Shown here piece by piece: positions 1 to 62,123 of a stretch of 62,123 bases of DNA. Location: positions 1 through 62,123 of the IMG/VR virus record IMGVR_UViG_3300020190_004289; one strand, written 5' to 3'. How positions within the stretch are numbered: position 1 is the stretch's first letter; each line of letters opens with the position of its first letter. The notes beneath the pieces were generated by a model. The model was not told the origin of the DNA, did no database searches, and was given only the letters and a program-made list of their open reading frames with translations. Source of the stretch: a virus. The translations under genes were made by a program, and so were the position numbers.

Positions 1-668
1 CTGCTTATTCTCATTTAATTGAAACACTGGGTTTGCCAGAAACAATGTACAATCAATTTATGGAATATGATGCGATGAGACAAAAACACGATTATGTGTT
101 AGACATTTCTGGTAAAAACACAACAAAAGAAAATACAGCTACACACATTGCTGTATTTTCTGCATTTACCGAAGGTATGCAATTGTTTAGTTCATTTATC
201 ATGTTACTTAATTTTCCACGCCACGGTAAAATGAAAGGTATGGGACAAATTGTTACCTGGTCGATTGTAGATGAAACCATGCACACCGAATCTATGATTA
301 AACTATTTAAAACTTATATCAGTGAAAATCCAGAAATATGGAACGATACGCTTAAAGCTCAAATCTATACAATAGCAACAAGAATGGTAGAATTAGAAGA
401 AAAATTTATTGATCTAGCGTTTGAGATGGGAGCAATGGAAGATCTAACAGCAGAGGATGTAAAACAATACATTAGGTACATAGCTGATCGTAGATTAATT
501 TCAATGGGTATGAAAGGTATTTTTAAAGCTAAGAAAAATCCGTTACCTTGGGTAGAAGAAATGATTAATGCACCAACTCATACAAACTTTTTTGAGAATC
601 GGGCTACAGATTACGCTAAAGGTGCATTATCTGGTAATTGGGAAGATGTTTGGGGTAAAGCAGCTTAA
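1..668 (+). CDS. nrdB: Ribonucleoside-diphosphate reductase beta subunit, C-terminal part (5' truncated)
   Basis: Class I RNR small subunit, which houses the di-iron/tyrosyl radical cofactor that starts reduction of NDPs to dNDPs in the cytoplasm. The frame is open from base 3, before the first possible start at 33, so the gene enters the window from the left. The motifs EGMQLFSSF and SIVDETMHTESM carry the Glu, Glu and His ligands expected for the second half of the metal site. The end GNWEDVWGKAA is compact and lacks an obvious long acidic tail. Phages of this type use RNR to recycle host nucleotides into phage DNA. The same frame stays open beyond the stop (see 669-746). The family call is secure. 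Confidence 0.95.
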   Translation, partial: AYSHLIETLGLPETMYNQFMEYDAMRQKHDYVLDISGKNTTKENTATHIAVFSAFTEGMQLFSSFIMLLNFPRHGKMKGMGQIVTWSIVDETMHTESMIKLFKTYISENPEIWNDTLKAQIYTIATRMVELEEKFIDLAFEMGAMEDLTAEDVKQYIRYIADRRLISMGMKGIFKAKKNPLPWVEEMINAPTHTNFFENRATDYAKGALSGNWEDVWGKAA

Positions 669-746
669 TGGAGTAAAAATGCAGAACAAAAAGATTGGTT
701 AGTTCAACAAATGAGCCTCGATTTCACTAAGGAGTTTGTTAGTTAA
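669..746 (+). other. Open segment in frame with nrdB after its stop codon
   Basis: Directly after the nrdB TAA (666-668) the same frame reads 25 sense codons to a TAA at 744-746. The peptide begins WSKNAEQKDWLVQQ and ends MSLDFTKEFVS. It has no start codon except an internal ATG at 711 that would give 11 residues. The composition looks coding. It could be the end of a longer ancestral NrdB reached only by stop readthrough, or a gene remnant. I cannot choose between these. Confidence 0.35.
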
Positions 747-772
747 GGACTACATATTAGGTAGGATGTAAT

Positions 773-997
773 ATGAAGATAGTTCCAGTTAATAACATAA
801 TAATTATTCAAGACTTACTTGATACAAAAGCTAGAAAAGAAAAAGAGTTGTTTTTTTACAGTGAGGAGCTTAAAAAGCTACAAGAAAAAATGAAATGGCT
901 TAGGGCTGAAATAAAACTTACAGAAGAAATTATTATTATGATCGAGCATGAAAAAATTATCAACATTAAAGATATGATTAAAAAAGGAGAAGAATGA
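773..997 (+). CDS. Small coiled-coil protein of unknown function
   Basis: A 74-residue, Lys/Glu-rich protein. Residues about 15-65 show heptad-like spacing (KARKEKELFFYSEELKKLQE and onwards), so it is probably a single helical coiled coil. A Shine-Dalgarno-like AGGATG lies just upstream of the ATG. The 3' end overlaps the next gene by 4 bases, indicating translational coupling with the Bax-inhibitor-like gene. No family is recognised; it is called real from its position, coding composition and overlap. Confidence 0.6.
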   Translation: MKIVPVNNIIIIQDLLDTKARKEKELFFYSEELKKLQEKMKWLRAEIKLTEEIIIMIEHEKIINIKDMIKKGEE

Positions 998-1665
998 ATA
1001 CTACTTTGACAGCCACAGAGGCACTTAATACAGCAGTAGCAGGAGTATTAGGACGTATGATGATAGGCGTATTTGCAACAATGGTCGCAGCCGGACTTTT
1101 ATCAGCTTCAGGACTTGTGCCGGTTCTGTTCTCGGGCGTGGTGGGTTGGATTATAGTTTTTTTACCATTAGTAATGAGTCTAGGGTTAATGTGGAAAGGT
1201 GAAAGTTTATCAACAGAAGGAATTAAACTTTGGTACTTTGCGTTTGCAGCAGCAATGGGATTAAGTTTAAGTCTACTATTTTATATTTTTACTTCTGCTT
1301 CCATAGTAATGGCTTTGCTTGGAACTACGGTTAGTTTTGGTGCTCTAGCTGCTTGGGGTTACTTTACTAAACGTGATATTTCAGGCTGGGGTTCTTTTTT
1401 ATTTGCGGGGGTAATTGGATTAATTGCTGCTGGACTTTTAAACATTTGGTTAGAATCTTCTGCTCTACAAATGACGCTAAACGTGCTTACAATCGTCATA
1501 TTCCTTGGTTTAACAGCCTATGACATGAATCGCATTCGGGATATGTTTTGGTCGGCTTCTAGCGCCGAAATTGAAAGGATGCAGTGGTTCGGAGCACTTT
1601 CTCTTTACATTAATTTTATTAATATTTTTGTAAGTATACTTCAATTGTTCGGTAATAAAGAATAA
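994..1665 (+). CDS. Bax inhibitor-1 / YccA family membrane protein
   Basis: A 223-residue, very hydrophobic protein with about seven predicted membrane segments. The C-terminal signature (LGLTAYDMNRIRDMFW, then GALSLYINFINIFVSILQLFG) is typical of the BI-1/YccA family, whose members act as pH-gated Ca2+/H+ leak channels or as modulators of FtsH proteolysis (E. coli YccA). It lies in the inner membrane, between the coiled-coil gene and iscU, and shares one base with iscU (TAATG). A phage copy could damp FtsH or membrane stress during infection, which is inference. GC is slightly higher than in neighbouring genes. Family call good, role unknown. Confidence 0.85.
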   Translation: MNTTLTATEALNTAVAGVLGRMMIGVFATMVAAGLLSASGLVPVLFSGVVGWIIVFLPLVMSLGLMWKGESLSTEGIKLWYFAFAAAMGLSLSLLFYIFTSASIVMALLGTTVSFGALAAWGYFTKRDISGWGSFLFAGVIGLIAAGLLNIWLESSALQMTLNVLTIVIFLGLTAYDMNRIRDMFWSASSAEIERMQWFGALSLYINFINIFVSILQLFGNKE

Positions 1666-2075
1666 TGGCTTACTCAGACAAAGTTATCGATCATTACGAG
1701 AACCCTCGCAATGTAGGTTCTTTTAATAAAAATGATTCTGATGTTGGTACTGGCATGGTTGGAGCACCTGCTTGTGGTGATGTAATGAAGTTACAAATAA
1801 AAGTAAATGAAGATGGAATTATTACTGACGCACGATTTAAAACATATGGGTGTGGTTCGGCGATAGCGTCTAGTTCATTGGTCACGGAGTGGGTCAAGGG
1901 TAAGACGCTTAAAGAAGCAGGAGAGATTAAAAATACTGATATCGCCAACTCGTTATCGCTTCCGCCCGTTAAGATACACTGCTCCATATTGGCAGAGGAT
2001 GCGATTAAGGCTGCTATAGCTGATTATAAGGATAAGTATGTTAAATATAACTCAGAGTGCGCATGCACAAATTAA
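1665..2075 (+). CDS. iscU: IscU-type Fe-S cluster scaffold protein
   Basis: A 136-residue homologue of IscU, the scaffold on which [2Fe-2S] clusters are built from IscS sulfur. All key residues are present at canonical positions: Cys37 and Asp39 (APACGD), Cys63 (YGCG) and Cys106 (IHCS). Residues 99-103 read LPPVK, the motif recognised by the HscA chaperone, so the protein looks competent to use the host HscA/HscB cycle. A short Cys-containing tail (CACTN) follows the family end. The last 38 bases overlap the next gene. No IscS, HscA or ferredoxin gene is seen in the window, so the phage protein must plug into host machinery. Confidence 0.95.
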
Positions 2076-2346
2076 TTCTATCCTTTCTGATGATAATTCA
2101 AAATATGTAAGGGCTTTTGTGAAAGGAGGTGGTTGTAGTGGATTTCAGTATGGTTTTACACTTGAAGATGATAAAAATGAAGATGATTTTGTAATTGAAA
2201 ACTTGTTAGTCGATTCCATGAGCATGCAGTATTTTGATGGTGCTACTATTGATTATAAAACAGATAAGCTTCAAGGCTCTTCTTTTGTAATTTCTAATCC
2301 AAACGCAAAAACTACTTGTGGTTGTGGTTCTTCTTTTGCTACCTAG
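2038..2346 (+). CDS. A-type iron-sulfur carrier (IscA/ErpA family)
   Basis: A 102-residue HesB/IscA-like protein that receives clusters from scaffolds and hands them to apo-enzymes. The three ligands are Cys33 (GGGCSGF), Cys94 and Cys96 (TTCGCG). The start at 2038 lies inside iscU in another frame; the N-terminal sequence from there ([16 protein letters not shown]) matches the family start, so this start is preferred. The tight overlap makes iscU and this gene a coupled pair: scaffold plus carrier. ErpA and IscA cannot be separated by eye. Confidence 0.92.
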
Positions 2347-2370
2347 ATTCAAGATACAAATGAATAAAAC

Positions 2371-3090
2371 ATGCTTGAGATTATCTATCTTTTAGTGTCT
2401 ACCCACATTACTATAGTGTGTGTAACACTTTATTTACATAGAGGACAGGCACACAGAGGATTTTTATTTCATCCTCTTATAGAGCATTTTATGAGGTTTT
2501 GGCTATGGTTTACAACCGGTATGGTAACAAAGGAGTGGGTAGCTGTTCACAGAAAACATCATAGGTTTTGTGAACAGCCTGGAGACCCTCACTCACCTCA
2601 TATTCACGGAATTTGGAAAGTACTTTTTTCGGGAGCTTTTTTATATGCAGATGCCACCAATGATAAAAAGATGGTTCAGTCTTATGGTATTGGTACTCCA
2701 GATGATTGGATCGAAAGAAATATATACACAAAATACTCGCTACTAGGAGTAATGATTTTACTCATTATTAATACTTTATTATTTCATGGGTGGGGTATAG
2801 TTATTTGGTTAATACAAATGGCCTGGATTCCATTTTGGGCTGCTGGGGTAGTAAATGGTGTAGGTCATTTTGTGGGATATAGAAATCATTCTACAAAAGA
2901 TAAGTCTAAAAATATTATACCTTTTGGGTTTATAATTGGTGGTGAAGAACTTCACAACAATCACCATCAATCTCCAGGTTCTCCAAAACTTAGCAATAAG
3001 TGGTGGGAATTTGATGCTGGATGGATGTGGTATAAATTCTTTAATAAATTTGGATTGATAAAACTTAATAATGAAACAAAAATTTATTGA
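2371..3090 (+). CDS. Membrane fatty acid desaturase (acyl-CoA/lipid desaturase family)
   Basis: A 239-residue integral membrane di-iron desaturase, which inserts a double bond into acyl chains using O2. All three histidine boxes are visible: H23-x4-H28, H60-x2-H63-H64 (HRKHH) and H195-x2-H198-H199 (HNNHH). Hydrophobic segments flank them. It is short for the family, lacking N- and C-terminal extensions. It follows the Fe-S genes and overlaps the dCMP deaminase gene by 20 bases. It may alter host membrane fluidity during infection, which is inference. Electron donor is unknown; none is encoded nearby. Confidence 0.92.
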   Translation: MLEIIYLLVSTHITIVCVTLYLHRGQAHRGFLFHPLIEHFMRFWLWFTTGMVTKEWVAVHRKHHRFCEQPGDPHSPHIHGIWKVLFSGAFLYADATNDKKMVQSYGIGTPDDWIERNIYTKYSLLGVMILLIINTLLFHGWGIVIWLIQMAWIPFWAAGVVNGVGHFVGYRNHSTKDKSKNIIPFGFIIGGEELHNNHHQSPGSPKLSNKWWEFDAGWMWYKFFNKFGLIKLNNETKIY

Positions 3091-3568
3091 TGCTCATATG
3101 AAAGTAGCTGAAGTATATGCTCAGCTATCTCACGCAGTAAGATTAAAAGTGGGTGCTATTGTTGTAAAAGATAATAGAGTAATAAGTATCGGCTATAATG
3201 GAACTCCTGCTGGTTGGGATAATTGCTGTGAGGAGTATGAGTTTATAATGGAAGGGCCAGATACAGATTATCAAACAATGGTTGACGGGGGTTATACTTT
3301 TGGTGCTGATAGGGATACTGTAGGTTATGTTAAGTCAACTACAAAGCCAGAAGTTATTCACGCTGAGTCCAACGCTATAGCTAAATTAGCCAAGAATCAC
3401 GAATCGGGTGATCAGGCAACAATGTTTATTACACACGCTCCCTGTATCGAATGTGCTAAGTTAATTTTTACGGCAGGTATTAAATCTGTTTTTTATAGAA
3501 ACACTTATAGAGATAAAAGTGGTATAGAGTTTCTTAAAAAATGTAACGTAGAGGTAAACCAAGTATAA
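3071..3568 (+). CDS. Deoxycytidylate (dCMP) deaminase
   Basis: A 165-residue cytidine/deoxycytidylate deaminase fold enzyme that converts dCMP to dUMP for thymidylate synthesis. The zinc site is H97-A-E99 with the catalytic Glu, plus P-C125-I-E-C128. An N-terminal segment with GYNGTPAGWDNC is typical of phage dCMP deaminases. It works in the same pathway as the upstream RNR. The start overlaps the desaturase and the stop shares a base with the next start (TAATG). Confidence 0.93.
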   Translation: MKQKFIDAHMKVAEVYAQLSHAVRLKVGAIVVKDNRVISIGYNGTPAGWDNCCEEYEFIMEGPDTDYQTMVDGGYTFGADRDTVGYVKSTTKPEVIHAESNAIAKLAKNHESGDQATMFITHAPCIECAKLIFTAGIKSVFYRNTYRDKSGIEFLKKCNVEVNQV

Positions 3569-3720
3569 TGCAAAAACAGTTTACATGCGCAAGTTGTGAT
3601 GGTGAATTTAAAATTAAACACTCAATGGACGATTCATATTATGAAGTTAACTTCTGTCCTTTCTGTGGAGCTGAGATAGAAGAAGAAGAAGACGATGACG
3701 AAGATGAGTACGACGAATGA
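3568..3720 (+). CDS. Small zinc-ribbon protein with acidic tail
   Basis: A 50-residue gene. Two CxxC pairs (CASC near the N-terminus and CPFC about 25 residues later) form a zinc-ribbon, followed by an almost purely acidic tail (EEEEDDDEDEYDE). Similar small zinc-ribbon proteins are common in T4-like marine phages, with no known function; binding to nucleic acid or RNA polymerase is possible. The ATG overlaps the dCMP deaminase stop and the 3' end overlaps the GIY-YIG gene. Confidence 0.8.
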   Translation: MQKQFTCASCDGEFKIKHSMDDSYYEVNFCPFCGAEIEEEEDDDEDEYDE

Positions 3721-4126
3721 AGAATGTTTTTGGACGTTCGCTGGAAATGAAGTAAAAGAAATTCCTGAGGGAGCTTATGGTTTTGTTTATATCATAACAA
3801 ACCTTATCAACGGTAAAAGATACATAGGAAAAAAGTTCTTTTACACATCAAAAAGAAAACAAGTTAATAAAGTTCGTAAGCGCTATAAGGTAGAAAGCGA
3901 TTGGAGAGAGTATTGGAGCTCTTCGGACGAACTTAAGGCTGATATAGAAAAATTAGGAAAAGAAAACTTTTATAGAGAAATCATACATTTCTGTGACTCT
4001 AAAGGTGTTACTAATTATTTAGAGGCTAAAGAACAATTTCAAAGAGCTGTTTTAGAAAATAAGGAACAGTGGTATAATACTTGGATTATGGTCAGGGTCA
4101 GTAGAAGCCACTTAAACAAACTTTAA
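3704..4126 (+). CDS. GIY-YIG fold nuclease-like protein
   Basis: About 140 residues. The N-terminal motif GFVYIITNLINGKRYIGKKF matches the GIY-YIG nuclease signature (FVYI ... RYIGK), followed by a basic stretch and a conserved-looking LEAKEQF segment that may supply the metal-binding Glu. Related stand-alone proteins occur in T4-like cyanophages. An earlier in-frame ATG exists at 3695; 3704 is chosen because it gives MSTTNEE and less overlap with the zinc-ribbon gene. Whether it is a homing endonuclease or a phage nuclease with another role is unclear. Confidence 0.72.
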   Translation: MSTTNEECFWTFAGNEVKEIPEGAYGFVYIITNLINGKRYIGKKFFYTSKRKQVNKVRKRYKVESDWREYWSSSDELKADIEKLGKENFYREIIHFCDSKGVTNYLEAKEQFQRAVLENKEQWYNTWIMVRVSRSHLNKL

Positions 4127-5001
4127 TGTTTTTTGTTTTTCTTTTATCCTTTTCTGCAATACTGCTTTCAGCAGTAGCTGCCTACTATTCTATAGTGGGT
4201 TTAGTTGCTATCTTTCCTACAGCTGCCTGGCCAATTATAATAATGGGTATCAGTTTAGAATTTTCTAAACTTGTTTGTGCTTCTTGGCTTTATAGAAACT
4301 GGAAAACCTCTGCTCTGTCTATGAAGTATTATTTTATGACAGCAGTTGTTATCCTATCGTTCATAACCTCAATGGGAATCTTTGGTTTCTTATCGAAAGC
4401 TCATTTAGATCAAACTACTATTGGTTCAGATTCTTCTATTGAACTTAAAATAATTGAAGATGAAATACTTGGTGAAAAGAAAAGGATAGAAAATGCTCAA
4501 AGATCTCTTACTGCTCTCGATCGACTGGTTGATCAAAGTGATGTTGACGCCGCTATTAAGATACGCAATTCGCAAGCAGGGGAACGTAAGCGACTGGTTT
4601 CTGAAATTAGTTCTGCGAATACAGCTCTTAAGGATCTCAATACTAAAGCAAGTCCGCTTAGAAAAGAATCAAAACGAATTGCTGCTGAAGTTGGACCTAT
4701 CAAGTATATCGCTGATCTTATCTACAGAGAATCGACTGAAAGCACACTTGAAGCTACTGTTAGAGCGGTAATTATTTTAATAGTTATAGTGTTTGATCCA
4801 CTAGCGATTATTCTTCTTGTTGCAGCTAATAGGGAATATAAATTACTGCCTATAAAAAATACTTTCGAAGAAAAAAGAACTAAAAAAATTATAGAAGATT
4901 ATTCTCGTAATCGAGATAATAAAAAAGTAACTTTAGACAAAAGCAAGATCTATGAAATACCTTCAGACATCTTAGAAAAAGTATTTAAACGTAAAAAGTA
5001 A
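4126..5001 (+). CDS. Conserved membrane protein with central coiled coil
   Basis: A 291-residue protein with three N-terminal membrane segments (about residues 2-24, 33-55 and 65-90), a charged coiled-coil domain (about 95-190), and another hydrophobic segment (about 212-240) before a basic cytoplasmic tail. Similar uncharacterised proteins sit near replication genes in T4-like marine phages. Its ATG overlaps the stop of the preceding gene. The topology suggests an inner-membrane anchor with a helical stalk. Function unknown. Confidence 0.7.
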   Translation: MFFVFLLSFSAILLSAVAAYYSIVGLVAIFPTAAWPIIIMGISLEFSKLVCASWLYRNWKTSALSMKYYFMTAVVILSFITSMGIFGFLSKAHLDQTTIGSDSSIELKIIEDEILGEKKRIENAQRSLTALDRLVDQSDVDAAIKIRNSQAGERKRLVSEISSANTALKDLNTKASPLRKESKRIAAEVGPIKYIADLIYRESTESTLEATVRAVIILIVIVFDPLAIILLVAANREYKLLPIKNTFEEKRTKKIIEDYSRNRDNKKVTLDKSKIYEIPSDILEKVFKRKK

Positions 5002-5004
5002 CAG

Positions 5005-5032
5005 TTGATTTTTATTTTTATTTTAGTATAAT
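5005..5032 (+). promoter_or_regulatory. Sigma70-type promoter upstream of rnh
   Basis: TTGATT (5005-5010), a 16-base AT-rich spacer, and TATAAT (5027-5032), placed in the 57-base gap before the rnh start. The element resembles host sigma70 promoters and probably drives early or middle transcription of rnh and the genes after it. Confidence 0.6.
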
Positions 5033-5058
5033 CGGGTAGTCTAACTTAAGGAAATAAA

Positions 5059-5943
5059 TTGATCATTGTAGATTACTCTCAGACCATTATTTCAAATTTA
5101 ATGGCTGAGTTAAACGGTCAAAAAGATGTAGACTTAGAAGTAGATCTTCTAAGACACATGGTTATAAATACGATTAGAAGCCACTATACGAAGTTTAAAG
5201 ATGAGTATGGTGAGTTGGTTATTGCCTGCGATAGTAAAAAATATTGGCGTAAAGAATATTTCCCTTATTACAAAGCTAACCGAAAAAAGCTTAGGGAAGA
5301 GTCTGGATATAATTGGAACTTAATTTTTGATACTATTAATTTACTTAAACAAGAACTTAAAGATCACTTTCCATATAAGGTAGTAGAGATTCTCGATGCA
5401 GAAGCAGATGATATTATTGCTTCGCTCTGTAAGTGGTCTCAGGATAACGACTTACAACTTAGGGGTTTAATTTGGGAACCTAAACCAGTTTTAATTATTT
5501 CAGGCGACCACGATTTTCTTCAACTACAAAAGTACGAAAACGTCAGTCAATATTCTCCAATACAAAAAAAGTTTGTTAAGGCAACTAAAAAATCCTCTGA
5601 GATAGTTTTAGAACATATTCTTAAAGGGGACAAAGGCGATGGTATTCCAAACGTACTAACATCAGACGACTCAATTGTAAATGGAATAAGACAAAAACCT
5701 CTGTCATCTAAAAAACTATCTGAGTGGGTTGGTGATCCAATCTCTATGCCTCGGGATGATAATTTTATTAGAAATTTTCAACGAAATAAAACTCTTGTAG
5801 ACTTATCACAAATACCTTCAAACGTTGAAAACGAAATACTAAATACATTTACAAACCTAGAATTAAAAGACAAATCTTTACTTCTGGATTATTTTATTAG
5901 CCATAAAATGAAAAATATGATTGATTTATTAGAGGAATTTTAA
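5059..5943 (+). CDS. rnh: T4-type RNase H (5'-3' exonuclease, FEN-1 family)
   Basis: A 294-residue protein matching T4 RNase H (305 aa), which removes RNA primers from lagging-strand fragments. Asp-rich metal sites are visible: VDYS at the N-terminus, CDSKKYWRKEYFPYYKANRK, the LDAEADDII cluster, SGDHDFLQL, and KGDKGDGIPN (helix-hairpin-helix-like). The start is a TTG at 5059 preceded by AAGGA at good spacing; no ATG gives the conserved IIVDYS start. It is followed without a gap by DUF6433, and in T4 it also sits near dsbA, 33, 59 and 32. Confidence 0.9.
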   Translation: MIIVDYSQTIISNLMAELNGQKDVDLEVDLLRHMVINTIRSHYTKFKDEYGELVIACDSKKYWRKEYFPYYKANRKKLREESGYNWNLIFDTINLLKQELKDHFPYKVVEILDAEADDIIASLCKWSQDNDLQLRGLIWEPKPVLIISGDHDFLQLQKYENVSQYSPIQKKFVKATKKSSEIVLEHILKGDKGDGIPNVLTSDDSIVNGIRQKPLSSKKLSEWVGDPISMPRDDNFIRNFQRNKTLVDLSQIPSNVENEILNTFTNLELKDKSLLLDYFISHKMKNMIDLLEEF

Positions 5944-6453
5944 ATGTCCCAATATCTTGTTTCTGAAGTCTTTAGTATGGTTGAGAAAGCAAAAAGTAAA
6001 GATGAAAAGGTTGCTATTTTAAGAAAGAATAATTTTCTAGCACTTATTGCGCTTTTACAGCTTTGTTATCATCCCGGTAAAAAATTACTACTTCCAGAAG
6101 GTACTCCTCCTTACAAAAAAGAAGAAGACAAACCTATTGGATATCATCAAACGACTCTTACTTTAGAGTTAAAGCGTTTTTATATCTGGATTGATCCTAA
6201 CGTAAATGTTCCTCGCTTAAAAAAAGAAGCCCTTTTTATAGAGATGCTAGAGGGCCTTCACTATACCGAAGCAGATGCACTTTGTGCTGCTAAGGATTCG
6301 AGACTAACGTCAATCTATCCTTCCCTTACAGAAGATCTAATTAGAGAAGCACTCCCTGATATCCTTCCTCCTAAAGTTGAAATAAAGGAGGAACCTAAAC
6401 CAAAAAAGTCTTCTTCCAAAAAGTCAAAAGTTACTACAGAAGCTTCTTTGTAA
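5944..6453 (+). CDS. DUF6433-like conserved T4-like phage protein
   Basis: A 169-residue protein conserved in marine T4-like phages; function unknown. Recognisable stretches are EKVAILRKNN, LLLPEGTPPYKKEED, ALFIEMLEGLHYTEADALCAAKD and LTEDLIREALPD. The C-terminal 25 residues are Lys/Glu/Pro/Ser-rich and carry two A-rich codon runs that look like -1 slippery sites. It begins immediately after rnh and probably belongs to the replication and recombination cluster. Confidence 0.75.
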   Translation: MSQYLVSEVFSMVEKAKSKDEKVAILRKNNFLALIALLQLCYHPGKKLLLPEGTPPYKKEEDKPIGYHQTTLTLELKRFYIWIDPNVNVPRLKKEALFIEMLEGLHYTEADALCAAKDSRLTSIYPSLTEDLIREALPDILPPKVEIKEEPKPKKSSSKKSKVTTEASL

Positions 6454-6569
6454 AAAAAGAAATTATTGTTGATGAATGGAAAGTAAAAGGAGAAGCTTTA
6501 AATAGAATCTCCGATTTTTCTAAAGTAACTTTTACTAATAAGTTACGATTGAAAAAATATACAAAGTGA
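6402..6569 (+). other. Possible -1 frameshift extension of the DUF6433 gene
   Basis: In the -1 frame relative to the DUF6433 gene an open stretch without ATG, GTG or TTG start runs to a TGA at 6567-6569. Its distal part reads KKEIIVDEWKVKGEALNRIS, then DFSKVTFTNKLRLKKYTK, which looks coding. Heptamers A AAA AAG (6402-6408) and C AAA AAG (6417-6423) in the zero frame are in the correct phase for -1 slippage and would join the two. Alternatives are a decayed gene or a non-standard start. Confidence 0.4.
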
Positions 6570-6577
6570 GTTATGAT
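6549..6577 (+). promoter_or_regulatory. Sigma70-type promoter
   Basis: TTGAAA (6549-6554), a 17-base spacer and TATGAT (6572-6577), 14 bases before the next ATG. It overlaps the end of the open -1 frame described above. Probably serves the 6591 gene and dsbA. Confidence 0.55.
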
Positions 6578-6590
6578 ATAGTTTTACATA

Positions 6591-6911
6591 ATGGGGCATT
6601 TCGTGGGACTAATTTATACATCTGTAAAATCCAAGTGGTCTAGTAAGAAAAAAGTACATCCTTATTCTAAAGTAAAAAGGGACTTTATTACTTCTGTAGC
6701 TATTCCTCACATCAAGCCTTTTGTTAGAGAAACTTCTAATAGCGATATACCAAGTCATTCATCAAATGGATATGCTTGTGGTGCTAGAAAAGAGGATAAG
6801 GTTTATACTGGTGACAAAATGATTGGAATTGGTACATTGCATAAGTCAAATGCAGTACCTGTTTTTTGTAACGATGAAGCCGTAGCAATGGCTAAGATGA
6901 GAAGAGGTTAG
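6591..6911 (+). CDS. Conserved hypothetical T4-like phage protein
   Basis: A 106-residue basic protein. The C-terminal motif MIGIGTLHKSNAVPVFCNDE, followed by a short MAKMRR end, resembles a small protein conserved in T4-like cyanophages near dsbA. The N-terminal half is Lys/Ser-rich. An in-frame GTG at 6603 is an alternative start. No catalytic motif is seen; function unknown. Confidence 0.65.
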   Translation: MGHFVGLIYTSVKSKWSSKKKVHPYSKVKRDFITSVAIPHIKPFVRETSNSDIPSHSSNGYACGARKEDKVYTGDKMIGIGTLHKSNAVPVFCNDEAVAMAKMRRG

Positions 6912-6914
6912 ATT

Positions 6915-7235
6915 ATGGTAAGAGACGATGTTAGTAAAAAAAGAATTAAAAAAGCTTTGGAAGAGATTAGTGATTCTATGACTCGCACAGAGTCGGATAG
7001 GTGTCTAATTAAAGAGATTGTAAAAGATGTATGTGAAGAATTTCAAATTAATAAAAAGACTTTCCGTAGAATGGCTAAAACATACCACAAAAGAAATTTC
7101 TCTGTGGAAGTTGCTTTAGATCAAGAATTTGAAACTATGTACGAAACTATAACCAACGAAACAACTCTATCTCAATCAAATGAGAGTGGTGTTGAAGAAA
7201 GTAAAGATGGGTCCATTATACATTTTAGAGTATAA
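6915..7235 (+). CDS. dsbA: DsbA-like double-stranded DNA-binding protein (late transcription)
   Basis: A 106-residue protein similar to the T4 DsbA family of dsDNA-binding proteins that enhance late transcription. The helical N-terminal half (KRIKKALEEISDSMTRTES, then LIKEIVKDVCEEF) and the helix-turn-helix-like KKTFRRMAKTYHKRNF match homologues in T4-like cyanophages. It lies 3 bases after the preceding gene and overlaps the next. In T4 dsbA also lies between rnh and gene 33. Confidence 0.8.
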   Translation: MVRDDVSKKRIKKALEEISDSMTRTESDRCLIKEIVKDVCEEFQINKKTFRRMAKTYHKRNFSVEVALDQEFETMYETITNETTLSQSNESGVEESKDGSIIHFRV

Positions 7236-7386
7236 AGAACGAGACTCTAGGGGTAGGGAAAAAAACTCCAAGCATGTGGGAGTTTTTAAAACTATTGACG
7301 ACTTGGAAAAAAAGAAGGCTGAGATATTGCATACTTTAACTAAGCAAATATCTTTTCAAGTATACGTTTCGGAAAAGGTATTCTAA
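7207..7386 (+). CDS. Small hypothetical protein
   Basis: A 59-residue basic protein starting MGPLYILEYKERDSRGREKN. The ATG at 7207 is preferred over the one at 7180 because an A/G-rich Shine-Dalgarno-like stretch precedes it and the overlap with dsbA is shorter. A short beta-rich start followed by a helix (IDDLEKKKAEIL) suggests a compact domain. No family recognised. Confidence 0.5.
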   Translation: MGPLYILEYKERDSRGREKNSKHVGVFKTIDDLEKKKAEILHTLTKQISFQVYVSEKVF

Positions 7387-7397
7387 TAAATAAACAT

Positions 7398-7652
7398 ATG
7401 CCACGTTATACATTTTTGAATACTGACACATATAAAGTCGAAGAGCACTATTTTGGAATCACTCACTACGATAGCTTTGTGAGTGACCATCCCCACCTTC
7501 AAAGATATCACGAACCAGGACAAGCAGCAAACTTGGGAGATCCTGTTCGTTTAGGTATCAGAAGAACTGATGACGGTTTTCGTGAAGTTTTATCAAAAAT
7601 CAACGCCAACAATTATAAAAGCAATTTAAAAAACAAATTGTCCAGAAAATGA
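7398..7652 (+). CDS. Conserved small T4-like phage protein
   Basis: An 84-residue protein starting MPRYTFLNTDT and ending with the well-conserved GDPVRLGIRRTDDGFREVLS then KINANNYKSNLK. Homologues occur across T4-like cyanophages as hypothetical proteins; the N-terminal strand resembles FmdB-type putative regulatory proteins but lacks their Cys pairs. It is the last gene before a terminator. Function unknown. Confidence 0.7.
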   Translation: MPRYTFLNTDTYKVEEHYFGITHYDSFVSDHPHLQRYHEPGQAANLGDPVRLGIRRTDDGFREVLSKINANNYKSNLKNKLSRK

Positions 7653-7678
7653 TTAGAGGCATTTTTTTTACTTTACCC

Positions 7679-7714
7679 AAAAAGACCAATAGCGCTGAGC
7701 TCTGGTCTTTTTTT
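7679..7714 (+). terminator. Rho-independent terminator
   Basis: AAAGACCA (7681-7688) pairs with TGGTCTTT (7703-7710) around a 14-base loop, followed by a T-run. It closes the rnh-to-7652 unit, just before phoH. Confidence 0.8.
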
Positions 7715-7733
7715 ATTTCCAAAGAGGGTTTCG

Positions 7734-8498
7734 ATGGCAAGAAGAAAAGCAGTTCAATTAAAAGAGGACCATCCTAATAATAACAATCAACTAACCCACC
7801 TAACAGTAGTAAGTAACAAATTAAGGCTTAAATTAGAAGATTTAAAAACAATAGAACCCCTAACAGAAAATCAAAGGAAATTTTTCGAGCTTTATCAAAA
7901 CACTTCAATTTTACTTCTTCATGGTGTAGCAGGAACAGGCAAAACCTACATAGCTCTTTACAAAGCTATTGAAGAAGTTCTCGAAAAAACTAACAATTTC
8001 AAGCAAGTAGTAATTGTTAGATCAGCAGTCCCGTCAAGGGAGATCGGTCACCTACCTGGTGATGAAAAAGAAAAGACAGAAGTCTACCAACAACCTTACA
8101 TTCAAATATGTGATGATCTTTTTAGCAGAAAAGATGCATATCAAAGACTCCAAGAACAGCATTGTATAAGCTTTATGATTACATCCTTTGTACGAGGAAT
8201 TACACTCGATGATTCTATTATCATTGTGGATGAATGTCAAAACATGACTGATATGGAGCTAAATAGTATTATTACCCGAGTAGGGGATAGATCAAAAATT
8301 ATTTTTTGTGGTGATTTTAGACAGACAGATCTTTACAAAAAAACTGATATGTCTGGTTTAAAAAAGTTTATGGTAATAGCAGATATGATGCCTTCTACAA
8401 AAACTATTGAATTTGATGTAGAAGATATCGTTCGTTCCCAACTTGTTAAAGAGTATATCATTGCTAGAATGAAATACGAAGAGCAATACATTAATTAG
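7734..8498 (+). CDS. phoH: PhoH-like ATPase
   Basis: A 254-residue P-loop NTPase of the PhoH family. Walker A is GVAGTGKT (residues 64-71); Walker B is SIIIVDECQN with Asp166 and Glu167. PhoH proteins are common in marine phages. Their biochemical role is unsettled (RNA-associated ATPase/helicase-like); the phosphate-starvation link comes from E. coli. No Pho box is seen upstream. It follows the terminator at 7679-7714 and leads into the M15 peptidase gene. Confidence 0.92.
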   Translation: MARRKAVQLKEDHPNNNNQLTHLTVVSNKLRLKLEDLKTIEPLTENQRKFFELYQNTSILLLHGVAGTGKTYIALYKAIEEVLEKTNNFKQVVIVRSAVPSREIGHLPGDEKEKTEVYQQPYIQICDDLFSRKDAYQRLQEQHCISFMITSFVRGITLDDSIIIVDECQNMTDMELNSIITRVGDRSKIIFCGDFRQTDLYKKTDMSGLKKFMVIADMMPSTKTIEFDVEDIVRSQLVKEYIIARMKYEEQYIN

Positions 8499-8507
8499 GA
8501 GATTTAG

Positions 8508-8972
8508 ATGCAACTTTCAGCAAATTTTACACTGAGTGAGATGGTTAAAAGTGAAACCGCACTTAGGTACGATATGAACAATACACCCGGAGATTCGGAG
8601 ATTGAAAACCTCAAGGTATTGTGTGAGAAGGTTTTGCAACCGGTTAGAGAGCATTATGGAAAAGGTGTAAAAGTTAATTCAGGTTTTAGGCATCCGGAAG
8701 TTAATGCTAAGGTAGGTGGATCAAAAACATCAGACCATTGTAAAGGTCAGGCTGCTGATATTGAAATTCCGGGTGTAGCTAATGCAGACCTAGCAGAGTG
8801 GATTAAAAATAATTTAGATTTTACTCAATTAATTTTAGAATTCTACACTCCAGGTGTGCCCGATTCGGGCTGGGTTCATGTATCATATGACTCAGCAAAC
8901 TTGAAAAAACAAGTTATGACTGCTATGAAAGAAAATGGTAAAACGGTTTATAAACCAGGATTGATAGCATAA
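8508..8972 (+). CDS. Peptidase M15-type endolysin (D-Ala-D-Ala carboxypeptidase fold)
   Basis: A 154-residue single-domain M15A peptidase that cuts peptide bonds in peptidoglycan. Zinc ligands are His77 and Asp84 (SDHCKGQAADIE) and His124 (WVHVS); Glu111 is a plausible catalytic residue. No signal peptide is seen, as expected for an endolysin released by a holin. A related M15 domain is fused to the tail needle at 22373-24598. It is the best endolysin candidate, alongside the SleB-type protein at 10642. Confidence 0.88.
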   Translation: MQLSANFTLSEMVKSETALRYDMNNTPGDSEIENLKVLCEKVLQPVREHYGKGVKVNSGFRHPEVNAKVGGSKTSDHCKGQAADIEIPGVANADLAEWIKNNLDFTQLILEFYTPGVPDSGWVHVSYDSANLKKQVMTAMKENGKTVYKPGLIA

Positions 8973-9635
8973 TTGAACTTAAGAGTATTTAATCACATAA
9001 AGCATGATTTTCCAAAACTGGAACGCTCTACCAAGGATGGTGTACGAACTTACAAAACACCATCGGGTAGAGCCTATCCATCCGTCACAACCGTTACATC
9101 TCTGCTTAGCAAAGATTCCATCAAGGAGTGGAGAGAGAAGGTTGGAGCAGAAGAAGCAAATAAAATCACAGCCAACGCCTCTAGAAGAGGAACAAGAATT
9201 CACGGTATATGTGAAGACTATCTCTCAAACGAAACATACACAGTTACTTTTGAAGACAAACAGCTCTGGAAAGACATTAAACCTTTTATTGATAGCATAG
9301 ATAATATACATGCTTTAGAAAGTTCATTGTATTCCGATCATTTAGAAGTAGCTGGAACAGTTGATTGTATTGCTGAGTATGAGGGTGAATTGTCTGTAAT
9401 AGATTTTAAAACTTCTGCTAAGAAAAAAGAAAAGGAATGGATTTCAAACTATTTTATGCAATGCTCTGCTTATGCGGTAGCCTTTGAGGAACTAACTAAA
9501 ATTTCCGTATCGAACATAATTATTATTATGGGTGTAGATCACGAAGGTGGGTTTGTATTCAAAGAATCTAGGGATAATTGGATAGATAAATTTAAGGACC
9601 TTAGAAAGCAGTATAAAGCCGCGTATAACGTATAA
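8973..9635 (+). CDS. PD-(D/E)XK exonuclease (RecB/Cas4/MGME1-like)
   Basis: A 220-residue nuclease. The core motif is visible as an upstream Glu (HALESSLYS), then AGTVDCIAEYEGELSVIDFK with the Asp and the D-x-K pair, and a downstream QCSAYAVAFEE helix. Homologues in T4-like cyanophages are annotated as exonucleases and probably act in recombination or DNA processing. The start is TTG at 8973, overlapping the M15 stop; no in-frame ATG occurs in the first 40 codons, so the TTG is likely real. Confidence 0.82.
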   Translation: MNLRVFNHIKHDFPKLERSTKDGVRTYKTPSGRAYPSVTTVTSLLSKDSIKEWREKVGAEEANKITANASRRGTRIHGICEDYLSNETYTVTFEDKQLWKDIKPFIDSIDNIHALESSLYSDHLEVAGTVDCIAEYEGELSVIDFKTSAKKKEKEWISNYFMQCSAYAVAFEELTKISVSNIIIIMGVDHEGGFVFKESRDNWIDKFKDLRKQYKAAYNV

Positions 9636-9642
9636 AGTAACG

Positions 9643-9671
9643 TTGACATAAATAAATAAATTAGTTATAAT
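9643..9671 (+). promoter_or_regulatory. Consensus sigma70 promoter for tmRNA
   Basis: A perfect TTGACA (9643-9648), 17-base spacer and TATAAT (9666-9671). Transcription should start near 9678, immediately before the tmRNA acceptor piece. It begins 8 bases after the exonuclease gene. Confidence 0.85.
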
Positions 9672-9679
9672 AATAATAT

Positions 9680-9741
9680 GATCGTATGAAGTTTATTGAA
9701 AGGTGTTCTGGACGGGGGTGCGAATCCCCCCACCTCCACCA
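9680..9741 (+). ncRNA. tmRNA acceptor piece (T-arm and CCA end)
   Basis: T-stem GGGGG (9714-9718) pairs with CCCCC (9726-9730) around loop TGCGAAT (9719-9725). The acceptor strand CACCTCC (9731-9737), discriminator A and encoded CCA follow. The loop has G where U55 of the TUC sequence is nearly always found. The 5' boundary is approximate. Confidence 0.85.
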
Positions 9742-9809
9742 AAAGCATATTTGCAGACCGTGCCACTCCTAGTTAAGGTAAGTACTGCAGGACGGAGTAT
9801 GCTTCTGAT
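9742..9809 (+). other. Intervening segment between the tmRNA pieces
   Basis: This 68-base segment folds into a long hairpin: GCATA (9745-9749) with TATGC (9798-9802), and TGCAG (9752-9756) with CTGCA (9785-9789). It holds the CCA end and the coding-piece 5' end close together, as expected for a linker removed by processing. Confidence 0.75.
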
Positions 9810-10121
9810 GGGGGTGAATAGTTTCGACAGGGCAATGAGTAGAGAGATGGACGATCCGGCAATGTGAAAGCCGTAGGGTTGAGACTTCTCGGCCAAAGAA
9901 ACAAAACGTTAAACGCAAACGACGAAAGATTTGCACTGGCTGCCTAAGCGGCATGTCGGAGTTTTTCTGGTTGAACTTGGCAACAGAATCAACCAGATCA
10001 AATTAGTAAGTCTTTGCCTGGTAGCTATCTCCCAAACCATTTAATAGGTTGGCTTAGATAGTTTTGATGGTGACGAGCTGATGTGGAGTAGTTAACTTTT
10101 ATTTAAAACTAAGGAAATAAA

Positions 10122-10253
10122 ATGAAATCAATTATCGCCGCTGTAGTCGCTTCTACTTTTACCATTGCAGCTTTTGCTCAGGCTCCTGCTAAGCCGGCTG
10201 AGAAAAAAGATGCTCCGAAAGCTGAAGTCAAGAAAGACGAAAAGAAGAAGTAA
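10122..10253 (+). CDS. Small secreted Lys/Pro/Ala-rich protein
   Basis: A 43-residue gene. Residues 1-21 form a clear signal peptide (MKSIIAAVVASTFTIAAFAQ, cleavage after an AXA-like AFA), followed by a mature peptide of only Ala, Pro, Lys, Glu, Asp and Val (PAKPAEKKDAPKAEVKKDEK). A strong AAGGAAATAA ribosome site precedes it. Similar small periplasmic Lys-rich proteins occur in betaproteobacteria, so host origin is suspected. Its codons are more GC-rich than neighbouring phage genes. It lies directly after ssrA and probably shares its transcript. Function unknown; it could act on the envelope or bind polyanions. Confidence 0.75.
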   Translation: MKSIIAAVVASTFTIAAFAQAPAKPAEKKDAPKAEVKKDEKKK

Positions 10254-10260
10254 TTTATAA

Positions 10261-10290
10261 GGTTTGGGTGGACCTTAAAACCACCCACCT
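10261..10290 (+). other. RNA hairpin after the secreted-protein gene
   Basis: GGGTGG (10266-10271) pairs with CCACCC (10281-10286), extendable by flanking GGT/ACC with a small bulge. There is no T-run, so it is a weak terminator at best; it may stabilise or help process the tmRNA transcript. Confidence 0.5.
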
Positions 10291-10319
10291 TTACACACAT
10301 ACACAAAGGAGAAGTAAAC

Positions 10320-10589
10320 ATGAGTAATATGACACCGTTCGAGATTCGCCTTGAACTGTTAAAAATGGCGCAAACAATGCTGGAGCAAGATTATTATGGT
10401 AAACGTGAACTCATTGGTAATGACTGGCAAGTGAAAGTAGAAAACGCCAGGCATGCAGGCCAAGTACCTCCAGACCATCCTGGCTTTCCAGCCTACCCTT
10501 CTGAAGCTGAAATTATTACAAAGGCTCAAACTTTAAATGGCTTCGTTTCTCAAATTCCTGTAGATCAAAAGACTACAACCAAGAAGTAA
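10320..10589 (+). CDS. Conserved small T4-like phage protein
   Basis: An 89-residue protein starting MSNMTPFEIRLELLKMAQTM, with a C-terminal segment YPSEAEIITKAQTLNGFVSQ. This arrangement is recognisable in T4-like cyanophage and pelagiphage genomes as a hypothetical protein. The ribosome site AAAGGAGAAG is strong, so expression may be high. The gene is flanked by hairpins on both sides. Function unknown. Confidence 0.7.
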   Translation: MSNMTPFEIRLELLKMAQTMLEQDYYGKRELIGNDWQVKVENARHAGQVPPDHPGFPAYPSEAEIITKAQTLNGFVSQIPVDQKTTTKK

Positions 10590-10600
10590 TCTAACGACAA

Positions 10601-10626
10601 GGGGATGGCTTAACCGCCATCTCCCC
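10601..10626 (+). other. RNA hairpin between 10589 and the SleB-type gene
   Basis: GGGGATGGC (10601-10609) pairs with GCCATCTCCCC (10616-10626) with a two-base bulge. No T-run follows. It sits just before a strong AAGGAG ribosome site, like the hairpin at 10261. Confidence 0.5.
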
Positions 10627-10641
10627 TAAGAAGGAGAACAA

Positions 10642-11175
10642 ATGGTAATCAACCTAATAAGATTGTTAGTTATTTTATTAGCGGTATTTTTTGTATCATC
10701 GATGTATAACCTTAAAACTAATGAACTTAAAAGAGTCAATAGTGGTAGTTTCTTTTCCTTCTCAGAAAGGGAACGGCATTTAAAATGTTTAGCAGACAAT
10801 ATTTACTTCGAAGCTGGTTATGAGTCTTTCGAGGGTAAGGTTGCAGTTGCTCAGGTTACATTAAACAGAGCTTCTCACGGTTCATTTTGGCCAACCGACA
10901 TTTGTGAGGTTGTTTATCAGAAGAACGTAATTTATTCTAAAGTTATTTGTCAGTTTTCTTGGTATTGTGAGATTGGACCAAAAACGAGAGAAATAAACAA
11001 TAAGGCATACCAAGAATCCTTGATAGCAGCTAAGCAAGTTCTTTTTGAGGGTTTTAGACTTCCTTCGATTAAAAACGCTTACTACTACCATGCTGACTAT
11101 GTAAGTCCAAATTGGAATAAACCAAGAATAACAAAGATAGGTCGCCATATATTTTACGGGGATAAAAAATTATGA
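10642..11175 (+). CDS. SleB-type cell wall hydrolase with N-terminal membrane anchor
   Basis: A 177-residue protein. Residues 4-21 form a membrane anchor or signal-anchor. The rest matches the Hydrolase_2/SleB family: CLADNIYFEAGYES with the likely catalytic Glu57, EGKVAVAQVTLNRA, and CQFSWYCE. The family cleaves peptidoglycan glycan strands. With the anchor it could work as a signal-arrest-release type lysin in the periplasm. The next gene overlaps by 4 bases and encodes a small membrane protein, a typical lysis arrangement. Confidence 0.85.
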   Translation: MVINLIRLLVILLAVFFVSSMYNLKTNELKRVNSGSFFSFSERERHLKCLADNIYFEAGYESFEGKVAVAQVTLNRASHGSFWPTDICEVVYQKNVIYSKVICQFSWYCEIGPKTREINNKAYQESLIAAKQVLFEGFRLPSIKNAYYYHADYVSPNWNKPRITKIGRHIFYGDKKL

Positions 11176-11483
11176 AACTTAATGAAATAAAATTAAATAA
11201 TTTAAGGGAAAAAATGCTCCAGGTGGGTAAGAATTGGAATGTGGCTACCTTAGAGTGGTTTTCTATTTTACTTCTCCATGCTGCATTTGTTCCTACATAT
11301 CTTTCTGTGTGGTCAGGTCTTTCTGATAGATTACCATCATTAGATGTAGCATTAATTGTATGGACTTCTATGTTGCTACTTTTCCTAAGATCGGTTATAC
11401 TAAAAGATACACTTAATATTGTAACAATTGGATTAGGTTTTGTAGTTCAAATTTATTTTTTAGGGTTTATATTTTTTAGATGA
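11172..11483 (+). CDS. Small membrane protein, candidate holin
   Basis: A 103-residue protein with about three hydrophobic segments (about residues 28-46, 57-74 and 80-101) and a charged N-terminus. Its ATGA overlap with the SleB-type hydrolase suggests a holin or lysis-accessory role, which is inference from context. The 3' end overlaps gene 33 by 4 bases. No family recognised. Confidence 0.5.
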   Translation: MKLNEIKLNNLREKMLQVGKNWNVATLEWFSILLLHAAFVPTYLSVWSGLSDRLPSLDVALIVWTSMLLLFLRSVILKDTLNIVTIGLGFVVQIYFLGFIFFR

Positions 11484-11734
11484 ATGAAGAATTAAATAAT
11501 AGCATTTTAATTACTAGACGTTTTAGGTCTCCTAGTGAATTTTCCTTATACATTGAAGAAAGAGTTCTAAAAGAGAAAATTAGTTACATGGATGCTATAA
11601 TTGATTACTGTACTACAAACGATGTAGATCTAGAAAGTATTGGAAGCTTAGTTACTACATCACTAAAAGAAAAGGTTCAATTGGAAGCTGAAGAGGCAAA
11701 TATGCTTAAGCCTCGTGGTAAACTTCCTCTATGA
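11480..11734 (+). CDS. 33: gp33 late-transcription coactivator
   Basis: An 84-residue protein like T4 gp33, which tethers the sliding clamp to the host RNA polymerase beta flap so that late promoters fire on replicating DNA. Recognisable segments are FSLYIEERVLKEKISYMDAI and SLKEKVQLEAEEANML, matching cyanophage gp33. It overlaps gp59 by 4 bases, as in the T4 order 33-59-32. It links to the NATAAATA late promoters found in the window. Confidence 0.85.
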   Translation: MNEELNNSILITRRFRSPSEFSLYIEERVLKEKISYMDAIIDYCTTNDVDLESIGSLVTTSLKEKVQLEAEEANMLKPRGKLPL

Positions 11735-12339
11735 CTATGGAACCTTATGATGTTTACAAAGCGTACCTATCCCTGAGACTTCATTTTACAACAGACAATT
11801 ACGACGTAATAAAACAACAGGGAAGAGTAAAAGCTTCAAAACAATCTTTTTTTAAAAGAAGAGATTTGTTTTCAATTAAAAAAATATCAGAACTTTACAC
11901 CGATAAAGAGGTGGTAGATTTTTTGGTAGCAAATTTTGTATCAGGAGATAGGTGGGGAGGGGTGTTTGACCATGATGCAAAAGAAACTTATTTACACTGG
12001 AAAAAAAGAATTGAGTCTATGTCTTATACATTTGAAAAAGAAATAGACAATATGATAAATCACGCTGAAAGGAATAATTTAACCTTTTCTCAAATTTTTA
12101 GTGTGGCTAAAAACAGTCATCCAGAAATACTTAAACTTTATTTAAAGGGTTCAGTTTCCATAGAAACTTTAGTGGTTTTAAATAAGCTAAATAACTATGT
12201 AGAACAGTTAGATTCGTTATTAGATAAGGATGTTATTTGGCCTGATGTATCTAGAATAATTAAAAAGTATTCTCCTTTCCTTTCAATAAACAAAGAAAAG
12301 TATGACAATATCGTTAGAAGAAGAATTGGATGTAACTAA
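11731..12339 (+). CDS. 59: gp59 helicase loader
   Basis: A 202-residue protein like T4 gp59 (217 aa), which loads the gp41 replicative helicase onto gp32-coated forks. The N-terminal PYDVYKAYLSLRLHFTTDNY and the segment VANFVSGDRWGGVFD are characteristic. It is all-helical and basic, with coding overlaps on both sides. The order 33-59-32 is retained, with two small extra genes inserted before gene 32. Confidence 0.88.
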   Translation: MTMEPYDVYKAYLSLRLHFTTDNYDVIKQQGRVKASKQSFFKRRDLFSIKKISELYTDKEVVDFLVANFVSGDRWGGVFDHDAKETYLHWKKRIESMSYTFEKEIDNMINHAERNNLTFSQIFSVAKNSHPEILKLYLKGSVSIETLVVLNKLNNYVEQLDSLLDKDVIWPDVSRIIKKYSPFLSINKEKYDNIVRRRIGCN

Positions 12340-12526
12340 CAATAGATTAGCTGAATTAGAAAAAAATATAATGATTATACAAGATAGCATTTTAACATTA
12401 GCTGAACAAGTAAAAGAGTCACAAAGGTATATTATTAAATTAGCTCACAATCAATCTATTGTTACAAAAAGAATTTCACAATGGCCTTTTATTGCTGTAC
12501 CATCTAATGAAGGGGATGAGGTATAA
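12302..12526 (+). CDS. Small coiled-coil protein
   Basis: A 74-residue protein, mostly one helix with heptad spacing (NNRLAELEKNIMIIQDSI and onwards). It resembles SlyX-like small coiled coils seen beside gp59 in T4-like cyanophages. The start lies inside gp59, with a 38-base overlap. Function unknown; a gp59 or gp32 partner is possible by position only. Confidence 0.6.
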   Translation: MTISLEEELDVTNNRLAELEKNIMIIQDSILTLAEQVKESQRYIIKLAHNQSIVTKRISQWPFIAVPSNEGDEV

Positions 12527-12535
12527 TTTTCAGAT

Positions 12536-12709
12536 ATGAAGCGCTTTAAAGAACTTGATTTTGATCGTGAAAAGAAATTCCACAAAGTTGTAAAAAGTAA
12601 TAAGGTTGACAAACACCGGAAAACAATTTATAATTATCTTGATGAGAAAATAGATGATGAAAGTGATGAGGAATTACTAGATGACGTCGACAATACTAAT
12701 ACACGTTAA
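12536..12709 (+). CDS. Small charged protein upstream of gene 32
   Basis: A 57-residue protein. The N-terminal half is basic (MKRFKELDFDREKKFHKVVK), the C-terminal part acidic (DDESDEELLDDVDN). A similar short gene precedes gp32 in related phages. It contains the consensus promoter for gene 32 within its coding sequence. Function unknown. Confidence 0.6.
   Translation: MKRFKELDFDREKKFHKVVKSNKVDKHRKTIYNYLDEKIDDESDEELLDDVDNTNTR
12606..12634 (+). promoter_or_regulatory. Consensus sigma70 promoter for gene 32
   Basis: A perfect TTGACA (12606-12611), 17-base spacer and TATAAT (12629-12634), lying inside the 57-residue gene and 108 bases upstream of the gene 32 ATG. This gives gp32 its own strong promoter and a leader of roughly 100 bases, in which autogenous translational control could act as in T4. 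Confidence 0.8.
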
Positions 12710-12742
12710 TACTTTTCAATACATTTTATACGGAGAACAATA

Positions 12743-13642
12743 ATGGCTATGGACTTTTCTGCCCTCAAAAAAAATCGTGGTAACTTTGATTCCTTAATGA
12801 AGGAAGTCGAAAAGATTGCTACCCCTCAAGTTGAAAACTCACAAAAGGACGATCGGTTTTGGCAACCAGAAGTTGACAAAGCTGGAAACGGTTACGCTGT
12901 AATCAGATTTCTACCTCCTCCTAAAGGAGAAGATCTTCCGTGGGTTAGAATTTGGAATCATGCTTTTCAAGGTCCCACTGGTAAGTGGTATATTGAAAAC
13001 TCTCTAACTACACTAAGCAAACAAGATCCAGTTTCAGAACTTAATACTGAACTGTGGAACTCTGGTAGCGAAGACAATAGAAACATTGCACGTAAACAAA
13101 AGAGAAAGCTTACCTACATTTCTAACGTTTATATTGTAAAAGATCCAGCACATCCTGAAAACGAAGGTAAGACTTTCTTATTTAAGTTTGGTAAAAAGAT
13201 TTTTGATAAAATCAAAGACGTAATGCAGCCTACTTACGAGGATGAAGAAGCTATTAATCCTTTTGATTTTTGGAAAGGTGCAAACTTTAAACTGAAGATT
13301 CGTAATCTAGAAGGTTATCGTAATTACGACAAGTCTGAGTTTGATAGTATTGAACCACTATCAAGTGACGATGATGAGTTGGAAGGTATTTGGAAGAAGC
13401 AACACTCTTTACAAGAGTTTCTCGATCCTAAGCATTTTAAATCTTACGAAGAACTCAAGAGCAAGCTAGAGCAAGTCCTCTCTGCATCTGGTGCTTCTAT
13501 CTCTCGTGCAGATGAGGTAGATTTGCAAGAACAAAAACCTTCTAAGCCAGCTACTGCAGTAAAACGTAAGAACAATGATATTAATTTGGACGATGAAGAC
13601 GAATCTTTGTCCTACTTTGCTAAGCTAGCAAACGAAGACTAA
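12743..13642 (+). CDS. 32: gp32 single-stranded DNA-binding protein
   Basis: A 299-residue T4 gp32 homologue coating ssDNA in replication, recombination and repair. The basic N-terminus (self-interaction), OB-fold core (YAVIRFLPPPKGEDLPWVRI onwards) and acidic C-terminal tail (DDEDESLSYFAKLANED) are in order. There is no cysteine in the whole protein, so the zinc ribbon of T4 gp32 is absent, as in many cyanophage homologues. It converges on the minus-strand tail operon; the two stop codons overlap. Confidence 0.93.
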   Translation: MAMDFSALKKNRGNFDSLMKEVEKIATPQVENSQKDDRFWQPEVDKAGNGYAVIRFLPPPKGEDLPWVRIWNHAFQGPTGKWYIENSLTTLSKQDPVSELNTELWNSGSEDNRNIARKQKRKLTYISNVYIVKDPAHPENEGKTFLFKFGKKIFDKIKDVMQPTYEDEEAINPFDFWKGANFKLKIRNLEGYRNYDKSEFDSIEPLSSDDDELEGIWKKQHSLQEFLDPKHFKSYEELKSKLEQVLSASGASISRADEVDLQEQKPSKPATAVKRKNNDINLDDEDESLSYFAKLANED

Positions 13643-15447
13643 TAAGTACTTACTCTTCCAATATAGTTGTCTAACGCGGATCCCCGATTGTTTGGTCGGG
13701 GATCTGCTTTTATGGGGATATAGTTATTAGTGCTTGTGTTAGTGACGTTATTAGAAACAATGGGTTGAGTACTTCCTTTGGAAGTAGAAATTTCATCCCT
13801 TAAAGATTGATTTTCTACAGACGTTTGTGCCACATCAGAAATAGATGTAGGCGCTGGTGAAACTGATGCTTGATTATAAACTGCCTCTCCCCTACTTCTT
13901 TGTTTTTCATCCATCTCTTTCATATATTTTTCTTCAACGGGCGTTAACGGCCCTACATCTTCCCCTCTTAAATGTTGGCGTACTTTAGCTCGTATTTTGC
14001 CTTCTTCAGAGTTAGGATCTACTTTATCATTATAAACAAACTTATTGTCTGCAGTACCGGTTGTGGAGGACTCAGCTGGGGTACTACCGGTCACAGCAGT
14101 TGTAGGTGTTGTAGTGGGTTTTGCAGAAGATCCAATTCGTGGCGCTTCACTGCTACTATCTAATGCTGCTTCAGTAACTGAAGACCCGGCTCCCTTAGCT
14201 GATACTGCTTCAGTAACTGAAGACCCGGCTCCCTCAAATCCCTTACCCTGATTATAAACTGCTTCACCACCGCTTCTATTTTTTTCATTCCACCGGTCGG
14301 CGTAAGCTTGTTCTAAAGGCGTTAATGGTCCTACATCTTCCCCTCTCATTGATTGACGTACTTTAGATCTTATTTTACCTTCTTCAGAGTCTTTACCTGC
14401 TGTATCGTTAAATTTAAACTTGCTTAGTTTTGCTTCAACTTCAGGAGATGCTTTTTTAGATGCCGAAGGGGTATCAGAAGCTGTACCAGCTGCAGCAGGA
14501 GCAGCAGACGCTGCAATTGCACCACCAATCTTTGTGGCTGGTGTAGGAGCAGTAGAAGCAGGTTGTGTAGCTGGTGCAGGAGCAGTAGAAGCAGGTTTAG
14601 GTGAAAGAAAAGTGCTCTGAAATAAGTCATCTTCTTTTGATAGACCAGAGCCTGCAGCTTCTTCTATTGATGCTGATCCAGACTGAAGCCTTTGATCCAT
14701 GTCTGCTTTCTTAACAGCAGCTTCATCTTTTGTTTCTGCTATTTGACTTTCTTTTTTAAATCCAAGGTACGCAAGACCTCCAACTAATCCAACAGCAGCA
14801 GCTCCAGCTGCTACACCTCCAACTGCCCCCATTCCTAGTTTTGAGCCAGTACTAGCAGCTTTACCTACTGTTGATGCTTTACCTGCTTTACCTATTTTTC
14901 CAGGAAGATCGGGTAGGGAAGGTGATCCACCACTACCAGAAGATTTATCTTCTGTAGTCTGATTTAATTTTTTAAGTTCTTTAAGTATTTCTTTTTGAGT
15001 CTCACTAGTCTCTTCAGCTGTTTTTAATTGATCTATTTCTACTTGCTTGGGTTGGTTTAAGGCATCCTTGGCCTCTAAAGTTTCTGCTGAACTCATAACT
15101 GGAGCAGCATCCGGCTTAGTGTAATAGTTTGATTTTACCGATTCCTTTACACCTTTACCAAAACTTTTAATACTACCAAAAAAAGATTTAAGTTCATCCT
15201 TTAAAGTAATTTCTTTTTCTTCTTCGTTAGGACTATCTCTCCCACCCCCTTCTTTTTTACTTCTATTGCTTTTACCCAAAGATTCATGAATTTTCTTTAA
15301 ATTTTCATTTATACTTTCTAAAAGCTTAGTTTGTTTTTCTCTAACCTCTTTTGCCTTAGATTCTTGATCCAAAGCATTAATGCTCTTTTTTGAGAGGTCA
15401 GATATTGCACTTTTAAATTCGTCGCTGCCTGGAGTAATTATAGCCAT
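13639..15447 (-). CDS. Candidate tape-measure/baseplate hub protein (gp29-like position)
   Basis: A 602-residue protein. The N-terminal 110 residues form a charged coiled coil; an Ala/Gly hydrophobic segment lies near 205-235; the middle is Ala/Pro/Ser/Thr-rich. Two imperfect repeats share GKIRxKVRQ, RGEDVGPLTP and GEAVYNQ. The C-terminus (NNYIPIKADPRPNNRGSALD) looks folded. Its length is close to T4 gp29 (590 aa), the tape-measure/hub protein, and it directly follows gp26 and its frameshift extension, the usual order of tail chaperones then tape measure. Sequence identity to gp29 is not visible by eye, so the role is inferred. It also carries the gene 32 terminator on the opposite strand. 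Confidence 0.5.
   Translation of the reverse strand: MAIITPGSDEFKSAISDLSKKSINALDQESKAKEVREKQTKLLESINENLKKIHESLGKSNRSKKEGGGRDSPNEEEKEITLKDELKSFFGSIKSFGKGVKESVKSNYYTKPDAAPVMSSAETLEAKDALNQPKQVEIDQLKTAEETSETQKEILKELKKLNQTTEDKSSGSGGSPSLPDLPGKIGKAGKASTVGKAASTGSKLGMGAVGGVAAGAAAVGLVGGLAYLGFKKESQIAETKDEAAVKKADMDQRLQSGSASIEEAAGSGLSKEDDLFQSTFLSPKPASTAPAPATQPASTAPTPATKIGGAIAASAAPAAAGTASDTPSASKKASPEVEAKLSKFKFNDTAGKDSEEGKIRSKVRQSMRGEDVGPLTPLEQAYADRWNEKNRSGGEAVYNQGKGFEGAGSSVTEAVSAKGAGSSVTEAALDSSSEAPRIGSSAKPTTTPTTAVTGSTPAESSTTGTADNKFVYNDKVDPNSEEGKIRAKVRQHLRGEDVGPLTPVEEKYMKEMDEKQRSRGEAVYNQASVSPAPTSISDVAQTSVENQSLRDEISTSKGSTQPIVSNNVTNTSTNNYIPIKADPRPNNRGSALDNYIGRVSTY
13676..13711 (+). terminator. Rho-independent terminator for gene 32, inside the opposing gene
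   Basis: GCGGATCCCCGA (13676-13687) pairs with TCGGGGATCTGC (13696-13707) around an 8-base loop, followed by TTTT on the plus strand. It lies about 35 bases beyond the gene 32 stop, within the last codons of the convergent gene, so one sequence serves as terminator and as coding DNA. Confidence 0.75.
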
Positions 15448-15606
15448 TTAAATATGCTTTGAGTTTTGTTTTAAAATTTTAAGTCTTTCGTTTTCGTTCT
15501 TTACAAAATCTACCAACATTGTAATATAAACTTCCCTTTCCCAAGGCATCATATTTTCTATTTCAGTTAATGAATATTTGTGATGTTGCATTAACGAAAA
15601 ATTCAT
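15448..15606 (-). CDS. Conserved small tail protein, probably made as the -1 frameshift extension of gp26
   Basis: From ATG 15606 it gives 52 residues with the conserved-looking core MQHHKYSLTEIENMMPWERE and VYITMLVDFVKNENER. The same frame is open upstream without a start to the end of gp26, where the added residues RLTLSQESLINYFSMNF read as natural protein. This supports synthesis by -1 frameshift from gp26 (231 + 66 residues); independent initiation at 15606 is also possible. Phage tail assembly chaperone pairs (lambda G/GT type) use this arrangement just before the tape-measure gene. Confidence 0.75.
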   Translation of the reverse strand: MNFSLMQHHKYSLTEIENMMPWEREVYITMLVDFVKNENERLKILKQNSKHI

Positions 15607-15641
15607 ACTAAAATAGTTAATTAAACTTTCCTGAGAAAGGG

Positions 15642-16340
15642 TTAGACGAAAAAATTTTGCAGTCCTTCTATTCGTGAAGTATTATGATGTCCACACTTAG
15701 GACAATCCGATTCTACTTCTTGTACTATTTTTGGAGACGTAATAAAAAACTGCTCTATTTTTTCAAACTGCTCCTTAGTTAAACTGTTTATAAAAATATC
15801 TAAATCTTCTTCAGACTGTTCATCTATATCCCAATACTGATCTTCTTGAAACACTCCTTTAACACACTTTTTAACCATTTTAAATACTTCTTCTGTGTTA
15901 TCTGATTCGTAAATTTTTACTACAGAATCAAACTTTGGATATCTCATATGTACACCAACACTATTATTAATCATAATTTTATTAGTGTGGTTATCTTTTT
16001 TTTCTACCTTTAAATTTTCAATATTAAAATTAGAATCGTAGTTCTCTTTACAGTTAGCACAAGTAATCACCACTTCAACTTTTTCACTAATAGACTTTGC
16101 TCTTAGTTGCATAAAAATGTATTCAACATCAAAGTGAGTAAGTTCTTTAGTATTTAACTTTTGAAACGTACACACATCTACTATTTCGTTTACAATCCTA
16201 ATTACTTCGTCTTCGCTTGCTTCAGCCATAGTAAGTAAAACTTTATGCTCTTTAACTAAAAATGGCCTAAATCTTACTGGCTTATCGGTTGAAGGTAAAA
16301 TTAATTCATAAGTTGGTACTTCAAGAATTGGTAAAGGCAT
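15642..16340 (-). CDS. 26: gp26-like baseplate hub subunit / tail assembly chaperone
   Basis: A 232-residue protein of the T4 baseplate hub gp26 family (208 aa in T4). The N-terminus PLPILEVPTYELILPSTDKP and the mid segment FDVEYIFMQLRAKS are typical. Two CxxC pairs (C94/C97 and C213/C216) suggest a zinc ribbon. The gene ends ...QNFFV-stop on a T TTT TTC slippery heptamer that gives access to the -1 frame. It lies 15 bases after the tube-like protein gene. Confidence 0.8.
   Translation of the reverse strand: MPLPILEVPTYELILPSTDKPVRFRPFLVKEHKVLLTMAEASEDEVIRIVNEIVDVCTFQKLNTKELTHFDVEYIFMQLRAKSISEKVEVVITCANCKENYDSNFNIENLKVEKKDNHTNKIMINNSVGVHMRYPKFDSVVKIYESDNTEEVFKMVKKCVKGVFQEDQYWDIDEQSEEDLDIFINSLTKEQFEKIEQFFITSPKIVQEVESDCPKCGHHNTSRIEGLQNFFV
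15648..15654 (-). promoter_or_regulatory. -1 programmed frameshift slippery site
   Basis: On the minus strand T TTT TTC is in the X XXY YYZ phase, covering the Phe230-Phe231 codons of gp26, one codon before its stop. Slippage by -1 continues for 66 codons to 15448. The slip therefore happens at the last possible position, as in known tail chaperone frameshifts. Confidence 0.75.
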
Positions 16341-16355
16341 AATATCTCCATAAAA

Positions 16356-17060
16356 TTAAGGCGACAGAGGAAAGTTACTTCCTTGATCTGCTCCAGTTCC
16401 ACCTGGGTTGTTATCTGAACTCCACGAAAAAGAGGCAAAGTTTCTCACGGGAGTGTTCGTAGAGAGGTTTGGTACAATAGAAGGAGAGACTAAAGGTATT
16501 CCTTTCTTGCGAGCAGATAAATCTGTTCTTCTCCACAAACGATATGCAAAAATAATATTTAATCTGTGTGTTTGGTTTTGAGAAGCTTGATTTAAATCCA
16601 TTAAGTTCATACTACGAGGAAAAGCTTCTAACAAATCTACTCCGTATGTTATTTGATCTCTTTCGTCTAACTGATTAATAGTTATTTCACTTCTATAGTC
16701 TTCTTGAAATCTAACTTCAAAGGAATCTCTATCTATAATAGTTTCCATCCAATCATCAAAAAATTTTTTTACTTTCATTTCTCTATCAACATGAAAAGTC
16801 ATGCTTATTCCGTCCCCACCATATTCAGATCCGATTGGTCTTTGCTCTGAAGGACCAGAAGCTATCTTCAAAGGTCTTACAGATAAATTTAAAGGGGGAA
16901 AGTTGGAAATTTCTGCAAATAAACTTACAAGTCTAGAATTTTCTGAGTTTACGCTTCCTCCAATTCTGGGAGGTTTAATTAAAACTTCAAATCTATTAGA
17001 TCTAGCTAAACCTCTAGACTTTACTTGAGCTTGAAAGTTGGCTAAACTGAATGTGGCCAT
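16356..17060 (-). CDS. Tail-tube-like protein, probably baseplate tube initiator gp54
   Basis: A 234-residue protein with the T4 gp19-type tube fold pattern: N-terminal SRGLARSNRFEVLI, a FAEISNFPP segment, GISMTFHVDREMKVKKFFDD and the Tyr/Leu-rich end of the barrel (VDLLEAFPRSMNLMDL). T4 gp54 (320 aa) and gp48 share this tube-like fold and start tube assembly; gp48 lies nearby at 18116. A main tube protein gp19 would usually be next to the sheath gene, which is not in this window, so gp54 is favoured. Shares one base with the upstream gene. Confidence 0.65.
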   Translation of the reverse strand: MATFSLANFQAQVKSRGLARSNRFEVLIKPPRIGGSVNSENSRLVSLFAEISNFPPLNLSVRPLKIASGPSEQRPIGSEYGGDGISMTFHVDREMKVKKFFDDWMETIIDRDSFEVRFQEDYRSEITINQLDERDQITYGVDLLEAFPRSMNLMDLNQASQNQTHRLNIIFAYRLWRRTDLSARKKGIPLVSPSIVPNLSTNTPVRNFASFSWSSDNNPGGTGADQGSNFPLSP

Positions 17061-17623
17061 TAGTATTTTTTCCTTATTTCTGTCCAGACGGTATTTTTGG
17101 ATGCACCTTCAAAACTTTCAACTGGTAATTGTGAAGCAATAATCCAATCTGGAAACGGTACTCTTAAAAACCTTGTTTGTATATTATCGTTAAGATATCT
17201 TCTTACACAAGCTCTAGCTGGTGCCAATTTTGAGGCACTTTCTAATATTCTCCACGAAAAGTTTAATTTTGTAGTTTCATCCATCTTTTCGTTGTTTGTA
17301 TAATCTGATAAAAAACCTAAAATTCTAAATCTTAAAAGGTAGGGTAGATAATGTAAGTTAAGTCCAACAAACCCACCACTAAACTTCCTAAAGGGTAATA
17401 CTAATGGAAACAAATCGTAAAAAGGAAGCTTATCCTTTAGCTTAGGATCATAACCAAACAAATACATTTCACCGGGAAAAATGTTATTTACCAACTTTCC
17501 CTCCCTCATAAGTTGGGTAGTTTGAATTCTACCTAACTTCCTTATTTGAGTTTGATACCATTGAGAAGATCTCTCAACATCTCCTGCCTGTGTTCTTAAG
17601 GTTGAAAAAACGTTATTAGCCAT
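17060..17623 (-). CDS. Conserved T4-like phage protein of unknown function
   Basis: A 187-residue protein lying between gp4 and the tube-like gene. Distinctive stretches are TQIRKLGRIQTTQLMREGKL, PGEMYLFGYDPKLKDKLPFY and GGFVGLNLHYLPYLLR. The pattern is recognisable in T4-like marine phages near head-completion and tail genes, without a function I can name. It could be a head-tail or DNA-end component. Start and stop overlap neighbours by one base. Confidence 0.6.
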   Translation of the reverse strand: MANNVFSTLRTQAGDVERSSQWYQTQIRKLGRIQTTQLMREGKLVNNIFPGEMYLFGYDPKLKDKLPFYDLFPLVLPFRKFSGGFVGLNLHYLPYLLRFRILGFLSDYTNNEKMDETTKLNFSWRILESASKLAPARACVRRYLNDNIQTRFLRVPFPDWIIASQLPVESFEGASKNTVWTEIRKKY

Positions 17624-18072
17624 TATTTTTTAATACCAAGATCTTTTTCCGTTAGTACTAGAAATTTCCAACCTCTGTCTTCGCAAAAAATATTTGCTGC
17701 CTTCCATTTTGATTGATTAACTCCATAAGTAAAAACTTCTTCAATAAATTTCTTAGTTTGTTTTTGTGGAATTAGAGGAGGCTTAGTAAATCTTTCTGGT
17801 TTAATTTCTATTAAATATTTTGTAATTAGTCCGTTTTTATCTAAAACCTTAATATAAAAATCTACAAAATAACGATGTATCTTATTATCTACTGGTGATT
17901 TATATGGAATAACCATAGTTTCTGACCCCCACTCTAATATGGAAGAGTTGAAATCACACCATTTCATAAATTTGAATTCCCAGGACGATCTATAGATTAC
18001 ATCAAACACATCACCTTTGTATTTTTTAGGGTTTTGTATTCTATACCGCCCTTTATAAGTTTCTTTGTACAT
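17623..18072 (-). CDS. 4: gp4 head completion protein (nuclease-like fold)
   Basis: A 149-residue homologue of T4 gp4 (150 aa), required to finish filled heads. It has a TnsA/PD-(D/E)XK-like core: YRSSWEFKFMKWCDFN, HRYFVDFYIKV and YLIEIKPERFTKPP, the latter with the E-x-K pair. It is the first gene of the leftward tail operon and is preceded by a minus-strand late promoter. Confidence 0.85.
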   Translation of the reverse strand: MYKETYKGRYRIQNPKKYKGDVFDVIYRSSWEFKFMKWCDFNSSILEWGSETMVIPYKSPVDNKIHRYFVDFYIKVLDKNGLITKYLIEIKPERFTKPPLIPQKQTKKFIEEVFTYGVNQSKWKAANIFCEDRGWKFLVLTEKDLGIKK

Positions 18073-18077
18073 TTCAC

Positions 18078-18085
18078 AATAAATA
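18078..18085 (+). promoter_or_regulatory. T4-type late promoter, rightward
   Basis: AATAAATA followed by TA, 30 bases before the gp48 ATG. It matches the recurrent NATAAATA element found before other structural units in the window. Confidence 0.65.
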
Positions 18086-18099
18086 TAAAGTCCTCAATT

Positions 18100-18107
18100 T
18101 ATTTATC
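18100..18107 (-). promoter_or_regulatory. T4-type late promoter, leftward
   Basis: GATAAATA on the minus strand, about 28 bases before the gp4 start. It faces away from a rightward late promoter at 18078-18085 within the same 43-base gap. Confidence 0.6.
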
Positions 18108-18115
18108 CAAAAAAA

Positions 18116-19243
18116 ATGCCAGTTTACTACGAAGATTTTGAAAGAACAATTGAAACTAATGTTGAAAAGTACAGAACTTCGCCATTTGATCCAAAACTCA
18201 ATGTTTTTCAATATCCCGAAGGATTAGGATCGACGGATAATTTTAAGCAATTTGTACTTTTTAATATAAACGTTAGAGGTAAATCTAAGTTTAATAGGGA
18301 TCAAAGACTCGAGGTGGTAATAAGAGAAGATTCTGCTCAACTTTCCGAAGATCAACTATCTCAAGCTGCCACCGCTACAGCTGCTTTAGCTGGTGCTGCT
18401 GCTGGTGCTGGAATAGCTAGTCTAGCATTAAACTTTGCCGGTAAATTAAACGAAAAAGAAAAAGCTACAGGTTCCAACTATAGGCCAGCTGGATCGGGTG
18501 GATTAAAAGATACTCTTATTAAAGGTTCAGGTGCTGCTGCTGGTGCATTGACTGGAGTAGCTTTGGCTAAATCGGAAATGCTTAAACCCGATACCACCTA
18601 TAGAATAAAAGATGCAATTGCGTTGTATATTAATGACCCTCCTTCTGTGAGATACAACGCTCAGTATAGCAATAAAGAATTAGGGACACTGGCTGGTATA
18701 GTAGGATCGATATCGAGTATTGATTCAATGGCATCTGCTTTGAAGGCAGGAGGGGAAGCTGGAGCAGCGATAGCTTTAAATTTTGCCAAAGTGCCTTCTG
18801 CGTTGGGCATTGGGTCTCCAGCTGAAATTTTAGGAGCTTCTGCTAAAGTTGCATTAAATCCATTCAAAGAAGTTTTATTTGAGTCTATTGATTTCAGATC
18901 ATTTTCATTTAAGTATAGATTTTTACCTAAAAGTGAATCAGAATCAAAGCATGTAAAATCTATAATTGATAAATTTAAATTCCACATGCATCCGGAACTG
19001 AGTACTAATAAACTATTTTTTATATATCCATCTGAGTTTCAAATTTCATATTTCTATAAAGATAAAAAGAATGAGTATTTACACAATTTTAAACCTTGCG
19101 TATTAGAATCTATGGATGTTACATATGGGGGAGATACTTACTCTAGTTTTTTAGATACCGGATATCCAACAGAAGTAAACTTATCTCTCACGTTTAGGGA
19201 AACTGAAATTCTTACGAAAGATCAAATTGACAAAGGCTTCTAA
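18116..19243 (+). CDS. 48: gp48 baseplate tail-tube cap protein
   Basis: A 375-residue homologue of T4 gp48 (364 aa), which caps the baseplate hub and nucleates the tube. The N-terminus (MPVYYEDF) leads to an Ala/Gly-rich insert (about residues 85-150); the C-terminal tube-like domain contains FRSFSFKYRFLPKSESESKH and FFIYPSEFQISYFYKD. It overlaps gp53 by one base. Confidence 0.85.
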   Translation: MPVYYEDFERTIETNVEKYRTSPFDPKLNVFQYPEGLGSTDNFKQFVLFNINVRGKSKFNRDQRLEVVIREDSAQLSEDQLSQAATATAALAGAAAGAGIASLALNFAGKLNEKEKATGSNYRPAGSGGLKDTLIKGSGAAAGALTGVALAKSEMLKPDTTYRIKDAIALYINDPPSVRYNAQYSNKELGTLAGIVGSISSIDSMASALKAGGEAGAAIALNFAKVPSALGIGSPAEILGASAKVALNPFKEVLFESIDFRSFSFKYRFLPKSESESKHVKSIIDKFKFHMHPELSTNKLFFIYPSEFQISYFYKDKKNEYLHNFKPCVLESMDVTYGGDTYSSFLDTGYPTEVNLSLTFRETEILTKDQIDKGF

Positions 19244-19944
19244 TGTATTTTACTAATTTACCTACCACTTACTTTACTTTAGATGATAGAACTTCTGTTC
19301 AAATTGTTACCAATATTTTAATGCGGACAATTTTTACAGATGAATTAAAAGATAATTTTTCTTTGTATGATGAGTATGATATCGTAGATGGAGAAACGCC
19401 TGAAATAACTGCATTTAAAATTTATGGTAATTCAGAACTACATTGGATAATTTTACACACTAATGATATTATTGACCCTAGATTTGATTGGGTACTATCT
19501 CAAACTCAACTTAAAACATATGTGGAATCTAAGTACGGAAATATCAACGCCGTGCATCATTATGTAAATAACCAAGGTCACACGGTTTCTGGAAATGTGG
19601 TGTTGAATGGATCTACTTTTACTACTTACCAGGTTGGAGATGTGGTTTATAATTTAGGAAATGCCGGTGAAGGGTACATCACATCTAAGCCAACTAACAC
19701 ACAAATTATTGTTACAGCCTCTAAAGGAGGCTTTCAAGCTACTAACGTAGTTACAAACAATTTAACTAGTTTTAGTAATGTCACTATCTCCAACGTTACT
19801 ATAGTGTCAGGTACTCCAGTTACAAATTTTAATTTTGAAGACGAGGCAAATGAATCAAAGCGAAGAATTAAAATTTTAAAACCACAGTATATACAAAAAG
19901 TTATAAACGATTTTCAATCAAAGATGTCTGATATAAATGTCTAA
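19243..19944 (+). CDS. 53: gp53 baseplate wedge protein
   Basis: A 233-residue homologue of T4 gp53 (196 aa), which joins wedges around the hub. The conserved motif PEITAFKIYGNSELHWIILH (LysM-like region) and DIIDPRFDWVLSQ are clear. The C-terminal extension after residue 110 is Thr/Asn/Val-rich and longer than in T4. Overlaps the next gene by 8 bases. Confidence 0.85.
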   Translation: MYFTNLPTTYFTLDDRTSVQIVTNILMRTIFTDELKDNFSLYDEYDIVDGETPEITAFKIYGNSELHWIILHTNDIIDPRFDWVLSQTQLKTYVESKYGNINAVHHYVNNQGHTVSGNVVLNGSTFTTYQVGDVVYNLGNAGEGYITSKPTNTQIIVTASKGGFQATNVVTNNLTSFSNVTISNVTIVSGTPVTNFNFEDEANESKRRIKILKPQYIQKVINDFQSKMSDINV

Positions 19945-21289
19945 TGCTGCAGGATTACAAAAAGCTGGTGCTGTTGAGATAACTGAGCTAAATCTAATTA
20001 GCAGTAAAAACACTGTATTTGATTTAAAAGAATTTTTAGTAGAATTCAATCTTTACGAGGATATTTTTTCCAACAACCTTTATGGCGATATACTACTTTC
20101 TGATAGTAGGAACCTAATTGACTTAGTACCAATTATTGGAGAAGAATATTTAAATGTGGAGTTTGTTACTCCATCGTTTAAAGAAGCAGGTCATTTTATT
20201 AAGAAAACATTTAGAGTATTTAAAGTAAGTAATAGAAAGATTGTTAGGGATAATAATACTCAATTGTTTGTTTTACATTTTGTTTCAATGGAATTGATTT
20301 ATGATATTCAATTGCCTTTATTTAAAAGTTTTAAAGGTAAGGGTCATCAAATAGTAAATGATTTGTACTTTGACTATCTTGCAGCAAGTAGAAATTTTTT
20401 AATTAATGAAAAAGGACTAAATTTAGAAACTCCCGCAACAACTTTAGTAACCATAAACGAAACAAGCAATGATATAAAGTTTGTATCTCCGGGTTGGACT
20501 CCTTTTAGATGCATAAACTGGATAGCTACTAAATCTATTCCTAGCAACGGAAAAGCTAATAACTTTTTATTTTTTGAAACTAACAGAGCTTTTTATTTTG
20601 GTTCTTTAGAAACCATTTACAAGGATGCAATAGAAAATAAAAATATATTGGGTGTTTATACTCTAGCTCCTAATAATATTAGAGAAAAAGGTGCTGTTGA
20701 TATAATGAGGGAATTAACTCTTGTTCAATCGGTTGAAATGATAGAATCGACAGATCATATAAAAAATTACACCAATGGATATCTAGCTAATAGATTAATT
20801 ACTCTAGATATATTAAATAAAAAATACGAGCAGTTTGATTATGATTACGTTAGCGATTATGCTAACCACTATCACACATCAGGGAAGGGCAATTTAGCTA
20901 AACCAAATTTTGATATTAATGGCCCTAGAAATCCTGCATCAAGTATTAGTTTTTATCCAATTAACTCAAAATTGTTTAATGATTTTAAAGGTAATGTTAG
21001 TGAGAAGATAAAAGATATTTACGGTAACAGAAAATCTAGTATGATTGGTACTACCAACATAAAATTAAATTTAGCTGTACCAGGAAGAACAGATATAGAG
21101 GCTGGAAGAATGATTTATTTTAAATTTCCTGCTCTTGGTCCAGCGTCTGAGGAAGATCTTAATATGGATAAAATAGATAAAGAGTATTCGGGATATTATT
21201 TAATTACAGCTATTCATCATAGAGTGACATTCCAAGAACATACAATGTCGATGGAAGTAATTAAAGATTCACTAAGGATTGAGGAATAA
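19937..21289 (+). CDS. gp27-like baseplate hub protein
   Basis: A 450-residue protein with the hub pattern of gp27: an N-terminal barrel with DLKEFLVEFNLYEDIFSNNL and YGDILLSDS, a middle region GHQIVNDLYFDYL and FVSPGWTPFRCINWIA, and a C-terminal barrel ending YYLITAIHHRVTFQEHTMSM. T4 gp27 (391 aa) forms the trimeric torus that holds gp5. It precedes the gp5-like genes directly, sharing one base, which supports the call. Confidence 0.8.
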   Translation: MSNAAGLQKAGAVEITELNLISSKNTVFDLKEFLVEFNLYEDIFSNNLYGDILLSDSRNLIDLVPIIGEEYLNVEFVTPSFKEAGHFIKKTFRVFKVSNRKIVRDNNTQLFVLHFVSMELIYDIQLPLFKSFKGKGHQIVNDLYFDYLAASRNFLINEKGLNLETPATTLVTINETSNDIKFVSPGWTPFRCINWIATKSIPSNGKANNFLFFETNRAFYFGSLETIYKDAIENKNILGVYTLAPNNIREKGAVDIMRELTLVQSVEMIESTDHIKNYTNGYLANRLITLDILNKKYEQFDYDYVSDYANHYHTSGKGNLAKPNFDINGPRNPASSISFYPINSKLFNDFKGNVSEKIKDIYGNRKSSMIGTTNIKLNLAVPGRTDIEAGRMIYFKFPALGPASEEDLNMDKIDKEYSGYYLITAIHHRVTFQEHTMSMEVIKDSLRIEE

Positions 21290-22371
21290 TGCAGAAGATA
21301 TTTAATAAGGATGGGTTTAATTGGTGGATTGGTGTAGTAGAAGATAGAATGGATCCGGAAAAGGCTGGTCGTGTAAGAATTAGAATTTATGGTTATCATA
21401 CCGACGATAAAGTACTACTTCCTACTGAAGACCTTCCTTGGGCAATCCCAATCATGCCCATCACTTCAGCTGCAACTTCCGGAATTGGAACCACTCCTTT
21501 AGGTTTAGTTACAGGATCATGGGTTATTGGATTTTTCCTAGACGGTGAAGATATGCAGCAGCCGGCAATATTTGGAACCATTGGTACTATGACAGCAGAT
21601 TTAATATTTAAACAAACGGAAGAGGTACCAGAAGTAGTTAACAAAAACGATGGTAAATTAAAGGATGAAAAGGGACAAACAGTTGTAGATAAAAACAATA
21701 ACCCCGTTCCTGCAGGAGTGCCTCCAGTTGCAGGTTGGGAATTGGGTCAAACATCTGAAAAGTATGAGTCTGCTGGAAAGGGTCCAGGTACTATTAATCC
21801 TTATAAAACATCCGAAGATAGAGGTGGAGCTTCGTATGGTACATATCAATTTGCTTCCTTCTTACCTGAAACTACTCCTTCTGGAAAAGCAAGACCTTCG
21901 AGTAAAAATTCTCCAGTACTTTCATTTTTAAAATCGTCTAAATTTAAAAATAAGTTTGAGGGACTAATTCCAGCAACAGCAGAATTTGATAGTATGTGGA
22001 AAAGTATATCTTCCCAATACCCAACTGAGTTTGATGATGATCAACACGATTATGTAAAGAAAACTTATTATGATGTTATGATAACTAACCTTCAAAGAAA
22101 AGGTTTAGATCTAACCAACTTTGGACCTTCAGTTCAAGATTTAGTTTGGAGCACCGCTGTACAATTTGGTCCAAGCAGAACAAGTATATTCTTAGACAGT
22201 TTATCTGGTAAGTCAGAACTTACGGATAAAGATATTGTAGAGATTGTATCTGAATACAAAATTGCCAATGCTCCAACATTCTTTAAAAGTAGTGGTCAAA
22301 ATATTATTGCTGGTGTTCAAACTAGATATAAAAACGAAAAATCTGATCTTAATAAATTAATAACGGTGTAA
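21289..22371 (+). CDS. gp5-like needle base: OB-fold plus lysozyme-like domain
   Basis: A 360-residue protein. Residues about 8-110 form the gp5/VgrG OB-fold (WWIGVVEDRMDPEKAGRVRI; GSWVIGFFLDGEDMQQPAIF). After a linker, residues about 150-340 look like a lysozyme/transglycosylase-type domain (KYESAGKGPGTINPY with a likely catalytic Glu, then GGASYGTYQFAS and WSTAVQFGPSR). In T4 these domains are fused to a beta-helix needle; here the needle is the next gene. Expected role: local peptidoglycan cutting at the tail tip during DNA entry. Confidence 0.8.
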   Translation: MQKIFNKDGFNWWIGVVEDRMDPEKAGRVRIRIYGYHTDDKVLLPTEDLPWAIPIMPITSAATSGIGTTPLGLVTGSWVIGFFLDGEDMQQPAIFGTIGTMTADLIFKQTEEVPEVVNKNDGKLKDEKGQTVVDKNNNPVPAGVPPVAGWELGQTSEKYESAGKGPGTINPYKTSEDRGGASYGTYQFASFLPETTPSGKARPSSKNSPVLSFLKSSKFKNKFEGLIPATAEFDSMWKSISSQYPTEFDDDQHDYVKKTYYDVMITNLQRKGLDLTNFGPSVQDLVWSTAVQFGPSRTSIFLDSLSGKSELTDKDIVEIVSEYKIANAPTFFKSSGQNIIAGVQTRYKNEKSDLNKLITV

Positions 22372-22372
22372 A

Positions 22373-24598
22373 ATGCCAGTAGATAAAATTACCCAGCTCA
22401 GAGATGTTCTTATCCAACAATCTCAAAACCTACCCTCTTATCAATCATTACCTCCTTACACAAAGGGAATTATTAATGGCGTAATTGAAAAGACTGCTGG
22501 TGAAACTGCTACAAGAATTAACGACGACGTTGAGAATTTATCTAATAAGCAAATTAACGAGATTGGCCAACAAATAATTGGTCCAAGCAATCCTTTAGAT
22601 ATTGTCAATGGAAACCTATCCTCCTCTGATGTATCAAAAGTACTTGCCCCGATAGCTTCAGATAAATTACTTAAAGGAATTGAGAGTGAGTTTACATTTA
22701 AAATATTAAACGGATTAAACAATCAACTACCTCCTTCATTGAGAGGATTAGTTGATGTTAATACCCTTGCTTCTTCTATTACTTCTGGTGGAGTAATTGG
22801 TAAAGGTATAAATTCAGCTTTAAATACCTACACAACAGATTTAATGAGTGGAGCTAAAAAAGTAGTTCCTTTTTCTGAAAATGTATCAGAGGAATTTTCT
22901 AGAAATCCAGAAAAAGCTTTAGAGAATATTAATAAGGCTTTTGACAATCAAATATCTTCAAAGGCTTTAGAAGAAGCTAAAAAGTTTGATATTAATACTA
23001 GCGACAACCGAGAAAAACTTTTAGTTCAAGTAAAAGGGTTTATAGATCCACAAGCAACATTTCCTACTAAAGAATATAAAGGTAAGCCTGAAACAAATAA
23101 GTTAGCTCGAGGCGATTTAATTGGCACCATAGTTCAGGCTAAAGAAAAAGATAGACTTAAAGGAATATCCTTACCTTTTGATCAATCTTGGGATCAGCCA
23201 CCAATACCTTATAAAGCTCAGTATCCCTTTAACAAGGTTACACAAACAGAATCTGGCCATGTAATTGAAATTGATGATACTGATGGAGCAGAGCGAATTC
23301 ACTTGTATCACAAAAGTGGTACATTTATTGAAATAGATGCTAATGGGTCTGTAGTTACTCGTAAAAAAGGTTCTTCTTATGAAATAATAGACAAAAATGG
23401 GTACATTTCCGTAGCGGGGGATGCTTCTTTGTCTGTAAGAGGGGGAGTAAAGATTTATGTTGGTGAAGATGCAGACATAGAAGTACAGGGAGATGTGAAT
23501 TTAAAATGTCTTAACGATATCACAATGCAAGCTGCTGGAAGGATTGACTTATCAGCAAGTGAAGAAATTAATCTTAGAAGTGCAAATGTGAATATTGAAG
23601 CTGACTACGAATTAAGTTTAAAAGGTGATAGCAATGTTTTAGTCTCTTGCAATGATTATTATTTTAAAGCCAACAACGATAGCTATCACCAAGTATTAAA
23701 TAATCATTACATTTATGTAAATAAGAATTTGTATAATCAGGCACTAGGCGAAATTCATCTCAAAGCTAGTAGCACTATTAACGCTGATGGTTCAGCTGTT
23801 CATTTAAATTCTAGTACTGCATCTGATTCTAAACAATCAATTTATTCTTACAATGCTAACATTGGTTTAATTGGTACTAGAAAGGATATTGTATATGAAT
23901 CTGTACCCGATCCAATATCAGCCAACTACTTAGATGAGAAAGGATATAAGTCAGAGGATGTGGAATTACCTTCTGAATTGAAAAAAGATCAAGAAGCTTT
24001 AAAACAGCTTGGTATAGCTTCCTCTTCAGATTTAAATCAATCAGCTATACCCATAGAGTCGGAAACTCCTAAATCAAATAGAAATGATATTATTAAGCCA
24101 GATGATTCACTATTGACACAAAGTTACTTACCAGACAATTATCAATTATCTAAGCATTTTACTTTAGGAGATTTATCCTCCAGGGCAGTGGTGACAAAAA
24201 ACCCAGTACAAGCTCAGGCAGGATTAACATACGGTCAAATTGTTTACAACTTAGCAGCAATAGCTTTAAATGTGTTAGAGCCTTTAATTGCATTGTACCC
24301 AAAGGCAAAAGTTACATCTGCTTATAGATCAGCGTCTGGTTCTTCCTCTACATCCCAACACCCTAAAGGTCAGGCTGCAGATATTCAAATTCCTGGAATA
24401 GCAAAAGGAGAGTATTATGAAGTAGCTAAGAAATTATCTACACAATTAAATTATGATCAATTATTATTAGAATATAAAACCTATGGCACTGGATTACCCT
24501 GGATTCATATTTCTTTTGATGTTAATAAACCCAGAAAAGTTGTGATGACGTTCTTTAATGATAAAAAACATTCAGACGGTTTGTCTAATTTAGCTTAA
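22373..24598 (+). CDS. Cell-puncturing needle with C-terminal M15 peptidase domain
   Basis: A 741-residue protein. An N-terminal helical region (1-250) precedes a gp5-like triple beta-helix (about 270-500) with VIEIDDTDGAERIHLYHKSG and short repeats such as VRGGVKIYVGEDADIEVQGD. The C-terminal domain (about 590-735) is an M15 peptidase: STSQHPKGQAADIQIPG supplies His and Asp, and WIHISF the last His. A needle carrying its own peptidase differs from T4, where lysozyme is the only enzyme of the spike. The gene starts 1 base after the OB/lysozyme gene. Confidence 0.85.
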   Translation: MPVDKITQLRDVLIQQSQNLPSYQSLPPYTKGIINGVIEKTAGETATRINDDVENLSNKQINEIGQQIIGPSNPLDIVNGNLSSSDVSKVLAPIASDKLLKGIESEFTFKILNGLNNQLPPSLRGLVDVNTLASSITSGGVIGKGINSALNTYTTDLMSGAKKVVPFSENVSEEFSRNPEKALENINKAFDNQISSKALEEAKKFDINTSDNREKLLVQVKGFIDPQATFPTKEYKGKPETNKLARGDLIGTIVQAKEKDRLKGISLPFDQSWDQPPIPYKAQYPFNKVTQTESGHVIEIDDTDGAERIHLYHKSGTFIEIDANGSVVTRKKGSSYEIIDKNGYISVAGDASLSVRGGVKIYVGEDADIEVQGDVNLKCLNDITMQAAGRIDLSASEEINLRSANVNIEADYELSLKGDSNVLVSCNDYYFKANNDSYHQVLNNHYIYVNKNLYNQALGEIHLKASSTINADGSAVHLNSSTASDSKQSIYSYNANIGLIGTRKDIVYESVPDPISANYLDEKGYKSEDVELPSELKKDQEALKQLGIASSSDLNQSAIPIESETPKSNRNDIIKPDDSLLTQSYLPDNYQLSKHFTLGDLSSRAVVTKNPVQAQAGLTYGQIVYNLAAIALNVLEPLIALYPKAKVTSAYRSASGSSSTSQHPKGQAADIQIPGIAKGEYYEVAKKLSTQLNYDQLLLEYKTYGTGLPWIHISFDVNKPRKVVMTFFNDKKHSDGLSNLA

Positions 24599-24599
24599 C

Positions 24600-24863
24600 A
24601 TGCCCGGTATAGCTAGAGTAGGTGTAGATTCGGCAGGAGGAACTATATTAGGTGGAGGTCAATCTACTGTATTTTGTAATGGTAGTTTAATTGCAGTTTT
24701 AGGAGATGCTGTGCAGGGTCACGGTACTGGTCCTCATAGTAGTCCAGTAATGGCTCAAGCATCAACAAATGTTTTTGCTGGAGGAAAAGGAGTTTGTAGA
24801 CAAGGGGATCAAGCTTCGTGTGGACATGTAGCTACAGGTTCTTCTAATACGTTTGCAAATTAA
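24600..24863 (+). CDS. PAAR-type spike tip protein (gp5.4-like)
   Basis: An 87-residue PAAR-repeat protein that sharpens the needle tip and binds a metal ion at its apex. MPGIARVGVDSAGG, the His-containing QGHGTGPHSS, VFAGGKGVCRQGD and CGHVATGSS match the family. His and Cys residues (GHG, PHS, CRQ, CGH) are plausible metal ligands. Its place right after the needle gene is the usual one. Confidence 0.9.
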   Translation: MPGIARVGVDSAGGTILGGGQSTVFCNGSLIAVLGDAVQGHGTGPHSSPVMAQASTNVFAGGKGVCRQGDQASCGHVATGSSNTFAN

Positions 24864-24888
24864 TAATTTTTTAGCGATAAATAATAGT

Positions 24889-25287
24889 ATGCCTATAAAT
24901 CGAAAAACAAGAGAATATACAGACTTTAACTTACTTTTTACAACAAATCCTGCTACTGGGGATCTTACTAAAAAGTCAGACGAAGAAGCTATTAAAGCGT
25001 CTGTAAGAAACTTAATTCAAACTAAAAATTTTGAACGTCCATTTCATCCAGAAATAGGTTCTCAAATTTATTCGTTGGTTTTTGAAAACTTTTCGCCCGT
25101 AATAGCGCAAGTTATGAAAAAAACTATTTTTGATACCATAGAGAAATTTGAACCTAGAGTAAGTGTAACCGACGTGAGAATACAAGAAAGACCTGATTCT
25201 AACGAGCTTAGTGTTGACATACAATTTTTAATTAATAGCTCCGATAAACTAGTTACTTTAAAAACATCAATTCAAAGAGTACGATAA
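24889..25287 (+). CDS. 25: gp25 baseplate wedge protein
   Basis: A 132-residue homologue of T4 gp25 (132 aa), a lysozyme-like-fold wedge core protein conserved in contractile systems (TssE in T6SS). The motif NFERPFHPEIGSQIYSLVFE carries the EPF-like core, and VTDVRIQERPDSNELSVDIQ ends the fold. ATG 24889 is preferred over the upstream TTG at 24853 because it gives the family length and MPINRKT start. A GATAAATA element ends 5 bases before it. Confidence 0.9.
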   Translation: MPINRKTREYTDFNLLFTTNPATGDLTKKSDEEAIKASVRNLIQTKNFERPFHPEIGSQIYSLVFENFSPVIAQVMKKTIFDTIEKFEPRVSVTDVRIQERPDSNELSVDIQFLINSSDKLVTLKTSIQRVR

Positions 25288-27131
25288 TGGCGAATCTTAG
25301 AATAGCGGAGCTGGATTTTGACACCATCAAGTCAAATCTAAAATCTTTTTTACAATCTCAAAATGAATTTACAGACTTTGATTTTGAAGGGTCTAGTCTT
25401 TCGGTTTTAATTGATCTTTTAGCATATAATACTCACTACAATGCGTATCTTGCAAACATGGTAGTTAACGAGATGTTTTTAGATTCTGCTGTAAAGAGAT
25501 CCTCTGCTGTTTCTCTTGCTAAACAATTGGGATACACGCCCAGATCGATTAGGAGTGCTAGAGCGGTTTTAAACGTTGTGGTTAACAATCCTCCAGGAAA
25601 CCCTGAAACCATTACTTTAGATAGATACACTCCTTTTACTGTTACACTTAATGATACTTCATATACTTTCTATAATCTTTTTCCAATCACTGTTACTAAG
25701 TTATTCAGTGGTGAATATGTTTTTTCAAATTTAGAGGTTGTAGAAGGAACTCCTTTAAGTATTTCCTATGTTGTAGCAAATCCTGGTACTGAAGAAAAAT
25801 TTGAAATACCTTCTCCGACAGTTGACACATCTACCCTCTTAGTTACAGTCCAAAATTCCTCTTCCAATACATCTTCTACAGCTTTTATTATTAGTGACAA
25901 CATAGCAAATGTTTCTTCTAATTCTAGAGTTTATTTTTTAGAAGAAAATCCTTTTGAAAAATATCAAATATATTTTGGAGATGATGTTATAGGTAAAAAG
26001 CTATCAAATGGAAATATTGTAACAATAAGATACCTTTCTTCACAAGGTGGAGCAGCAAATTCTTCCAACTTAACTAATCAACAATTTACCACCACATCAA
26101 TAGCTGGTACGAGTAATGTTATAATATCTACTGTTACTAATCCACATGCAGGCTCTGCTAAGGAAAGCATTGGTTCTATTAAATTCAATGCCCCTAGAAT
26201 GTATTCCACAAAAAATAGAGCAGTAACTTCTACAGATTATGAATCTTTAATTTATTCTAATTTTTTAGATGCCGAATCAGTGTCAGTGTGGGGAGGAGAG
26301 GAAAATGATCCACCATATTACGGTAAAGTTTTAATTTCACTCAAACCCTACGATGGTTATACCATATCTCAAGCTACTAAAGATTATATAATTGAAAATG
26401 TACTTAAAGACAAAAAAGTATTATCTATACAACCAGAATTTATTGATCCTGAATACAATCACGTAAATTTAAAAGTTTATGTTGATTATGATTCTTACTC
26501 AACAACAAAAACCACAAGTCAAATAGAATTTATAGTTAGAAATACAATTCAAACATATTTTGCAAACGAGCTTCAAAAGTTTAATAAAAATTTTAATAAA
26601 TCAACTTTAATTAAACTTTTACTCGAATCAGATTCAGCTATTTCATCTGTAATTATTACAATTAAATTACAGAAAAGATTTAACATTACTTTAAATGCTG
26701 AAAATGCTTTTATTGGAGATGATGTAATTAAATTTCAAAATGCAGTAATTCCTGGATCTATAAACAGTTCTAGATTTTTTATTAACAATTCTAATACTAC
26801 AACTATTTCTAAAATTATTGATATTCCAAATAACAGTCCTCCAGATAATCTTGGATCAGGCACTTTTAGATTAATAAATGCCGAATCAGGTGCAATTCTT
26901 AAACCTAATGTTGGTACAGTTAATTACGGAACTGGTTTAGTTAATATTGATGGTTTTACACCTACTGCTCTTCCTAATAACATTTTTGACTTTAGAATTA
27001 CAGGATCTGTACAGGAAACAAATCATAATATTCAGACAAGCAAAAATGAAATTCTAGTTTTAGATGATAGTTCTAACGACGCTTTTGCTGGATTAGAAGC
27101 TGGTTTAACAGTTTTTGTAACAGCAGTTTAA
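25287..27131 (+). CDS. 6: gp6 baseplate wedge protein
   Basis: A 614-residue homologue of T4 gp6 (660 aa), which forms the continuous inner ring of the baseplate. The N-terminal region DFEGSSLSVLIDLLAYNTHY and SAVSLAKQLGYTPRSIRSAR is diagnostic; RAVTSTDYESLIYSNFLDAE marks the J-like core shared with other contractile baseplates. Shares its first base with gp25. Confidence 0.9.
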   Translation: MANLRIAELDFDTIKSNLKSFLQSQNEFTDFDFEGSSLSVLIDLLAYNTHYNAYLANMVVNEMFLDSAVKRSSAVSLAKQLGYTPRSIRSARAVLNVVVNNPPGNPETITLDRYTPFTVTLNDTSYTFYNLFPITVTKLFSGEYVFSNLEVVEGTPLSISYVVANPGTEEKFEIPSPTVDTSTLLVTVQNSSSNTSSTAFIISDNIANVSSNSRVYFLEENPFEKYQIYFGDDVIGKKLSNGNIVTIRYLSSQGGAANSSNLTNQQFTTTSIAGTSNVIISTVTNPHAGSAKESIGSIKFNAPRMYSTKNRAVTSTDYESLIYSNFLDAESVSVWGGEENDPPYYGKVLISLKPYDGYTISQATKDYIIENVLKDKKVLSIQPEFIDPEYNHVNLKVYVDYDSYSTTKTTSQIEFIVRNTIQTYFANELQKFNKNFNKSTLIKLLLESDSAISSVIITIKLQKRFNITLNAENAFIGDDVIKFQNAVIPGSINSSRFFINNSNTTTISKIIDIPNNSPPDNLGSGTFRLINAESGAILKPNVGTVNYGTGLVNIDGFTPTALPNNIFDFRITGSVQETNHNIQTSKNEILVLDDSSNDAFAGLEAGLTVFVTAV

Positions 27132-27132
27132 G

Positions 27133-28572
27133 ATGCCTACTACTAGAATAAAAGAAAAAATATCAGATTTAATAGCAAGTCAAGTACCCGAGTTTGTAAA
27201 TTCGGACTATCCTACTTTTGTAGCTTTTTTAGAAGCTTACTATAGATTTTTAGAACAAGATGAGCATGCACTAGAGTTGGTACAAAATGCTAGATCATAC
27301 AATGATATAGATAGAACTGCATCATCGTTTATATATTTTTTTATTAAACAATACGCATTTAATTTTCCTGTTTCGGCAGCAACTAACCAAAGATTTTTAT
27401 TAAAAAAGTTAGGAGATTTGTACGAATCTAAAGGAAGCGAATTATCGTTTAAATTGTTTTTTAAAATACTTTTTAACACAGATGTAAGTATAGAATATCC
27501 TTACGATTTCGTATTAAGATCGTCGGATGGTAGATGGGAGCAAAAAAATTCAATAAGAGTTGAAACAGTTTTTGGTAGTGTTTCAGATATAACAAATCGA
27601 TTTTTAACTTACACCAATCTCTTAAATCCTGTCAATAATCAAACCTATCAAACCTCTATAACCGAAATAAAAATTTTATCTAATAATTTAACCGAAATTT
27701 ATTTAGATAGAAAAAATATTGCTCCAGACTATCATTTAGAGGGACAAGTCATAGTCTATGATGAAGAAAACAATATAATTTTTATAGGAATTATTAAACC
27801 AACTGCTTTGTCTGTTAGTGTTAATAGCCCAGGCGAAGGGTTTAAAATAGGTCAAATATATTCTGTCAAAGATTCAAATGTACAAGGTACATTTCTTCAA
27901 ATTACATCATTAGATTCTAATTCCGGAATTTCGTCAGCAAAGGTAATTAATTTTGGTTTTGGTTATACTGGCAACCTTACTGTAGATTTAGATCCTAAGA
28001 AAAAATTTGCAGAAAACTTGCCAGTACCTAAACCTAATAACGTTTCTACTATTACTTTAAATGTTGGGTCGTTAAGTAAATATCCAGGTGAGTTTAAAAA
28101 AGTAAATGGTTTGTTGTCTGTGCCAGAGGTTTGTTTACCTGATGATAGATTATTTCAACCATTTTCGTATGTAACTAATACCGACTTAGATATAAAACGA
28201 TTTTATAGTTTAGCTAAAAATGTTGTTCACCCCGCCGGTAAACAATTATATAATAAAGTAAACTTTAAAAACGATATAAACGTATTAAGTTCTTTTGCTC
28301 TTGTACCTACTTCAAACATCTTTATTGACCTATATGATAAGATAGATTTCTTAGATACCGTCAGTATAGCTAAGCTCTTCAATAGAGCATTTAATAATAC
28401 AGCCAATATAATTGATCCTATAAGTTTGAATTTAACAAAGTCCAATATTGATTTGTCTGTAAGTCTTTCAGACTCAATTTTAATAGGAGCTTATTTAGAC
28501 GGTGTTAGTGGTACTTTCTTCGCAGAGGATTACACATCGGAGAATTATAATGGAGATGTAATTTATTTGTAA
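27133..28572 (+). CDS. Baseplate wedge protein in the gp7 position
   Basis: A 479-residue protein. The N-terminus (VPEFVNSDYPTFVAFLEAYY, then KLGDLYESKGSELSFKLFFK) is typical of a structural protein that follows gp6 in marine T4-like phages. T4 gp7 is much longer (1032 aa), so if this is gp7 it is a reduced form. A beta-rich middle and an Asp/Leu-rich C-terminus follow. Assigned by synteny between gp6 and gp8. Confidence 0.6.
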   Translation: MPTTRIKEKISDLIASQVPEFVNSDYPTFVAFLEAYYRFLEQDEHALELVQNARSYNDIDRTASSFIYFFIKQYAFNFPVSAATNQRFLLKKLGDLYESKGSELSFKLFFKILFNTDVSIEYPYDFVLRSSDGRWEQKNSIRVETVFGSVSDITNRFLTYTNLLNPVNNQTYQTSITEIKILSNNLTEIYLDRKNIAPDYHLEGQVIVYDEENNIIFIGIIKPTALSVSVNSPGEGFKIGQIYSVKDSNVQGTFLQITSLDSNSGISSAKVINFGFGYTGNLTVDLDPKKKFAENLPVPKPNNVSTITLNVGSLSKYPGEFKKVNGLLSVPEVCLPDDRLFQPFSYVTNTDLDIKRFYSLAKNVVHPAGKQLYNKVNFKNDINVLSSFALVPTSNIFIDLYDKIDFLDTVSIAKLFNRAFNNTANIIDPISLNLTKSNIDLSVSLSDSILIGAYLDGVSGTFFAEDYTSENYNGDVIYL

Positions 28573-28594
28573 TAAAATTTTACCGTAAATTTAC

Positions 28595-28602
28595 AATAAA
28601 TA
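28595..28602 (+). promoter_or_regulatory. T4-type late promoter
   Basis: AATAAATA followed by TA, 25 bases before the ATG at 28628, in a 55-base gap. Confidence 0.65.
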
Positions 28603-28627
28603 TAGTATAGTCAATTTAGGAAAACAC

Positions 28628-29074
28628 ATGATAACCGAATCATTTACCGTCAAAGGCGAGTTAAACATTAAAGTCATAGATTCTTTTAATAATTTAAAAG
28701 ATGAAAGAAATATAAAAAACTTAGTTGTTTCTAGCGGCAAGAATTACATTTCTTCCCGTATGACTTCAAACTCATCTGTAGTAATGAGTCATATGGCTAT
28801 TGGAACTGCCAACGTAGCATCTTCGACTGGTCAGACACTTCTTTTGGGAGAGGTTGCAAGAGTAGCCTTAGATTCTTCAGTTATTACTAATAATACGGTC
28901 ACATACATTGGTACCTTTGGTGCTGGTGTTGGAACCGGAAGCTTACATGAAGCCGCTATTTTCAACGACTCTCTAGCCAACATAGGTACTATGCTATGTC
29001 GTACTAATTTCAATTCAGTGAATAAATCTGCTGGCGATATCATAGTTATTACATGGAATATAACCGTAGAATAA
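28628..29074 (+). CDS. Virion structural protein, uncharacterised
   Basis: A 148-residue beta-rich protein. NLVVSSGKNYISSRM, MSHMAIGTANVA and SLHEAAIFNDS are motifs seen in small phage baseplate or fibre-associated proteins. It lies between the gp7-position gene and gp8 and has its own late promoter. Exact role unknown. Confidence 0.6.
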   Translation: MITESFTVKGELNIKVIDSFNNLKDERNIKNLVVSSGKNYISSRMTSNSSVVMSHMAIGTANVASSTGQTLLLGEVARVALDSSVITNNTVTYIGTFGAGVGTGSLHEAAIFNDSLANIGTMLCRTNFNSVNKSAGDIIVITWNITVE

Positions 29075-29075
29075 T

Positions 29076-31229
29076 ATGTCATTTTTACTAAAAGACATTG
29101 CTCATACCTCTTTGGTTGATGCAGTATACAATGAAATACTTTCTAGCAGATCCAATTACTATTATTTTATTGGTGAGATTTTAGAGTGGGCTGACCCAAG
29201 CACTCCCGAAACTCCTTTAAATACTGGTACATATGAATATGATACACGCAATAAAATTCTTGCAGTCAAAAAAGTTTTAACCTCAGATATTTCATATGTC
29301 GTACCCAGAATAGATTGGTCGTCAAACGTTGTCTATGATCAATATGATCCAGATTATAGCCCTACATTTTTATCTAATACTGGAGCCAATTCCTTAAAAA
29401 CTTCTAGATTCTATATTTTAACTTCAGACTTTAATGTATATAAATGTCTTTATAATAACAAAGGTGCTAACTCAACAATACAACCTACCTTTACTGATTT
29501 GACAGCAGTTACTACTGCTGATGGCTATACGTGGAAATATCTCTATACAATTCCCCTATCTTTAAGAAATAGGTTTTTAACTGATGATTTAATGCCAGTT
29601 CAAACCTATCTAAACAATGCTTATTATTCAAACGGAGAAATTAGTTTAATTGTAATTGAGAATCAAGGATCGGGTTATCTCGGCAATGCTCAAACAACCT
29701 TAACAGTAAATGGTGTTTTTAGAGGATTACCGGGTAATGTTGTAGCCACTTTAGATCCTATTTTAAATAGTTCTGGATCTTTAGTTGGAGTAAAGATTAA
29801 AAATCAAGGCAATAATTACAGTTCTGCTAATATTAGTATAAACGACGTGACTGAGTTAGGCTCAAGTTTTTACAAGTCGCTTAAAACGGCTACTATTTTT
29901 AATGGTGGAAATTCTTATTCTAATAGTGGCATTACTTCAAACACTACAGCTAGACTTGTAACAACAGGGGTTTTTCAACCTAATGCTAATGCTGTTCTAA
30001 CATTAAATTTTTTAAACAATGTAGTTTCTGGTATTAACATTGTTTCTCCTGGTAATGGATATTCAACTGAAGTCATAGCCAATACAAGTATTAACATCTC
30101 AACATCAGGAAATCTTCAACCTGTAGCAAACGCTACTGCAAATATTACATTCAATAATACAGCTACTTTAACACCTATATTATTTAATGGAAAAGTTGAC
30201 AGAGTATTGATTAACGACCCTGGGGTGGGTTATAGTTCTAATCTACAAACAACAATTGTTGTGCAGGGAGATGGGTCTGGAGCTACTCTTGTACCATACG
30301 TAAACTCAGCCGGAGCGTTAGAAGATATAATTATTCAAACAAGAGGTAATGGCTACACTTATGTCGACTTAGAAATAGTTGGAGATGGTTCTGGAGCAAA
30401 CGCAAGAGCAGAACTTTCGTCATATGATTTAGATACTAATCAAGCATTGATAGAACTTTCTGCAGTAGATGGAGCAATTCACGCTTTTAGAGTTTTGAAT
30501 GCTGGTGATAATTATTTCAACGGAAATACAACGTTAACTGTTACTGGGGATGGAGAATCATTTACGGGAAATGTGGTTTTAGCTAATAATAATTCCATAA
30601 GCCACATAAGCGTTACTAATCCAGGATATGGTTATTCTTACGCAGATGTTACAATATCGGGCGTTGGTTCTAACGCAGTGGTCGAAGCTATAATTTCTCC
30701 TCCTAATGGTCATGGAAGTGATGGTGTAAATGAATTGTATGCAGACACTTTAATGTTTTATTCTACAATAAATAACGATAAGCTGCACAATATAAATATC
30801 TTAAACGATTTTAGACAGTTTGGGTTAGTAAAAAATATTAAACAATTTGCTAATTCAAGAGCATTTGCTAATGTTATTGGAACTTCTTGCTATTTAATTA
30901 CAGCTAACACTGTTGTAAATTCTCAATCCAATACTTTAACTAGAGACACTATTTTACAACTTAATGGTAATGCATCTAGAACCTTTGAAGTGGTTGAAGT
31001 CTTAAGCGCTAATAATCAAATATTAGTAAATGATCTTAGCAATTTTTTACTAACTACCGGTAATTCTTTTTATGACGCAAACACTGCATCTAATTTTGAT
31101 ATTTTAACTATCGACAAATATCCCGACATAAATAAATTTAGCGGCGAGCTATTTTTTATTGACAATAGAACTCAAGTAACTTATAGCGATGAACAACTTG
31201 TAACTTTTAGAACTACTATTAAACTATAA
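29076..31229 (+). CDS. 8: gp8 baseplate wedge protein with tandem-repeat insertion
   Basis: A 717-residue protein, twice the length of T4 gp8 (334 aa). Residues 1-175 match gp8 (SNYYYFIGEILEWADP; FYILTSDFNVYKCLYNN; GYTWKYLYTIPLSLRNRFL). Residues about 185-545 carry about seven repeats around a GxGYxxA core (for example NQGSGYLGNA, DPGVGYSSNL, NPGYGYSYAD), then residues 560-717 resume a gp8-like end (NELYADTLMFYSTIN onwards). The repeats probably form a surface-exposed beta-solenoid. Confidence 0.85.
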   Translation: MSFLLKDIAHTSLVDAVYNEILSSRSNYYYFIGEILEWADPSTPETPLNTGTYEYDTRNKILAVKKVLTSDISYVVPRIDWSSNVVYDQYDPDYSPTFLSNTGANSLKTSRFYILTSDFNVYKCLYNNKGANSTIQPTFTDLTAVTTADGYTWKYLYTIPLSLRNRFLTDDLMPVQTYLNNAYYSNGEISLIVIENQGSGYLGNAQTTLTVNGVFRGLPGNVVATLDPILNSSGSLVGVKIKNQGNNYSSANISINDVTELGSSFYKSLKTATIFNGGNSYSNSGITSNTTARLVTTGVFQPNANAVLTLNFLNNVVSGINIVSPGNGYSTEVIANTSINISTSGNLQPVANATANITFNNTATLTPILFNGKVDRVLINDPGVGYSSNLQTTIVVQGDGSGATLVPYVNSAGALEDIIIQTRGNGYTYVDLEIVGDGSGANARAELSSYDLDTNQALIELSAVDGAIHAFRVLNAGDNYFNGNTTLTVTGDGESFTGNVVLANNNSISHISVTNPGYGYSYADVTISGVGSNAVVEAIISPPNGHGSDGVNELYADTLMFYSTINNDKLHNINILNDFRQFGLVKNIKQFANSRAFANVIGTSCYLITANTVVNSQSNTLTRDTILQLNGNASRTFEVVEVLSANNQILVNDLSNFLLTTGNSFYDANTASNFDILTIDKYPDINKFSGELFFIDNRTQVTYSDEQLVTFRTTIKL

Positions 31230-34200
31230 TGCCTACCATATACCCATCAGCTCCTTATTTTGACGATTACGATTCTACTAAACAATTTTATAGAATTTTG
31301 TTTAGACCTGGGCGTGCGGTACAAGCAAGAGAACTAACCCAACTACAAACTTTAATCCAAGGTCAAATAGAAAGATTTGGAAAAGGAATTTATAAAGAAG
31401 GATCTTTTGTAACTCCATCTGAATTAATTTTTGATAAAAGATATGCTTTTGTAAAACTTCAAACAACTCATGCATCCGTAAATGCTGATGATGTAATAGG
31501 AAATTTGTTAGATCAAGTAATTGTAGGACAAAATAATGGCGTAAAAGCTACTGTTGTAAATTTCACGACTTCCACACTCACAGATCCTCCTACCCTATTT
31601 GTAAAATATTTAAATTCAGGAAATGCTGGAGTATCTAAGACTTTTGCTAACAATGAAATTATTGTTAACGAGGATGGAGATATAAGTGTTAGATCTGCAA
31701 CTTCATCTGCTACAGGCAATGGAACAGCCTTTTCTGTAGGTGAAGGTTCAATATTTGTAAAAGGTGTGTTTGTAACTGTAAATTCTCAAACAAAAATTTT
31801 AGAAAAATATTCAGAAGTTTCTAATTCTATTATTGGACTTACTATTACAGAGAGCATTGTTACTTCTGAAAATGATTCAAGTTTATTTGATCCAGCTATA
31901 GATACCTACAATTACTTTGCACCTGGTTCAGATAGATATAAAATTGATTTATCTGTTTCTACAAGAAACTTTACTCCTCAAACCATTGATGATCCTAATT
32001 TTATTGAACTTTGTAGAATTGAAAATGGTACAATCATTGCTCTTAACAATGATCCTCAATTTAGTATTCTGGGAGACACACTTGCAAGAAGAACGTATGA
32101 TGAATCTGGGGATTACGTCGTAAAACCTTTCGAAATAAAACTTATTCAACATTTAAGAACTAGCCCAAATGCTAATTTATCTTTTAGCTCTGTAGATGGG
32201 GTATTTACCTCCGACCAGGGAGGAAATGATAATTTATTTGTTAATGTACTTTCTGCTGGTAAAGCATATATTAAAGGTTATGAGATAGATTCTCTCAAAA
32301 CAAGCTATATAAACTCAGAAAAAGCTAGAGATTTTATTTCTGTAAATAATTCTCCTATTGCTACTCCGATAGGAAATTATGTTTATGTTAGCAATGTTTT
32401 CTCCGCACCAACCCTGGATACTATTGCTAATGTAAGTATATATGATAGATACACTGAAGCAGATGGTGCTCCAAGTGGCAGTTTAATAGGAACTGCTCGA
32501 GCTCGTGGACTTGAATACTATTCCGGAACAGTGGGTACTGGTAGTGCCGTTTATAAACTTTACCTATTTGATGTACGGACTAATGAAGGTAAAACTTTTG
32601 TAGATAGTGCAAAGCAGATTTATTTTGACAATCAAGTAAATCCCGATTTTACAGCCAATATAGTATCAGTTAAAACATATCTTTCTGGTACAATAAATTT
32701 TACTACAGCTAATACAGATGTTTTTGGTGTAGGTTCTTTATTTTCTACAGAATTAAAAGTTGGAGATTATATAGATGCAGATACAGGCAACTCATCTGTC
32801 AGATTACAAGTATCTTCTATACTTAATAACAATTTTTTAAATGTAACTGGAGCTCCATCAGCCGCTAAAAACGGAGTAAAGTACACTATTGAAAAATCTA
32901 GAATAGAAGAAACTAAAAAAAATACTTACATATTTAAATTGCCTCAGGATGTAATTAAAGCTCTTGATCCAACTAGCTCTGAAACAATTTATAATGTTCA
33001 GAGACAAGTCGAGAGAACATTAGCATCTGGTCAAGTAACTTTGATTGCTGGAACCGATGAAGTATTTGCTCCTATCAGTTCAACAAATTATTCTATAATA
33101 GTTTCACAAAATTCTACTTCAGGACCTACCCCAGGAACTTACATAGATCCCAACACACCCGGTTTGCTCACAAGAGGGGGTACTCCGACGGGTAAAACTT
33201 TAATAGTTAATGCAACAACTGCAGGTTCGGGAGTTGGATTAAATGCTGGCCAAATCATTCAAATTATTGCTAATGTACAAAAATCTAATTCTGCTGCAGT
33301 AAGAAAAAATAAGACCTTGTTTTCTGACTACGAAGAATTTTTTGAGGATCAAGAAGATGCTACTCAATCCACAATATCATTAGGTCAAGCTGATGTTATT
33401 TTATTGAAAGAAGTTAGTATGTCAAAAACTGCTTTTGGAACATCCTATTCTTCGAGTGGCGCAGTAGACATAACTGACAGATTTATTTTAGATAATGGCC
33501 AACGATCTACCTATTACGACGTTGGTAAATTAAAACTTAAAACTAATGCCTCTAAACCTAGTGGACCAATAAGAGTAAAATATGATTATTTTGAACACGG
33601 TATTGGAGATTTCTTTTCTGTAGAATCTTATAGTGGAATAAATTATAAGGATATACCAACTTTTACTGACGGAAAAACTACTTATCAGTTAAGGGATTGT
33701 TTAGATTTTAGACCTAGAATAAGTGATTCAGGGGTAGATTTTATTTCCTCTGGTTCAAGTGCTTCAGAATTTATTACTCAACAAAACGATTTTACTACTG
33801 ATTATCAATACTACTTACCTAGAACTGATAAATTAGTTGTAGATAAAGATGGTACGTTTTCGGTAATAAAGGGTATCAGCTCTTTAAATCCACAAGAGCC
33901 TAACATACTCGATGATAGTGTGGCTTTATATGTACTTAAACAAAAACCCTATGTTTTTGATTTATATAAAGATATTGAAATTTTAAGTGTAAACAACAAA
34001 CGCTATACTATGCGTGATATTGGTAGAATAGAAAATAGACTAAAAAATTTAGAATACTATACATCGTTAAATTTACTTGAAATTGATGCTGAAAAATTTC
34101 AGATTAAGGATTCAGATGGATTTAATAGATTTAAAAATGGTTTTATTGTAGATTCTTTTTCCGGACACGGAATAGGAGATACATTAAATCCAGACTATGG

Positions 34201-35776
34201 TGCAGCTATTGATATGAATAAGCAAGAGCTAAGACCTCTATGTGAATTTCAAAGACTTCCATTGCTGGAAGTAAATACAACCAATGCTCAAAGAACATCA
34301 AATAATTATAGCTTGGTTGGTGATTTTTTTACTCTTCCTTACACCGAAGTAGCTTTTGCTTCTAACGATAAAGCAAGTAAAGCTATAAACATTAATCCTT
34401 TCAATACTGGAATATATACTGGTACTATGACCTTGTTTCCTGCCTCAGATTCGTGGTTTGAACAAAAAAGGCTTCCAGATGTATTAACAAACCTAGAAGG
34501 TAACTATAATTCTTTGGTAGCTGAATCCCAAGCTAAAGGTACATTTGGTACTGTTTGGGGTGCTTGGAAAGATTTCCATTTTGGTGTTGACGGAACTGTA
34601 TTAACTCAAAAAAGAGAAGGTTTAGAATATACTGTTAGAGAAAGAATTGATACAGTAACTAAAAATGACGTTGTTAAGTCAACATCTGTACTACCAAAAA
34701 TGAGGGATGTGGTAATATCAATAAGGTGTGAAGGTATGAAACCAAACACACTAGTCAATGTTTTTTTTAATAGTTATCCTGTCAATCCTTACTGCAATTT
34801 AGATTTATCCGAAAGGGCAAATGTTCTTTATCCAAATTTAGATGTATATGCACAGGGTAGAAACAACTTAGTTACTGACGAAACAGGCAAAATATTAATT
34901 AAGTTTAATTATACTACTGATGTTTTTCAATTTAATACTGGTAATTATACAATAAAAGTAACTGACTCTAGTTCTAACGATCCTGAAGACACGGAAACAT
35001 TTGCTGAAGCTGTATTTTCTAGTTCTGGTGAGCTTAGAAATATAGTAAACGAGGTTACCTCTACAAGAAATGCTGTCTTAGACTCTAAATCTGTTTCCGA
35101 ACAAAGACCAGTTGCAGCACCTAATCCATCAAAACCTCCTCCTCTCTTTTTTGTAGATTATTTGTATAGATACACTTTAGGAAGAGAGCCCGATAGAGAA
35201 GGTTATGCTTATTGGTCTTCACAGTTTAGAACATTAGGTTTAACAAATGCAGTTCTTAATGGAGCAGTTTGTTCTGCTGAATTAATTCTTAACGCAAAAG
35301 CTAACCCTAGCACTTTTACTGTTGGCTTTAATTTTGGAGAAGGTCCTAGTAAGGATAATTTCGGAGTAAGAGTTCCTCTGACGTTTAATTCTAATGCGAG
35401 AATAGTTTGGGACGCAGTTTTATTTTTTGCTGGAGTTGCGCTTCATAATGTATTGCGTAATATAGAACATCCAACTGACGATCTAAATTTAGTTAGAACT
35501 AGGCCGGGTTTTGATTACTTATGTTTTCATTACTATATTTCAGTAAAGGCAACGTTGCCTAGAAACGTCGCTGGCCATCCCGCTTCTGGGTGGACAGACG
35601 AACAAATTAGATTAGAAGCTTCTAAAGGTGTTGCTACTGCTGTAACCGTTGCTTTATGCAATCCCTTGGATGGATTTGATTGGAAACAGGATGCGTTAAA
35701 TGCTAAGGCTAACGGAATAGACCCTGCTGCTTATTGGATAAGTCCTACTAATTGGAGCACAGGCTCTCGGAAATAG
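31229..35776 (+). CDS. Large baseplate/tail structural protein with DUF4815 and DUF4214 domains
   Basis: A 1515-residue protein. The N-terminus (FYRILFRPGRAVQARELTQL, then QIERFGKGIYKEGS) matches the DUF4815 phage structural family, placed after gp8 where T4 has gp9/gp10. The long middle is beta-rich; LPKMRDVVISIRCEGMKPNT and the following segment match the family's distal part. Residues about 1305-1360 (DYLYRYTLGREPDREGYAYW) form a DUF4214 domain, found in secreted and surface proteins and possibly involved in binding. A C-terminal domain of about 150 residues follows. It probably forms the outer wedge. Confidence 0.75.
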   Translation: MPTIYPSAPYFDDYDSTKQFYRILFRPGRAVQARELTQLQTLIQGQIERFGKGIYKEGSFVTPSELIFDKRYAFVKLQTTHASVNADDVIGNLLDQVIVGQNNGVKATVVNFTTSTLTDPPTLFVKYLNSGNAGVSKTFANNEIIVNEDGDISVRSATSSATGNGTAFSVGEGSIFVKGVFVTVNSQTKILEKYSEVSNSIIGLTITESIVTSENDSSLFDPAIDTYNYFAPGSDRYKIDLSVSTRNFTPQTIDDPNFIELCRIENGTIIALNNDPQFSILGDTLARRTYDESGDYVVKPFEIKLIQHLRTSPNANLSFSSVDGVFTSDQGGNDNLFVNVLSAGKAYIKGYEIDSLKTSYINSEKARDFISVNNSPIATPIGNYVYVSNVFSAPTLDTIANVSIYDRYTEADGAPSGSLIGTARARGLEYYSGTVGTGSAVYKLYLFDVRTNEGKTFVDSAKQIYFDNQVNPDFTANIVSVKTYLSGTINFTTANTDVFGVGSLFSTELKVGDYIDADTGNSSVRLQVSSILNNNFLNVTGAPSAAKNGVKYTIEKSRIEETKKNTYIFKLPQDVIKALDPTSSETIYNVQRQVERTLASGQVTLIAGTDEVFAPISSTNYSIIVSQNSTSGPTPGTYIDPNTPGLLTRGGTPTGKTLIVNATTAGSGVGLNAGQIIQIIANVQKSNSAAVRKNKTLFSDYEEFFEDQEDATQSTISLGQADVILLKEVSMSKTAFGTSYSSSGAVDITDRFILDNGQRSTYYDVGKLKLKTNASKPSGPIRVKYDYFEHGIGDFFSVESYSGINYKDIPTFTDGKTTYQLRDCLDFRPRISDSGVDFISSGSSASEFITQQNDFTTDYQYYLPRTDKLVVDKDGTFSVIKGISSLNPQEPNILDDSVALYVLKQKPYVFDLYKDIEILSVNNKRYTMRDIGRIENRLKNLEYYTSLNLLEIDAEKFQIKDSDGFNRFKNGFIVDSFSGHGIGDTLNPDYGAAIDMNKQELRPLCEFQRLPLLEVNTTNAQRTSNNYSLVGDFFTLPYTEVAFASNDKASKAININPFNTGIYTGTMTLFPASDSWFEQKRLPDVLTNLEGNYNSLVAESQAKGTFGTVWGAWKDFHFGVDGTVLTQKREGLEYTVRERIDTVTKNDVVKSTSVLPKMRDVVISIRCEGMKPNTLVNVFFNSYPVNPYCNLDLSERANVLYPNLDVYAQGRNNLVTDETGKILIKFNYTTDVFQFNTGNYTIKVTDSSSNDPEDTETFAEAVFSSSGELRNIVNEVTSTRNAVLDSKSVSEQRPVAAPNPSKPPPLFFVDYLYRYTLGREPDREGYAYWSSQFRTLGLTNAVLNGAVCSAELILNAKANPSTFTVGFNFGEGPSKDNFGVRVPLTFNSNARIVWDAVLFFAGVALHNVLRNIEHPTDDLNLVRTRPGFDYLCFHYYISVKATLPRNVAGHPASGWTDEQIRLEASKGVATAVTVALCNPLDGFDWKQDALNAKANGIDPAAYWISPTNWSTGSRK

Positions 35777-35789
35777 ATAAAAGGTTAAA

Positions 35790-37616
35790 ATGGCAACTCC
35801 TACTTACAGCGTAATTGATCCTATAGCACAATCCTTCTTTATTGATAAACCGTGCGTTGTCACAAAAATGGATTTGTTTTTTAAATCAAAAGACAATTTT
35901 ATTCCAGTTACTGTGCAGTTTAGAAAAAATCAACTAGGGGTACCTGGTCCATACATTATTCCTTTGTCCACTAAATTACTTTCTCCCAGTTCTGTATTAG
36001 TTTCTAGTAATGCAAATGTAGCAACTACTGTAAACTTTACTTCACCGATATTTTTAGATACTGGGGAATACTCAATTACATTAGGAACTACCTCTAAAAA
36101 ATATTCTGTCTGGATCTCTGAATTAAACTCCACAGATATAATTTCAGGTAAAAATATTACAGAACAACCTTATATTGGAAATTTGTTTAAAGGACAAAAC
36201 ATAACATCGTATACTCCTGTATTAACCCAAGATTTAAAATTTATACTTTACAGAGCATCTTACAATACAAGTGTGGTTGGATTTATAGATTTTAAAGTAC
36301 CTGGCTATCACAACACCACTAAGCTACTTGAAAATGATCCGTTAGAATTGTTTCCTAATAGTTCAATTATGAGAATTCATCACAAGGATCACCCATTCAC
36401 GAATCAATCATATGTAAGGTTATTAGGTATAGCAAATGCTTTTCCGTTTGGAAATGTTTTAAGTCCAACCATTTTTGGTGGTATAACATCAACGTCTATT
36501 GAGGGAAGGCATTTTGTTGTAAGTAACGTTAGGTCTGACTCTTATACCGTAAATCTTTCTGAATCCTCAACTGTTACTTCAGCATTTAGATTTGGTGGTC
36601 CTGCTATCGTAGTAGATAGTGATTTAAGATTTGATACTATCTACCCAAAAATACCACATATTAAACAATCTGGGAATATTTCAAGCTCATTTAAAGCTGC
36701 TTCTTTATCATATACTTTAGATTCGTCGTTTAAAACTTTAGCTGACGACGATAATGAGTTGGATTACACAAGAATAATTGCTAGCAATGTAAACACTACT
36801 TTTAGACTTTCTAACGCAACTCCGTTTGTATATAGGATAAACTTTTCTTCCAATAACACCCTCACATCTCCTCTAATAGATAAATCTCAAATTGCCGTTG
36901 TATTGGTTAATAATAAAATTAACTCTCCAAATATTATCACAGAAAATTTAAGATACGACAGAGCAAACGTAGCTGTTTTGTCAAAAGCTAATATATACGT
37001 GTTAAATGGAAATGTAGCTTTAATATCCTATGCGTCTGCAAATGTGAGCGAGATAAACAATGCTAAAAGTATTTTAAACGGTACTGATTTAGTTATTACA
37101 GGCTTAAATCCAAACAACGGTCAGTACAGAGTATTAGAAGTTTTAAACGGTGGTGCAAATATTAAAGTTCTAAAATTAGCTAATTCTATTTCAGTAGTTA
37201 CTGATGCTAATATACAAAACAACCATACTATTGTAAACGCTTCTCAATTTGTATATGAGGAAGCTGCTACTGGTGGAAGTGCAATTTCAAAATACATAAC
37301 TAAAAAAATAGATTTTGTAAATCCTTCAACCTCTATCAATATTAGAGCAGATGTTTCTCAGCCAACAGATACAGAAGTATTGTTTTATTTTAAAACTAAA
37401 TTAATTGGTGAAGCCGAAAGTTTTGATGTTAAAGAGTTTACCCAAGTAGAAAATGTTACAATTGCACCTTCACTTGATGGTAAATTTATTGAAGTTGAAA
37501 AACAAATAGATGCATTAGAGCCTTTTGATTCTTTAATAATTAAAATTGTATTTAAATCATCGCTCACTTATAAAGTTCCTAAAGTAAAAAATTTAAGGGT
37601 TATAGCTTTAGAATGA
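35790..37616 (+). CDS. Baseplate wedge/structural protein related to the distal part of DUF4815 proteins
   Basis: A 608-residue beta-rich protein starting with IDPIAQSFFIDKPCVVTKMD, a motif that in other T4-like marine phages occurs in the same polypeptide as the DUF4815 domain. That suggests the ancestral protein is split here between this gene and the previous one. FIDFKVPGYHNTTKLLEND and a C-terminal jelly-roll-like segment follow. Likely gp10-like in role. Confidence 0.6.
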   Translation: MATPTYSVIDPIAQSFFIDKPCVVTKMDLFFKSKDNFIPVTVQFRKNQLGVPGPYIIPLSTKLLSPSSVLVSSNANVATTVNFTSPIFLDTGEYSITLGTTSKKYSVWISELNSTDIISGKNITEQPYIGNLFKGQNITSYTPVLTQDLKFILYRASYNTSVVGFIDFKVPGYHNTTKLLENDPLELFPNSSIMRIHHKDHPFTNQSYVRLLGIANAFPFGNVLSPTIFGGITSTSIEGRHFVVSNVRSDSYTVNLSESSTVTSAFRFGGPAIVVDSDLRFDTIYPKIPHIKQSGNISSSFKAASLSYTLDSSFKTLADDDNELDYTRIIASNVNTTFRLSNATPFVYRINFSSNNTLTSPLIDKSQIAVVLVNNKINSPNIITENLRYDRANVAVLSKANIYVLNGNVALISYASANVSEINNAKSILNGTDLVITGLNPNNGQYRVLEVLNGGANIKVLKLANSISVVTDANIQNNHTIVNASQFVYEEAATGGSAISKYITKKIDFVNPSTSINIRADVSQPTDTEVLFYFKTKLIGEAESFDVKEFTQVENVTIAPSLDGKFIEVEKQIDALEPFDSLIIKIVFKSSLTYKVPKVKNLRVIALE

Positions 37617-37828
37617 ATAAATTAAAAGTAAAAGATTATCCTGGATTAGTAAGAGACTCTTCGTCGAAAGCTATTATAAATGTTGATCAATCGGCTTATT
37701 TAAAGTATAAAAATGAAAGAAATGTTCAACAAAAAATTTCTAATATGAGTACAGAAATTAATAATTTAAAACAATCTATGAATGAAATTAAAGATTTAAT
37801 TTCTCAAATTTTACAGAGAACTAATTAA
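37613..37828 (+). CDS. Small coiled-coil virion-associated protein
   Basis: A 71-residue protein: LKVKDYPGLVRDSSSKAIIN, then a C-terminal coiled coil (about residues 35-68). Such short proteins lie between wedge and fibre genes in T4-like cyanophages. It overlaps the preceding gene by 4 bases and abuts the next. A linker or trimerisation role is possible. Confidence 0.6.
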   Translation: MNKLKVKDYPGLVRDSSSKAIINVDQSAYLKYKNERNVQQKISNMSTEINNLKQSMNEIKDLISQILQRTN

Positions 37829-39985
37829 ATGCCATCAATTATTTTAAGACAATCTAGCGTTATTAGTGATCCTTTAGCAACAATTAAAGGTTCTCCATTA
37901 CTTAATTCTGAAATAGATAACAATTTTGCTAATATTAATATATCTATTGGAAATTTGAACAACTTATCTACTCTTGGTAAATCAAATATAGTTATTTCAA
38001 TAAACGAAGTAAGTTCTAATATAGGACTGTTATCAGATTTAATAACATCTAATACTGGTAATTTAGTTTTTGCTATTAATGAAATAAAACAGAATGTAAA
38101 TACTTCAATAGTTGTTGAAGCTTCAAGACTAGTGGACAATTCTATAACTTCCGCTAAGCTAGCACCCGATAGTATAATTTCAGAAAAAATTGCTGATTCC
38201 AACATTACAACATCTAAATTAGCAGATGATAGTATTACAACATCTAAATTAGCAGATAGTAGTATTACAACATCTAAATTAGCAGATGATAGTATTACAA
38301 CATCTAAAATTGTAAACAATTCTGTAACTACAGCTAAAATAGCCAGCACCGGTGTAGTGGCTGCCTTGTATGGAAATGCAACTAGAATTCCTCAAATTAC
38401 TGTTGGATCAGACGGAAGAATCACTTCATTATCTAATGTTGAAATTAGCGGAGCAGGATTTACCAATTTAAATGCAGATAGCATTACTTCAGGTACATTA
38501 GTAGCTGAAAGAGGAGGTACAGCACAAAGCAGCTGGACTACTGGACAAATGCTTTATGCGTCTGGTATTAACACATTAGCCAAATTAGCTATTGGAACGA
38601 GTGGACAAATACTATCCGTATCTGCTGGAGGAATTCCGGCTTGGATTAATGACACAGCTGGGGTTTCTTCTGTTGATTTATCTGGTGGTACTACAGGACT
38701 TTTAGTGACAGGGGGACCTATTCTTTCTTCTGGAACAATGACTTTAAGTGGAACTTTAGCTGTTGCTAACGGTGGTACGGGCTCAACATCAACTACTTAC
38801 TGCAGTTTAACAACAAATGTCTCTGGAACACTTCCTATTGTTAACGGTGGTACAGGCACTTCATCAACTGCTTACTGTAGTTTAACTACAAACGTTAGTG
38901 GCACTTTACCCGCAATCAGAGGTGGAACTGGGTTTGATCAGTATACGGCAGGTCAAATATTGTATGCATCGAGTACTACAGCCCTTACAAGATTAGGAAT
39001 TGGAACAGAAGGTCATTTCTTAAAAGTAGTTGGTGGAGTGCCTCAATGGGCTCCAGTAACTGGCACAGGTATCACTAGTCTTGGAGTATTAAATCAAGGT
39101 AGTTCTTTAGGATTAACAATACAATCTGATGTTGGAAGTACTATCACTAGCACAGGCACTCTCTCTCTAAGCTTGAATCAAGCGACGTTTAGGAGCCAGC
39201 TAGGTCTAGGTTCAATGGCAACCCAAGACACTTCAATATTAAATTCGTATGCAACAACCTCTGCTTTATCTAGTTATGCACCAGCTTCTGCGTTAAGTAG
39301 TTATGCTTCTTTAGGTAATAATAATGCATTTAATGGAACAAATACATTTAATGGTGCAGGAAATTATTACAGTGACCATCGGTTTTATGGAAAAATAAGA
39401 ACTAGTACTGGATTCGGTAGTACCTTCTCGAGTGGTGCGCCCAATCCCAGTGATTATTGGAATGCTTTTTTTCAGTCACAAGTAGCTCACCCAGCAGTCG
39501 CTGTTTATGCGCCTGGGGCGGGTTCTGTAGGTGTCGCTATTGGATGCGATACTTTTAATCTTGGACAATTAAATTATGAAGTCTATTATTACGGTACGCC
39601 AAACGCACCAGGTAATAACATAGGTGGTGTATTTAGTAGTACAGGAAATTCAGTAAATTTTGCTACTACTTCTGACTATAGACTTAAAACTGATATTGTT
39701 ACGTTAACAGGAGCAATAGCTCGAATTAAACAATTAAATCCTGTTAAATTTAAATGGAAAAGCAATTTAGAATTTGGCTATCAAGATGGATTTTTAGCTC
39801 ACGAAGTTGAACCTGTTGTTCCAGAAGCAATTACTGGAGAAAAAGACGCTGTTGATGATAAAGGAAATATTAGGGCGCAACAGATGGACGCATCTTATTT
39901 AATTCCTCTTTTAACAGCCTCTCTCAAAGAAGCTATTGCACGTATCGAAACCTTGGAAGCTCAAGTAGCTAGTTTACAAGGATAA
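37829..39985 (+). CDS. Tail fibre with peptidase S74 chaperone domain
   Basis: A 718-residue fibre. The N-terminus GSPLLNSEIDNNFANIN resembles other marine phage fibres that attach to the baseplate. Residues about 120-165 are repeats of SITTSKLAD. Shaft motifs such as VVNGGTGxxSTxYCSLTTNVS repeat further on. The C-terminal 110 residues form an S74 intramolecular chaperone (TSDYRLKTDIVTLTGAIARI with the Ser-Asp pair, then a coiled coil), which trimerises the fibre and cleaves itself off. It ends at a strong terminator. Confidence 0.85.
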   Translation: MPSIILRQSSVISDPLATIKGSPLLNSEIDNNFANINISIGNLNNLSTLGKSNIVISINEVSSNIGLLSDLITSNTGNLVFAINEIKQNVNTSIVVEASRLVDNSITSAKLAPDSIISEKIADSNITTSKLADDSITTSKLADSSITTSKLADDSITTSKIVNNSVTTAKIASTGVVAALYGNATRIPQITVGSDGRITSLSNVEISGAGFTNLNADSITSGTLVAERGGTAQSSWTTGQMLYASGINTLAKLAIGTSGQILSVSAGGIPAWINDTAGVSSVDLSGGTTGLLVTGGPILSSGTMTLSGTLAVANGGTGSTSTTYCSLTTNVSGTLPIVNGGTGTSSTAYCSLTTNVSGTLPAIRGGTGFDQYTAGQILYASSTTALTRLGIGTEGHFLKVVGGVPQWAPVTGTGITSLGVLNQGSSLGLTIQSDVGSTITSTGTLSLSLNQATFRSQLGLGSMATQDTSILNSYATTSALSSYAPASALSSYASLGNNNAFNGTNTFNGAGNYYSDHRFYGKIRTSTGFGSTFSSGAPNPSDYWNAFFQSQVAHPAVAVYAPGAGSVGVAIGCDTFNLGQLNYEVYYYGTPNAPGNNIGGVFSSTGNSVNFATTSDYRLKTDIVTLTGAIARIKQLNPVKFKWKSNLEFGYQDGFLAHEVEPVVPEAITGEKDAVDDKGNIRAQQMDASYLIPLLTASLKEAIARIETLEAQVASLQG
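38203..38310 (+). repeat. 30-bp tandem repeats in the fibre gene
   Basis: About 3.5 nearly identical copies of a 30-base unit containing ATTACAACATCTAAATTAGC, coding for ITTSKLADxS. Homogeneity at the DNA level suggests recent slippage or recombination, a way to alter fibre length. Confidence 0.85.
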
Positions 39986-40008
39986 TAAAATATCCCACTA
40001 AGTTTTTT

Positions 40009-40038
40009 AAAAAAGGGCCTAGAAGGCCCTTTTTTGTT
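40009..40038 (+). terminator. Strong rho-independent terminator
   Basis: AAAAAAGGGCCT (40009-40020) pairs with AGGCCCTTTTTT (40024-40035) around loop AGA. The flanking A- and T-runs make it bidirectional. It separates the baseplate/fibre block from the adhesin block. Confidence 0.9.
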
Positions 40039-40049
40039 TTTTTTCATAA

Positions 40050-40057
40050 GATAAATA
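40050..40057 (+). promoter_or_regulatory. T4-type late promoter
   Basis: GATAAATA followed by TAAGG, 24 bases before the ATG at 40082 and just after the terminator. Confidence 0.65.
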
Positions 40058-40081
40058 TAAGGATTTTACAAGGAAATCCAA

Positions 40082-40411
40082 ATGGCCGTTACCTCAAATT
40101 TATTAATTGAGCAGGGCGCTACCTTTGCTATAACCATTAATTACAATGATGATCTTGGTAATCCCAATGATCTTACTTCCTATACAGCGCAGTCAAAAAT
40201 GCGCAGATCATTTTATTCTGCCAATTCAACCGCACTAACAGCCAGTATCACCAACCCTGCAAATGGAGAGATTGTTCTTTCCATGACAGCAGCAAACACT
40301 GCAAATTTAAGACCAGGTCGTTATGTATATGATCTGGAAGTATCAAATGCCTCTCAAACTTTAAGAGTAATTGAGGGAATTATTACTGTACTTCCAGAGG
40401 TTACAAGATAA
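40082..40411 (+). CDS. Small beta-sandwich virion protein
   Basis: A 109-residue protein with alternating strands (ATFAITINYNDDLGNPNDLT; GRYVYDLEVSNASQTLRVIE), resembling the Ig-like BppU-type N-terminal domains of phage baseplate proteins. Its first-gene position before the large fibre suggests an adaptor. No more specific family recognised. Confidence 0.55.
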   Translation: MAVTSNLLIEQGATFAITINYNDDLGNPNDLTSYTAQSKMRRSFYSANSTALTASITNPANGEIVLSMTAANTANLRPGRYVYDLEVSNASQTLRVIEGIITVLPEVTR

Positions 40412-43400
40412 ATGACTGTAAAAGTTAGAGGTTCCAAAGGAACTACAATTTCTGTAACACCAGATTTACAGAAAGAAGCTTCTATTGTAATTAGAAGAAG
40501 TACAGATGCTGATTTATTTCTAAGAAATTTAGCTGATGTAAGCAATACGGTTCTTCAAGACGGATATGTAATTGTATATAATTCAAATACAAATCTGTTT
40601 CAAGGAAATTCAGCAGTTGATGTTTTTAATCAAGTAGCTGGTAATCCCTTATCTAATGTCCTTTCAGGCAATGGCATAGTAATTACAAACTATGAACCAT
40701 ACTTAGGAACAAGATCACCTCTTATTAACCTTAAAGATTCTGGTGTTGTTTCTGGAGTTTATGGTAATACCTCTCCTACAATTTTAATACCAGTAGCAAA
40801 TGTTGATCGATATGGCCGAATTGTTAGCATTGCAAATCAGGGTATAGCTAATGCAGAAGTAAGAGTAGCTAATTTAATCGTAACTGGAACTATTTTAGCT
40901 GAAGGCAATTCTGTTACAGCTGCTACTGGTATCTTTACTAATAACGTTTTAACAAACGTATTTACTGCTAACAATGCTTATCTTGCGAACACTTCAACAT
41001 TAGTAATTCAAGGTAATAACGCCTACTTTACTAACTTAAGCGCAACCTCTGTACTTTTAAATAGCTTATCCGGTAATACAGCTAATTTTACTTCTAACGT
41101 ATTATTAGGAAATGTACTCACATCAAGAGTACAAGCTACTTCTGGTACATTTACTGATAACGTTACCACTACAGTTGTAAGTGCTAATAGTGTTTATTCT
41201 GGTAATATAGCTTCAAATGAACTCTCCTCCTTTACAGTCAAAGTTGGAAACGTTCAAGGCAATACTGCTAGCTTTACATCCAATGTTTCTACCGGCAATT
41301 TATTAACTTCAAGGATACAAGCTACTTCAGGAAATTTTTCTGAAAATGTTAATACTGTAGTTGTTAGCTCAAATAATATTTTTTCAGGCAATTTAGATTC
41401 CGATGTTATTTCAGCTAATAATGTTTACTTAACAGACTTACAAGGTTCTACTTCGACCTTTACTGGTAATGTTTCTACTGGTAATATTTCATCAAGTCGT
41501 ATAGAAGCTGTTTCGGGATCATTTTCTAATAATGTCACCACAAACGTAGTAAGCACTCAAAGTTTGTATACAGCTAACGCTGATACAGAAATACTTAATT
41601 TTACAACCGGTTACGGTTCAAACGTAGTAGTTGAAACTTTATTTGTAAACAATGCTAGTTTCTCATCTAATGTAGTTGCTGGAAATATATCTACCGGAAG
41701 AGTAGAGGGAACGTCAGCACATTTTGCAGACAATGTAGTTACAGGAAATGTAAGTGCACTAAACCTGTATTCTTTAAGATTAGATACACAAAACGTTTCT
41801 ACTACATCATTAAGTACAAATTCCGCCTACTCCAACGCCCTTTACACAAACGAAATAACTTCAACTGTTGGTACATTTTATGCTAATGTAAATACAGGAA
41901 ATATTTCTACTAACAGATTAGAAGCAGTATCTGGTAATTTTTCTGGTAATCTTACTTCTGATAGTATTCATACTGGACCAGTTTACGCTACCACGGGAAA
42001 TTATTCCGGCAATGTTGCAACAGGCAACATAGCTACCAACCGTTTAGAGGCTGTATCAGCAAGTTTTACAGGCAATGCTACTGTTGGTAATCTATATGCT
42101 GAAAACTTTGTTACTCCAAATCTGTTGGCGTATTATGGAAATTTTGCTCAAAATTTAATTTCTGCAACATTCCACACCAATCACATATTCTCATCAAATA
42201 TTGATTCGGGGAATGTTAATACTAATTACGTATATGGTATTGGTGCAGATTTTGTTCAAAATGTATCAGCTGGTAATCTAAATGCTTCACAAACTGTTAC
42301 GACTAACGATCTTAGAGTATTAGGTTCTCTTTACTCTAACGATATTACTGCAGACTTTGTTGTAGTTCAAGGTAACCTGTTTGTACAGGGAACTACTACA
42401 ACGATCAATACCGAAGAAATTGCATTAGCTGATAACAAGATAGTTATTAATAGCAATCAAACTGGTGTTCCCGTAGAAGATGCTGCTATTGTTGTTAATA
42501 GGGGAAATCAAGCTAACGTCGAAGTACTTTGGGATGAAACCTATAATGTTTGGAAATTTACAAACGACGGTAACGTTTACTATCTAATTCCAACTACAAC
42601 ATCAGATTTAATAGAGGGAGCAAATCTTTATTATACAAATGCTAGAGTTCACGCTTCATTATCTGTAAATGATATTGGTGGTGATGGGGAATTAGTTTAC
42701 AATTCAGCAAACGGTTTATTCACATACAGAGGTCCTTCCTCTTCAGAAGTAAGAGCTCATTTAAGCGCAGCTGATCTTGGTGGCGATGGGTCTTTTAGCT
42801 ATGATAATACTACAGGTGTATTTAGCTATACTGGACCAAGTAATGCTGAGGTTAGAGCACACCTTAGTGCTGCAGATTTAGGTGGCGATGGATCTTTTAG
42901 CTATGATAATACTACAGGTGTATTCAGCTATACTGGACCAAGTGCTAGTGAAGTAAGAGCTCATCTATCAGCAGGAATTGGTTTAAATTACGATAACACC
43001 TCTGGTCAATTCAGGCTAGCAAACACCTCTGTAACTGCTGGTACGTACGGAAATTCAATATTAATTCCTATCTTTACAGTAGATGATCAAGGTAGAATTT
43101 CCAATGTACAAACTACATTAGTTGCTGGTGTATCTAATTTCACAGCTAACGGCAATGTTTTTACAATCTTTACTACTTCTGGTCAGACATTTACTGCCTC
43201 TATTCAACCTAATTCAGTAGCTCTTGGCAGAGACACTTATGGTGATTATGTTTCTAATTTAACAGCTGGTATAGGCGTCACGGTTTTAAACAACACAGGA
43301 GAAGGATCAAATGTTACAGTAAGGATAGGGCAGAATGTTGATCCTACTGCTACTGTAACCTTCTCTAATGTTTCTGCACATACCTTTAATGGAAACATAG

Positions 43401-46099
43401 TAGGTAATTTTGGAAACATTAAAAATCTAGTTGGCGCTACAATAAATTTAACCGGTGACATAACTGCAAATAGTTTCTTTACAAATGTAATTGAAACAAC
43501 TGTTATTACATCTAATAATATATTTGCTAATTCAATTACTCTCACTGACTATGTAAGCGCAGCTAATGCTACCTTCTCTAGCAATTTAGGTACTGGTAAT
43601 TTATTTGTATCTGGTAATACTAATATAAAAGATTTGTGGGTATATGGTGAAGCACATTTCTACGGAAACGTAACAACCTACGAAGCAAACAATTTATCTA
43701 TTTCTGATAATATGATTTTCCTTAACCAGGGAAATCAAAATACTAATCCAGATATTGGTTTTGCATTTAATTACAACGATGGAATTTATCGGCATGGTGG
43801 CTTCTTTAGAGATGCCTCAGATGGAAACTTTAAAGTATTTGATCAATATGAGCCAGAACCTCAAAACTCCCAATTTATTGATACAGCAAACACTACATTT
43901 CACCTTGCTAATTTACAAGCAACAACATTCATAGGCAATTTGCAGGGAGATGTTTATGGTACGGTTAGTTCATTAGCTAATCATACTACTAGCAATGTAG
44001 CCGAAGGTGCAAATCTCTACTTTACCAATAATAGAGTATATTCAAATGTAATCGCTTTAAACTACATTACTAATGCCGCTCTTGTAGGCTATGCAACTAA
44101 CGCTGAAATTGCGTTAAAAGCCAATATTACTGACCTCAACACATCTAATGTAGTAGAGGGTGTAAATCTTTATTTTACTACAGCAAGAGCGAGAGAATCT
44201 ATTTCAGTATCTGGAGCTGGTTTATATGATAATACAACTGGTTTAATTACAATCATAGGTGGCGTTTCTTCTGTTGGTGGCTCTACTGGAAATATCACTA
44301 ATGCCCAGTTAGCATCCTTTATAGTAGACTCCGGGCTTCTAACAACATCAAATGTATCTGAAGGTGCAAATCTTTACTTTACAAACGTTAGAGCGGTCGA
44401 GGCAGTTCAAAACACTAATCCTATCTTTAATGATGTAATAGTACAGGGTTCTTTATTCTCTAACGACATTACAGCAGATAACGTTGTTATTCAAGGCAAT
44501 TTGTTTGTCCAAGGCACCACAACTAGCATTCAAACTAATGAGCTGTCAATAGATGATAATAAGATTACTCTTAATAGTAATGTAACAGGTGCTCCAATTC
44601 TTGATGCAGGAATTATTGTTAATCGAGGATCAAATGCTAATGTAGAACTTCAGTGGAATGAGTCAATTGATAGATGGCAATTTACAAACGACGGTGCTGT
44701 ATATTATTTAATTCCAACATCTACTAGTGATTTACAAGAAGGAGCAAATCTTTATTTTACTACCCAACGCTCGAGAGATTCTATATCTGCTGGCGTTGGA
44801 ATAAACTATGACAATACTTCTGGTGTAGTAAGATTAGCTAATACCACAGTAATTGCAAACACTTACGGTAATGGTATTTCAATTCCAGTAATTACTGTTG
44901 ATGACCAAGGTAGGATCACCAACGTCTCAACTGCATTGGTAGCTGGAGTAAGTAGTTTTACTACAAACGCTAATACACTAACAATTGTTACTTCCGCTGG
45001 TTCTTCTTTCCAGGCTAATTTAGATCCAGACCTAATAGTTTCATCTACACCTCCAACCCCTGCCTATCAGGGATTAACCTGGATAGATAGCAACACTGGT
45101 AAGAGATTTGAATTCTTTGGAGATGAGGATTCTTTCCAGTGGGTTGAATTAATTTCTGATGGTGTAATTCCAATAACTAGCAATGCCTCCGTTCAATCTG
45201 TAAACGGATTAGTTGGATTAGTATCACTTACAACCACCAATATACCAGAAGGAGCTAATCTTTATCATTCCAATACAAGAGTAGTTACTGCTCTTACTGG
45301 TGGTACTGGGATTGAAATATCCTCTAATGGTTTAATTACAGCAAACGTAGGAGTAATAGGTGGTGGTAGTGTTACATCTGTCAACGGATTGGTAGGTGCC
45401 GTAAATCTAGTTACAGCCAATATTAATGAAGTTAATAACCTCTACTTTACAAATGCAAGAGTCCAAACTTATTTAGAAACTGTTGGTAATATTATTCCTA
45501 GTGGAAACAATATTCAAACTTTAGGTTCACCAACTAAGCGGTTTAAAGACCTATACATCTCAGGCAATTCAATTTACTTAGGTAGTGTTGTACTTTCTTC
45601 ATCCGACAATGGAAAGTTTAGAGTTACTAGCCAATCTACCACTACAAATTTAATTTCTGACACAGATTTAACTACAGCCAATGTTGCAGAAGTTACTAAT
45701 CTCTACTTTACAAACACTAGAGCTATATCTGCCCTATCTGAAGGTTCTGGCATAAATATAGACGCAAATGGTTTAATTACTGCAACAGTTACTGCAGGAG
45801 CAGTAAACTCATTTAATAATATATCTGTTGTAAATGGCACAGAAGGCAATATAGTAGCTTCTGGTTCAGATACATTAAAGATTCAAACAACAGGTTTAAT
45901 TACCGCTAATACCAATCCATCGACTAAAACTCTTTCGTTTACTATTGGTGGCAATTTCCCGTTTTTTGATAGTAATGGATCACAAAATAATATAGCTTTG
46001 CGAGTAGCTGATTCGACAGTTCAGAATTCTGTGAGTTTTATTTACCTTCCATTCTCAAAAAGTGATGGAACACCTGTTAATACATTAAGGTATCAATAA
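40412..46099 (+). CDS. Giant repetitive tail fibre protein
   Basis: A 1895-residue fibre, the largest gene in the window. The N-terminus (ASIVIRRSTDADLFLRNLAD) resembles marine phage fibre attachment regions. Residues about 155-620 contain about a dozen degenerate repeats around SGxFSxNVxTGNIxTxRLEA. A 100-residue module (SNDITADxVVxQGNLFVQGT to EGANLYFT) occurs twice, near residues 633 and 1341. EGANLYFTNARV-type repeats recur throughout and in the next fibres. Composition is rich in Asn, Thr, Ser and Val with almost no Cys. Probably a long trimeric shaft of beta-structure; no enzymatic domain seen. Confidence 0.8.
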   Translation: MTVKVRGSKGTTISVTPDLQKEASIVIRRSTDADLFLRNLADVSNTVLQDGYVIVYNSNTNLFQGNSAVDVFNQVAGNPLSNVLSGNGIVITNYEPYLGTRSPLINLKDSGVVSGVYGNTSPTILIPVANVDRYGRIVSIANQGIANAEVRVANLIVTGTILAEGNSVTAATGIFTNNVLTNVFTANNAYLANTSTLVIQGNNAYFTNLSATSVLLNSLSGNTANFTSNVLLGNVLTSRVQATSGTFTDNVTTTVVSANSVYSGNIASNELSSFTVKVGNVQGNTASFTSNVSTGNLLTSRIQATSGNFSENVNTVVVSSNNIFSGNLDSDVISANNVYLTDLQGSTSTFTGNVSTGNISSSRIEAVSGSFSNNVTTNVVSTQSLYTANADTEILNFTTGYGSNVVVETLFVNNASFSSNVVAGNISTGRVEGTSAHFADNVVTGNVSALNLYSLRLDTQNVSTTSLSTNSAYSNALYTNEITSTVGTFYANVNTGNISTNRLEAVSGNFSGNLTSDSIHTGPVYATTGNYSGNVATGNIATNRLEAVSASFTGNATVGNLYAENFVTPNLLAYYGNFAQNLISATFHTNHIFSSNIDSGNVNTNYVYGIGADFVQNVSAGNLNASQTVTTNDLRVLGSLYSNDITADFVVVQGNLFVQGTTTTINTEEIALADNKIVINSNQTGVPVEDAAIVVNRGNQANVEVLWDETYNVWKFTNDGNVYYLIPTTTSDLIEGANLYYTNARVHASLSVNDIGGDGELVYNSANGLFTYRGPSSSEVRAHLSAADLGGDGSFSYDNTTGVFSYTGPSNAEVRAHLSAADLGGDGSFSYDNTTGVFSYTGPSASEVRAHLSAGIGLNYDNTSGQFRLANTSVTAGTYGNSILIPIFTVDDQGRISNVQTTLVAGVSNFTANGNVFTIFTTSGQTFTASIQPNSVALGRDTYGDYVSNLTAGIGVTVLNNTGEGSNVTVRIGQNVDPTATVTFSNVSAHTFNGNIVGNFGNIKNLVGATINLTGDITANSFFTNVIETTVITSNNIFANSITLTDYVSAANATFSSNLGTGNLFVSGNTNIKDLWVYGEAHFYGNVTTYEANNLSISDNMIFLNQGNQNTNPDIGFAFNYNDGIYRHGGFFRDASDGNFKVFDQYEPEPQNSQFIDTANTTFHLANLQATTFIGNLQGDVYGTVSSLANHTTSNVAEGANLYFTNNRVYSNVIALNYITNAALVGYATNAEIALKANITDLNTSNVVEGVNLYFTTARARESISVSGAGLYDNTTGLITIIGGVSSVGGSTGNITNAQLASFIVDSGLLTTSNVSEGANLYFTNVRAVEAVQNTNPIFNDVIVQGSLFSNDITADNVVIQGNLFVQGTTTSIQTNELSIDDNKITLNSNVTGAPILDAGIIVNRGSNANVELQWNESIDRWQFTNDGAVYYLIPTSTSDLQEGANLYFTTQRSRDSISAGVGINYDNTSGVVRLANTTVIANTYGNGISIPVITVDDQGRITNVSTALVAGVSSFTTNANTLTIVTSAGSSFQANLDPDLIVSSTPPTPAYQGLTWIDSNTGKRFEFFGDEDSFQWVELISDGVIPITSNASVQSVNGLVGLVSLTTTNIPEGANLYHSNTRVVTALTGGTGIEISSNGLITANVGVIGGGSVTSVNGLVGAVNLVTANINEVNNLYFTNARVQTYLETVGNIIPSGNNIQTLGSPTKRFKDLYISGNSIYLGSVVLSSSDNGKFRVTSQSTTTNLISDTDLTTANVAEVTNLYFTNTRAISALSEGSGINIDANGLITATVTAGAVNSFNNISVVNGTEGNIVASGSDTLKIQTTGLITANTNPSTKTLSFTIGGNFPFFDSNGSQNNIALRVADSTVQNSVSFIYLPFSKSDGTPVNTLRYQ
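42746..42949 (+). repeat. 102-bp tandem duplication in the giant fibre
   Basis: Two copies (42746-42847 and 42848-42949) encode a 34-residue unit containing GGDGSFSYDNTTGVFSYTGP; a diverged copy precedes them and a partial one follows. Near-identity at the DNA level suggests recent duplication. Confidence 0.85.
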
Positions 46100-47605
46100 A
46101 TGGCTAACCAAATACCTGTAAAGGCAATTTACACAGCTTCAAACGTTACATCGCTTGGAGAATATATTTCTGGCGATACAATTTCAACAACATACACAGA
46201 CGCTAAAGTATCAAGTGTAGGTGGTGTAGAAGGAACAGTATCTAATGCTCAACTTGCTTCGGGAATCACTACTTCTGGTATACTTACAACTGCAAATGTA
46301 AGTGAAGTAACAAATCTCTACTATACTAACGCTAGAGTATATGCTAACGTTGAGTCAATTGGCTATGCTTCTAATAGTTATGTAAACACAAGGCTGCTTA
46401 CTAAGGCAAATGTAGCCGACCTTACAACTAGTAATGTTTCAGAAGAAAGTAATTTATACTTTACTAATGCAAGGGTCTATGCTAATGTTACAGCTTTAAA
46501 CTATGCTACTACTTCACATGTTGCTAGTGAAATAGCTAATTTAGTAAATTCTGCTCCGTCTACACTTGACACTTTAAACGAATTAGCTTCTGCATTAAAT
46601 AATGACCCTAGCTTCGCAACGACAACTGCAACATTAATTGGCAATTCGTTTAATCAAGCCAATGCTGCTTTTGCAGCTGCTAATACCAAAGTTTCAACAG
46701 TCGCTGGCGTAACATCAACGACCATATCTAATTCAGTAATTGCAAGCGGTATTTCGCAAACAGGCATTTTAACTACCGCAAACGTTTCAGAGGTTACAAA
46801 TCTCTACTTCTCCAACGCAAGGGCAATACTTGCTTCTATTCCTGCAGTATCTCAAATTAATGTTACTGCACCTGGATTTTATTATGCAATGGATTCTTAC
46901 TCCGGTAATAATCCTACTGTTTATGTTACTGCTGGTGAAACTATATCATTTAATCTCAATGTTGTAGGCCATCCTTTTTATATTAGAGTATCTGCTGGTG
47001 GATCTAATTATAATACAGGCTTAACTCATGTAGATAACAATGGAACAATATCAATAGGATCCAGCGCTCAAGGTAAAACTACTGGAGTTTTATTTTGGAA
47101 GATACCATATGAATTAGGTAGTAACAACTATGTATATCAATGTGGTTTTCACCCAACAAGTATGGTTGGTGATATTGTTATTTCTACTGTACTGACAACT
47201 AATATCAGCGTCCAATTTGGATCATTAGGAGTTGGTACTGCTCCTTCAAATACTGCTGGAGAAATAAGGGCCACTAATGATATTACTGCCTTTTATAGTT
47301 CTGATAAAAAGTACAAAGAAAATGTCCAACCAATTCAAAATGCATTAGAAATAATTAAAAATATTGGTGGTAAAACATTTGATTGGACGGATGAGTATAT
47401 AAAATCTCATGGTGGTGAAGATGGTTATTTTGTTCGTAAGAATGACTATGGAGTAATAGCTCAGGATGTTGAAAAAATATTTCCTTTAGCAGTTAGAAAG
47501 AGAGAGGATGGATCTTTGGCTGTAGATTATTCTCGTTTAAGTGCTCTAGCATTTGCTGCAATTATAGAGCTCGCTGAGGAAATTAATAAATTAAAGAATA
47601 AGTAA
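46100..47605 (+). CDS. Tail fibre with cupredoxin-like domain and S74 chaperone
   Basis: A 501-residue fibre. Residues 1-245 are shaft repeats (SEVTNLYYTNARVYANV type). Residues about 252-362 resemble a cupredoxin: His291 (VVGHPFYIR) and the loop YQCGFHPTSMVGD giving Cys348, His351 and Met355, the ligand set of type 1 copper sites. Residues about 393-500 are a peptidase S74 chaperone (FYSSDKKYKENVQPIQNALE, ending in a coiled coil). The fibre probably trimerises, with the cupredoxin-like domain near the tip. Metal binding is not proven. Confidence 0.82.
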   Translation: MANQIPVKAIYTASNVTSLGEYISGDTISTTYTDAKVSSVGGVEGTVSNAQLASGITTSGILTTANVSEVTNLYYTNARVYANVESIGYASNSYVNTRLLTKANVADLTTSNVSEESNLYFTNARVYANVTALNYATTSHVASEIANLVNSAPSTLDTLNELASALNNDPSFATTTATLIGNSFNQANAAFAAANTKVSTVAGVTSTTISNSVIASGISQTGILTTANVSEVTNLYFSNARAILASIPAVSQINVTAPGFYYAMDSYSGNNPTVYVTAGETISFNLNVVGHPFYIRVSAGGSNYNTGLTHVDNNGTISIGSSAQGKTTGVLFWKIPYELGSNNYVYQCGFHPTSMVGDIVISTVLTTNISVQFGSLGVGTAPSNTAGEIRATNDITAFYSSDKKYKENVQPIQNALEIIKNIGGKTFDWTDEYIKSHGGEDGYFVRKNDYGVIAQDVEKIFPLAVRKREDGSLAVDYSRLSALAFAAIIELAEEINKLKNK

Positions 47606-49465
47606 ATGCCATTAGGTTCGAACGTACAAATAAGTTTTTCACAATTACAGTCTGAATTTGGCGGAACGGGTGAAATCCGTTTAAGCGATTATACATCTAC
47701 TTTTGCTTATGATACTCTGGATGTATTTATACTTAATGCTGGTAACGTTACCCCCCATGGTGATTCTAGTTTTATTCCCCATAAAGGTATTGGTAAATTT
47801 GTTGGAGGGTATCCAACATTAAGACCTACATCATATAATGTTAATAGAGCTATGGATCCAATCACTGTTTTTTCGGGTATGAACCTTAAATTTAGAGTGC
47901 GTACGATATTTACTGGATCTACCATTAATCCATACAATTATTCACCAAATAATAGAATTTATTTAAGTTCTACACCTTATAAAGGAAATGTCGATCTATT
48001 AACTACTGGAGTAACTGGTAACCCGGGTAATGGAATTAAAAATGCTTTTGAATATATGGTTTTAGATACATCCTCTTATATTCCTAACGACTTTCCATAT
48101 GATCCATCTAATGTTGCTACAGTTAGTGCATGGTTAAAGACCGAGGCAAATAGTAATATATTCACATCTGACCTCAATCAGTCTAATATACATTTACAAA
48201 GAACTCCAGAAAATGCTATTCCAATAAAAATAATTTCTAGACCTTCAGTACAAAGAGTTAGGATGTTTTCAGATTATGTTGATATTACATGGCCTTCTAA
48301 TCTTATTTCGGGAAGTGATGTAATAAAATTAAATTCTGGAGGATTTGATATCTGGAAACAATATTATGGTTTTTTTTCTGGAAGAGCTGTTAGAATAGGT
48401 CAAAATATAACATTTAAAGTAAATGTATCTGCTTTACCATCAGTTTATTCAACTGGTACCTACTTAGGAATTTATTTTCCGATATTTCCTATAACTTCAT
48501 ACAGTACCTTTGGTTCAACAGCTGGTATTATTGACGGTGCACCATTCTTAAGTTTAGGAACCGGCCGTTCTTTGGGATGGTTTAGTAGCAACGGACCGAT
48601 AGTTTCTTTCATAGGTGGAAGTGGTTTATCAAATACAGCAGAAAATGTTGCACAGTGTTTAGCGGATGCTATTGGGACATCTCCTAGAGCTGCTGATTAT
48701 GAAGGTATAACTGGGTTAACAGCTTCTGCATCTAGAAGTGGTAACACCTTAACCGTAACTTTATATAATAATACCTCTGATAATTTGTATTTCAATTATT
48801 ATGCTGGTGCTACTGACAATAGTGGAAGCTTTCTGGTAGGATACTACAATTCTGCCCTTGTATTTTCTTATTCAAATGATACGTCTGGGTGGAGTAGCGT
48901 AGGACAGTCAACGGTCTTTGGTGCTAATTTAGTTTGCTATGTTGATATATTACAAGGTAATATTATTTTTTCCCAAGCCTCCTTTATATGCCCCGCTCAA
49001 TCTAATGTATATACGTTAAGTACGAATTTATTAAATAGATTTAAAAATAGATTTTACAGTAAAGCACCTGCAGGGCCCTACGAAAGTCAATATGGGTATC
49101 AAAGTTTAACAAATGGTATTAGAATAATTTCTGGAATAAATTATGATGAAACATTTAGCAATGTTTTTTATTATGGTGCTGACTCCATAAATAATTTTTT
49201 TTCTGAATCTGCCCCATTTGACTCAAAAAAAGTTTCTTTAACAGGAAACTATCTTACTCCTGGTCCGGGATCTTCCAATTTTAATCCTAACATTACTAAT
49301 TTTAGTAATAATAATTTTTATATAGATACTCGTACCTTAAGTGACTATACTGGTCTACCGATTACTTCCACACAAAACTATAACCACTACGTAAAGCAAT
49401 TAAAAAAAGATATGAGTCTAAGTGATTATTGGAATGGTTATGGCAATGTTGCTTTGGGACTATAA
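47606..49465 (+). CDS. Tail structural/adhesin protein, uncharacterised
   Basis: A 619-residue beta-rich protein. Its N-terminus (QISFSQLQSEFGGTGEIRLS) is a common entry motif in marine phage tail proteins. The remainder, rich in Ser, Tyr, Asn and Gly, has no family I recognise. It follows the S74 fibre directly and ends before a late promoter. Likely part of the adhesion apparatus. Confidence 0.6.
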   Translation: MPLGSNVQISFSQLQSEFGGTGEIRLSDYTSTFAYDTLDVFILNAGNVTPHGDSSFIPHKGIGKFVGGYPTLRPTSYNVNRAMDPITVFSGMNLKFRVRTIFTGSTINPYNYSPNNRIYLSSTPYKGNVDLLTTGVTGNPGNGIKNAFEYMVLDTSSYIPNDFPYDPSNVATVSAWLKTEANSNIFTSDLNQSNIHLQRTPENAIPIKIISRPSVQRVRMFSDYVDITWPSNLISGSDVIKLNSGGFDIWKQYYGFFSGRAVRIGQNITFKVNVSALPSVYSTGTYLGIYFPIFPITSYSTFGSTAGIIDGAPFLSLGTGRSLGWFSSNGPIVSFIGGSGLSNTAENVAQCLADAIGTSPRAADYEGITGLTASASRSGNTLTVTLYNNTSDNLYFNYYAGATDNSGSFLVGYYNSALVFSYSNDTSGWSSVGQSTVFGANLVCYVDILQGNIIFSQASFICPAQSNVYTLSTNLLNRFKNRFYSKAPAGPYESQYGYQSLTNGIRIISGINYDETFSNVFYYGADSINNFFSESAPFDSKKVSLTGNYLTPGPGSSNFNPNITNFSNNNFYIDTRTLSDYTGLPITSTQNYNHYVKQLKKDMSLSDYWNGYGNVALGL

Positions 49466-49473
49466 AAATATAA

Positions 49474-49481
49474 AATAAATA
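49474..49481 (+). promoter_or_regulatory. T4-type late promoter
   Basis: AATAAATA followed by TAAG, 24 bases before the ATG at 49506. Confidence 0.65.
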
Positions 49482-49505
49482 TAAGATTATTAAAGAAAAA
49501 ATTTA

Positions 49506-49985
49506 ATGCCTATAAATTTTCCTATCAATCCAAGTATTGGTACCACCTATTCCTATAGTGGAAAAACTTGGGTGTACACCGGCAATGCTTGGGAAATACA
49601 GATAGTAGCTCTGACTACCTCTGGAGTCCCAGAAGGTAATAACCTATATTTTACCAACACTAGAGTAGTTACTACTATTTCTAGTGAAACGCTTAATAAT
49701 GCAACGTTTACTGGCAATGTTGTAGCCGGTAATATAAATATAAACGGGGTTATTACTGGCAATGGTAATGGATTAGTTAATATTCCATATGGTTCTATTG
49801 TTGGATTAACTACAGAAAATGTTATTGAAGTTTTAAATTTATATTATACAAACACAAGGGCTAGGGCTGCTTTTTCGGCTGGCACTGGTCTTTCTTACAA
49901 CGTCGAAATAGGCCGTTTCAGTCTTTCCGGAGGAGGCGGCGGTGGTGCAGGCTTTGAAGATATTTTAATTTACTCTCAACCTTAA
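49506..49985 (+). CDS. Short fibre-like protein
   Basis: A 159-residue protein. The N-terminal PINPSIGTTYSYSGKTWVYT is a small attachment-type domain common in marine phage fibres. Then NLYFTNTRV and NLYYTNTRAR repeats match those of the giant fibre, ending in a Gly run. It may be a short fibre or connector. The next gene begins directly after its stop. Confidence 0.65.
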   Translation: MPINFPINPSIGTTYSYSGKTWVYTGNAWEIQIVALTTSGVPEGNNLYFTNTRVVTTISSETLNNATFTGNVVAGNININGVITGNGNGLVNIPYGSIVGLTTENVIEVLNLYYTNTRARAAFSAGTGLSYNVEIGRFSLSGGGGGGAGFEDILIYSQP

Positions 49986-50315
49986 ATGGCAACCTTATCT
50001 AGTAACGTTTATAGCAATATTGGTACAACACCAGTAGAAGTTGTTTATGCTGACGGTGGTAAAAATATTACCATTTTAGGTTTAAATATATGTAATAAGT
50101 CAGGATCCCCAGTATCTGTTGATGGATATTACGATCGTTCTGGTAATGTCTTCTACATATTTAAATCTCTCTACATTGATGCAGAAACTACGGTAGTTGC
50201 TATTGGTGATAATCAAAGGCTTATACTTAAGCCTCTTACACAGCTTATGATTGTTTCAAGTGCTAATTCAGCGATAGATGTTGTTGCTAGTATTGCGGAG
50301 ACTTATCTAAATTGA
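49986..50315 (+). CDS. Small virion protein, uncharacterised
   Basis: A 109-residue beta-rich protein (NVYSNIGTTPVEVVYADGGK; LRLILKPLTQ-type end strands). It resembles small head- or fibre-decorating proteins by pattern only. The stop overlaps the next gene's start by 4 bases. Confidence 0.5.
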   Translation: MATLSSNVYSNIGTTPVEVVYADGGKNITILGLNICNKSGSPVSVDGYYDRSGNVFYIFKSLYIDAETTVVAIGDNQRLILKPLTQLMIVSSANSAIDVVASIAETYLN

Positions 50316-51070
50316 CCACTACAATTGGAAATAAATTAGCAAGCTCTTTTTACGGGCTTGACACTACTGCTCAATTAACCATGCACGCATTTAGACGTGA
50401 TGGCGATGGCAATTTAATTTATTCAAAGGTAAATATCTCAAGCAATGAGACTGCAAATCTAACGAACGGACAAGGTCCCGCTTATGAGGGTATGGAAGAG
50501 TTTGTAACTGGAGTTACAGCTTCAGGAGTAGTTCATAATTCTATTCCAGTTGGGGTCAATGAGATTGGAAGAAAAGCTTTTTTAGGACAAATATATTCCG
50601 TAAAAATTATTAACCCATCTACTAATCCAAAATTTCTTTTAAATGATCAAATACTAAACGAGATAGATGTAGTTACTGGAGCAAAATTTACTTTTGTTAC
50701 TGATGATCCATCTACTCAAGGATTTCCAATTTATATTTCTTCAATAGCGCAGGGAAATAATTATACATACGAGTATTTGTCGGGTGTAGAAAATTCACGC
50801 AGTTCTTATGGTGGTACGCAAGGAGATATTAGATCTAATACAACAGAGCCTTTAATGTTTACTGTACCTGAAAATGCACCATCAGTTTTATATCTAGCTA
50901 GCGGCAATCACAACAATGTGTTTATTACACTGCATGTAAATCGTCTTCCTCATTCTAACTTAAAAAACCGTTATTATGGGCAAGTTAAATTTGATGACAC
51001 AAGAGTGACTTATTTTTTAAATAATGATGGCTATCTAGTAGCAAGATATAATCAAAACTATGATTACTAA
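50312..51070 (+). CDS. Tail/structural protein, uncharacterised
   Basis: A 252-residue protein. The start is TTG at 50312, overlapping the previous stop; the first in-frame ATG comes only at residue 24 (MHAFRRDGDGNLIYSKVN), after plausible N-terminal sequence. Conserved-looking segments are GQGPAYEGMEEFVTGV and RRAFLGQ-like GRKAFLGQIYSVKI. Similar hypothetical proteins occur in T4-like cyanophage adhesin regions. Function unknown. Confidence 0.55.
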   Translation: MTTTIGNKLASSFYGLDTTAQLTMHAFRRDGDGNLIYSKVNISSNETANLTNGQGPAYEGMEEFVTGVTASGVVHNSIPVGVNEIGRKAFLGQIYSVKIINPSTNPKFLLNDQILNEIDVVTGAKFTFVTDDPSTQGFPIYISSIAQGNNYTYEYLSGVENSRSSYGGTQGDIRSNTTEPLMFTVPENAPSVLYLASGNHNNVFITLHVNRLPHSNLKNRYYGQVKFDDTRVTYFLNNDGYLVARYNQNYDY

Positions 51071-51089
51071 TTTCCAACATAAAAATAAT

Positions 51090-51097
51090 TATAAATA
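51090..51097 (+). promoter_or_regulatory. T4-type late promoter
   Basis: A perfect T4 late box, TATAAATA, 24 bases before the ATG at 51122, in a 51-base gap. Confidence 0.7.
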
Positions 51098-51121
51098 TAG
51101 CAGATTATTTGGAGCACAATA

Positions 51122-54052
51122 ATGCCGGATTTTGTACTAGGTAGATTAAAATTTACTTTTAAAGGCCAGTGGCAATCAAACACTGGTTATGTTGCTGATG
51201 ATATTGTTAGATATGGCGGAAGAAGCTATGTCTGTAAAATAAACCACACTTCTTCCCCTGGCAATGGCTTCTATACTGATAATGCTTATGCTAGATGGGA
51301 TATTGTTTCCTCTGGCACAGACTGGAAAGGCGATTGGCAAACTAGCACCTACTACAAAATTGACGATGTTGTTCGCTACGGTGGTACTGTATATGTTGCC
51401 AACACAGGCCATTTATCTAACGCTACCACAGCTTTTGGCTTAGAGCCGGATTATGATAAATGGGTTACTTACAGTGCAAGTCCTTTTTTCGTTGGGAATT
51501 GGTCTGCTAACGTTCGCTATAGAGTAGAAGACGTATTTAAATTTGGTTCCGGTCTTTATCGTGTAACAATTCCTCACTTTTCAAACGCTAATACCTCTTC
51601 CAACGTAACCACCTTCAATACTCACCAAGGTAACGTTTCTATTTTTGTTCCTGGTTTAGAGTTTGAAGATACTTATAATAATGCCACCCAATATCAAACT
51701 GGTGACATCGTTCGTTACGGTGGTTATAACTTCATCGCTATAGATGAGACAGAGGGCAATTTACCAACTGATACAACTTATTGGAGAGTTTTATCTACTG
51801 GCTTTAAACATAGAGGTGATTATAATAACTCTACCGTCTACGAGCCAGGTGATGTTGTAAGATATGGCGCCTCAAGTTATGTCGCCAAGCTTGATTCTAC
51901 TGGTAATCTTCCAACCAACGCCACCTACTGGGATCTTTTAACCAGGGGTCAGATGTGGAAGGATTACTATGCTGCCAACGTAGCTTATAAGCCTGGTGAT
52001 ATCGTTCGCTATGGTGGATTTATCTACGTAGCAAACGTCGATACAGCTGGTAATGCTCCTTCCAATAACACTTTTTGGGATTTGCAACAAACTGGAATTA
52101 GATGGAATAATATTTGGGATTCAAATACCACCTACCAGTTAGGTGATGCTGTAAATTATTCTAATAGTGCATACATTAGTATTGTTTCTGATAATGCCAA
52201 TATTATTCCAGGAGATCCCGGAAGTGAGGTAAGCTGGAGTTTAGCTGCTCAAGGTTCTCAAGATACCTTTACAACTACTTTAGGTGATATAGCATATCGT
52301 GGTAATGTAGGTATGACTCGTCTAGGAATAGGCGCCGTAGGTCAAGTACTTACATCAGACGGTTCTATTCCTTATTGGAAGACTAATTCCAATACCGGTA
52401 ATGTTTATTATGTTGCACCTGAAGGTGTAGACTCAGCTGGATACGGCACTTCATTACACGCTCCATTTGCCTCTATAAAGTATGCTACTCAGCAGGCTGA
52501 CAATAATGCTACCATCTTTGTTAAGTCGGGAGAATATTACGAACAGCTTCCCATTACCGTTAAGTCCAACATGGCTATTGTTGGAGACAATCAACGTACG
52601 GTAATTATTAATCCTAAAGCAGGTTTGAGTGATGATGGTTCAAATACCAACGCTCAATCCACAATGTTCTTAATGTCTGATGGCGCTATTATTAACAAAG
52701 TTACCATGAGGGGCATGACAGGATGGACAGCAAATAATCAAAATGAACAGAACTTAACCTCCACCACACCTAGAGGTGTATTTGTAAGACTCAATCCTGC
52801 TACTCCTATTATTCATAAGAGTCCTTATATTTTAGAAGCTGCAGCCTTTGGTACAGGTGCAATTGGTGCTTTAGTTGATGGATCTGTGCACGGTGCTCTT
52901 GGAAATAAATCAATGGTGTTTCACGGATATACTGTGATTTCTAGTGATGGTATAGGTTACTGGATTAAAGATGGTGGTAGAGCGGAGATTGTATCTTGCT
53001 TTACATATTATTGTAAATTTGGATATGCTACCACTGGTGGTGGTATTATTCGAGCACTAAACGGAAACAACTCTTACGGTAAGTACGGTGTTTACTCTCA
53101 AGGTTTTTTAACCACAGAACAACCAGTAACCGGTAATGTGTATGGGGATTTAATTTCAGGTACATTTACAAACGGTACTTTTGCAGCTGGTAACTTACTT
53201 ACCGGTAATACTACCGGCGCTACAGCTATTATCACCAATCCTCAGATTTCTTCTAATAAACTATACATTAAGTATCTTACTGGATTAAGATTCCAAAATA
53301 ATGAGGATATTAATTCAAATGCAGGTGGTACAGGCAATTTAACTAGCAACGGAAACGTAGCTGGGCAAAATGGCTTTACATTAATGGCCAATGCGTTTAG
53401 TTCTGAGCCTGCACCTGGTAGGTCAATACAATTTAGTGATGATCCAACAAACGCCTATGTTATTCAAAGCGTTTCAGGTACTTTTCTTGGTGCAAACAGT
53501 GTAATGACTATAGTCCTTACACAGGATAAAGCTCTTAGATCATTAGACAACGCTGGATTAATTCTACGTAGAGACTACAGTCAAGCTAGACTTACTGGCC
53601 ATGACTTCTTAAATGTTGGTACAGGAAACGTTATAACTACTAACTACCCCGGTGCCCCCACAACACCTCCTGCCCAGGGTAATGAGGTTGTAGAAGATTT
53701 TCCCGGTCGTGTGTTTTATATTTCGTCAGATCAAGATGGTAACTTCCGTGTGGGGGATTATTTTAGAATTGATCAGGCTACCGGTACAGCAACATTAAAT
53801 GCTTCAGCTTTTAACTTAGCCGGTCTTACATCTTTAAGATTAGGTTCCATTGGTGCTCAGTTAGGTGAGACGATTAACGAGTTCTCTTCTGATGCGACAA
53901 TGGGTGGTAATTCAAACGCTGCTGTACCTACCGAGTATGCTGTTAAGACATATGTAGACAATGGGGATGCAAATGTATTATCGACTGTTAATGCAACTCT
54001 CGCTGGTGGTATATTAAACAGAAGAGATGGATTCTTTTTGGGTGCAATGTAA
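51122..54052 (+). CDS. Tail adhesin with seven carbohydrate-binding-type repeats and a beta-helix
   Basis: A 976-residue protein. Residues 1-380 hold seven repeats of about 50 residues with a W...YxxGDIVRYGGxxYVA core, the pattern of CBM5/12-type carbohydrate-binding modules. Residues about 425-720 look like a right-handed beta-helix of the pectin-lyase type (YYVAPEGVDSAGYGTSLHAP; TIFVKSGEYYEQLPITVKSN; GDNQRTVIINP). The C-terminal part (RVFYISSDQDGNFRVGDYFR; LRLGSIGAQLGETINEFSSD) matches ends of cyanophage tail proteins. Probably recognises surface polysaccharide. Confidence 0.82.
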   Translation: MPDFVLGRLKFTFKGQWQSNTGYVADDIVRYGGRSYVCKINHTSSPGNGFYTDNAYARWDIVSSGTDWKGDWQTSTYYKIDDVVRYGGTVYVANTGHLSNATTAFGLEPDYDKWVTYSASPFFVGNWSANVRYRVEDVFKFGSGLYRVTIPHFSNANTSSNVTTFNTHQGNVSIFVPGLEFEDTYNNATQYQTGDIVRYGGYNFIAIDETEGNLPTDTTYWRVLSTGFKHRGDYNNSTVYEPGDVVRYGASSYVAKLDSTGNLPTNATYWDLLTRGQMWKDYYAANVAYKPGDIVRYGGFIYVANVDTAGNAPSNNTFWDLQQTGIRWNNIWDSNTTYQLGDAVNYSNSAYISIVSDNANIIPGDPGSEVSWSLAAQGSQDTFTTTLGDIAYRGNVGMTRLGIGAVGQVLTSDGSIPYWKTNSNTGNVYYVAPEGVDSAGYGTSLHAPFASIKYATQQADNNATIFVKSGEYYEQLPITVKSNMAIVGDNQRTVIINPKAGLSDDGSNTNAQSTMFLMSDGAIINKVTMRGMTGWTANNQNEQNLTSTTPRGVFVRLNPATPIIHKSPYILEAAAFGTGAIGALVDGSVHGALGNKSMVFHGYTVISSDGIGYWIKDGGRAEIVSCFTYYCKFGYATTGGGIIRALNGNNSYGKYGVYSQGFLTTEQPVTGNVYGDLISGTFTNGTFAAGNLLTGNTTGATAIITNPQISSNKLYIKYLTGLRFQNNEDINSNAGGTGNLTSNGNVAGQNGFTLMANAFSSEPAPGRSIQFSDDPTNAYVIQSVSGTFLGANSVMTIVLTQDKALRSLDNAGLILRRDYSQARLTGHDFLNVGTGNVITTNYPGAPTTPPAQGNEVVEDFPGRVFYISSDQDGNFRVGDYFRIDQATGTATLNASAFNLAGLTSLRLGSIGAQLGETINEFSSDATMGGNSNAAVPTEYAVKTYVDNGDANVLSTVNATLAGGILNRRDGFFLGAM

Positions 54053-54055
54053 TAA

Positions 54056-54063
54056 TATAAATA
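54056..54063 (+). promoter_or_regulatory. T4-type late promoter
   Basis: TATAAATA, 25 bases before the ATG at 54089. It heads the block of Cys-rich adhesin cassettes, which otherwise has no internal promoter that I see. Confidence 0.7.
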
Positions 54064-54088
54064 TTAAGAACAAAACACAGGAAATAAA

Positions 54089-54424
54089 ATGACTACTGGA
54101 ATTTATGGAAAAGTTAACTTAGCAGCTGCAACAGATACTATTTTAGTTGGTAATACGTCAGTAGATACTGGTAAAACGGCTGTAATTACTATCAACTTTG
54201 TAAATACAAATGCATCTACTAACACAGCTCTTCGAATAGCACTTACTACAGCCAATGCTGCTGGTAACATAGAAGCTGGAGATTTTATTGAATATGATAC
54301 TCCTTTGGGAGGATTAGGTGTTTTGGAAAGAACTGGTATAGTTGTACCAGCCGGTGTTAGTATTAGTGTAAGATCTAGTGCTGCAAACGTGAACGCAATA
54401 GCCTATGGTATAGAGAGCGTATAA
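54089..54424 (+). CDS. Small virion protein at the head of the adhesin block
   Basis: A 111-residue beta-rich protein (ATDTILVGNTSVDTGKTAVI; GIVVPAGVSISVRSSA). The pattern is common in small phage adhesin-associated proteins. Its stop overlaps the first Cys-rich adhesin start. It might be the adaptor for the following adhesins, which is inference from order. Confidence 0.55.
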   Translation: MTTGIYGKVNLAAATDTILVGNTSVDTGKTAVITINFVNTNASTNTALRIALTTANAAGNIEAGDFIEYDTPLGGLGVLERTGIVVPAGVSISVRSSAANVNAIAYGIESV

Positions 54425-55158
54425 TGCCAATCTCAATGTTTTATGACACGACAGGTTCAAATATCATTCCTCACACTTGCTCATATACTGTTCCTGCAGG
54501 AGTTGTTTCAATAACATTTGAAATTTGGGGTGGTGGAGGAGGTTCTGGTCAAGGTTTTTGCGAATGCGATTGTAGACTTCGAACCGGCGGAGGAGCTGGT
54601 GGTGGATATAGTATGATAACTATTCCTGTCACAGCAGGAGATGTCTATACCATGAATATTGGTAATGGTGGTGTTTCATCAGGCGGTTATGGTGGACCAT
54701 CAAACAATAATGGCACCGGCAGAGGATGTTGTGGTGGTACCACATTTATTACAGGCACTGGACTTACAAACTTTTGTGCTGAAGGCGGCGGCGGTGGTTG
54801 TGCAAATATAACATTAGTATGTTATGGCTGTGCATGTTGGTATGATGGAGGTGGCAATGCTTACGGTGGCACAATAAACCAAAAAGGTGGTCCAGCAAGA
54901 CGAGGGAGTATTGGTGGTGGTAGCTGCTGGAATCACTATTCATTGGGTGGCGATGCAGCTGGTCCCGGTGGTGGTAGGGGTGGTTGGAATATGACTCCCC
55001 ATAGCTCTTATGGGTGTGGTAGTAGAGACAGCAATCCTCTTATGGATGGTGTGTTACCTGGTGGAGGTGGAGCTGGACATGGGTGTTCTAATCAGTGTAA
55101 CTGTTGTAATTTCGGTGGTGGAAGAGGCGCGTCAGGATTAATTAAGGTAACGTGGTAA
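54424..55158 (+). CDS. Gly- and Cys-rich tail adhesin, copy 1
   Basis: A 244-residue protein with 17 Cys and very high Gly. It starts with the motif CSYTVPAGVVSITFEIWGGG, known from phage Gly-rich fibre-tip domains, followed by CECDC. FITGTGLTNFCAEGGGGG and a C-terminal CSNQCNCCNFGGGRGASG follow. Gly-rich loops resemble the polyglycine tips of gp38-type adhesins; the Cys density is unusual and could mean disulfides or metal binding. It is followed 3 bases later by a chaperone-like gene, and two paralogues lie downstream. Confidence 0.75.
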   Translation: MPISMFYDTTGSNIIPHTCSYTVPAGVVSITFEIWGGGGGSGQGFCECDCRLRTGGGAGGGYSMITIPVTAGDVYTMNIGNGGVSSGGYGGPSNNNGTGRGCCGGTTFITGTGLTNFCAEGGGGGCANITLVCYGCACWYDGGGNAYGGTINQKGGPARRGSIGGGSCWNHYSLGGDAAGPGGGRGGWNMTPHSSYGCGSRDSNPLMDGVLPGGGGAGHGCSNQCNCCNFGGGRGASGLIKVTW

Positions 55159-55161
55159 AAA

Positions 55162-55437
55162 ATGACAACTACTTATAGAGATTTTTTAAAACAAGTTAGA
55201 AATAATATGCTGGTAGAAACAGATGCCCGCTTAGCTAATGTTGTTGATCCCGTTGAAATTGCAAGATGGGAATTATATCGTCAACAATTAAGAACATTTT
55301 TTGATGATAAGCCCGAGGGGTATGACTTTTTAAATTTTTCATGGCCTGATAATCCCGATAATATCGATTCGCTTAAAGAAAAAGCAAGAGAGGGTGATAC
55401 AGAGGCTATAGAAATACTAAAAAGGAAGGGTTTATAA
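55162..55437 (+). CDS. Tail-assembly-chaperone-like protein, cassette 1
   Basis: A 91-residue protein with the Phage_tail_APC-like pattern: RNNMLVETDARLANVVD, RWELYRQQLRTFFDD and a closing WP motif (NFSWPDNPDN). Proteins of this pattern are usually encoded after a fibre gene and help its folding or attachment. Its stop overlaps the ATG of adhesin copy 2. Confidence 0.75.
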   Translation: MTTTYRDFLKQVRNNMLVETDARLANVVDPVEIARWELYRQQLRTFFDDKPEGYDFLNFSWPDNPDNIDSLKEKAREGDTEAIEILKRKGL

Positions 55438-56204
55438 TGCCGCGCTATATCTACGGAGGTGTTTGTGTAGGGGCCACGGTAGGGTCTATGAGACAATACA
55501 TTACCACTCGCTCCGTCCTTGGCCAAGATAATCACTCCACTGCTTGTACGTCTTGGACAGTTCCAGCTGGAGTTACATGTGTAACCTTTGAATTATGGGG
55601 AGGTGGCGGAGCGGGTACTCCCACATGCTGTTGTATGTGTTTTAATGGTCCTCCGGGAGATGGAGGCGCCTATTCAATGAAAACACTAGCTGTCACTCCG
55701 GGCGATTCGTATACAGTCTGCGTAGGGTGTGGTGGGTGTGGTAATGCTTGCTGGTTTAATGGTAATGCTTGTGGATGTCAAGGAAGAAAAACGTTTATCA
55801 CAGGCACTGGACTTTCAAACTTTTGCGCTGAAGGTGGACAGGGTGGAATATGGTGTAATGCTTCTCCCTGTAATATGTATACCATAGCAAACAGTACTCG
55901 TGCTCAGGCTTATGGGGGAGATATAAATTTACCCGGTACTCCAGGTCAAACCTTTGGGTGTGGTTGGTATCCGGGCTCAAGCAATTGTAGTATTGCTCTC
56001 ACTGGAAGCGCTCCGTTTGGTGGTGGTTATCAGCCTACAATGATGGGTGTAGGCCAATGTCAAGTTCCAAGTTCGTGTGGAGTGACTGGAATATTTCCTG
56101 GAGGAGGCGGTGGTCCAAGAGCTATGATGTCTACATCAATGTGTGACTGCTGTGCAATGTGTGCTGGTGCAGGCTCAGATGGTCTAATAATTATTACAAC
56201 GTAA
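55437..56204 (+). CDS. Gly- and Cys-rich tail adhesin, copy 2
   Basis: A 255-residue paralogue with 24 Cys. The core CTSWTVPAGVTCVTFELWGG is followed by TCCCMC; FITGTGLSNFCAEGGQGG matches copy 1; the end has MCDCCAMCAGAGSDG. The N-terminus (residues 1-35) differs from copy 1, while the Gly-rich body diverges in loops, as expected for receptor-binding variation. Confidence 0.75.
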   Translation: MPRYIYGGVCVGATVGSMRQYITTRSVLGQDNHSTACTSWTVPAGVTCVTFELWGGGGAGTPTCCCMCFNGPPGDGGAYSMKTLAVTPGDSYTVCVGCGGCGNACWFNGNACGCQGRKTFITGTGLSNFCAEGGQGGIWCNASPCNMYTIANSTRAQAYGGDINLPGTPGQTFGCGWYPGSSNCSIALTGSAPFGGGYQPTMMGVGQCQVPSSCGVTGIFPGGGGGPRAMMSTSMCDCCAMCAGAGSDGLIIITT

Positions 56205-56215
56205 TCGGATAAAAA

Positions 56216-56620
56216 ATGAAATATATAGTAATAAAAAAAGATACTGGTAAAATATATGATAATTTTATGTACGAGAATACGTCTGTTCCAATTAACGAAG
56301 AGCAACTTGCTTATGTGCCTTTAACTTCCGAAATGGAAGAAGCGTTAACAAACCACGAAAAAGTTATAGATTATAATCAAACAAAGTTTTTAAATGGCTC
56401 TTGGCAAACAGTATTAGTTGTACCAGAAAAAAACAATATATTAGCAGATAGAACGAGAGATAAAGCTGCTTTTCTCGCAGAAGCTAATAGAAAATTACTT
56501 ATTCCAGATGCATCACCAACTTTTAAATCGCTTGTTCAAAATTATATAGATGAACTGAATGCAATTATACCAACAAACGATGAATTTCAAGGCATTGTCT
56601 GGCCAGTAAAGCCCTGGTAA
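56216..56620 (+). CDS. Tail-assembly-chaperone-like protein, cassette 2
   Basis: A 134-residue protein. An N-terminal domain of about 75 residues (YIVIKKDTGKIYDNFMYENT) resembles the front part of tail fibre assembly proteins; the C-terminal half (FLAEANRKLLIPDASPTFKS, then IVWPVKPW) follows the APC pattern with a diverged helix and WP end. It sits between adhesin copies 2 and 3. Confidence 0.65.
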   Translation: MKYIVIKKDTGKIYDNFMYENTSVPINEEQLAYVPLTSEMEEALTNHEKVIDYNQTKFLNGSWQTVLVVPEKNNILADRTRDKAAFLAEANRKLLIPDASPTFKSLVQNYIDELNAIIPTNDEFQGIVWPVKPW

Positions 56621-56630
56621 GGAAAAAAAT

Positions 56631-57461
56631 ATGGCAAGGTTTACTTCAGAAGCTTTAACTAAATCGATAAGTAGTAGAGGAAGCAGAAGCAATGTAATTA
56701 CTAATGCTACTTGTACGTTCACCGTTCCATCAGGCGTATCATGTATATCATTCGAATTGTGGGGTGCAGGAGGTTCGGGTGGTGCAAGATGTTGTTGTGA
56801 TTGTTATCATCAGGGTGCAGGCGGAGCAGCTGCTGGATATGCAGCTATGACTATTCCTACTTCTGCTGGAACTAATTATTCGATACAGGTAGGTAGAAAT
56901 CAACATAGAGAAACTTATGGGTGTTCTCATCCTTTATGTTGTGGGGATGGGGGTCAATGTACTTGTGTAACTGGAACAAACATAACATGTCTCAATGCTG
57001 GGTGTGGAATGACAGGAAATAATGACTGTCTCACATACTGCAATTGTAGTAACTGTTGCTTTGGTCATGCACCTTCTCATACAAGTGGAGCAACGACTTC
57101 ATCAACAGCATTTTCGGCTGCGAGTAATAGAGGTTCAATACACAACTGGATAGATAATGGTGGATTTCAAGGAACTTCCTGTAGAAATTCAGGTGGTTAT
57201 GTGGGAATGGGTACAGACTCTCAAGCTTGGGGTCAAACTTACGTAACATCAGCTGGTGGACCTCCTTTCAGACACGGTATATTTGAACAATCTTTAAATT
57301 GTAAGACCTATTATTATAATTTTAGTGCTTACCCATCTGGATCTGGAGGTACACATTGCCAGTGGTTTGGTACTGCAGGTGTAGGTACTATTGCGGAAAC
57401 ATGTTGCATGTGTGCATATGCTCCAACAGGTCAGCATGGTGTAGTAATCGTTAGATATTAA
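56631..57461 (+). CDS. Gly- and Cys-rich tail adhesin, copy 3
   Basis: A 276-residue paralogue with 24 Cys. CTFTVPSGVSCISFELWGAG is followed by RCCCDC; the middle has CTCVTGTNITCLNAGCG and CNCSNCC; the end is CCMCAYAPTGQHGVVIVRY. It is the most diverged of the three and less Gly-rich. An RBS-like AAGGAAAAAA precedes the start. Confidence 0.75.
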   Translation: MARFTSEALTKSISSRGSRSNVITNATCTFTVPSGVSCISFELWGAGGSGGARCCCDCYHQGAGGAAAGYAAMTIPTSAGTNYSIQVGRNQHRETYGCSHPLCCGDGGQCTCVTGTNITCLNAGCGMTGNNDCLTYCNCSNCCFGHAPSHTSGATTSSTAFSAASNRGSIHNWIDNGGFQGTSCRNSGGYVGMGTDSQAWGQTYVTSAGGPPFRHGIFEQSLNCKTYYYNFSAYPSGSGGTHCQWFGTAGVGTIAETCCMCAYAPTGQHGVVIVRY

Positions 57462-57472
57462 TTGGATAAAAA

Positions 57473-57775
57473 ATGACAGATAATACAGTTATTCCTCAAG
57501 ATAGAAATTTAACAGAGGAAGATTTTGCGCAGTTAAAAAGAGTACGTAATAATTTTCTTACATCTACAGACAGTTATATGTTAATGAACGATCTTCCTGA
57601 TTCTTTATTGGAGAAAATAACTTCTTATAGGAATACAATTCGTAATATTGATTCAAAGTTTGGTACCGAGTGGGTAAAAGAAAGTGATATTGAGTGGCCA
57701 GACATTCCCACTGAACTGATTACTAAACACACAGTTCCGTTTGTTCCTCCACCTGGATCAACAGTAGAAGTATAA
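57473..57775 (+). CDS. Tail-assembly-chaperone-like protein, cassette 3
   Basis: A 100-residue protein with the APC pattern: LKRVRNNFLTSTDSYMLMND, ITSYRNTIRNI and a WP motif (DIEWPDIPTE), then a Pro-rich tail. It is the last rightward gene before the convergent terminator. Confidence 0.75.
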   Translation: MTDNTVIPQDRNLTEEDFAQLKRVRNNFLTSTDSYMLMNDLPDSLLEKITSYRNTIRNIDSKFGTEWVKESDIEWPDIPTELITKHTVPFVPPPGSTVEV

Positions 57776-57798
57776 AAAAAGGGGCTTTATAGCCCCTT
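57774..57798 (-). terminator. Terminator between convergent units
   Basis: GGGGCT (57781-57786) pairs with AGCCCC (57791-57796) around TTAT. On the minus strand a run of seven T follows, so it best fits the leftward operon; the rightward adhesin operon may use the same stem. The minus-strand stop codon lies in the loop. Confidence 0.8.
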
Positions 57799-58521
57799 CA
57801 TTGTTTTTGGATCGTCTAATAATACATGAGGACGCCATGGATTATGTTGCATTGTTATTGGTAAAACTATATCTACGGCAATACTAATTCGTGTCTTTTC
57901 TGTCTTATCGCTGTAATGTCTAATCCAGCTTGGAAAAAATATCAATCTACTTTCCTTTGTTTCGATATGAAATTCCATCTCCCTCTCCCCCTGAATCCCA
58001 AAGGGATGTACAATCCTTAAACACGAATTATCTGATTGAGGATAGTAAGTTCCAGCAAGGTATGCATTATTATTAGCAACATGGCAGTGGCTGCTAATAA
58101 ATTCCCCAGGTCTTAGAACATTTGCCCAGCAATGGGCATAGACTTTTACTCTAGGTGCTTTTATGTCAGATAAAAAAAGTAAGTAATTTTCTCTAAATTT
58201 CTTAAAAAGTTCATCTTGTATAGGGTTAGGTTTAAACTTCACAAGATGATCGCCCTCTAACCTTGGACCAGTGTCGTCAAATAAATTGTGTTGTTTCCAT
58301 TGTTGTGTAAACTTGTAAGGATCACTATCATTTTTTGATATTGGACTTACCAATTCTTCTTCCCGAAGGATTTGTTCACATTCTAAAACGTATTCTATTA
58401 GCCTCTTATTAAATTCTGATGTTCCATCTTGTGAACAATAAATCGGGGCATTAATATCCAATGCAAAGACTGAATTGGCTTTACCTTCATTTCCATTCCA
58501 AATTATAGTACGTTTACTCAT
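57787..58521 (-). CDS. 2OG-Fe(II) oxygenase-like protein
   Basis: A 244-residue protein of the TIGR02466-like family seen in T4-like marine phages. A beta-helix core is suggested by SSHCHVANNNAYLAGTYYPQ with candidate His ligands, then SRLIFFPSWIRHYS with the distal His and TRISIAVDI with the Arg that binds 2-oxoglutarate. Substrate unknown. It is the last gene of the leftward glycan-type operon and overlaps the carbamoyltransferase gene by 8 bases, so action on the same product is plausible. Confidence 0.75.
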   Translation of the reverse strand: MSKRTIIWNGNEGKANSVFALDINAPIYCSQDGTSEFNKRLIEYVLECEQILREEELVSPISKNDSDPYKFTQQWKQHNLFDDTGPRLEGDHLVKFKPNPIQDELFKKFRENYLLFLSDIKAPRVKVYAHCWANVLRPGEFISSHCHVANNNAYLAGTYYPQSDNSCLRIVHPFGIQGEREMEFHIETKESRLIFFPSWIRHYSDKTEKTRISIAVDIVLPITMQHNPWRPHVLLDDPKTMKGL

Positions 58522-60271
58522 CTGTTTTGTTGGGAACTTTAATTAGTTTACTTATTTCTGGTAAGTAGAGATACTCTATATCAGAACGCCTTAAAGTATC
58601 AAGAGCATCATCTATTGTTTCAACAAGTGGATCTCCACCAAGATTAAATGATGTATTAAATAGTATTGGAACATTAGTTAATTTATAAAATTCTTCTATC
58701 AAAGCATAGTAATGTTCATTTTGCTCTTTTGTGACTGTCTGAATTCTGCACGATTTATCTACGTGAATAATTGAAGGTATTTTTTCTTCTACACCTGATT
58801 TACAATTTACAGCGTACATCATAAATGGACTTTCTTCTAAGCCCCTTAAATCAAACCAATCATGCACATACTCTTTTAATATTGTTCCAGCAAAAGGTCT
58901 AAACCATTCACGTTTCTTTACGCCATTAACTATATCTTTACCGTTAACAACAGTCGGATCAAATAATATACTTCTGTTACCAAGAGCTCTTGGACCTCCT
59001 TCAGAACCACCTTGATAAAGCGCTACAATATTTTCTTCTCGAATTAATTTTGCTACATCAGCTGGAGATACATCCGACATTGATTCGTTATTTTGAAGCA
59101 AAATATCATATGAACCTTTTTCTGCAAAATAATTTGGTCCATAGTAAATGTGTTTTGTTTTACGAATGATGTTATCCTCACAAAGAGTGTGGTGTGCAAG
59201 TTTTGCAGCACCTATACAAGTACCTCCATCGTGACTGATGGGTTCGTTGTATATTTTAACTCCCTCCGGGAGATGAGCAAGGTATTCATAATTTGCTACA
59301 CAATTTAATCCATAACCTCCCGCTACTACAATATTCTTACAGCCTGTCACTTCAATAGCTTTAAGAATAAGTCTTAATACTTCTTTCTGTGTGGCTTGCT
59401 GTACTGCATAGGCGAGATTTTTTTGAACTGTAAGATTGTCTGTATCTAAGTACGGATACATCACTCTATCAATATGTGCACCATTTGGATAATTAGGAAC
59501 AAATAGGTTACGATTGCTGAAATAACGTCCTTCCTTACCGTGAAATATAAAAGGTATGTTTGGGTCTTCCTCACCATAAGAAGCAAGACCCATGGCCTTA
59601 CCTGCCTCTATAAAAGGAAACCCACAATAATCTGTCATCGCTTCATAACATTTTGTAATACCAGGTTTATCAGAAAAAATAACATCATGTAAAACATCTT
59701 CACGCCCACGGTGAGAATGAGGTACTTGAATTTTTTCAAATGCAAGTTGAGGACCTCGTAAACCAATATGTTTGTATTTTGTCATAATGTTGGCTGGATA
59801 CTGAGCATGAAAAATACTCTCTAATTCCCAACCTATAGCATTTTCACCTAACGGAACAAAAGTACCTGCACCATCAACAATAACACAAGCTGCCTCTTCA
59901 AATCCCGAATTATAGAAAGCACAAGCTGCGTGCAGTTCGTGGTGTATCATTCCGTAATCTTTTACTTGGGGATGTTCTCTTCCGCTAAAACGTTGATCTA
60001 TGAGACCAATTTTACGAGCAAAACCAGTGTACATATCATCACCAGTAAAATCAATTTTACCAGCAGCTTCAAGGGGTTGAGTGTGTGCAACAGCTAGATA
60101 ATCTAGTTTGTCTGTATATTCCTTAATTTTTAACATGCCAGCTAAAGGACCACCGTCATATTTCTTTTTACTAAGTCTTTCTTCTTCGAGATAAAATACT
60201 ATTTCACCATCTTTAAGAAGGCATGTTGCACCATTGTGACCACGAGTAATACCTGCTATCCACACCGACAT
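58514..60271 (-). CDS. Carbamoyltransferase (NodU/CmcH/TobZ family)
   Basis: A 585-residue enzyme that transfers a carbamoyl group from carbamoyl phosphate, via carbamoyl-AMP, to a sugar or antibiotic hydroxyl. The N-terminal Kae1-like domain starts SVWIAGITRGHNGATCLLKD and has the metal motif HHELHAACAF; the C-terminal part holds GGPRALGNRSILFDP. The start is placed at ATG 60271, preceded by GGAG; an upstream in-frame TTG at 60283 overlaps that site. Suggests carbamoylation of a surface glycan or small sugar. Confidence 0.9.
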   Translation of the reverse strand: MSVWIAGITRGHNGATCLLKDGEIVFYLEEERLSKKKYDGGPLAGMLKIKEYTDKLDYLAVAHTQPLEAAGKIDFTGDDMYTGFARKIGLIDQRFSGREHPQVKDYGMIHHELHAACAFYNSGFEEAACVIVDGAGTFVPLGENAIGWELESIFHAQYPANIMTKYKHIGLRGPQLAFEKIQVPHSHRGREDVLHDVIFSDKPGITKCYEAMTDYCGFPFIEAGKAMGLASYGEEDPNIPFIFHGKEGRYFSNRNLFVPNYPNGAHIDRVMYPYLDTDNLTVQKNLAYAVQQATQKEVLRLILKAIEVTGCKNIVVAGGYGLNCVANYEYLAHLPEGVKIYNEPISHDGGTCIGAAKLAHHTLCEDNIIRKTKHIYYGPNYFAEKGSYDILLQNNESMSDVSPADVAKLIREENIVALYQGGSEGGPRALGNRSILFDPTVVNGKDIVNGVKKREWFRPFAGTILKEYVHDWFDLRGLEESPFMMYAVNCKSGVEEKIPSIIHVDKSCRIQTVTKEQNEHYYALIEEFYKLTNVPILFNTSFNLGGDPLVETIDDALDTLRRSDIEYLYLPEISKLIKVPNKTDE

Positions 60272-60272
60272 A

Positions 60273-61226
60273 CTATTCTCCAACTTTCTGTTTAATATCC
60301 GATAAAATATTTTTTATAATTTTATCTTCTTCTTCTTCGTTAAAATTCATACAACTATCGTTTATTCTATTTGATTCAACACACGCTAATTCACTTATGC
60401 GAATAGGATCATAGCGCTTTTGAATACCTTCTTTTTCGATGATGTTAAAAAATCCAGGGTAAGATACATTTATAGCAAACGTTGAGCCAAGTATAACAGT
60501 ACCTGGTATTTCATAACCTCTTGCTATATGTTGGCCCACACTATCACAACCTATAAAATAATCACATTGTTCAATAACACCAGCCCACTTTCTTAAAGTG
60601 ATGTCTTTGGGAGCAAGAGTAATATTATCTCCATAAATTTCAAATTCACTCATTGATATAAGATTGTAGTGTTCCTTAAGTGTGTTAACAATTTTTAAAT
60701 ATGTTGATAATTCAATACTTCGACTACCGTGGTCTACACATAAGCTTAAATTGTCATCTTTAATTACACCACGACCAAAAGGCTGAATAACAATTGTTTT
60801 TTCTTTACCGTGTTTTTCTTTAGCTGCCTTGGTAATTGCTAGACCGTAAAGCTCCTCCTCTTTATTGAGAGTAAGTTTTACTTTATAATTTTCAGCAGGT
60901 TCATAAGAACCATTTATTTGTTTATCGAACGCTTGAGCTAAACTGATTTTTTGATTATAATATTCCCATTCACGATAAGGTTCGGTGGTAATTATTTCCC
61001 CATTACGAATAATATTTTCAAATATACCTTTGGAGTTTGACTCAAATGTGCGGTCTTGTAGTAATTTATTTCCTAATACAAAATCCATACCTCCCTCGGT
61101 AATAATATAACTTTCGGGATTATTTCTAATAAATTTTTCTAAAGCTGGAAGTGAGCATATCATTCGTCCAGCACCACCGTTTACGAAAATACATTTATAC
61201 ATAGCCGTTCCATTACCTTTTGTCAT
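60273..61226 (-). CDS. Glycosyltransferase family 9-like protein
   Basis: A 317-residue protein with the layout of ADP-heptose:LPS heptosyltransferases: an N-terminal Rossmann start (YKCIFVNGGAGRMICSLPAL), a central TIVIQPFG and the C-terminal donor-site pattern CDYFIGCDSVGQHIARGYEI. Substrate not readable from sequence. An alternative start is ATG 61202 (MYKCIF). Next to a HAD phosphatase, as in heptose pathways. Confidence 0.75.
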   Translation of the reverse strand: MTKGNGTAMYKCIFVNGGAGRMICSLPALEKFIRNNPESYIITEGGMDFVLGNKLLQDRTFESNSKGIFENIIRNGEIITTEPYREWEYYNQKISLAQAFDKQINGSYEPAENYKVKLTLNKEEELYGLAITKAAKEKHGKEKTIVIQPFGRGVIKDDNLSLCVDHGSRSIELSTYLKIVNTLKEHYNLISMSEFEIYGDNITLAPKDITLRKWAGVIEQCDYFIGCDSVGQHIARGYEIPGTVILGSTFAINVSYPGFFNIIEKEGIQKRYDPIRISELACVESNRINDSCMNFNEEEEDKIIKNILSDIKQKVGE

Positions 61227-61232
61227 TATTTG

Positions 61233-61868
61233 TTATTCCTGTTCCAATGTCAACACAAAATCTTTCAAGTTAGAGTAAATTTGAACCTTTTCTTTACCCG
61301 GGAGATTAATTTTTTTAAGTTTTTCTTGTGCTTCAAGACCTTGACCGGTAAGTATTAAAATAGGAATAGCTTTAGCATTTAACGCCATTTTTACATCTAA
61401 TAAAGAATCTCCAACAATATAACCCTTACTAAATTCAACTCCTGTTTCTTTTTCCGCACGTTTTACCATACCTAAATTTGGTTTTGCGTAAACATCCGTT
61501 GCCTCGTCCGAAGTGTTATAATATAATCCATCAATAGACTGGCATCCAATCTCACCGAGAAGTTTAAACATATAATTATTGACGTTATCTACTTCTTGTG
61601 TGGTTAGTTTATTTCTATAAATACCCGGTTGATCACTAAACACAATTACTCGATGTCCCAATTGTCTCATGCGTAGTATTGATTCTAATGCACCGGTTAT
61701 GGGTTTAAAGTCATAGGGATTTTTAATAACTTGTTTCCATTCAGCAATTACTCCATCCCTATCAACACCAACAACAGGTTTATTGAATACAGTAGGAAAA
61801 GGTTCTGAAAAAGAAGAAGTATTTACTGACTTGATTGAATTAATTAATTCAAGTGTGTAACGCGACAT
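61233..61868 (-). CDS. HAD-family phosphatase, GmhB-like
   Basis: A 211-residue HAD phosphatase. GVDRDGVIAEW carries the catalytic DxD; VIVFSDQPGIYR matches the GmhB-type second motif (histidinol-phosphate/heptose-bisphosphate phosphatases), and YIVGDSLLDVKMA the acidic motif. The Cys zinc loop of true GmhB is missing: the region reads YYNTSDEATDVYAKPN. The start at 61868 is chosen for its TTGGAG ribosome site; an upstream ATG at 61889 lacks one. First gene of the leftward operon. Confidence 0.8.
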   Translation of the reverse strand: MSRYTLELINSIKSVNTSSFSEPFPTVFNKPVVGVDRDGVIAEWKQVIKNPYDFKPITGALESILRMRQLGHRVIVFSDQPGIYRNKLTTQEVDNVNNYMFKLLGEIGCQSIDGLYYNTSDEATDVYAKPNLGMVKRAEKETGVEFSKGYIVGDSLLDVKMALNAKAIPILILTGQGLEAQEKLKKINLPGKEKVQIYSNLKDFVLTLEQE

Positions 61869-61901
61869 TATCAACTCCAAGGGATACATTGTTTATCATT
61901 A

Positions 61902-61930
61902 ATTATAACATTATTTAGTGCTATGGTCAA
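61902..61930 (-). promoter_or_regulatory. Sigma70-type promoter for the leftward glycan operon
   Basis: On the minus strand: TTGACC (61930-61925), 17-base spacer and TATAAT (61907-61902), 34 bases before the 61868 start. The -35 box overlaps the start codon of the divergent heme oxygenase gene. Confidence 0.7.
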
Positions 61931-62123
61931 TACATTAAAAGAAGCAATAAAAGAAAAACACGACATTGCAGAGAAGACTGTCTTCGCTGAACATTTGTTT
62001 TCAGGAAATATTAGTGAGGATACTTATGGTAGTTTTTTATACAATCTTTACTTAATTTACTTCCAGCTCGAAAAAGAATGCACCACAAACAACCTTTTAG
62101 AAGGTATAGAGGGTATTTGTAGA
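61923..62123 (+). CDS. Heme oxygenase, N-terminal part (3' truncated)
   Basis: 67 codons are visible before the window ends. MVNTLKEAIKEKHDIAEKTV places His13 where heme oxygenases have the proximal heme ligand, followed by FAEHLFSGNISEDTYGSFLY and LYLIYFQLEKE, the usual second helix. Heme oxygenase opens heme to biliverdin, releasing Fe2+ and CO. Marine phages carry ho1 for bilin synthesis in cyanophages; here release of iron is the more likely benefit, by inference from the neighbouring iron enzymes. Confidence is limited by truncation. Confidence 0.8.
   Translation, partial: MVNTLKEAIKEKHDIAEKTVFAEHLFSGNISEDTYGSFLYNLYLIYFQLEKECTTNNLLEGIEGICR

Follow-up and report, generated by a model that had tools for sequence, protein, structure and literature searches.

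Two tail assembly chaperone forms from one gene: a candidate programmed -1 frameshift in an uncultured T4-like myovirus

Our analysis indicates, with a probability that we put at about 0.9, that a single gene of a T4-like myovirus encodes two forms of a tail assembly chaperone, the longer of which would be made by a -1 frameshift at the very end of the shorter one. The gene lies on the minus strand of a stretch of viral DNA of 62,123 nucleotides (IMG/VR record IMGVR_UViG_3300020190_004289), which we call the window and to which all positions refer. A programmed frameshift had already been proposed in a sequence-only reading of this stretch, and it is now backed by a slippery heptamer in 281 of 288 related loci, by extensions that remain open and by selection acting in the -1 frame. 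The features needed for the argument are as follows.

15642..16340, minus strand: gp26-like 0-frame ORF of 232 aa, the putative short chaperone form; stop codon at 15644..15642
15654..15648, minus strand: slippery heptamer T_TTT_TTC, in phase, separated from the gp26 stop by a single codon (GTC)
15663..15668, minus strand: Shine-Dalgarno (SD)-like element GAAGGA, 8 nt 5' of the heptamer, a putative stimulator
15448..15648, minus strand: -1 frame extension of 66 codons (15648..15451) plus TAA, the predicted C-terminal part of the long form
15448..15606, minus strand: 'gp51' ORF of the gene caller, from an internal ATG at 15606 (a column that is Met in 4/155 relatives)
16356..17060, minus strand: tail-tube-like gene upstream of gp26 (phrog_45, 3.1e-27)
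13639..15447, minus strand: ORF of 602 aa, candidate tape measure protein, with its ATG at 15447 directly after the extension stop

According to the proposed mechanism, the majority of ribosomes would terminate at the gp26 stop and release the short form. A minority would slip by -1 while tRNA-Phe is paired with T_TTT_TTC in both the P and the A site, a step that is probably aided by GAAGGA, the SD-like element some 11 nt 5' of the site. These ribosomes would then continue into the gp51-like extension and yield a long form of ~297 aa. If the pair works as lambda gpG/gpGT does, a large number of short chaperones and a small number of long ones might together cover the tape measure protein and bring in subunits of the tail tube. 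That ribosomes slip here, how efficiently they do so, and that the products act as chaperones in this phage is what we infer from the sequence comparisons below.

The slip site, its conservation and the frame behind it

Direct reading of the minus strand bears out the earlier placement of the heptamer in phase, one codon short of the gp26 stop. Positions 15668..15642 read, in gp26 codons, GAA GGA CTG CAA AAT TTT TTC GTC TAA. After the slip the reading is CGT CTA ACC CTT TCT CAG and onwards, which translates as RLTLSQESLINYFSMNFSLMQHHKYSLTEIENMMPWEREVYITMLVDFVKNENERLKILKQNSKHI, and the -1 frame is indeed open for the 66 codons claimed (15648..15451) until TAA at 15450..15448. Taken alone the heptamer proves little, because the window is AT-rich and 8 of its 58 ORFs of at least 100 aa have a heptamer of the X_XXY_YYZ type within 22 codons of the stop, while some 51% of the codon choices for [S/D/N/A]-Phe-Phe would keep the heptamer anyway. 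We also considered another frameshift candidate, where ORF 35790..37616 of the window ends, and rejected it: the 71-aa ORF that follows (37613-37828, plus strand) overlaps the stop codon there with its ATG (ATGA) and is an ordinary coupled gene.

The comparison with relatives is far more telling. Scans of viral contigs, together with annotated phages, gave us 288 related loci in which a gp26 stop is present. T_TTT_TT[C/T/G] stands in phase at the gp26 end in all but seven of them (TTTTTTC in 246, TTTTTTT in 34 and TTTTTTG in one), a count which overstates the number of independent events, since the relatives share ancestry. Thirteen representatives that are mutually less than 45% identical all have the heptamer, as they were chosen for having it. 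This conservation exceeds what the amino acids demand: the Phe-Phe pair at the slip site is written TTTTT[C/T/G] in 156 of 156 non-redundant cases, each time with a T as the last base of the codon before it, whereas elsewhere in gp26 only 76 of 149 Phe-Phe pairs are TTTTTY. The loci that lack the heptamer are those of T4, RB49, Kimel, three Ackermannviridae and Vibrio phage D492; in the first three a full-length separate gp51 gene takes its place. One further apparent exception (L077) was discarded, given that its match ends at gp26 residue 222, which is the end of the contig and short of the site.

The extension itself is equally well kept. Every complete copy (269 of 269) spans 56-69 codons from the slip and none is truncated, in agreement with the earlier description of it as conserved. 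The same reading had noted that the residues ahead of the internal ATG look like real protein, and it named relatives without the heptamer, or with stops before this ATG, as evidence that would speak against a frameshift; the 288 loci give no such picture, and from the gp26 stop to the internal ATG purifying selection is seen for codons of the -1 frame alone (dN/dS 0.135, compared with ~1.3 in the other two frames). Chance can be ruled out on the strength of the heptamer in 281 loci, the uniform length of all 269 extensions and a selection that is specific to the -1 frame.

Stimulatory elements and rival explanations

Relatives carry GAAGG or GAGGG about 11 nt 5' of the heptamer. The mean energy of the predicted duplex with the anti-SD is -5.7 kcal/mol at this site, compared with -0.8 at other in-phase positions of gp26. 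An invariant Gly accounts for part of this signal. Recodings that preserve the amino acids have a mean of -4.6, however, and none of 200 trials reaches the observed value; the codons at the site are enriched for GAG (odds ratio 3.9) and GGA/GGG (2.6). Thus the element is favoured above what the encoded amino acids demand, and GAAGGA probably stimulates the frameshift. A search for a downstream stimulatory hairpin found no conserved structure within the window's own group (the window itself has z of -0.5 to -1.6). Strong hairpins do follow the heptamer directly in cyanophages of the S-PM2-like (z about -4 to -6) and P-HM1-like (z -3.4) groups, immediately 3' of the gp26 stop (loci L082, L104 and L098), and these may act as stimulators there. 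The kind of stimulator may therefore differ by clade.

It could be argued that the extension is simply a separate small gp51 gene, reached by re-initiation or coupling at the ATG at 15606, as database annotation has it. An ATG is indeed present in the window, and public records list short gp51 ORFs with varied starts. But these annotated starts disagree among relatives, and the ATG of the window corresponds to Met in just 4 of 155 non-redundant relatives. In 90 of the 155 there is no ATG, GTG or TTG ahead of extension codon 15, and in 71 a stop in the -1 frame lies within 6 codons upstream of the slip; where a start is missing and such a stop is present, no ordinary start would yield the conserved N-terminal portion of the extension, and a frameshift is the sole economical entry to the frame. 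Nor does a start at this ATG agree with purifying selection on the codons that precede it, or with the fact that the same region is fused in frame within T4 gp51. We give this explanation very little credence, and in our opinion ORF 15448..15606 is probably not an independent gene.

The same run of six T could instead let RNA polymerase slip, giving mixed mRNAs on which ribosomes need not change frame. Such a run is short for transcriptional slippage; most loci have TTTTTTC rather than a longer run, its phase is strict and an SD-like element lies 5' of it, all of which is as expected for tandem tRNA slippage, so that we regard slippage of the polymerase as highly improbable. It might also be said that gp26-gp51 is truly a single ORF, as gp51 of T4 is, and that faulty sequencing or assembly, or else decay of the gene, accounts for the frame change. 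The frame change is found, however, in the cultured and finished genomes of S-PM2, P-HM1, S-RSM4, Mosig, ValKK3 and Milchi as well, and conservation in 281 loci already refutes this explanation, the likelihood of which is practically negligible. A programmed -1 frameshift of ribosomes is thus the reading that we adopt.

Homology to T4 gp26 and gp51, and the neighbouring genes

The 0-frame ORF matches the profiles PF12322 (T4_baseplate, 6.7e-59) and phrog_150 (7.9e-62), and the extension matches phrog_634, 'baseplate hub assembly catalyst' (gp51), with 5.7e-25 from extension residue 2 onwards, that is, ahead of the ATG; NCBIfam contained no relevant model. When the fusion is compared with T4 families by hhalign, gp26 covers residues 10-237, the short form only (probability 99.8), while residues 7-252 of gp51 align with 13-288 of the fusion over its whole length (99.5). 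The extension alone aligns with residues 207-252 of gp51 (95.3). In control comparisons it scores 0.1 with gp26 and at most 0.3 with six other T4 proteins. The two T4 proteins are also related to each other (99.1). Since gp51 aligns to the whole fusion and gp26 to the short form only, the long frameshift product has its T4 counterpart in gp51 and the short form has its own in gp26; by these profile comparisons, the extension and the C-terminus of gp51 are homologues. Both T4 proteins are described as hub assembly chaperones (PMC3004832). The role in tail assembly that the sequence-only reading had suggested for the pair is accordingly supported by this homology, as it is by the literature on T4-like chaperones.

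The predicted fold points in the same direction. An AlphaFold2 model of gp26 (pLDDT 87, pTM 0.80) has as its best three matches, out of 993 aligned PDB chains, 3fgx (Z 7.5), then the HK97 tail assembly chaperone 2ob9 (Z 7.2, rmsd 4.1 A over 83 residues, a middling match) and then YqbN, 3klu (Z 5.3). Like 2ob9, 3fgx and 3klu are chaperones of this kind. A Foldseek search of the model against the PDB returned nothing significant. We consider the match of the predicted fold to HK97-type chaperones as support, not as proof.

The gp26-like protein (15645-16340, minus strand) also contains two CxxC pairs, CANC and CPKC, which match zinc ribbons weakly. The latter pair is encoded a little ahead of the slip site, and CxxC motifs are present in T4 gp26 and gp51 too.

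Upstream of gp26 lie genes for a tail-tube-like protein, a DNA end protector and a head closure protein. The pair had further been said to lie just upstream of the tape-measure gene. What stands of this is that a long ORF does adjoin the extension; that it encodes the tape measure is a candidate assignment, and no profile names it. The 602-aa ORF gave no PHROG and no relevant Pfam or tape-measure match, and ORFs at its position in other phages give partial tape-measure matches only. Its place, its length (near the 590 aa of T4 gp29) and a hydrophobic segment at about residues 208-228 are what suggest a tape measure. In 188 of the 269 loci, a long ORF starts between -17 and +12 nt from where the extension stops; the remaining 81 fall outside this check, many contigs stopping close by. 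Elsewhere in the window, on the minus strand, there are a Nol-like carbamoyltransferase gene and a weakly phosphoheptose-isomerase-like gene (58514-60283 and 61233-61889), which are possible sugar-modification cargo.

Annotation, evolution and known systems

Many T4-like genomes are annotated with gp26 and a truncated 'gp51' whose start varies, or the second product is omitted. In our opinion, they would be better annotated with a single gene that gives both products. Among the public T4-like genomes at L082, L084, L085, L087 and L097-L102, gp51 has inconsistent starts or, in S-H9-1 and LPCS28, is left unannotated despite an intact frame, so that the gap in annotation is systematic.

The Ackermannviridae (KpS110, PhaxI and RC-2014) and Vibrio phage D492 deserve separate mention. 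In these phages gp26 ends in ATT TTC ATT TAA or CTT TTC AAG TAA (L090:3280-3470, L093:3220-3410, L103:3230-3410, L092:3200-3400). A canonical heptamer is missing, but past the stop the -1 frame stays open for 50-59 codons and contains a conserved MPWHL motif.

We consider it somewhat better than an even bet that the short to long ratio in the wider T4-like phages (cyanophages, pelagiphages and myoviruses of Vibrio, Aeromonas and Pseudomonas) is set ancestrally, and in most of them still, by a U_UUU_UU[C/U] site with an internal SD-like stimulator, that a duplication into genes 26 and 51 replaced it in T4 and its close relatives, and that the Ackermannviridae use a third, unrecognised way.

The proteins of T4 are homologous to those of the window, gp26 to the short form and gp51 to the fusion. 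The difference is that T4 has two divergent genes, 26 (short) and 51 (long), while the window has a single gene with a -1 frameshift site. T4-like tail assembly chaperones are reportedly treated by Vladimirov, Gautam and Davidson (2022). PMC10885494 refers to that study for chaperones of T4-like phages that are encoded as one short gene and one fused long gene, and PMC12846349 refers to it for polyT slippery sequences in T4-like chaperone genes; according to these two papers, some T4-like phages use two genes, and polyT slippery sequences are known in genes of the T4-like short form. In phage Adele (PMC12846349) a -1 shift occurs at a polyT site and the downstream piece was misannotated as a gene, as in the window, but Adele belongs to other phage families (Vandenendeviridae/Andersonviridae) and its motif is GTTTTT.

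Lambda gpG/gpGT and the related pairs of siphophages and P2 resemble the pair of the window in having a short form, a -1 extended form and a heptamer near the stop. The heptamer of lambda is G_GGA_AAG, unlike T_TTT_TTC of the window. Lambda-type pairs adjoin the tape measure gene on its upstream side, and the pair of the window adjoins a candidate tape measure. The T4-type protein is larger than the lambda-type one and has zinc-ribbon-like CxxC motifs; the likeness drawn here is one of arrangement. PMC5009743 describes the lambda scheme and gives T4 as an exception.

As to the stimulator, E. coli dnaX has an SD-like element ~10 nt 5' of a homopolymeric heptamer, a spacing that the window's element resembles. 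The strong downstream hairpin which acts as an added stimulator in dnaX has no counterpart in the window.

The pair of the window is thus an uncultured instance of the already known frameshifted chaperone systems of T4-like and lambda type. What is new here is the breadth of conservation, the test of selection, the SD-like element and the exceptions among the Ackermannviridae.

Follow-up and report, generated by a model that had tools for sequence, protein, structure and literature searches.

A phage's host range is set by its fibre tips. The locus studied here lies in a T4-like myovirus known from metagenomic data (IMG/VR virus record IMGVR_UViG_3300020190_004289; the whole stretch analysed, 62,123 bases, is called the window below). 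Directly 3' of a tail fibre gene assigned to phrog_9851, it carries three Cys-rich proteins, each with a small companion, and raises the question of what these proteins do and whether they do it together. A preliminary description had read an alternation of adhesins and small proteins from the open reading frame list at 54424-57775, and the six genes were confirmed in that order, all on the plus strand (Table 1). Each adhesin gene is followed by its small ORF after 4-12 bases, the same order being kept in relatives, and the arrangement behind the fibre is syntenic in cyanophages. In most related loci the 111-aa protein likewise sits between fibre and adhesins. A host-recognition cluster in this genome region has been described for cyano- and pelagimyophages (PMC7029224).

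Table 1. Features of the putative fibre-tip cassette and its surroundings (window coordinates).
Feature	Position	Strand	Evidence
Tail fibre, 976 aa, CBM_5_12-type repeats; presumed stem bearing the tip cassette	51122..54052	+	phrog_9851 tail fiber 1.8e-265; PF02839 in 7 stretches
Exchange point in fibre C-terminus (AVPTEYAV, K/R-TYV)	53935..53945	+	99.3% identity with L008 to 53943, then none
Small Cys-free protein, 111 aa; possible connector	54089..54424	+	cyanophage homologues in the same place, E 5e-9; phrog_11338 tail fiber 3e-5
Adhesin slot 1, 244 aa, 17 Cys, 28% Gly	54424..55158	+	PF21722 1.2e-10; slot-1 clade SH-aLRT 99
Putative chaperone slot 1, 91 aa, helical half only	55162..55437	+	PF16778 9e-5, below cut-off; 166-169 aa orthologues in L015/L016
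Adhesin slot 2, 255 aa, 24 Cys	55437..56204	+	PF21722 5.4e-12; AF2 pTM 0.82; Foldseek 7ypx_A 1e-7
Putative chaperone slot 2, 134 aa, short N-terminal and helical part	56216..56620	+	slot-2 orthologues L011-L016; phrog_8951 7e-4
Adhesin slot 3, 276 aa, 24 Cys	56631..57461	+	PF21722 7.9e-9; slot-3 clade SH-aLRT 99
Putative chaperone slot 3, 100 aa, helical half only	57473..57775	+	phrog_4912 tail fiber assembly 3.4e-8; PF16778 1.9e-5; 156-169 aa orthologues
2OG-Fe(II) oxygenase, neighbour in host-recognition region	57787..58521	-	PF13759 5.6e-9; phrog_81 1.4e-24
Nol-like carbamoyltransferase, flanks cassette in related loci	58514..60283	-	same gene annotated beside cassette in cyanophages

The three adhesins had been taken for paralogues, and this was borne out: all of them match PF21722 (Gly_rich_2) over nearly their full length, with 42.3, 46.6 and 36.3 bits for adhesins 1, 2 and 3 against a curated cut-off of 24.3 (E-values of 1e-10, 5e-12 and 8e-9). 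They also match phrog_4205 (function unknown), and 50 of 74 relatives match PF21722 at E <= 0.001. The core motif proposed earlier is present in all three, with a spacer of four residues and not three, as TVP(A/S)GV-x4-FE(I/L)WG. Further information was obtained from an AlphaFold model of adhesin 2, computed as a monomer from an alignment of 74 window and related sequences (pLDDT 77.4, pTM 0.82). Its best PDB match by Foldseek was the fibre of cyanophage Pam3 (7ypx_A; E 1e-7, TM 0.51), followed by the Bxb1 tail tip and the ALK glycine-rich domain, S16 gp38 not being among the PDB matches listed; in BFVD it matched S-CAM3, P-SSM2 and syn9 Gp38. For adhesin 2, the model points to a Pam3 gp24-type fold, that is, a beta-sandwich with a Gly-rich loop lattice. 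A phmmer search of adhesin 1 against the PDB gave nothing meaningful, and adhesin 2 as a direct query against viral contigs found no relatives, an alignment query being needed.

The small proteins had been assigned the Phage_tail_APC pattern, and here the window sequences fall short: small proteins 1 and 3 match PF16778 at 9e-5 and 1.9e-5, both below the curated cut-off, and small protein 2 by itself matches no Pfam family. Neither small protein 2 nor small protein 3 had a BLAST match among phage records, and phmmer of small protein 3 against the PDB gave nothing meaningful. The assignment is secured only through related phages, whose orthologues in the corresponding slots are longer. Each slot of L011-L016, the closest loci, has a small orthologue of its own (93-169 aa) whose C-terminus is slot-specific. 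PF16778 is matched at E <= 0.01 by 14 of 22 aligned members (best 2.6e-10, above the cut-off), and phrog_4912 tail fiber assembly by 14 of the 22, so that the proposed kinship to tail assembly chaperones is found in the relatives. The slot-3 orthologue of L015 passes PF16778 with 40.4 bits (cut-off 26.6). A profile match to 2kz6 was obtained at 2.6e-6; Foldseek of the L015 slot-3 model gave nothing significant, 2kz6 again being best (E 0.33). The longer orthologues also have an N-terminal part, and the N-terminal beta-sandwich client-binding domain is absent from window slots 1 and 3 (91 and 100 aa), which are thus reduced to the helical half. Through these relatives, the small proteins can be recognised as putative slot-specific tail-fibre-assembly chaperones. 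We propose that the chaperone from the next gene downstream folds and trimerises each adhesin and, by analogy to Pam3 gp25, would be shed before maturation: mass spectrometry of Pam3 virions found the fibre and not the chaperone (PMC9608196).

What sets these adhesins apart is their cysteine content. The counts first reported (17, 24 and 24 in 244, 255 and 276 aa) and the clusters CCCMC, CECDC and CNCCN are correct. Cys makes up 7.0, 9.4 and 8.7% of adhesins 1, 2 and 3, against 0-4% in other window ORFs of at least 100 aa; it is scarce, as had been noted, in the other tail fibres of the window, with 0-3 Cys each in 159-1895 aa. Between slot orthologues, Cys is retained at 0.66-0.72 in the window clade and at 0.91-0.94 in two well-sampled clades, while conservation over all residues is 0.40-0.70 overall and 0.62-0.70 in the same two clades. 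In all slot alignments, whichever of the examined clades they come from, Cys ranks first or second among the residues by conservation, a pattern that shows selection acting on Cys. Such conservation does not separate a disulfide from a metal role. Across 188 adhesins (mean 27 Cys, 9.7%), the spacings CC, CxC and CxxC are enriched 1.9-, 1.3- and 1.3-fold and His is mildly enriched beside Cys (0.035 vs 0.021). Cys parity, used as a disulfide test, gave no signal, with even counts in 48% of chains and 38% of trios; thus, not all Cys can pair within one chain. The Cys could bind Zn, Fe or Cu, making the tip metal-stabilised or metal-sensing instead of disulfide-bonded. The enriched spacings and the lack of preference for even counts would suit metal binding, for which the His enrichment leaves room, and phage tip assembly takes place in the reducing cytoplasm. 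We nevertheless consider a metal role unlikely, as the adhesins showed no conserved Cys/His arrangement recognisable as a known metal site, and their profile search matched no metal-protein family. Disulfides are favoured because the tips would work outside the cell: the conserved Cys may rigidify loops, most likely through disulfides that form after the virion has left the reducing cytoplasm. The unusual Cys content thereby offers a testable claim on how the virus stabilises its tip after lysis.

The idea of a cassette unique to this contig was rejected, related loci being present across IMG/VR and in Synechococcus and Prochlorococcus phages. In cultured cyanophages the same place is occupied by 2-3 Cys-rich homologues in tandem (24-36 Cys), annotated as hypothetical. 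An alignment search of IMG/VR returned 499 relatives, the best 78 of which were taken as loci. In 82 complete loci (the window, cultured cyanophages and best IMG/VR contigs), the number of adhesins is three in 63, two in 18 and four in one; a second sample, seeded on the neighbouring carbamoyltransferase, has exactly three in 55 of 61 complete sets, both counts including near-duplicate contigs and so not being independent. The other complete sets of the second sample have three with the third split (1), five (1), two (1) or one (3); outside the 61, four were cut at the contig edge and 15 were without an adhesin, partly owing to a short flank. Cassette number across related phages is therefore mostly, and not always, three. 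As a universal rule "exactly three" was rejected: loci with one (L155, L169, L170), two, or five to six adhesins exist, and the fold thus does not require three.

Tandem paralogues in one direction could also arise by recent duplication, leaving redundant or decaying spare copies. The tree of the window clade has a separate group for each slot (SH-aLRT 99, 82 and 99 for slots 1, 2 and 3). The triplication and divergence first suspected are correct, then, and the triplication is old, as slot orthologues cluster across phages. In close pairs, dN/dS lies at 0.05-0.47 whichever slot is compared and almost no Cys is lost, so that all slots are under purifying selection in relatives. Recent redundant duplication is rejected by these separate old lineages and by the selection on them, and we regard it as barely credible. 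In other clades the slots cluster within the clade and do not join those of the window; accordingly, either triplication was repeated or slots were homogenised within lineages.

The slots are inherited together. In 50 non-redundant three-adhesin loci, pairwise identities of the slots correlate at 0.96, and the 1225 locus pairs contain no single-slot replacement, the largest identity gap between slots being 0.15. For the trio as a whole, the correlation is 0.76 with the final 60 fibre residues, 0.88 with the downstream FINGGAGR protein and 0.97 with the last chaperone. Physical linkage contributes to the slot correlation, which consequently supports joint assembly but does not prove it.

Evidence for exchange comes from a single contig, L008, the only one of the same backbone found by exact-sequence search. 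It matches the window at 99.3% identity for 11.8 kb, as far as base 53943, which lies in codon 941 of the 976-codon fibre gene, within the AVPTEYAV-K/R-TYV stretch of the fibre C-terminus. Beyond this point L008 is wholly different: it has another fibre end and a 329-aa adhesin with 32 Cys, followed by a 223-aa protein at the place of the chaperone and by a second adhesin that is truncated where the contig stops; the window's 111-aa protein (54089-54424) has no counterpart there. A single contig ending 2.7 kb past the switch might be an assembly chimera, in which case the cassette was not naturally exchanged. This is improbable, given that the switch falls at a conserved fibre motif, does not interrupt the fibre reading frame and is followed by a syntenic adhesin-chaperone-adhesin set, and that adhesin divergence is decoupled from the fibre C-terminus among other loci too. 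We conclude that the whole adhesin/chaperone module has most probably been replaced naturally on one backbone, which points to a natural swap point in the fibre C-terminus.

The preliminary reading of receptor-binding tips with dedicated chaperones is thus supported by the profiles, the Pam3 fold, the slot-specific chaperone orthologues and the module replacement. From the place of the adhesins, their fold and the cassette exchange we infer a receptor-binding role. The segment is probably an exchangeable host-recognition tip module of a T4-like myovirus, in which three anciently diverged Cys-rich adhesins of Gly-rich fold would form the distal fibre tip, host contact being made by loops beyond the Gly-rich rods. 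That the three adhesins with their chaperones act as one set, swapped as a whole between phages, we consider likely. Dozens of aquatic viruses carry the same three proteins and inherit them as a block, which suggests that the three slots work as a single host-recognition tip.

Two ways of combining the three in the virion can be considered. Each adhesin could form a homotrimer with its own chaperone, a virion then bearing a mixture of three tips for different receptors. Pam3 gp24 was solved as such a homotrimer with one chaperone (PMC9608196), one-adhesin loci (L155, L169, L170) exist, and separate assembly would be in keeping with the dedicated chaperones of the window clade. Strict co-inheritance of the slots argues against freely exchangeable alternatives, as does the regular number of three in the carbamoyltransferase-seeded sets, though linkage could explain part of both; we give independent tips somewhat less than an even chance. 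More tentatively still, it is tempting to propose an obligate heteromeric (A-B-C) tip, ordered by the three slot-specific chaperones, stapled by disulfides or metal, and inherited and exchanged as a unit among T4-like phages of aquatic habitats. Should the three proteins make up a single hetero-assembly, this would depart from the homotrimeric tips usually assumed and explain why three genes are kept together.

Our search of the open-access literature found no paper on Cys-rich or multi-paralogue phage tips. The initial view that no such system had been described is not supported all the same: tandem Cys-rich homologues lie unannotated in the cultured phages S-CAM1, S-CAM3, S-SSM7, P-SSM2 and Sf-FS3, and a single pair of Gly-rich tip and chaperone, Pam3 gp24/gp25, has already been solved. 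As in the window, the adhesins of the Kyanoviridae S-CAM1, S-CAM3, S-SSM7 and P-SSM2 and of Sf-FS3 stand in tandem after the same tail fibre and are followed by an APC-like protein and the carbamoyltransferase; these sets differ in having one chaperone-like protein of 220-267 aa per set, where the window has one small protein per adhesin. The gp38 of S16 and T4-like phages, at the tip of the long tail fibre, is also a Gly-rich distal adhesin, in line with the BFVD match to syn9 Gp38, but it is a single-gene adhesin that is not known to have such Cys content. The ALK/LTK glycine-rich domain, an animal receptor domain, is a weaker fold match (E 4e-4) and only a remote structural similarity. The best fold match is the system of Pam3, in which a Gly-rich distal domain on a beta-sandwich is served by a dedicated TFA-type chaperone. 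The Pam3 fibre gp24 ends in a Gly-rich distal tip (PDB 7YPX), and its chaperone gp25 has a variable N-terminal and a conserved helical C-terminal domain (PMC9608196). Pam3 has one adhesin and one chaperone, whereas the window has three paralogues and three chaperones, two of them of the helical half only, and its adhesins contain 7-9% Cys and lack the long N-terminal helix. In summary, the segment is a Cys-rich, multi-paralogue variant of the Pam3-type adhesin/chaperone pair. It points to a widespread tip type of aquatic T4-like phages, so far left as "hypothetical protein", and lends it a fold and a chaperone logic.

Slot 1 of the cassette is set apart from slots 2 and 3 by its adhesin N-terminus. 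In the window and in related loci L011-L017, the adhesins of slots 2 and 3 start with M(G/A/P)R(Y/F), while that of slot 1 starts with MP-I/V or M-A/S-G. Because the slot 1 N-terminus is unlike the other two, the mode of attachment may differ among slots. Adhesin number also varies among the related loci. The largest arrays of tandem Cys-rich ORFs seen, five to six per locus, occur in L021 (651-6503) and L143 (121-6219), and L155, L169 and L170 carry only one Cys-rich adhesin, followed in L155 and L170 by a 256-259 aa protein at the chaperone position. These single-adhesin loci offer a helpful contrast for asking whether the cassette builds three separate homotrimeric tips or one heteromeric tip.

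Features of the window outside the adhesin cassette
Feature	Position	Strand	Match
Permuted tmRNA, betaproteobacterial type, phage-borne	9629-10038	+	RF04321, 135 bits; RF01850, 104 bits
Baseplate wedge protein	25287-27131		phrog_219
111-aa Cys-free protein, LERTGI motif	54089-54424		
2OG-Fe(II) oxygenase, Nol-like carbamoyltransferase, FINGGAGR protein	57787-61226	-	phrog_8954 (FINGGAGR protein)

The LERTGI protein lies upstream of the adhesins in many loci; it lacks a counterpart in L008 beyond the point in the fibre C-terminus (window base 53943) where this near-identical locus becomes wholly different. Genes similar to the oxygenase, carbamoyltransferase and FINGGAGR set also adjoin the adhesin cassette in L002-L006, and their products may alter sugars on the host surface or the fibre tips.

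Since the tmRNA (tag ANDERFALAA) is of betaproteobacterial type, a betaproteobacterial rather than a cyanobacterial host is suggested. Judged by its baseplate wedge protein, 38-40% identical to its nearest relatives in Methylophilales phage Melnitz and Pelagibacter phage HTVC008M, the phage belongs to a T4-like lineage far from cultured phages.
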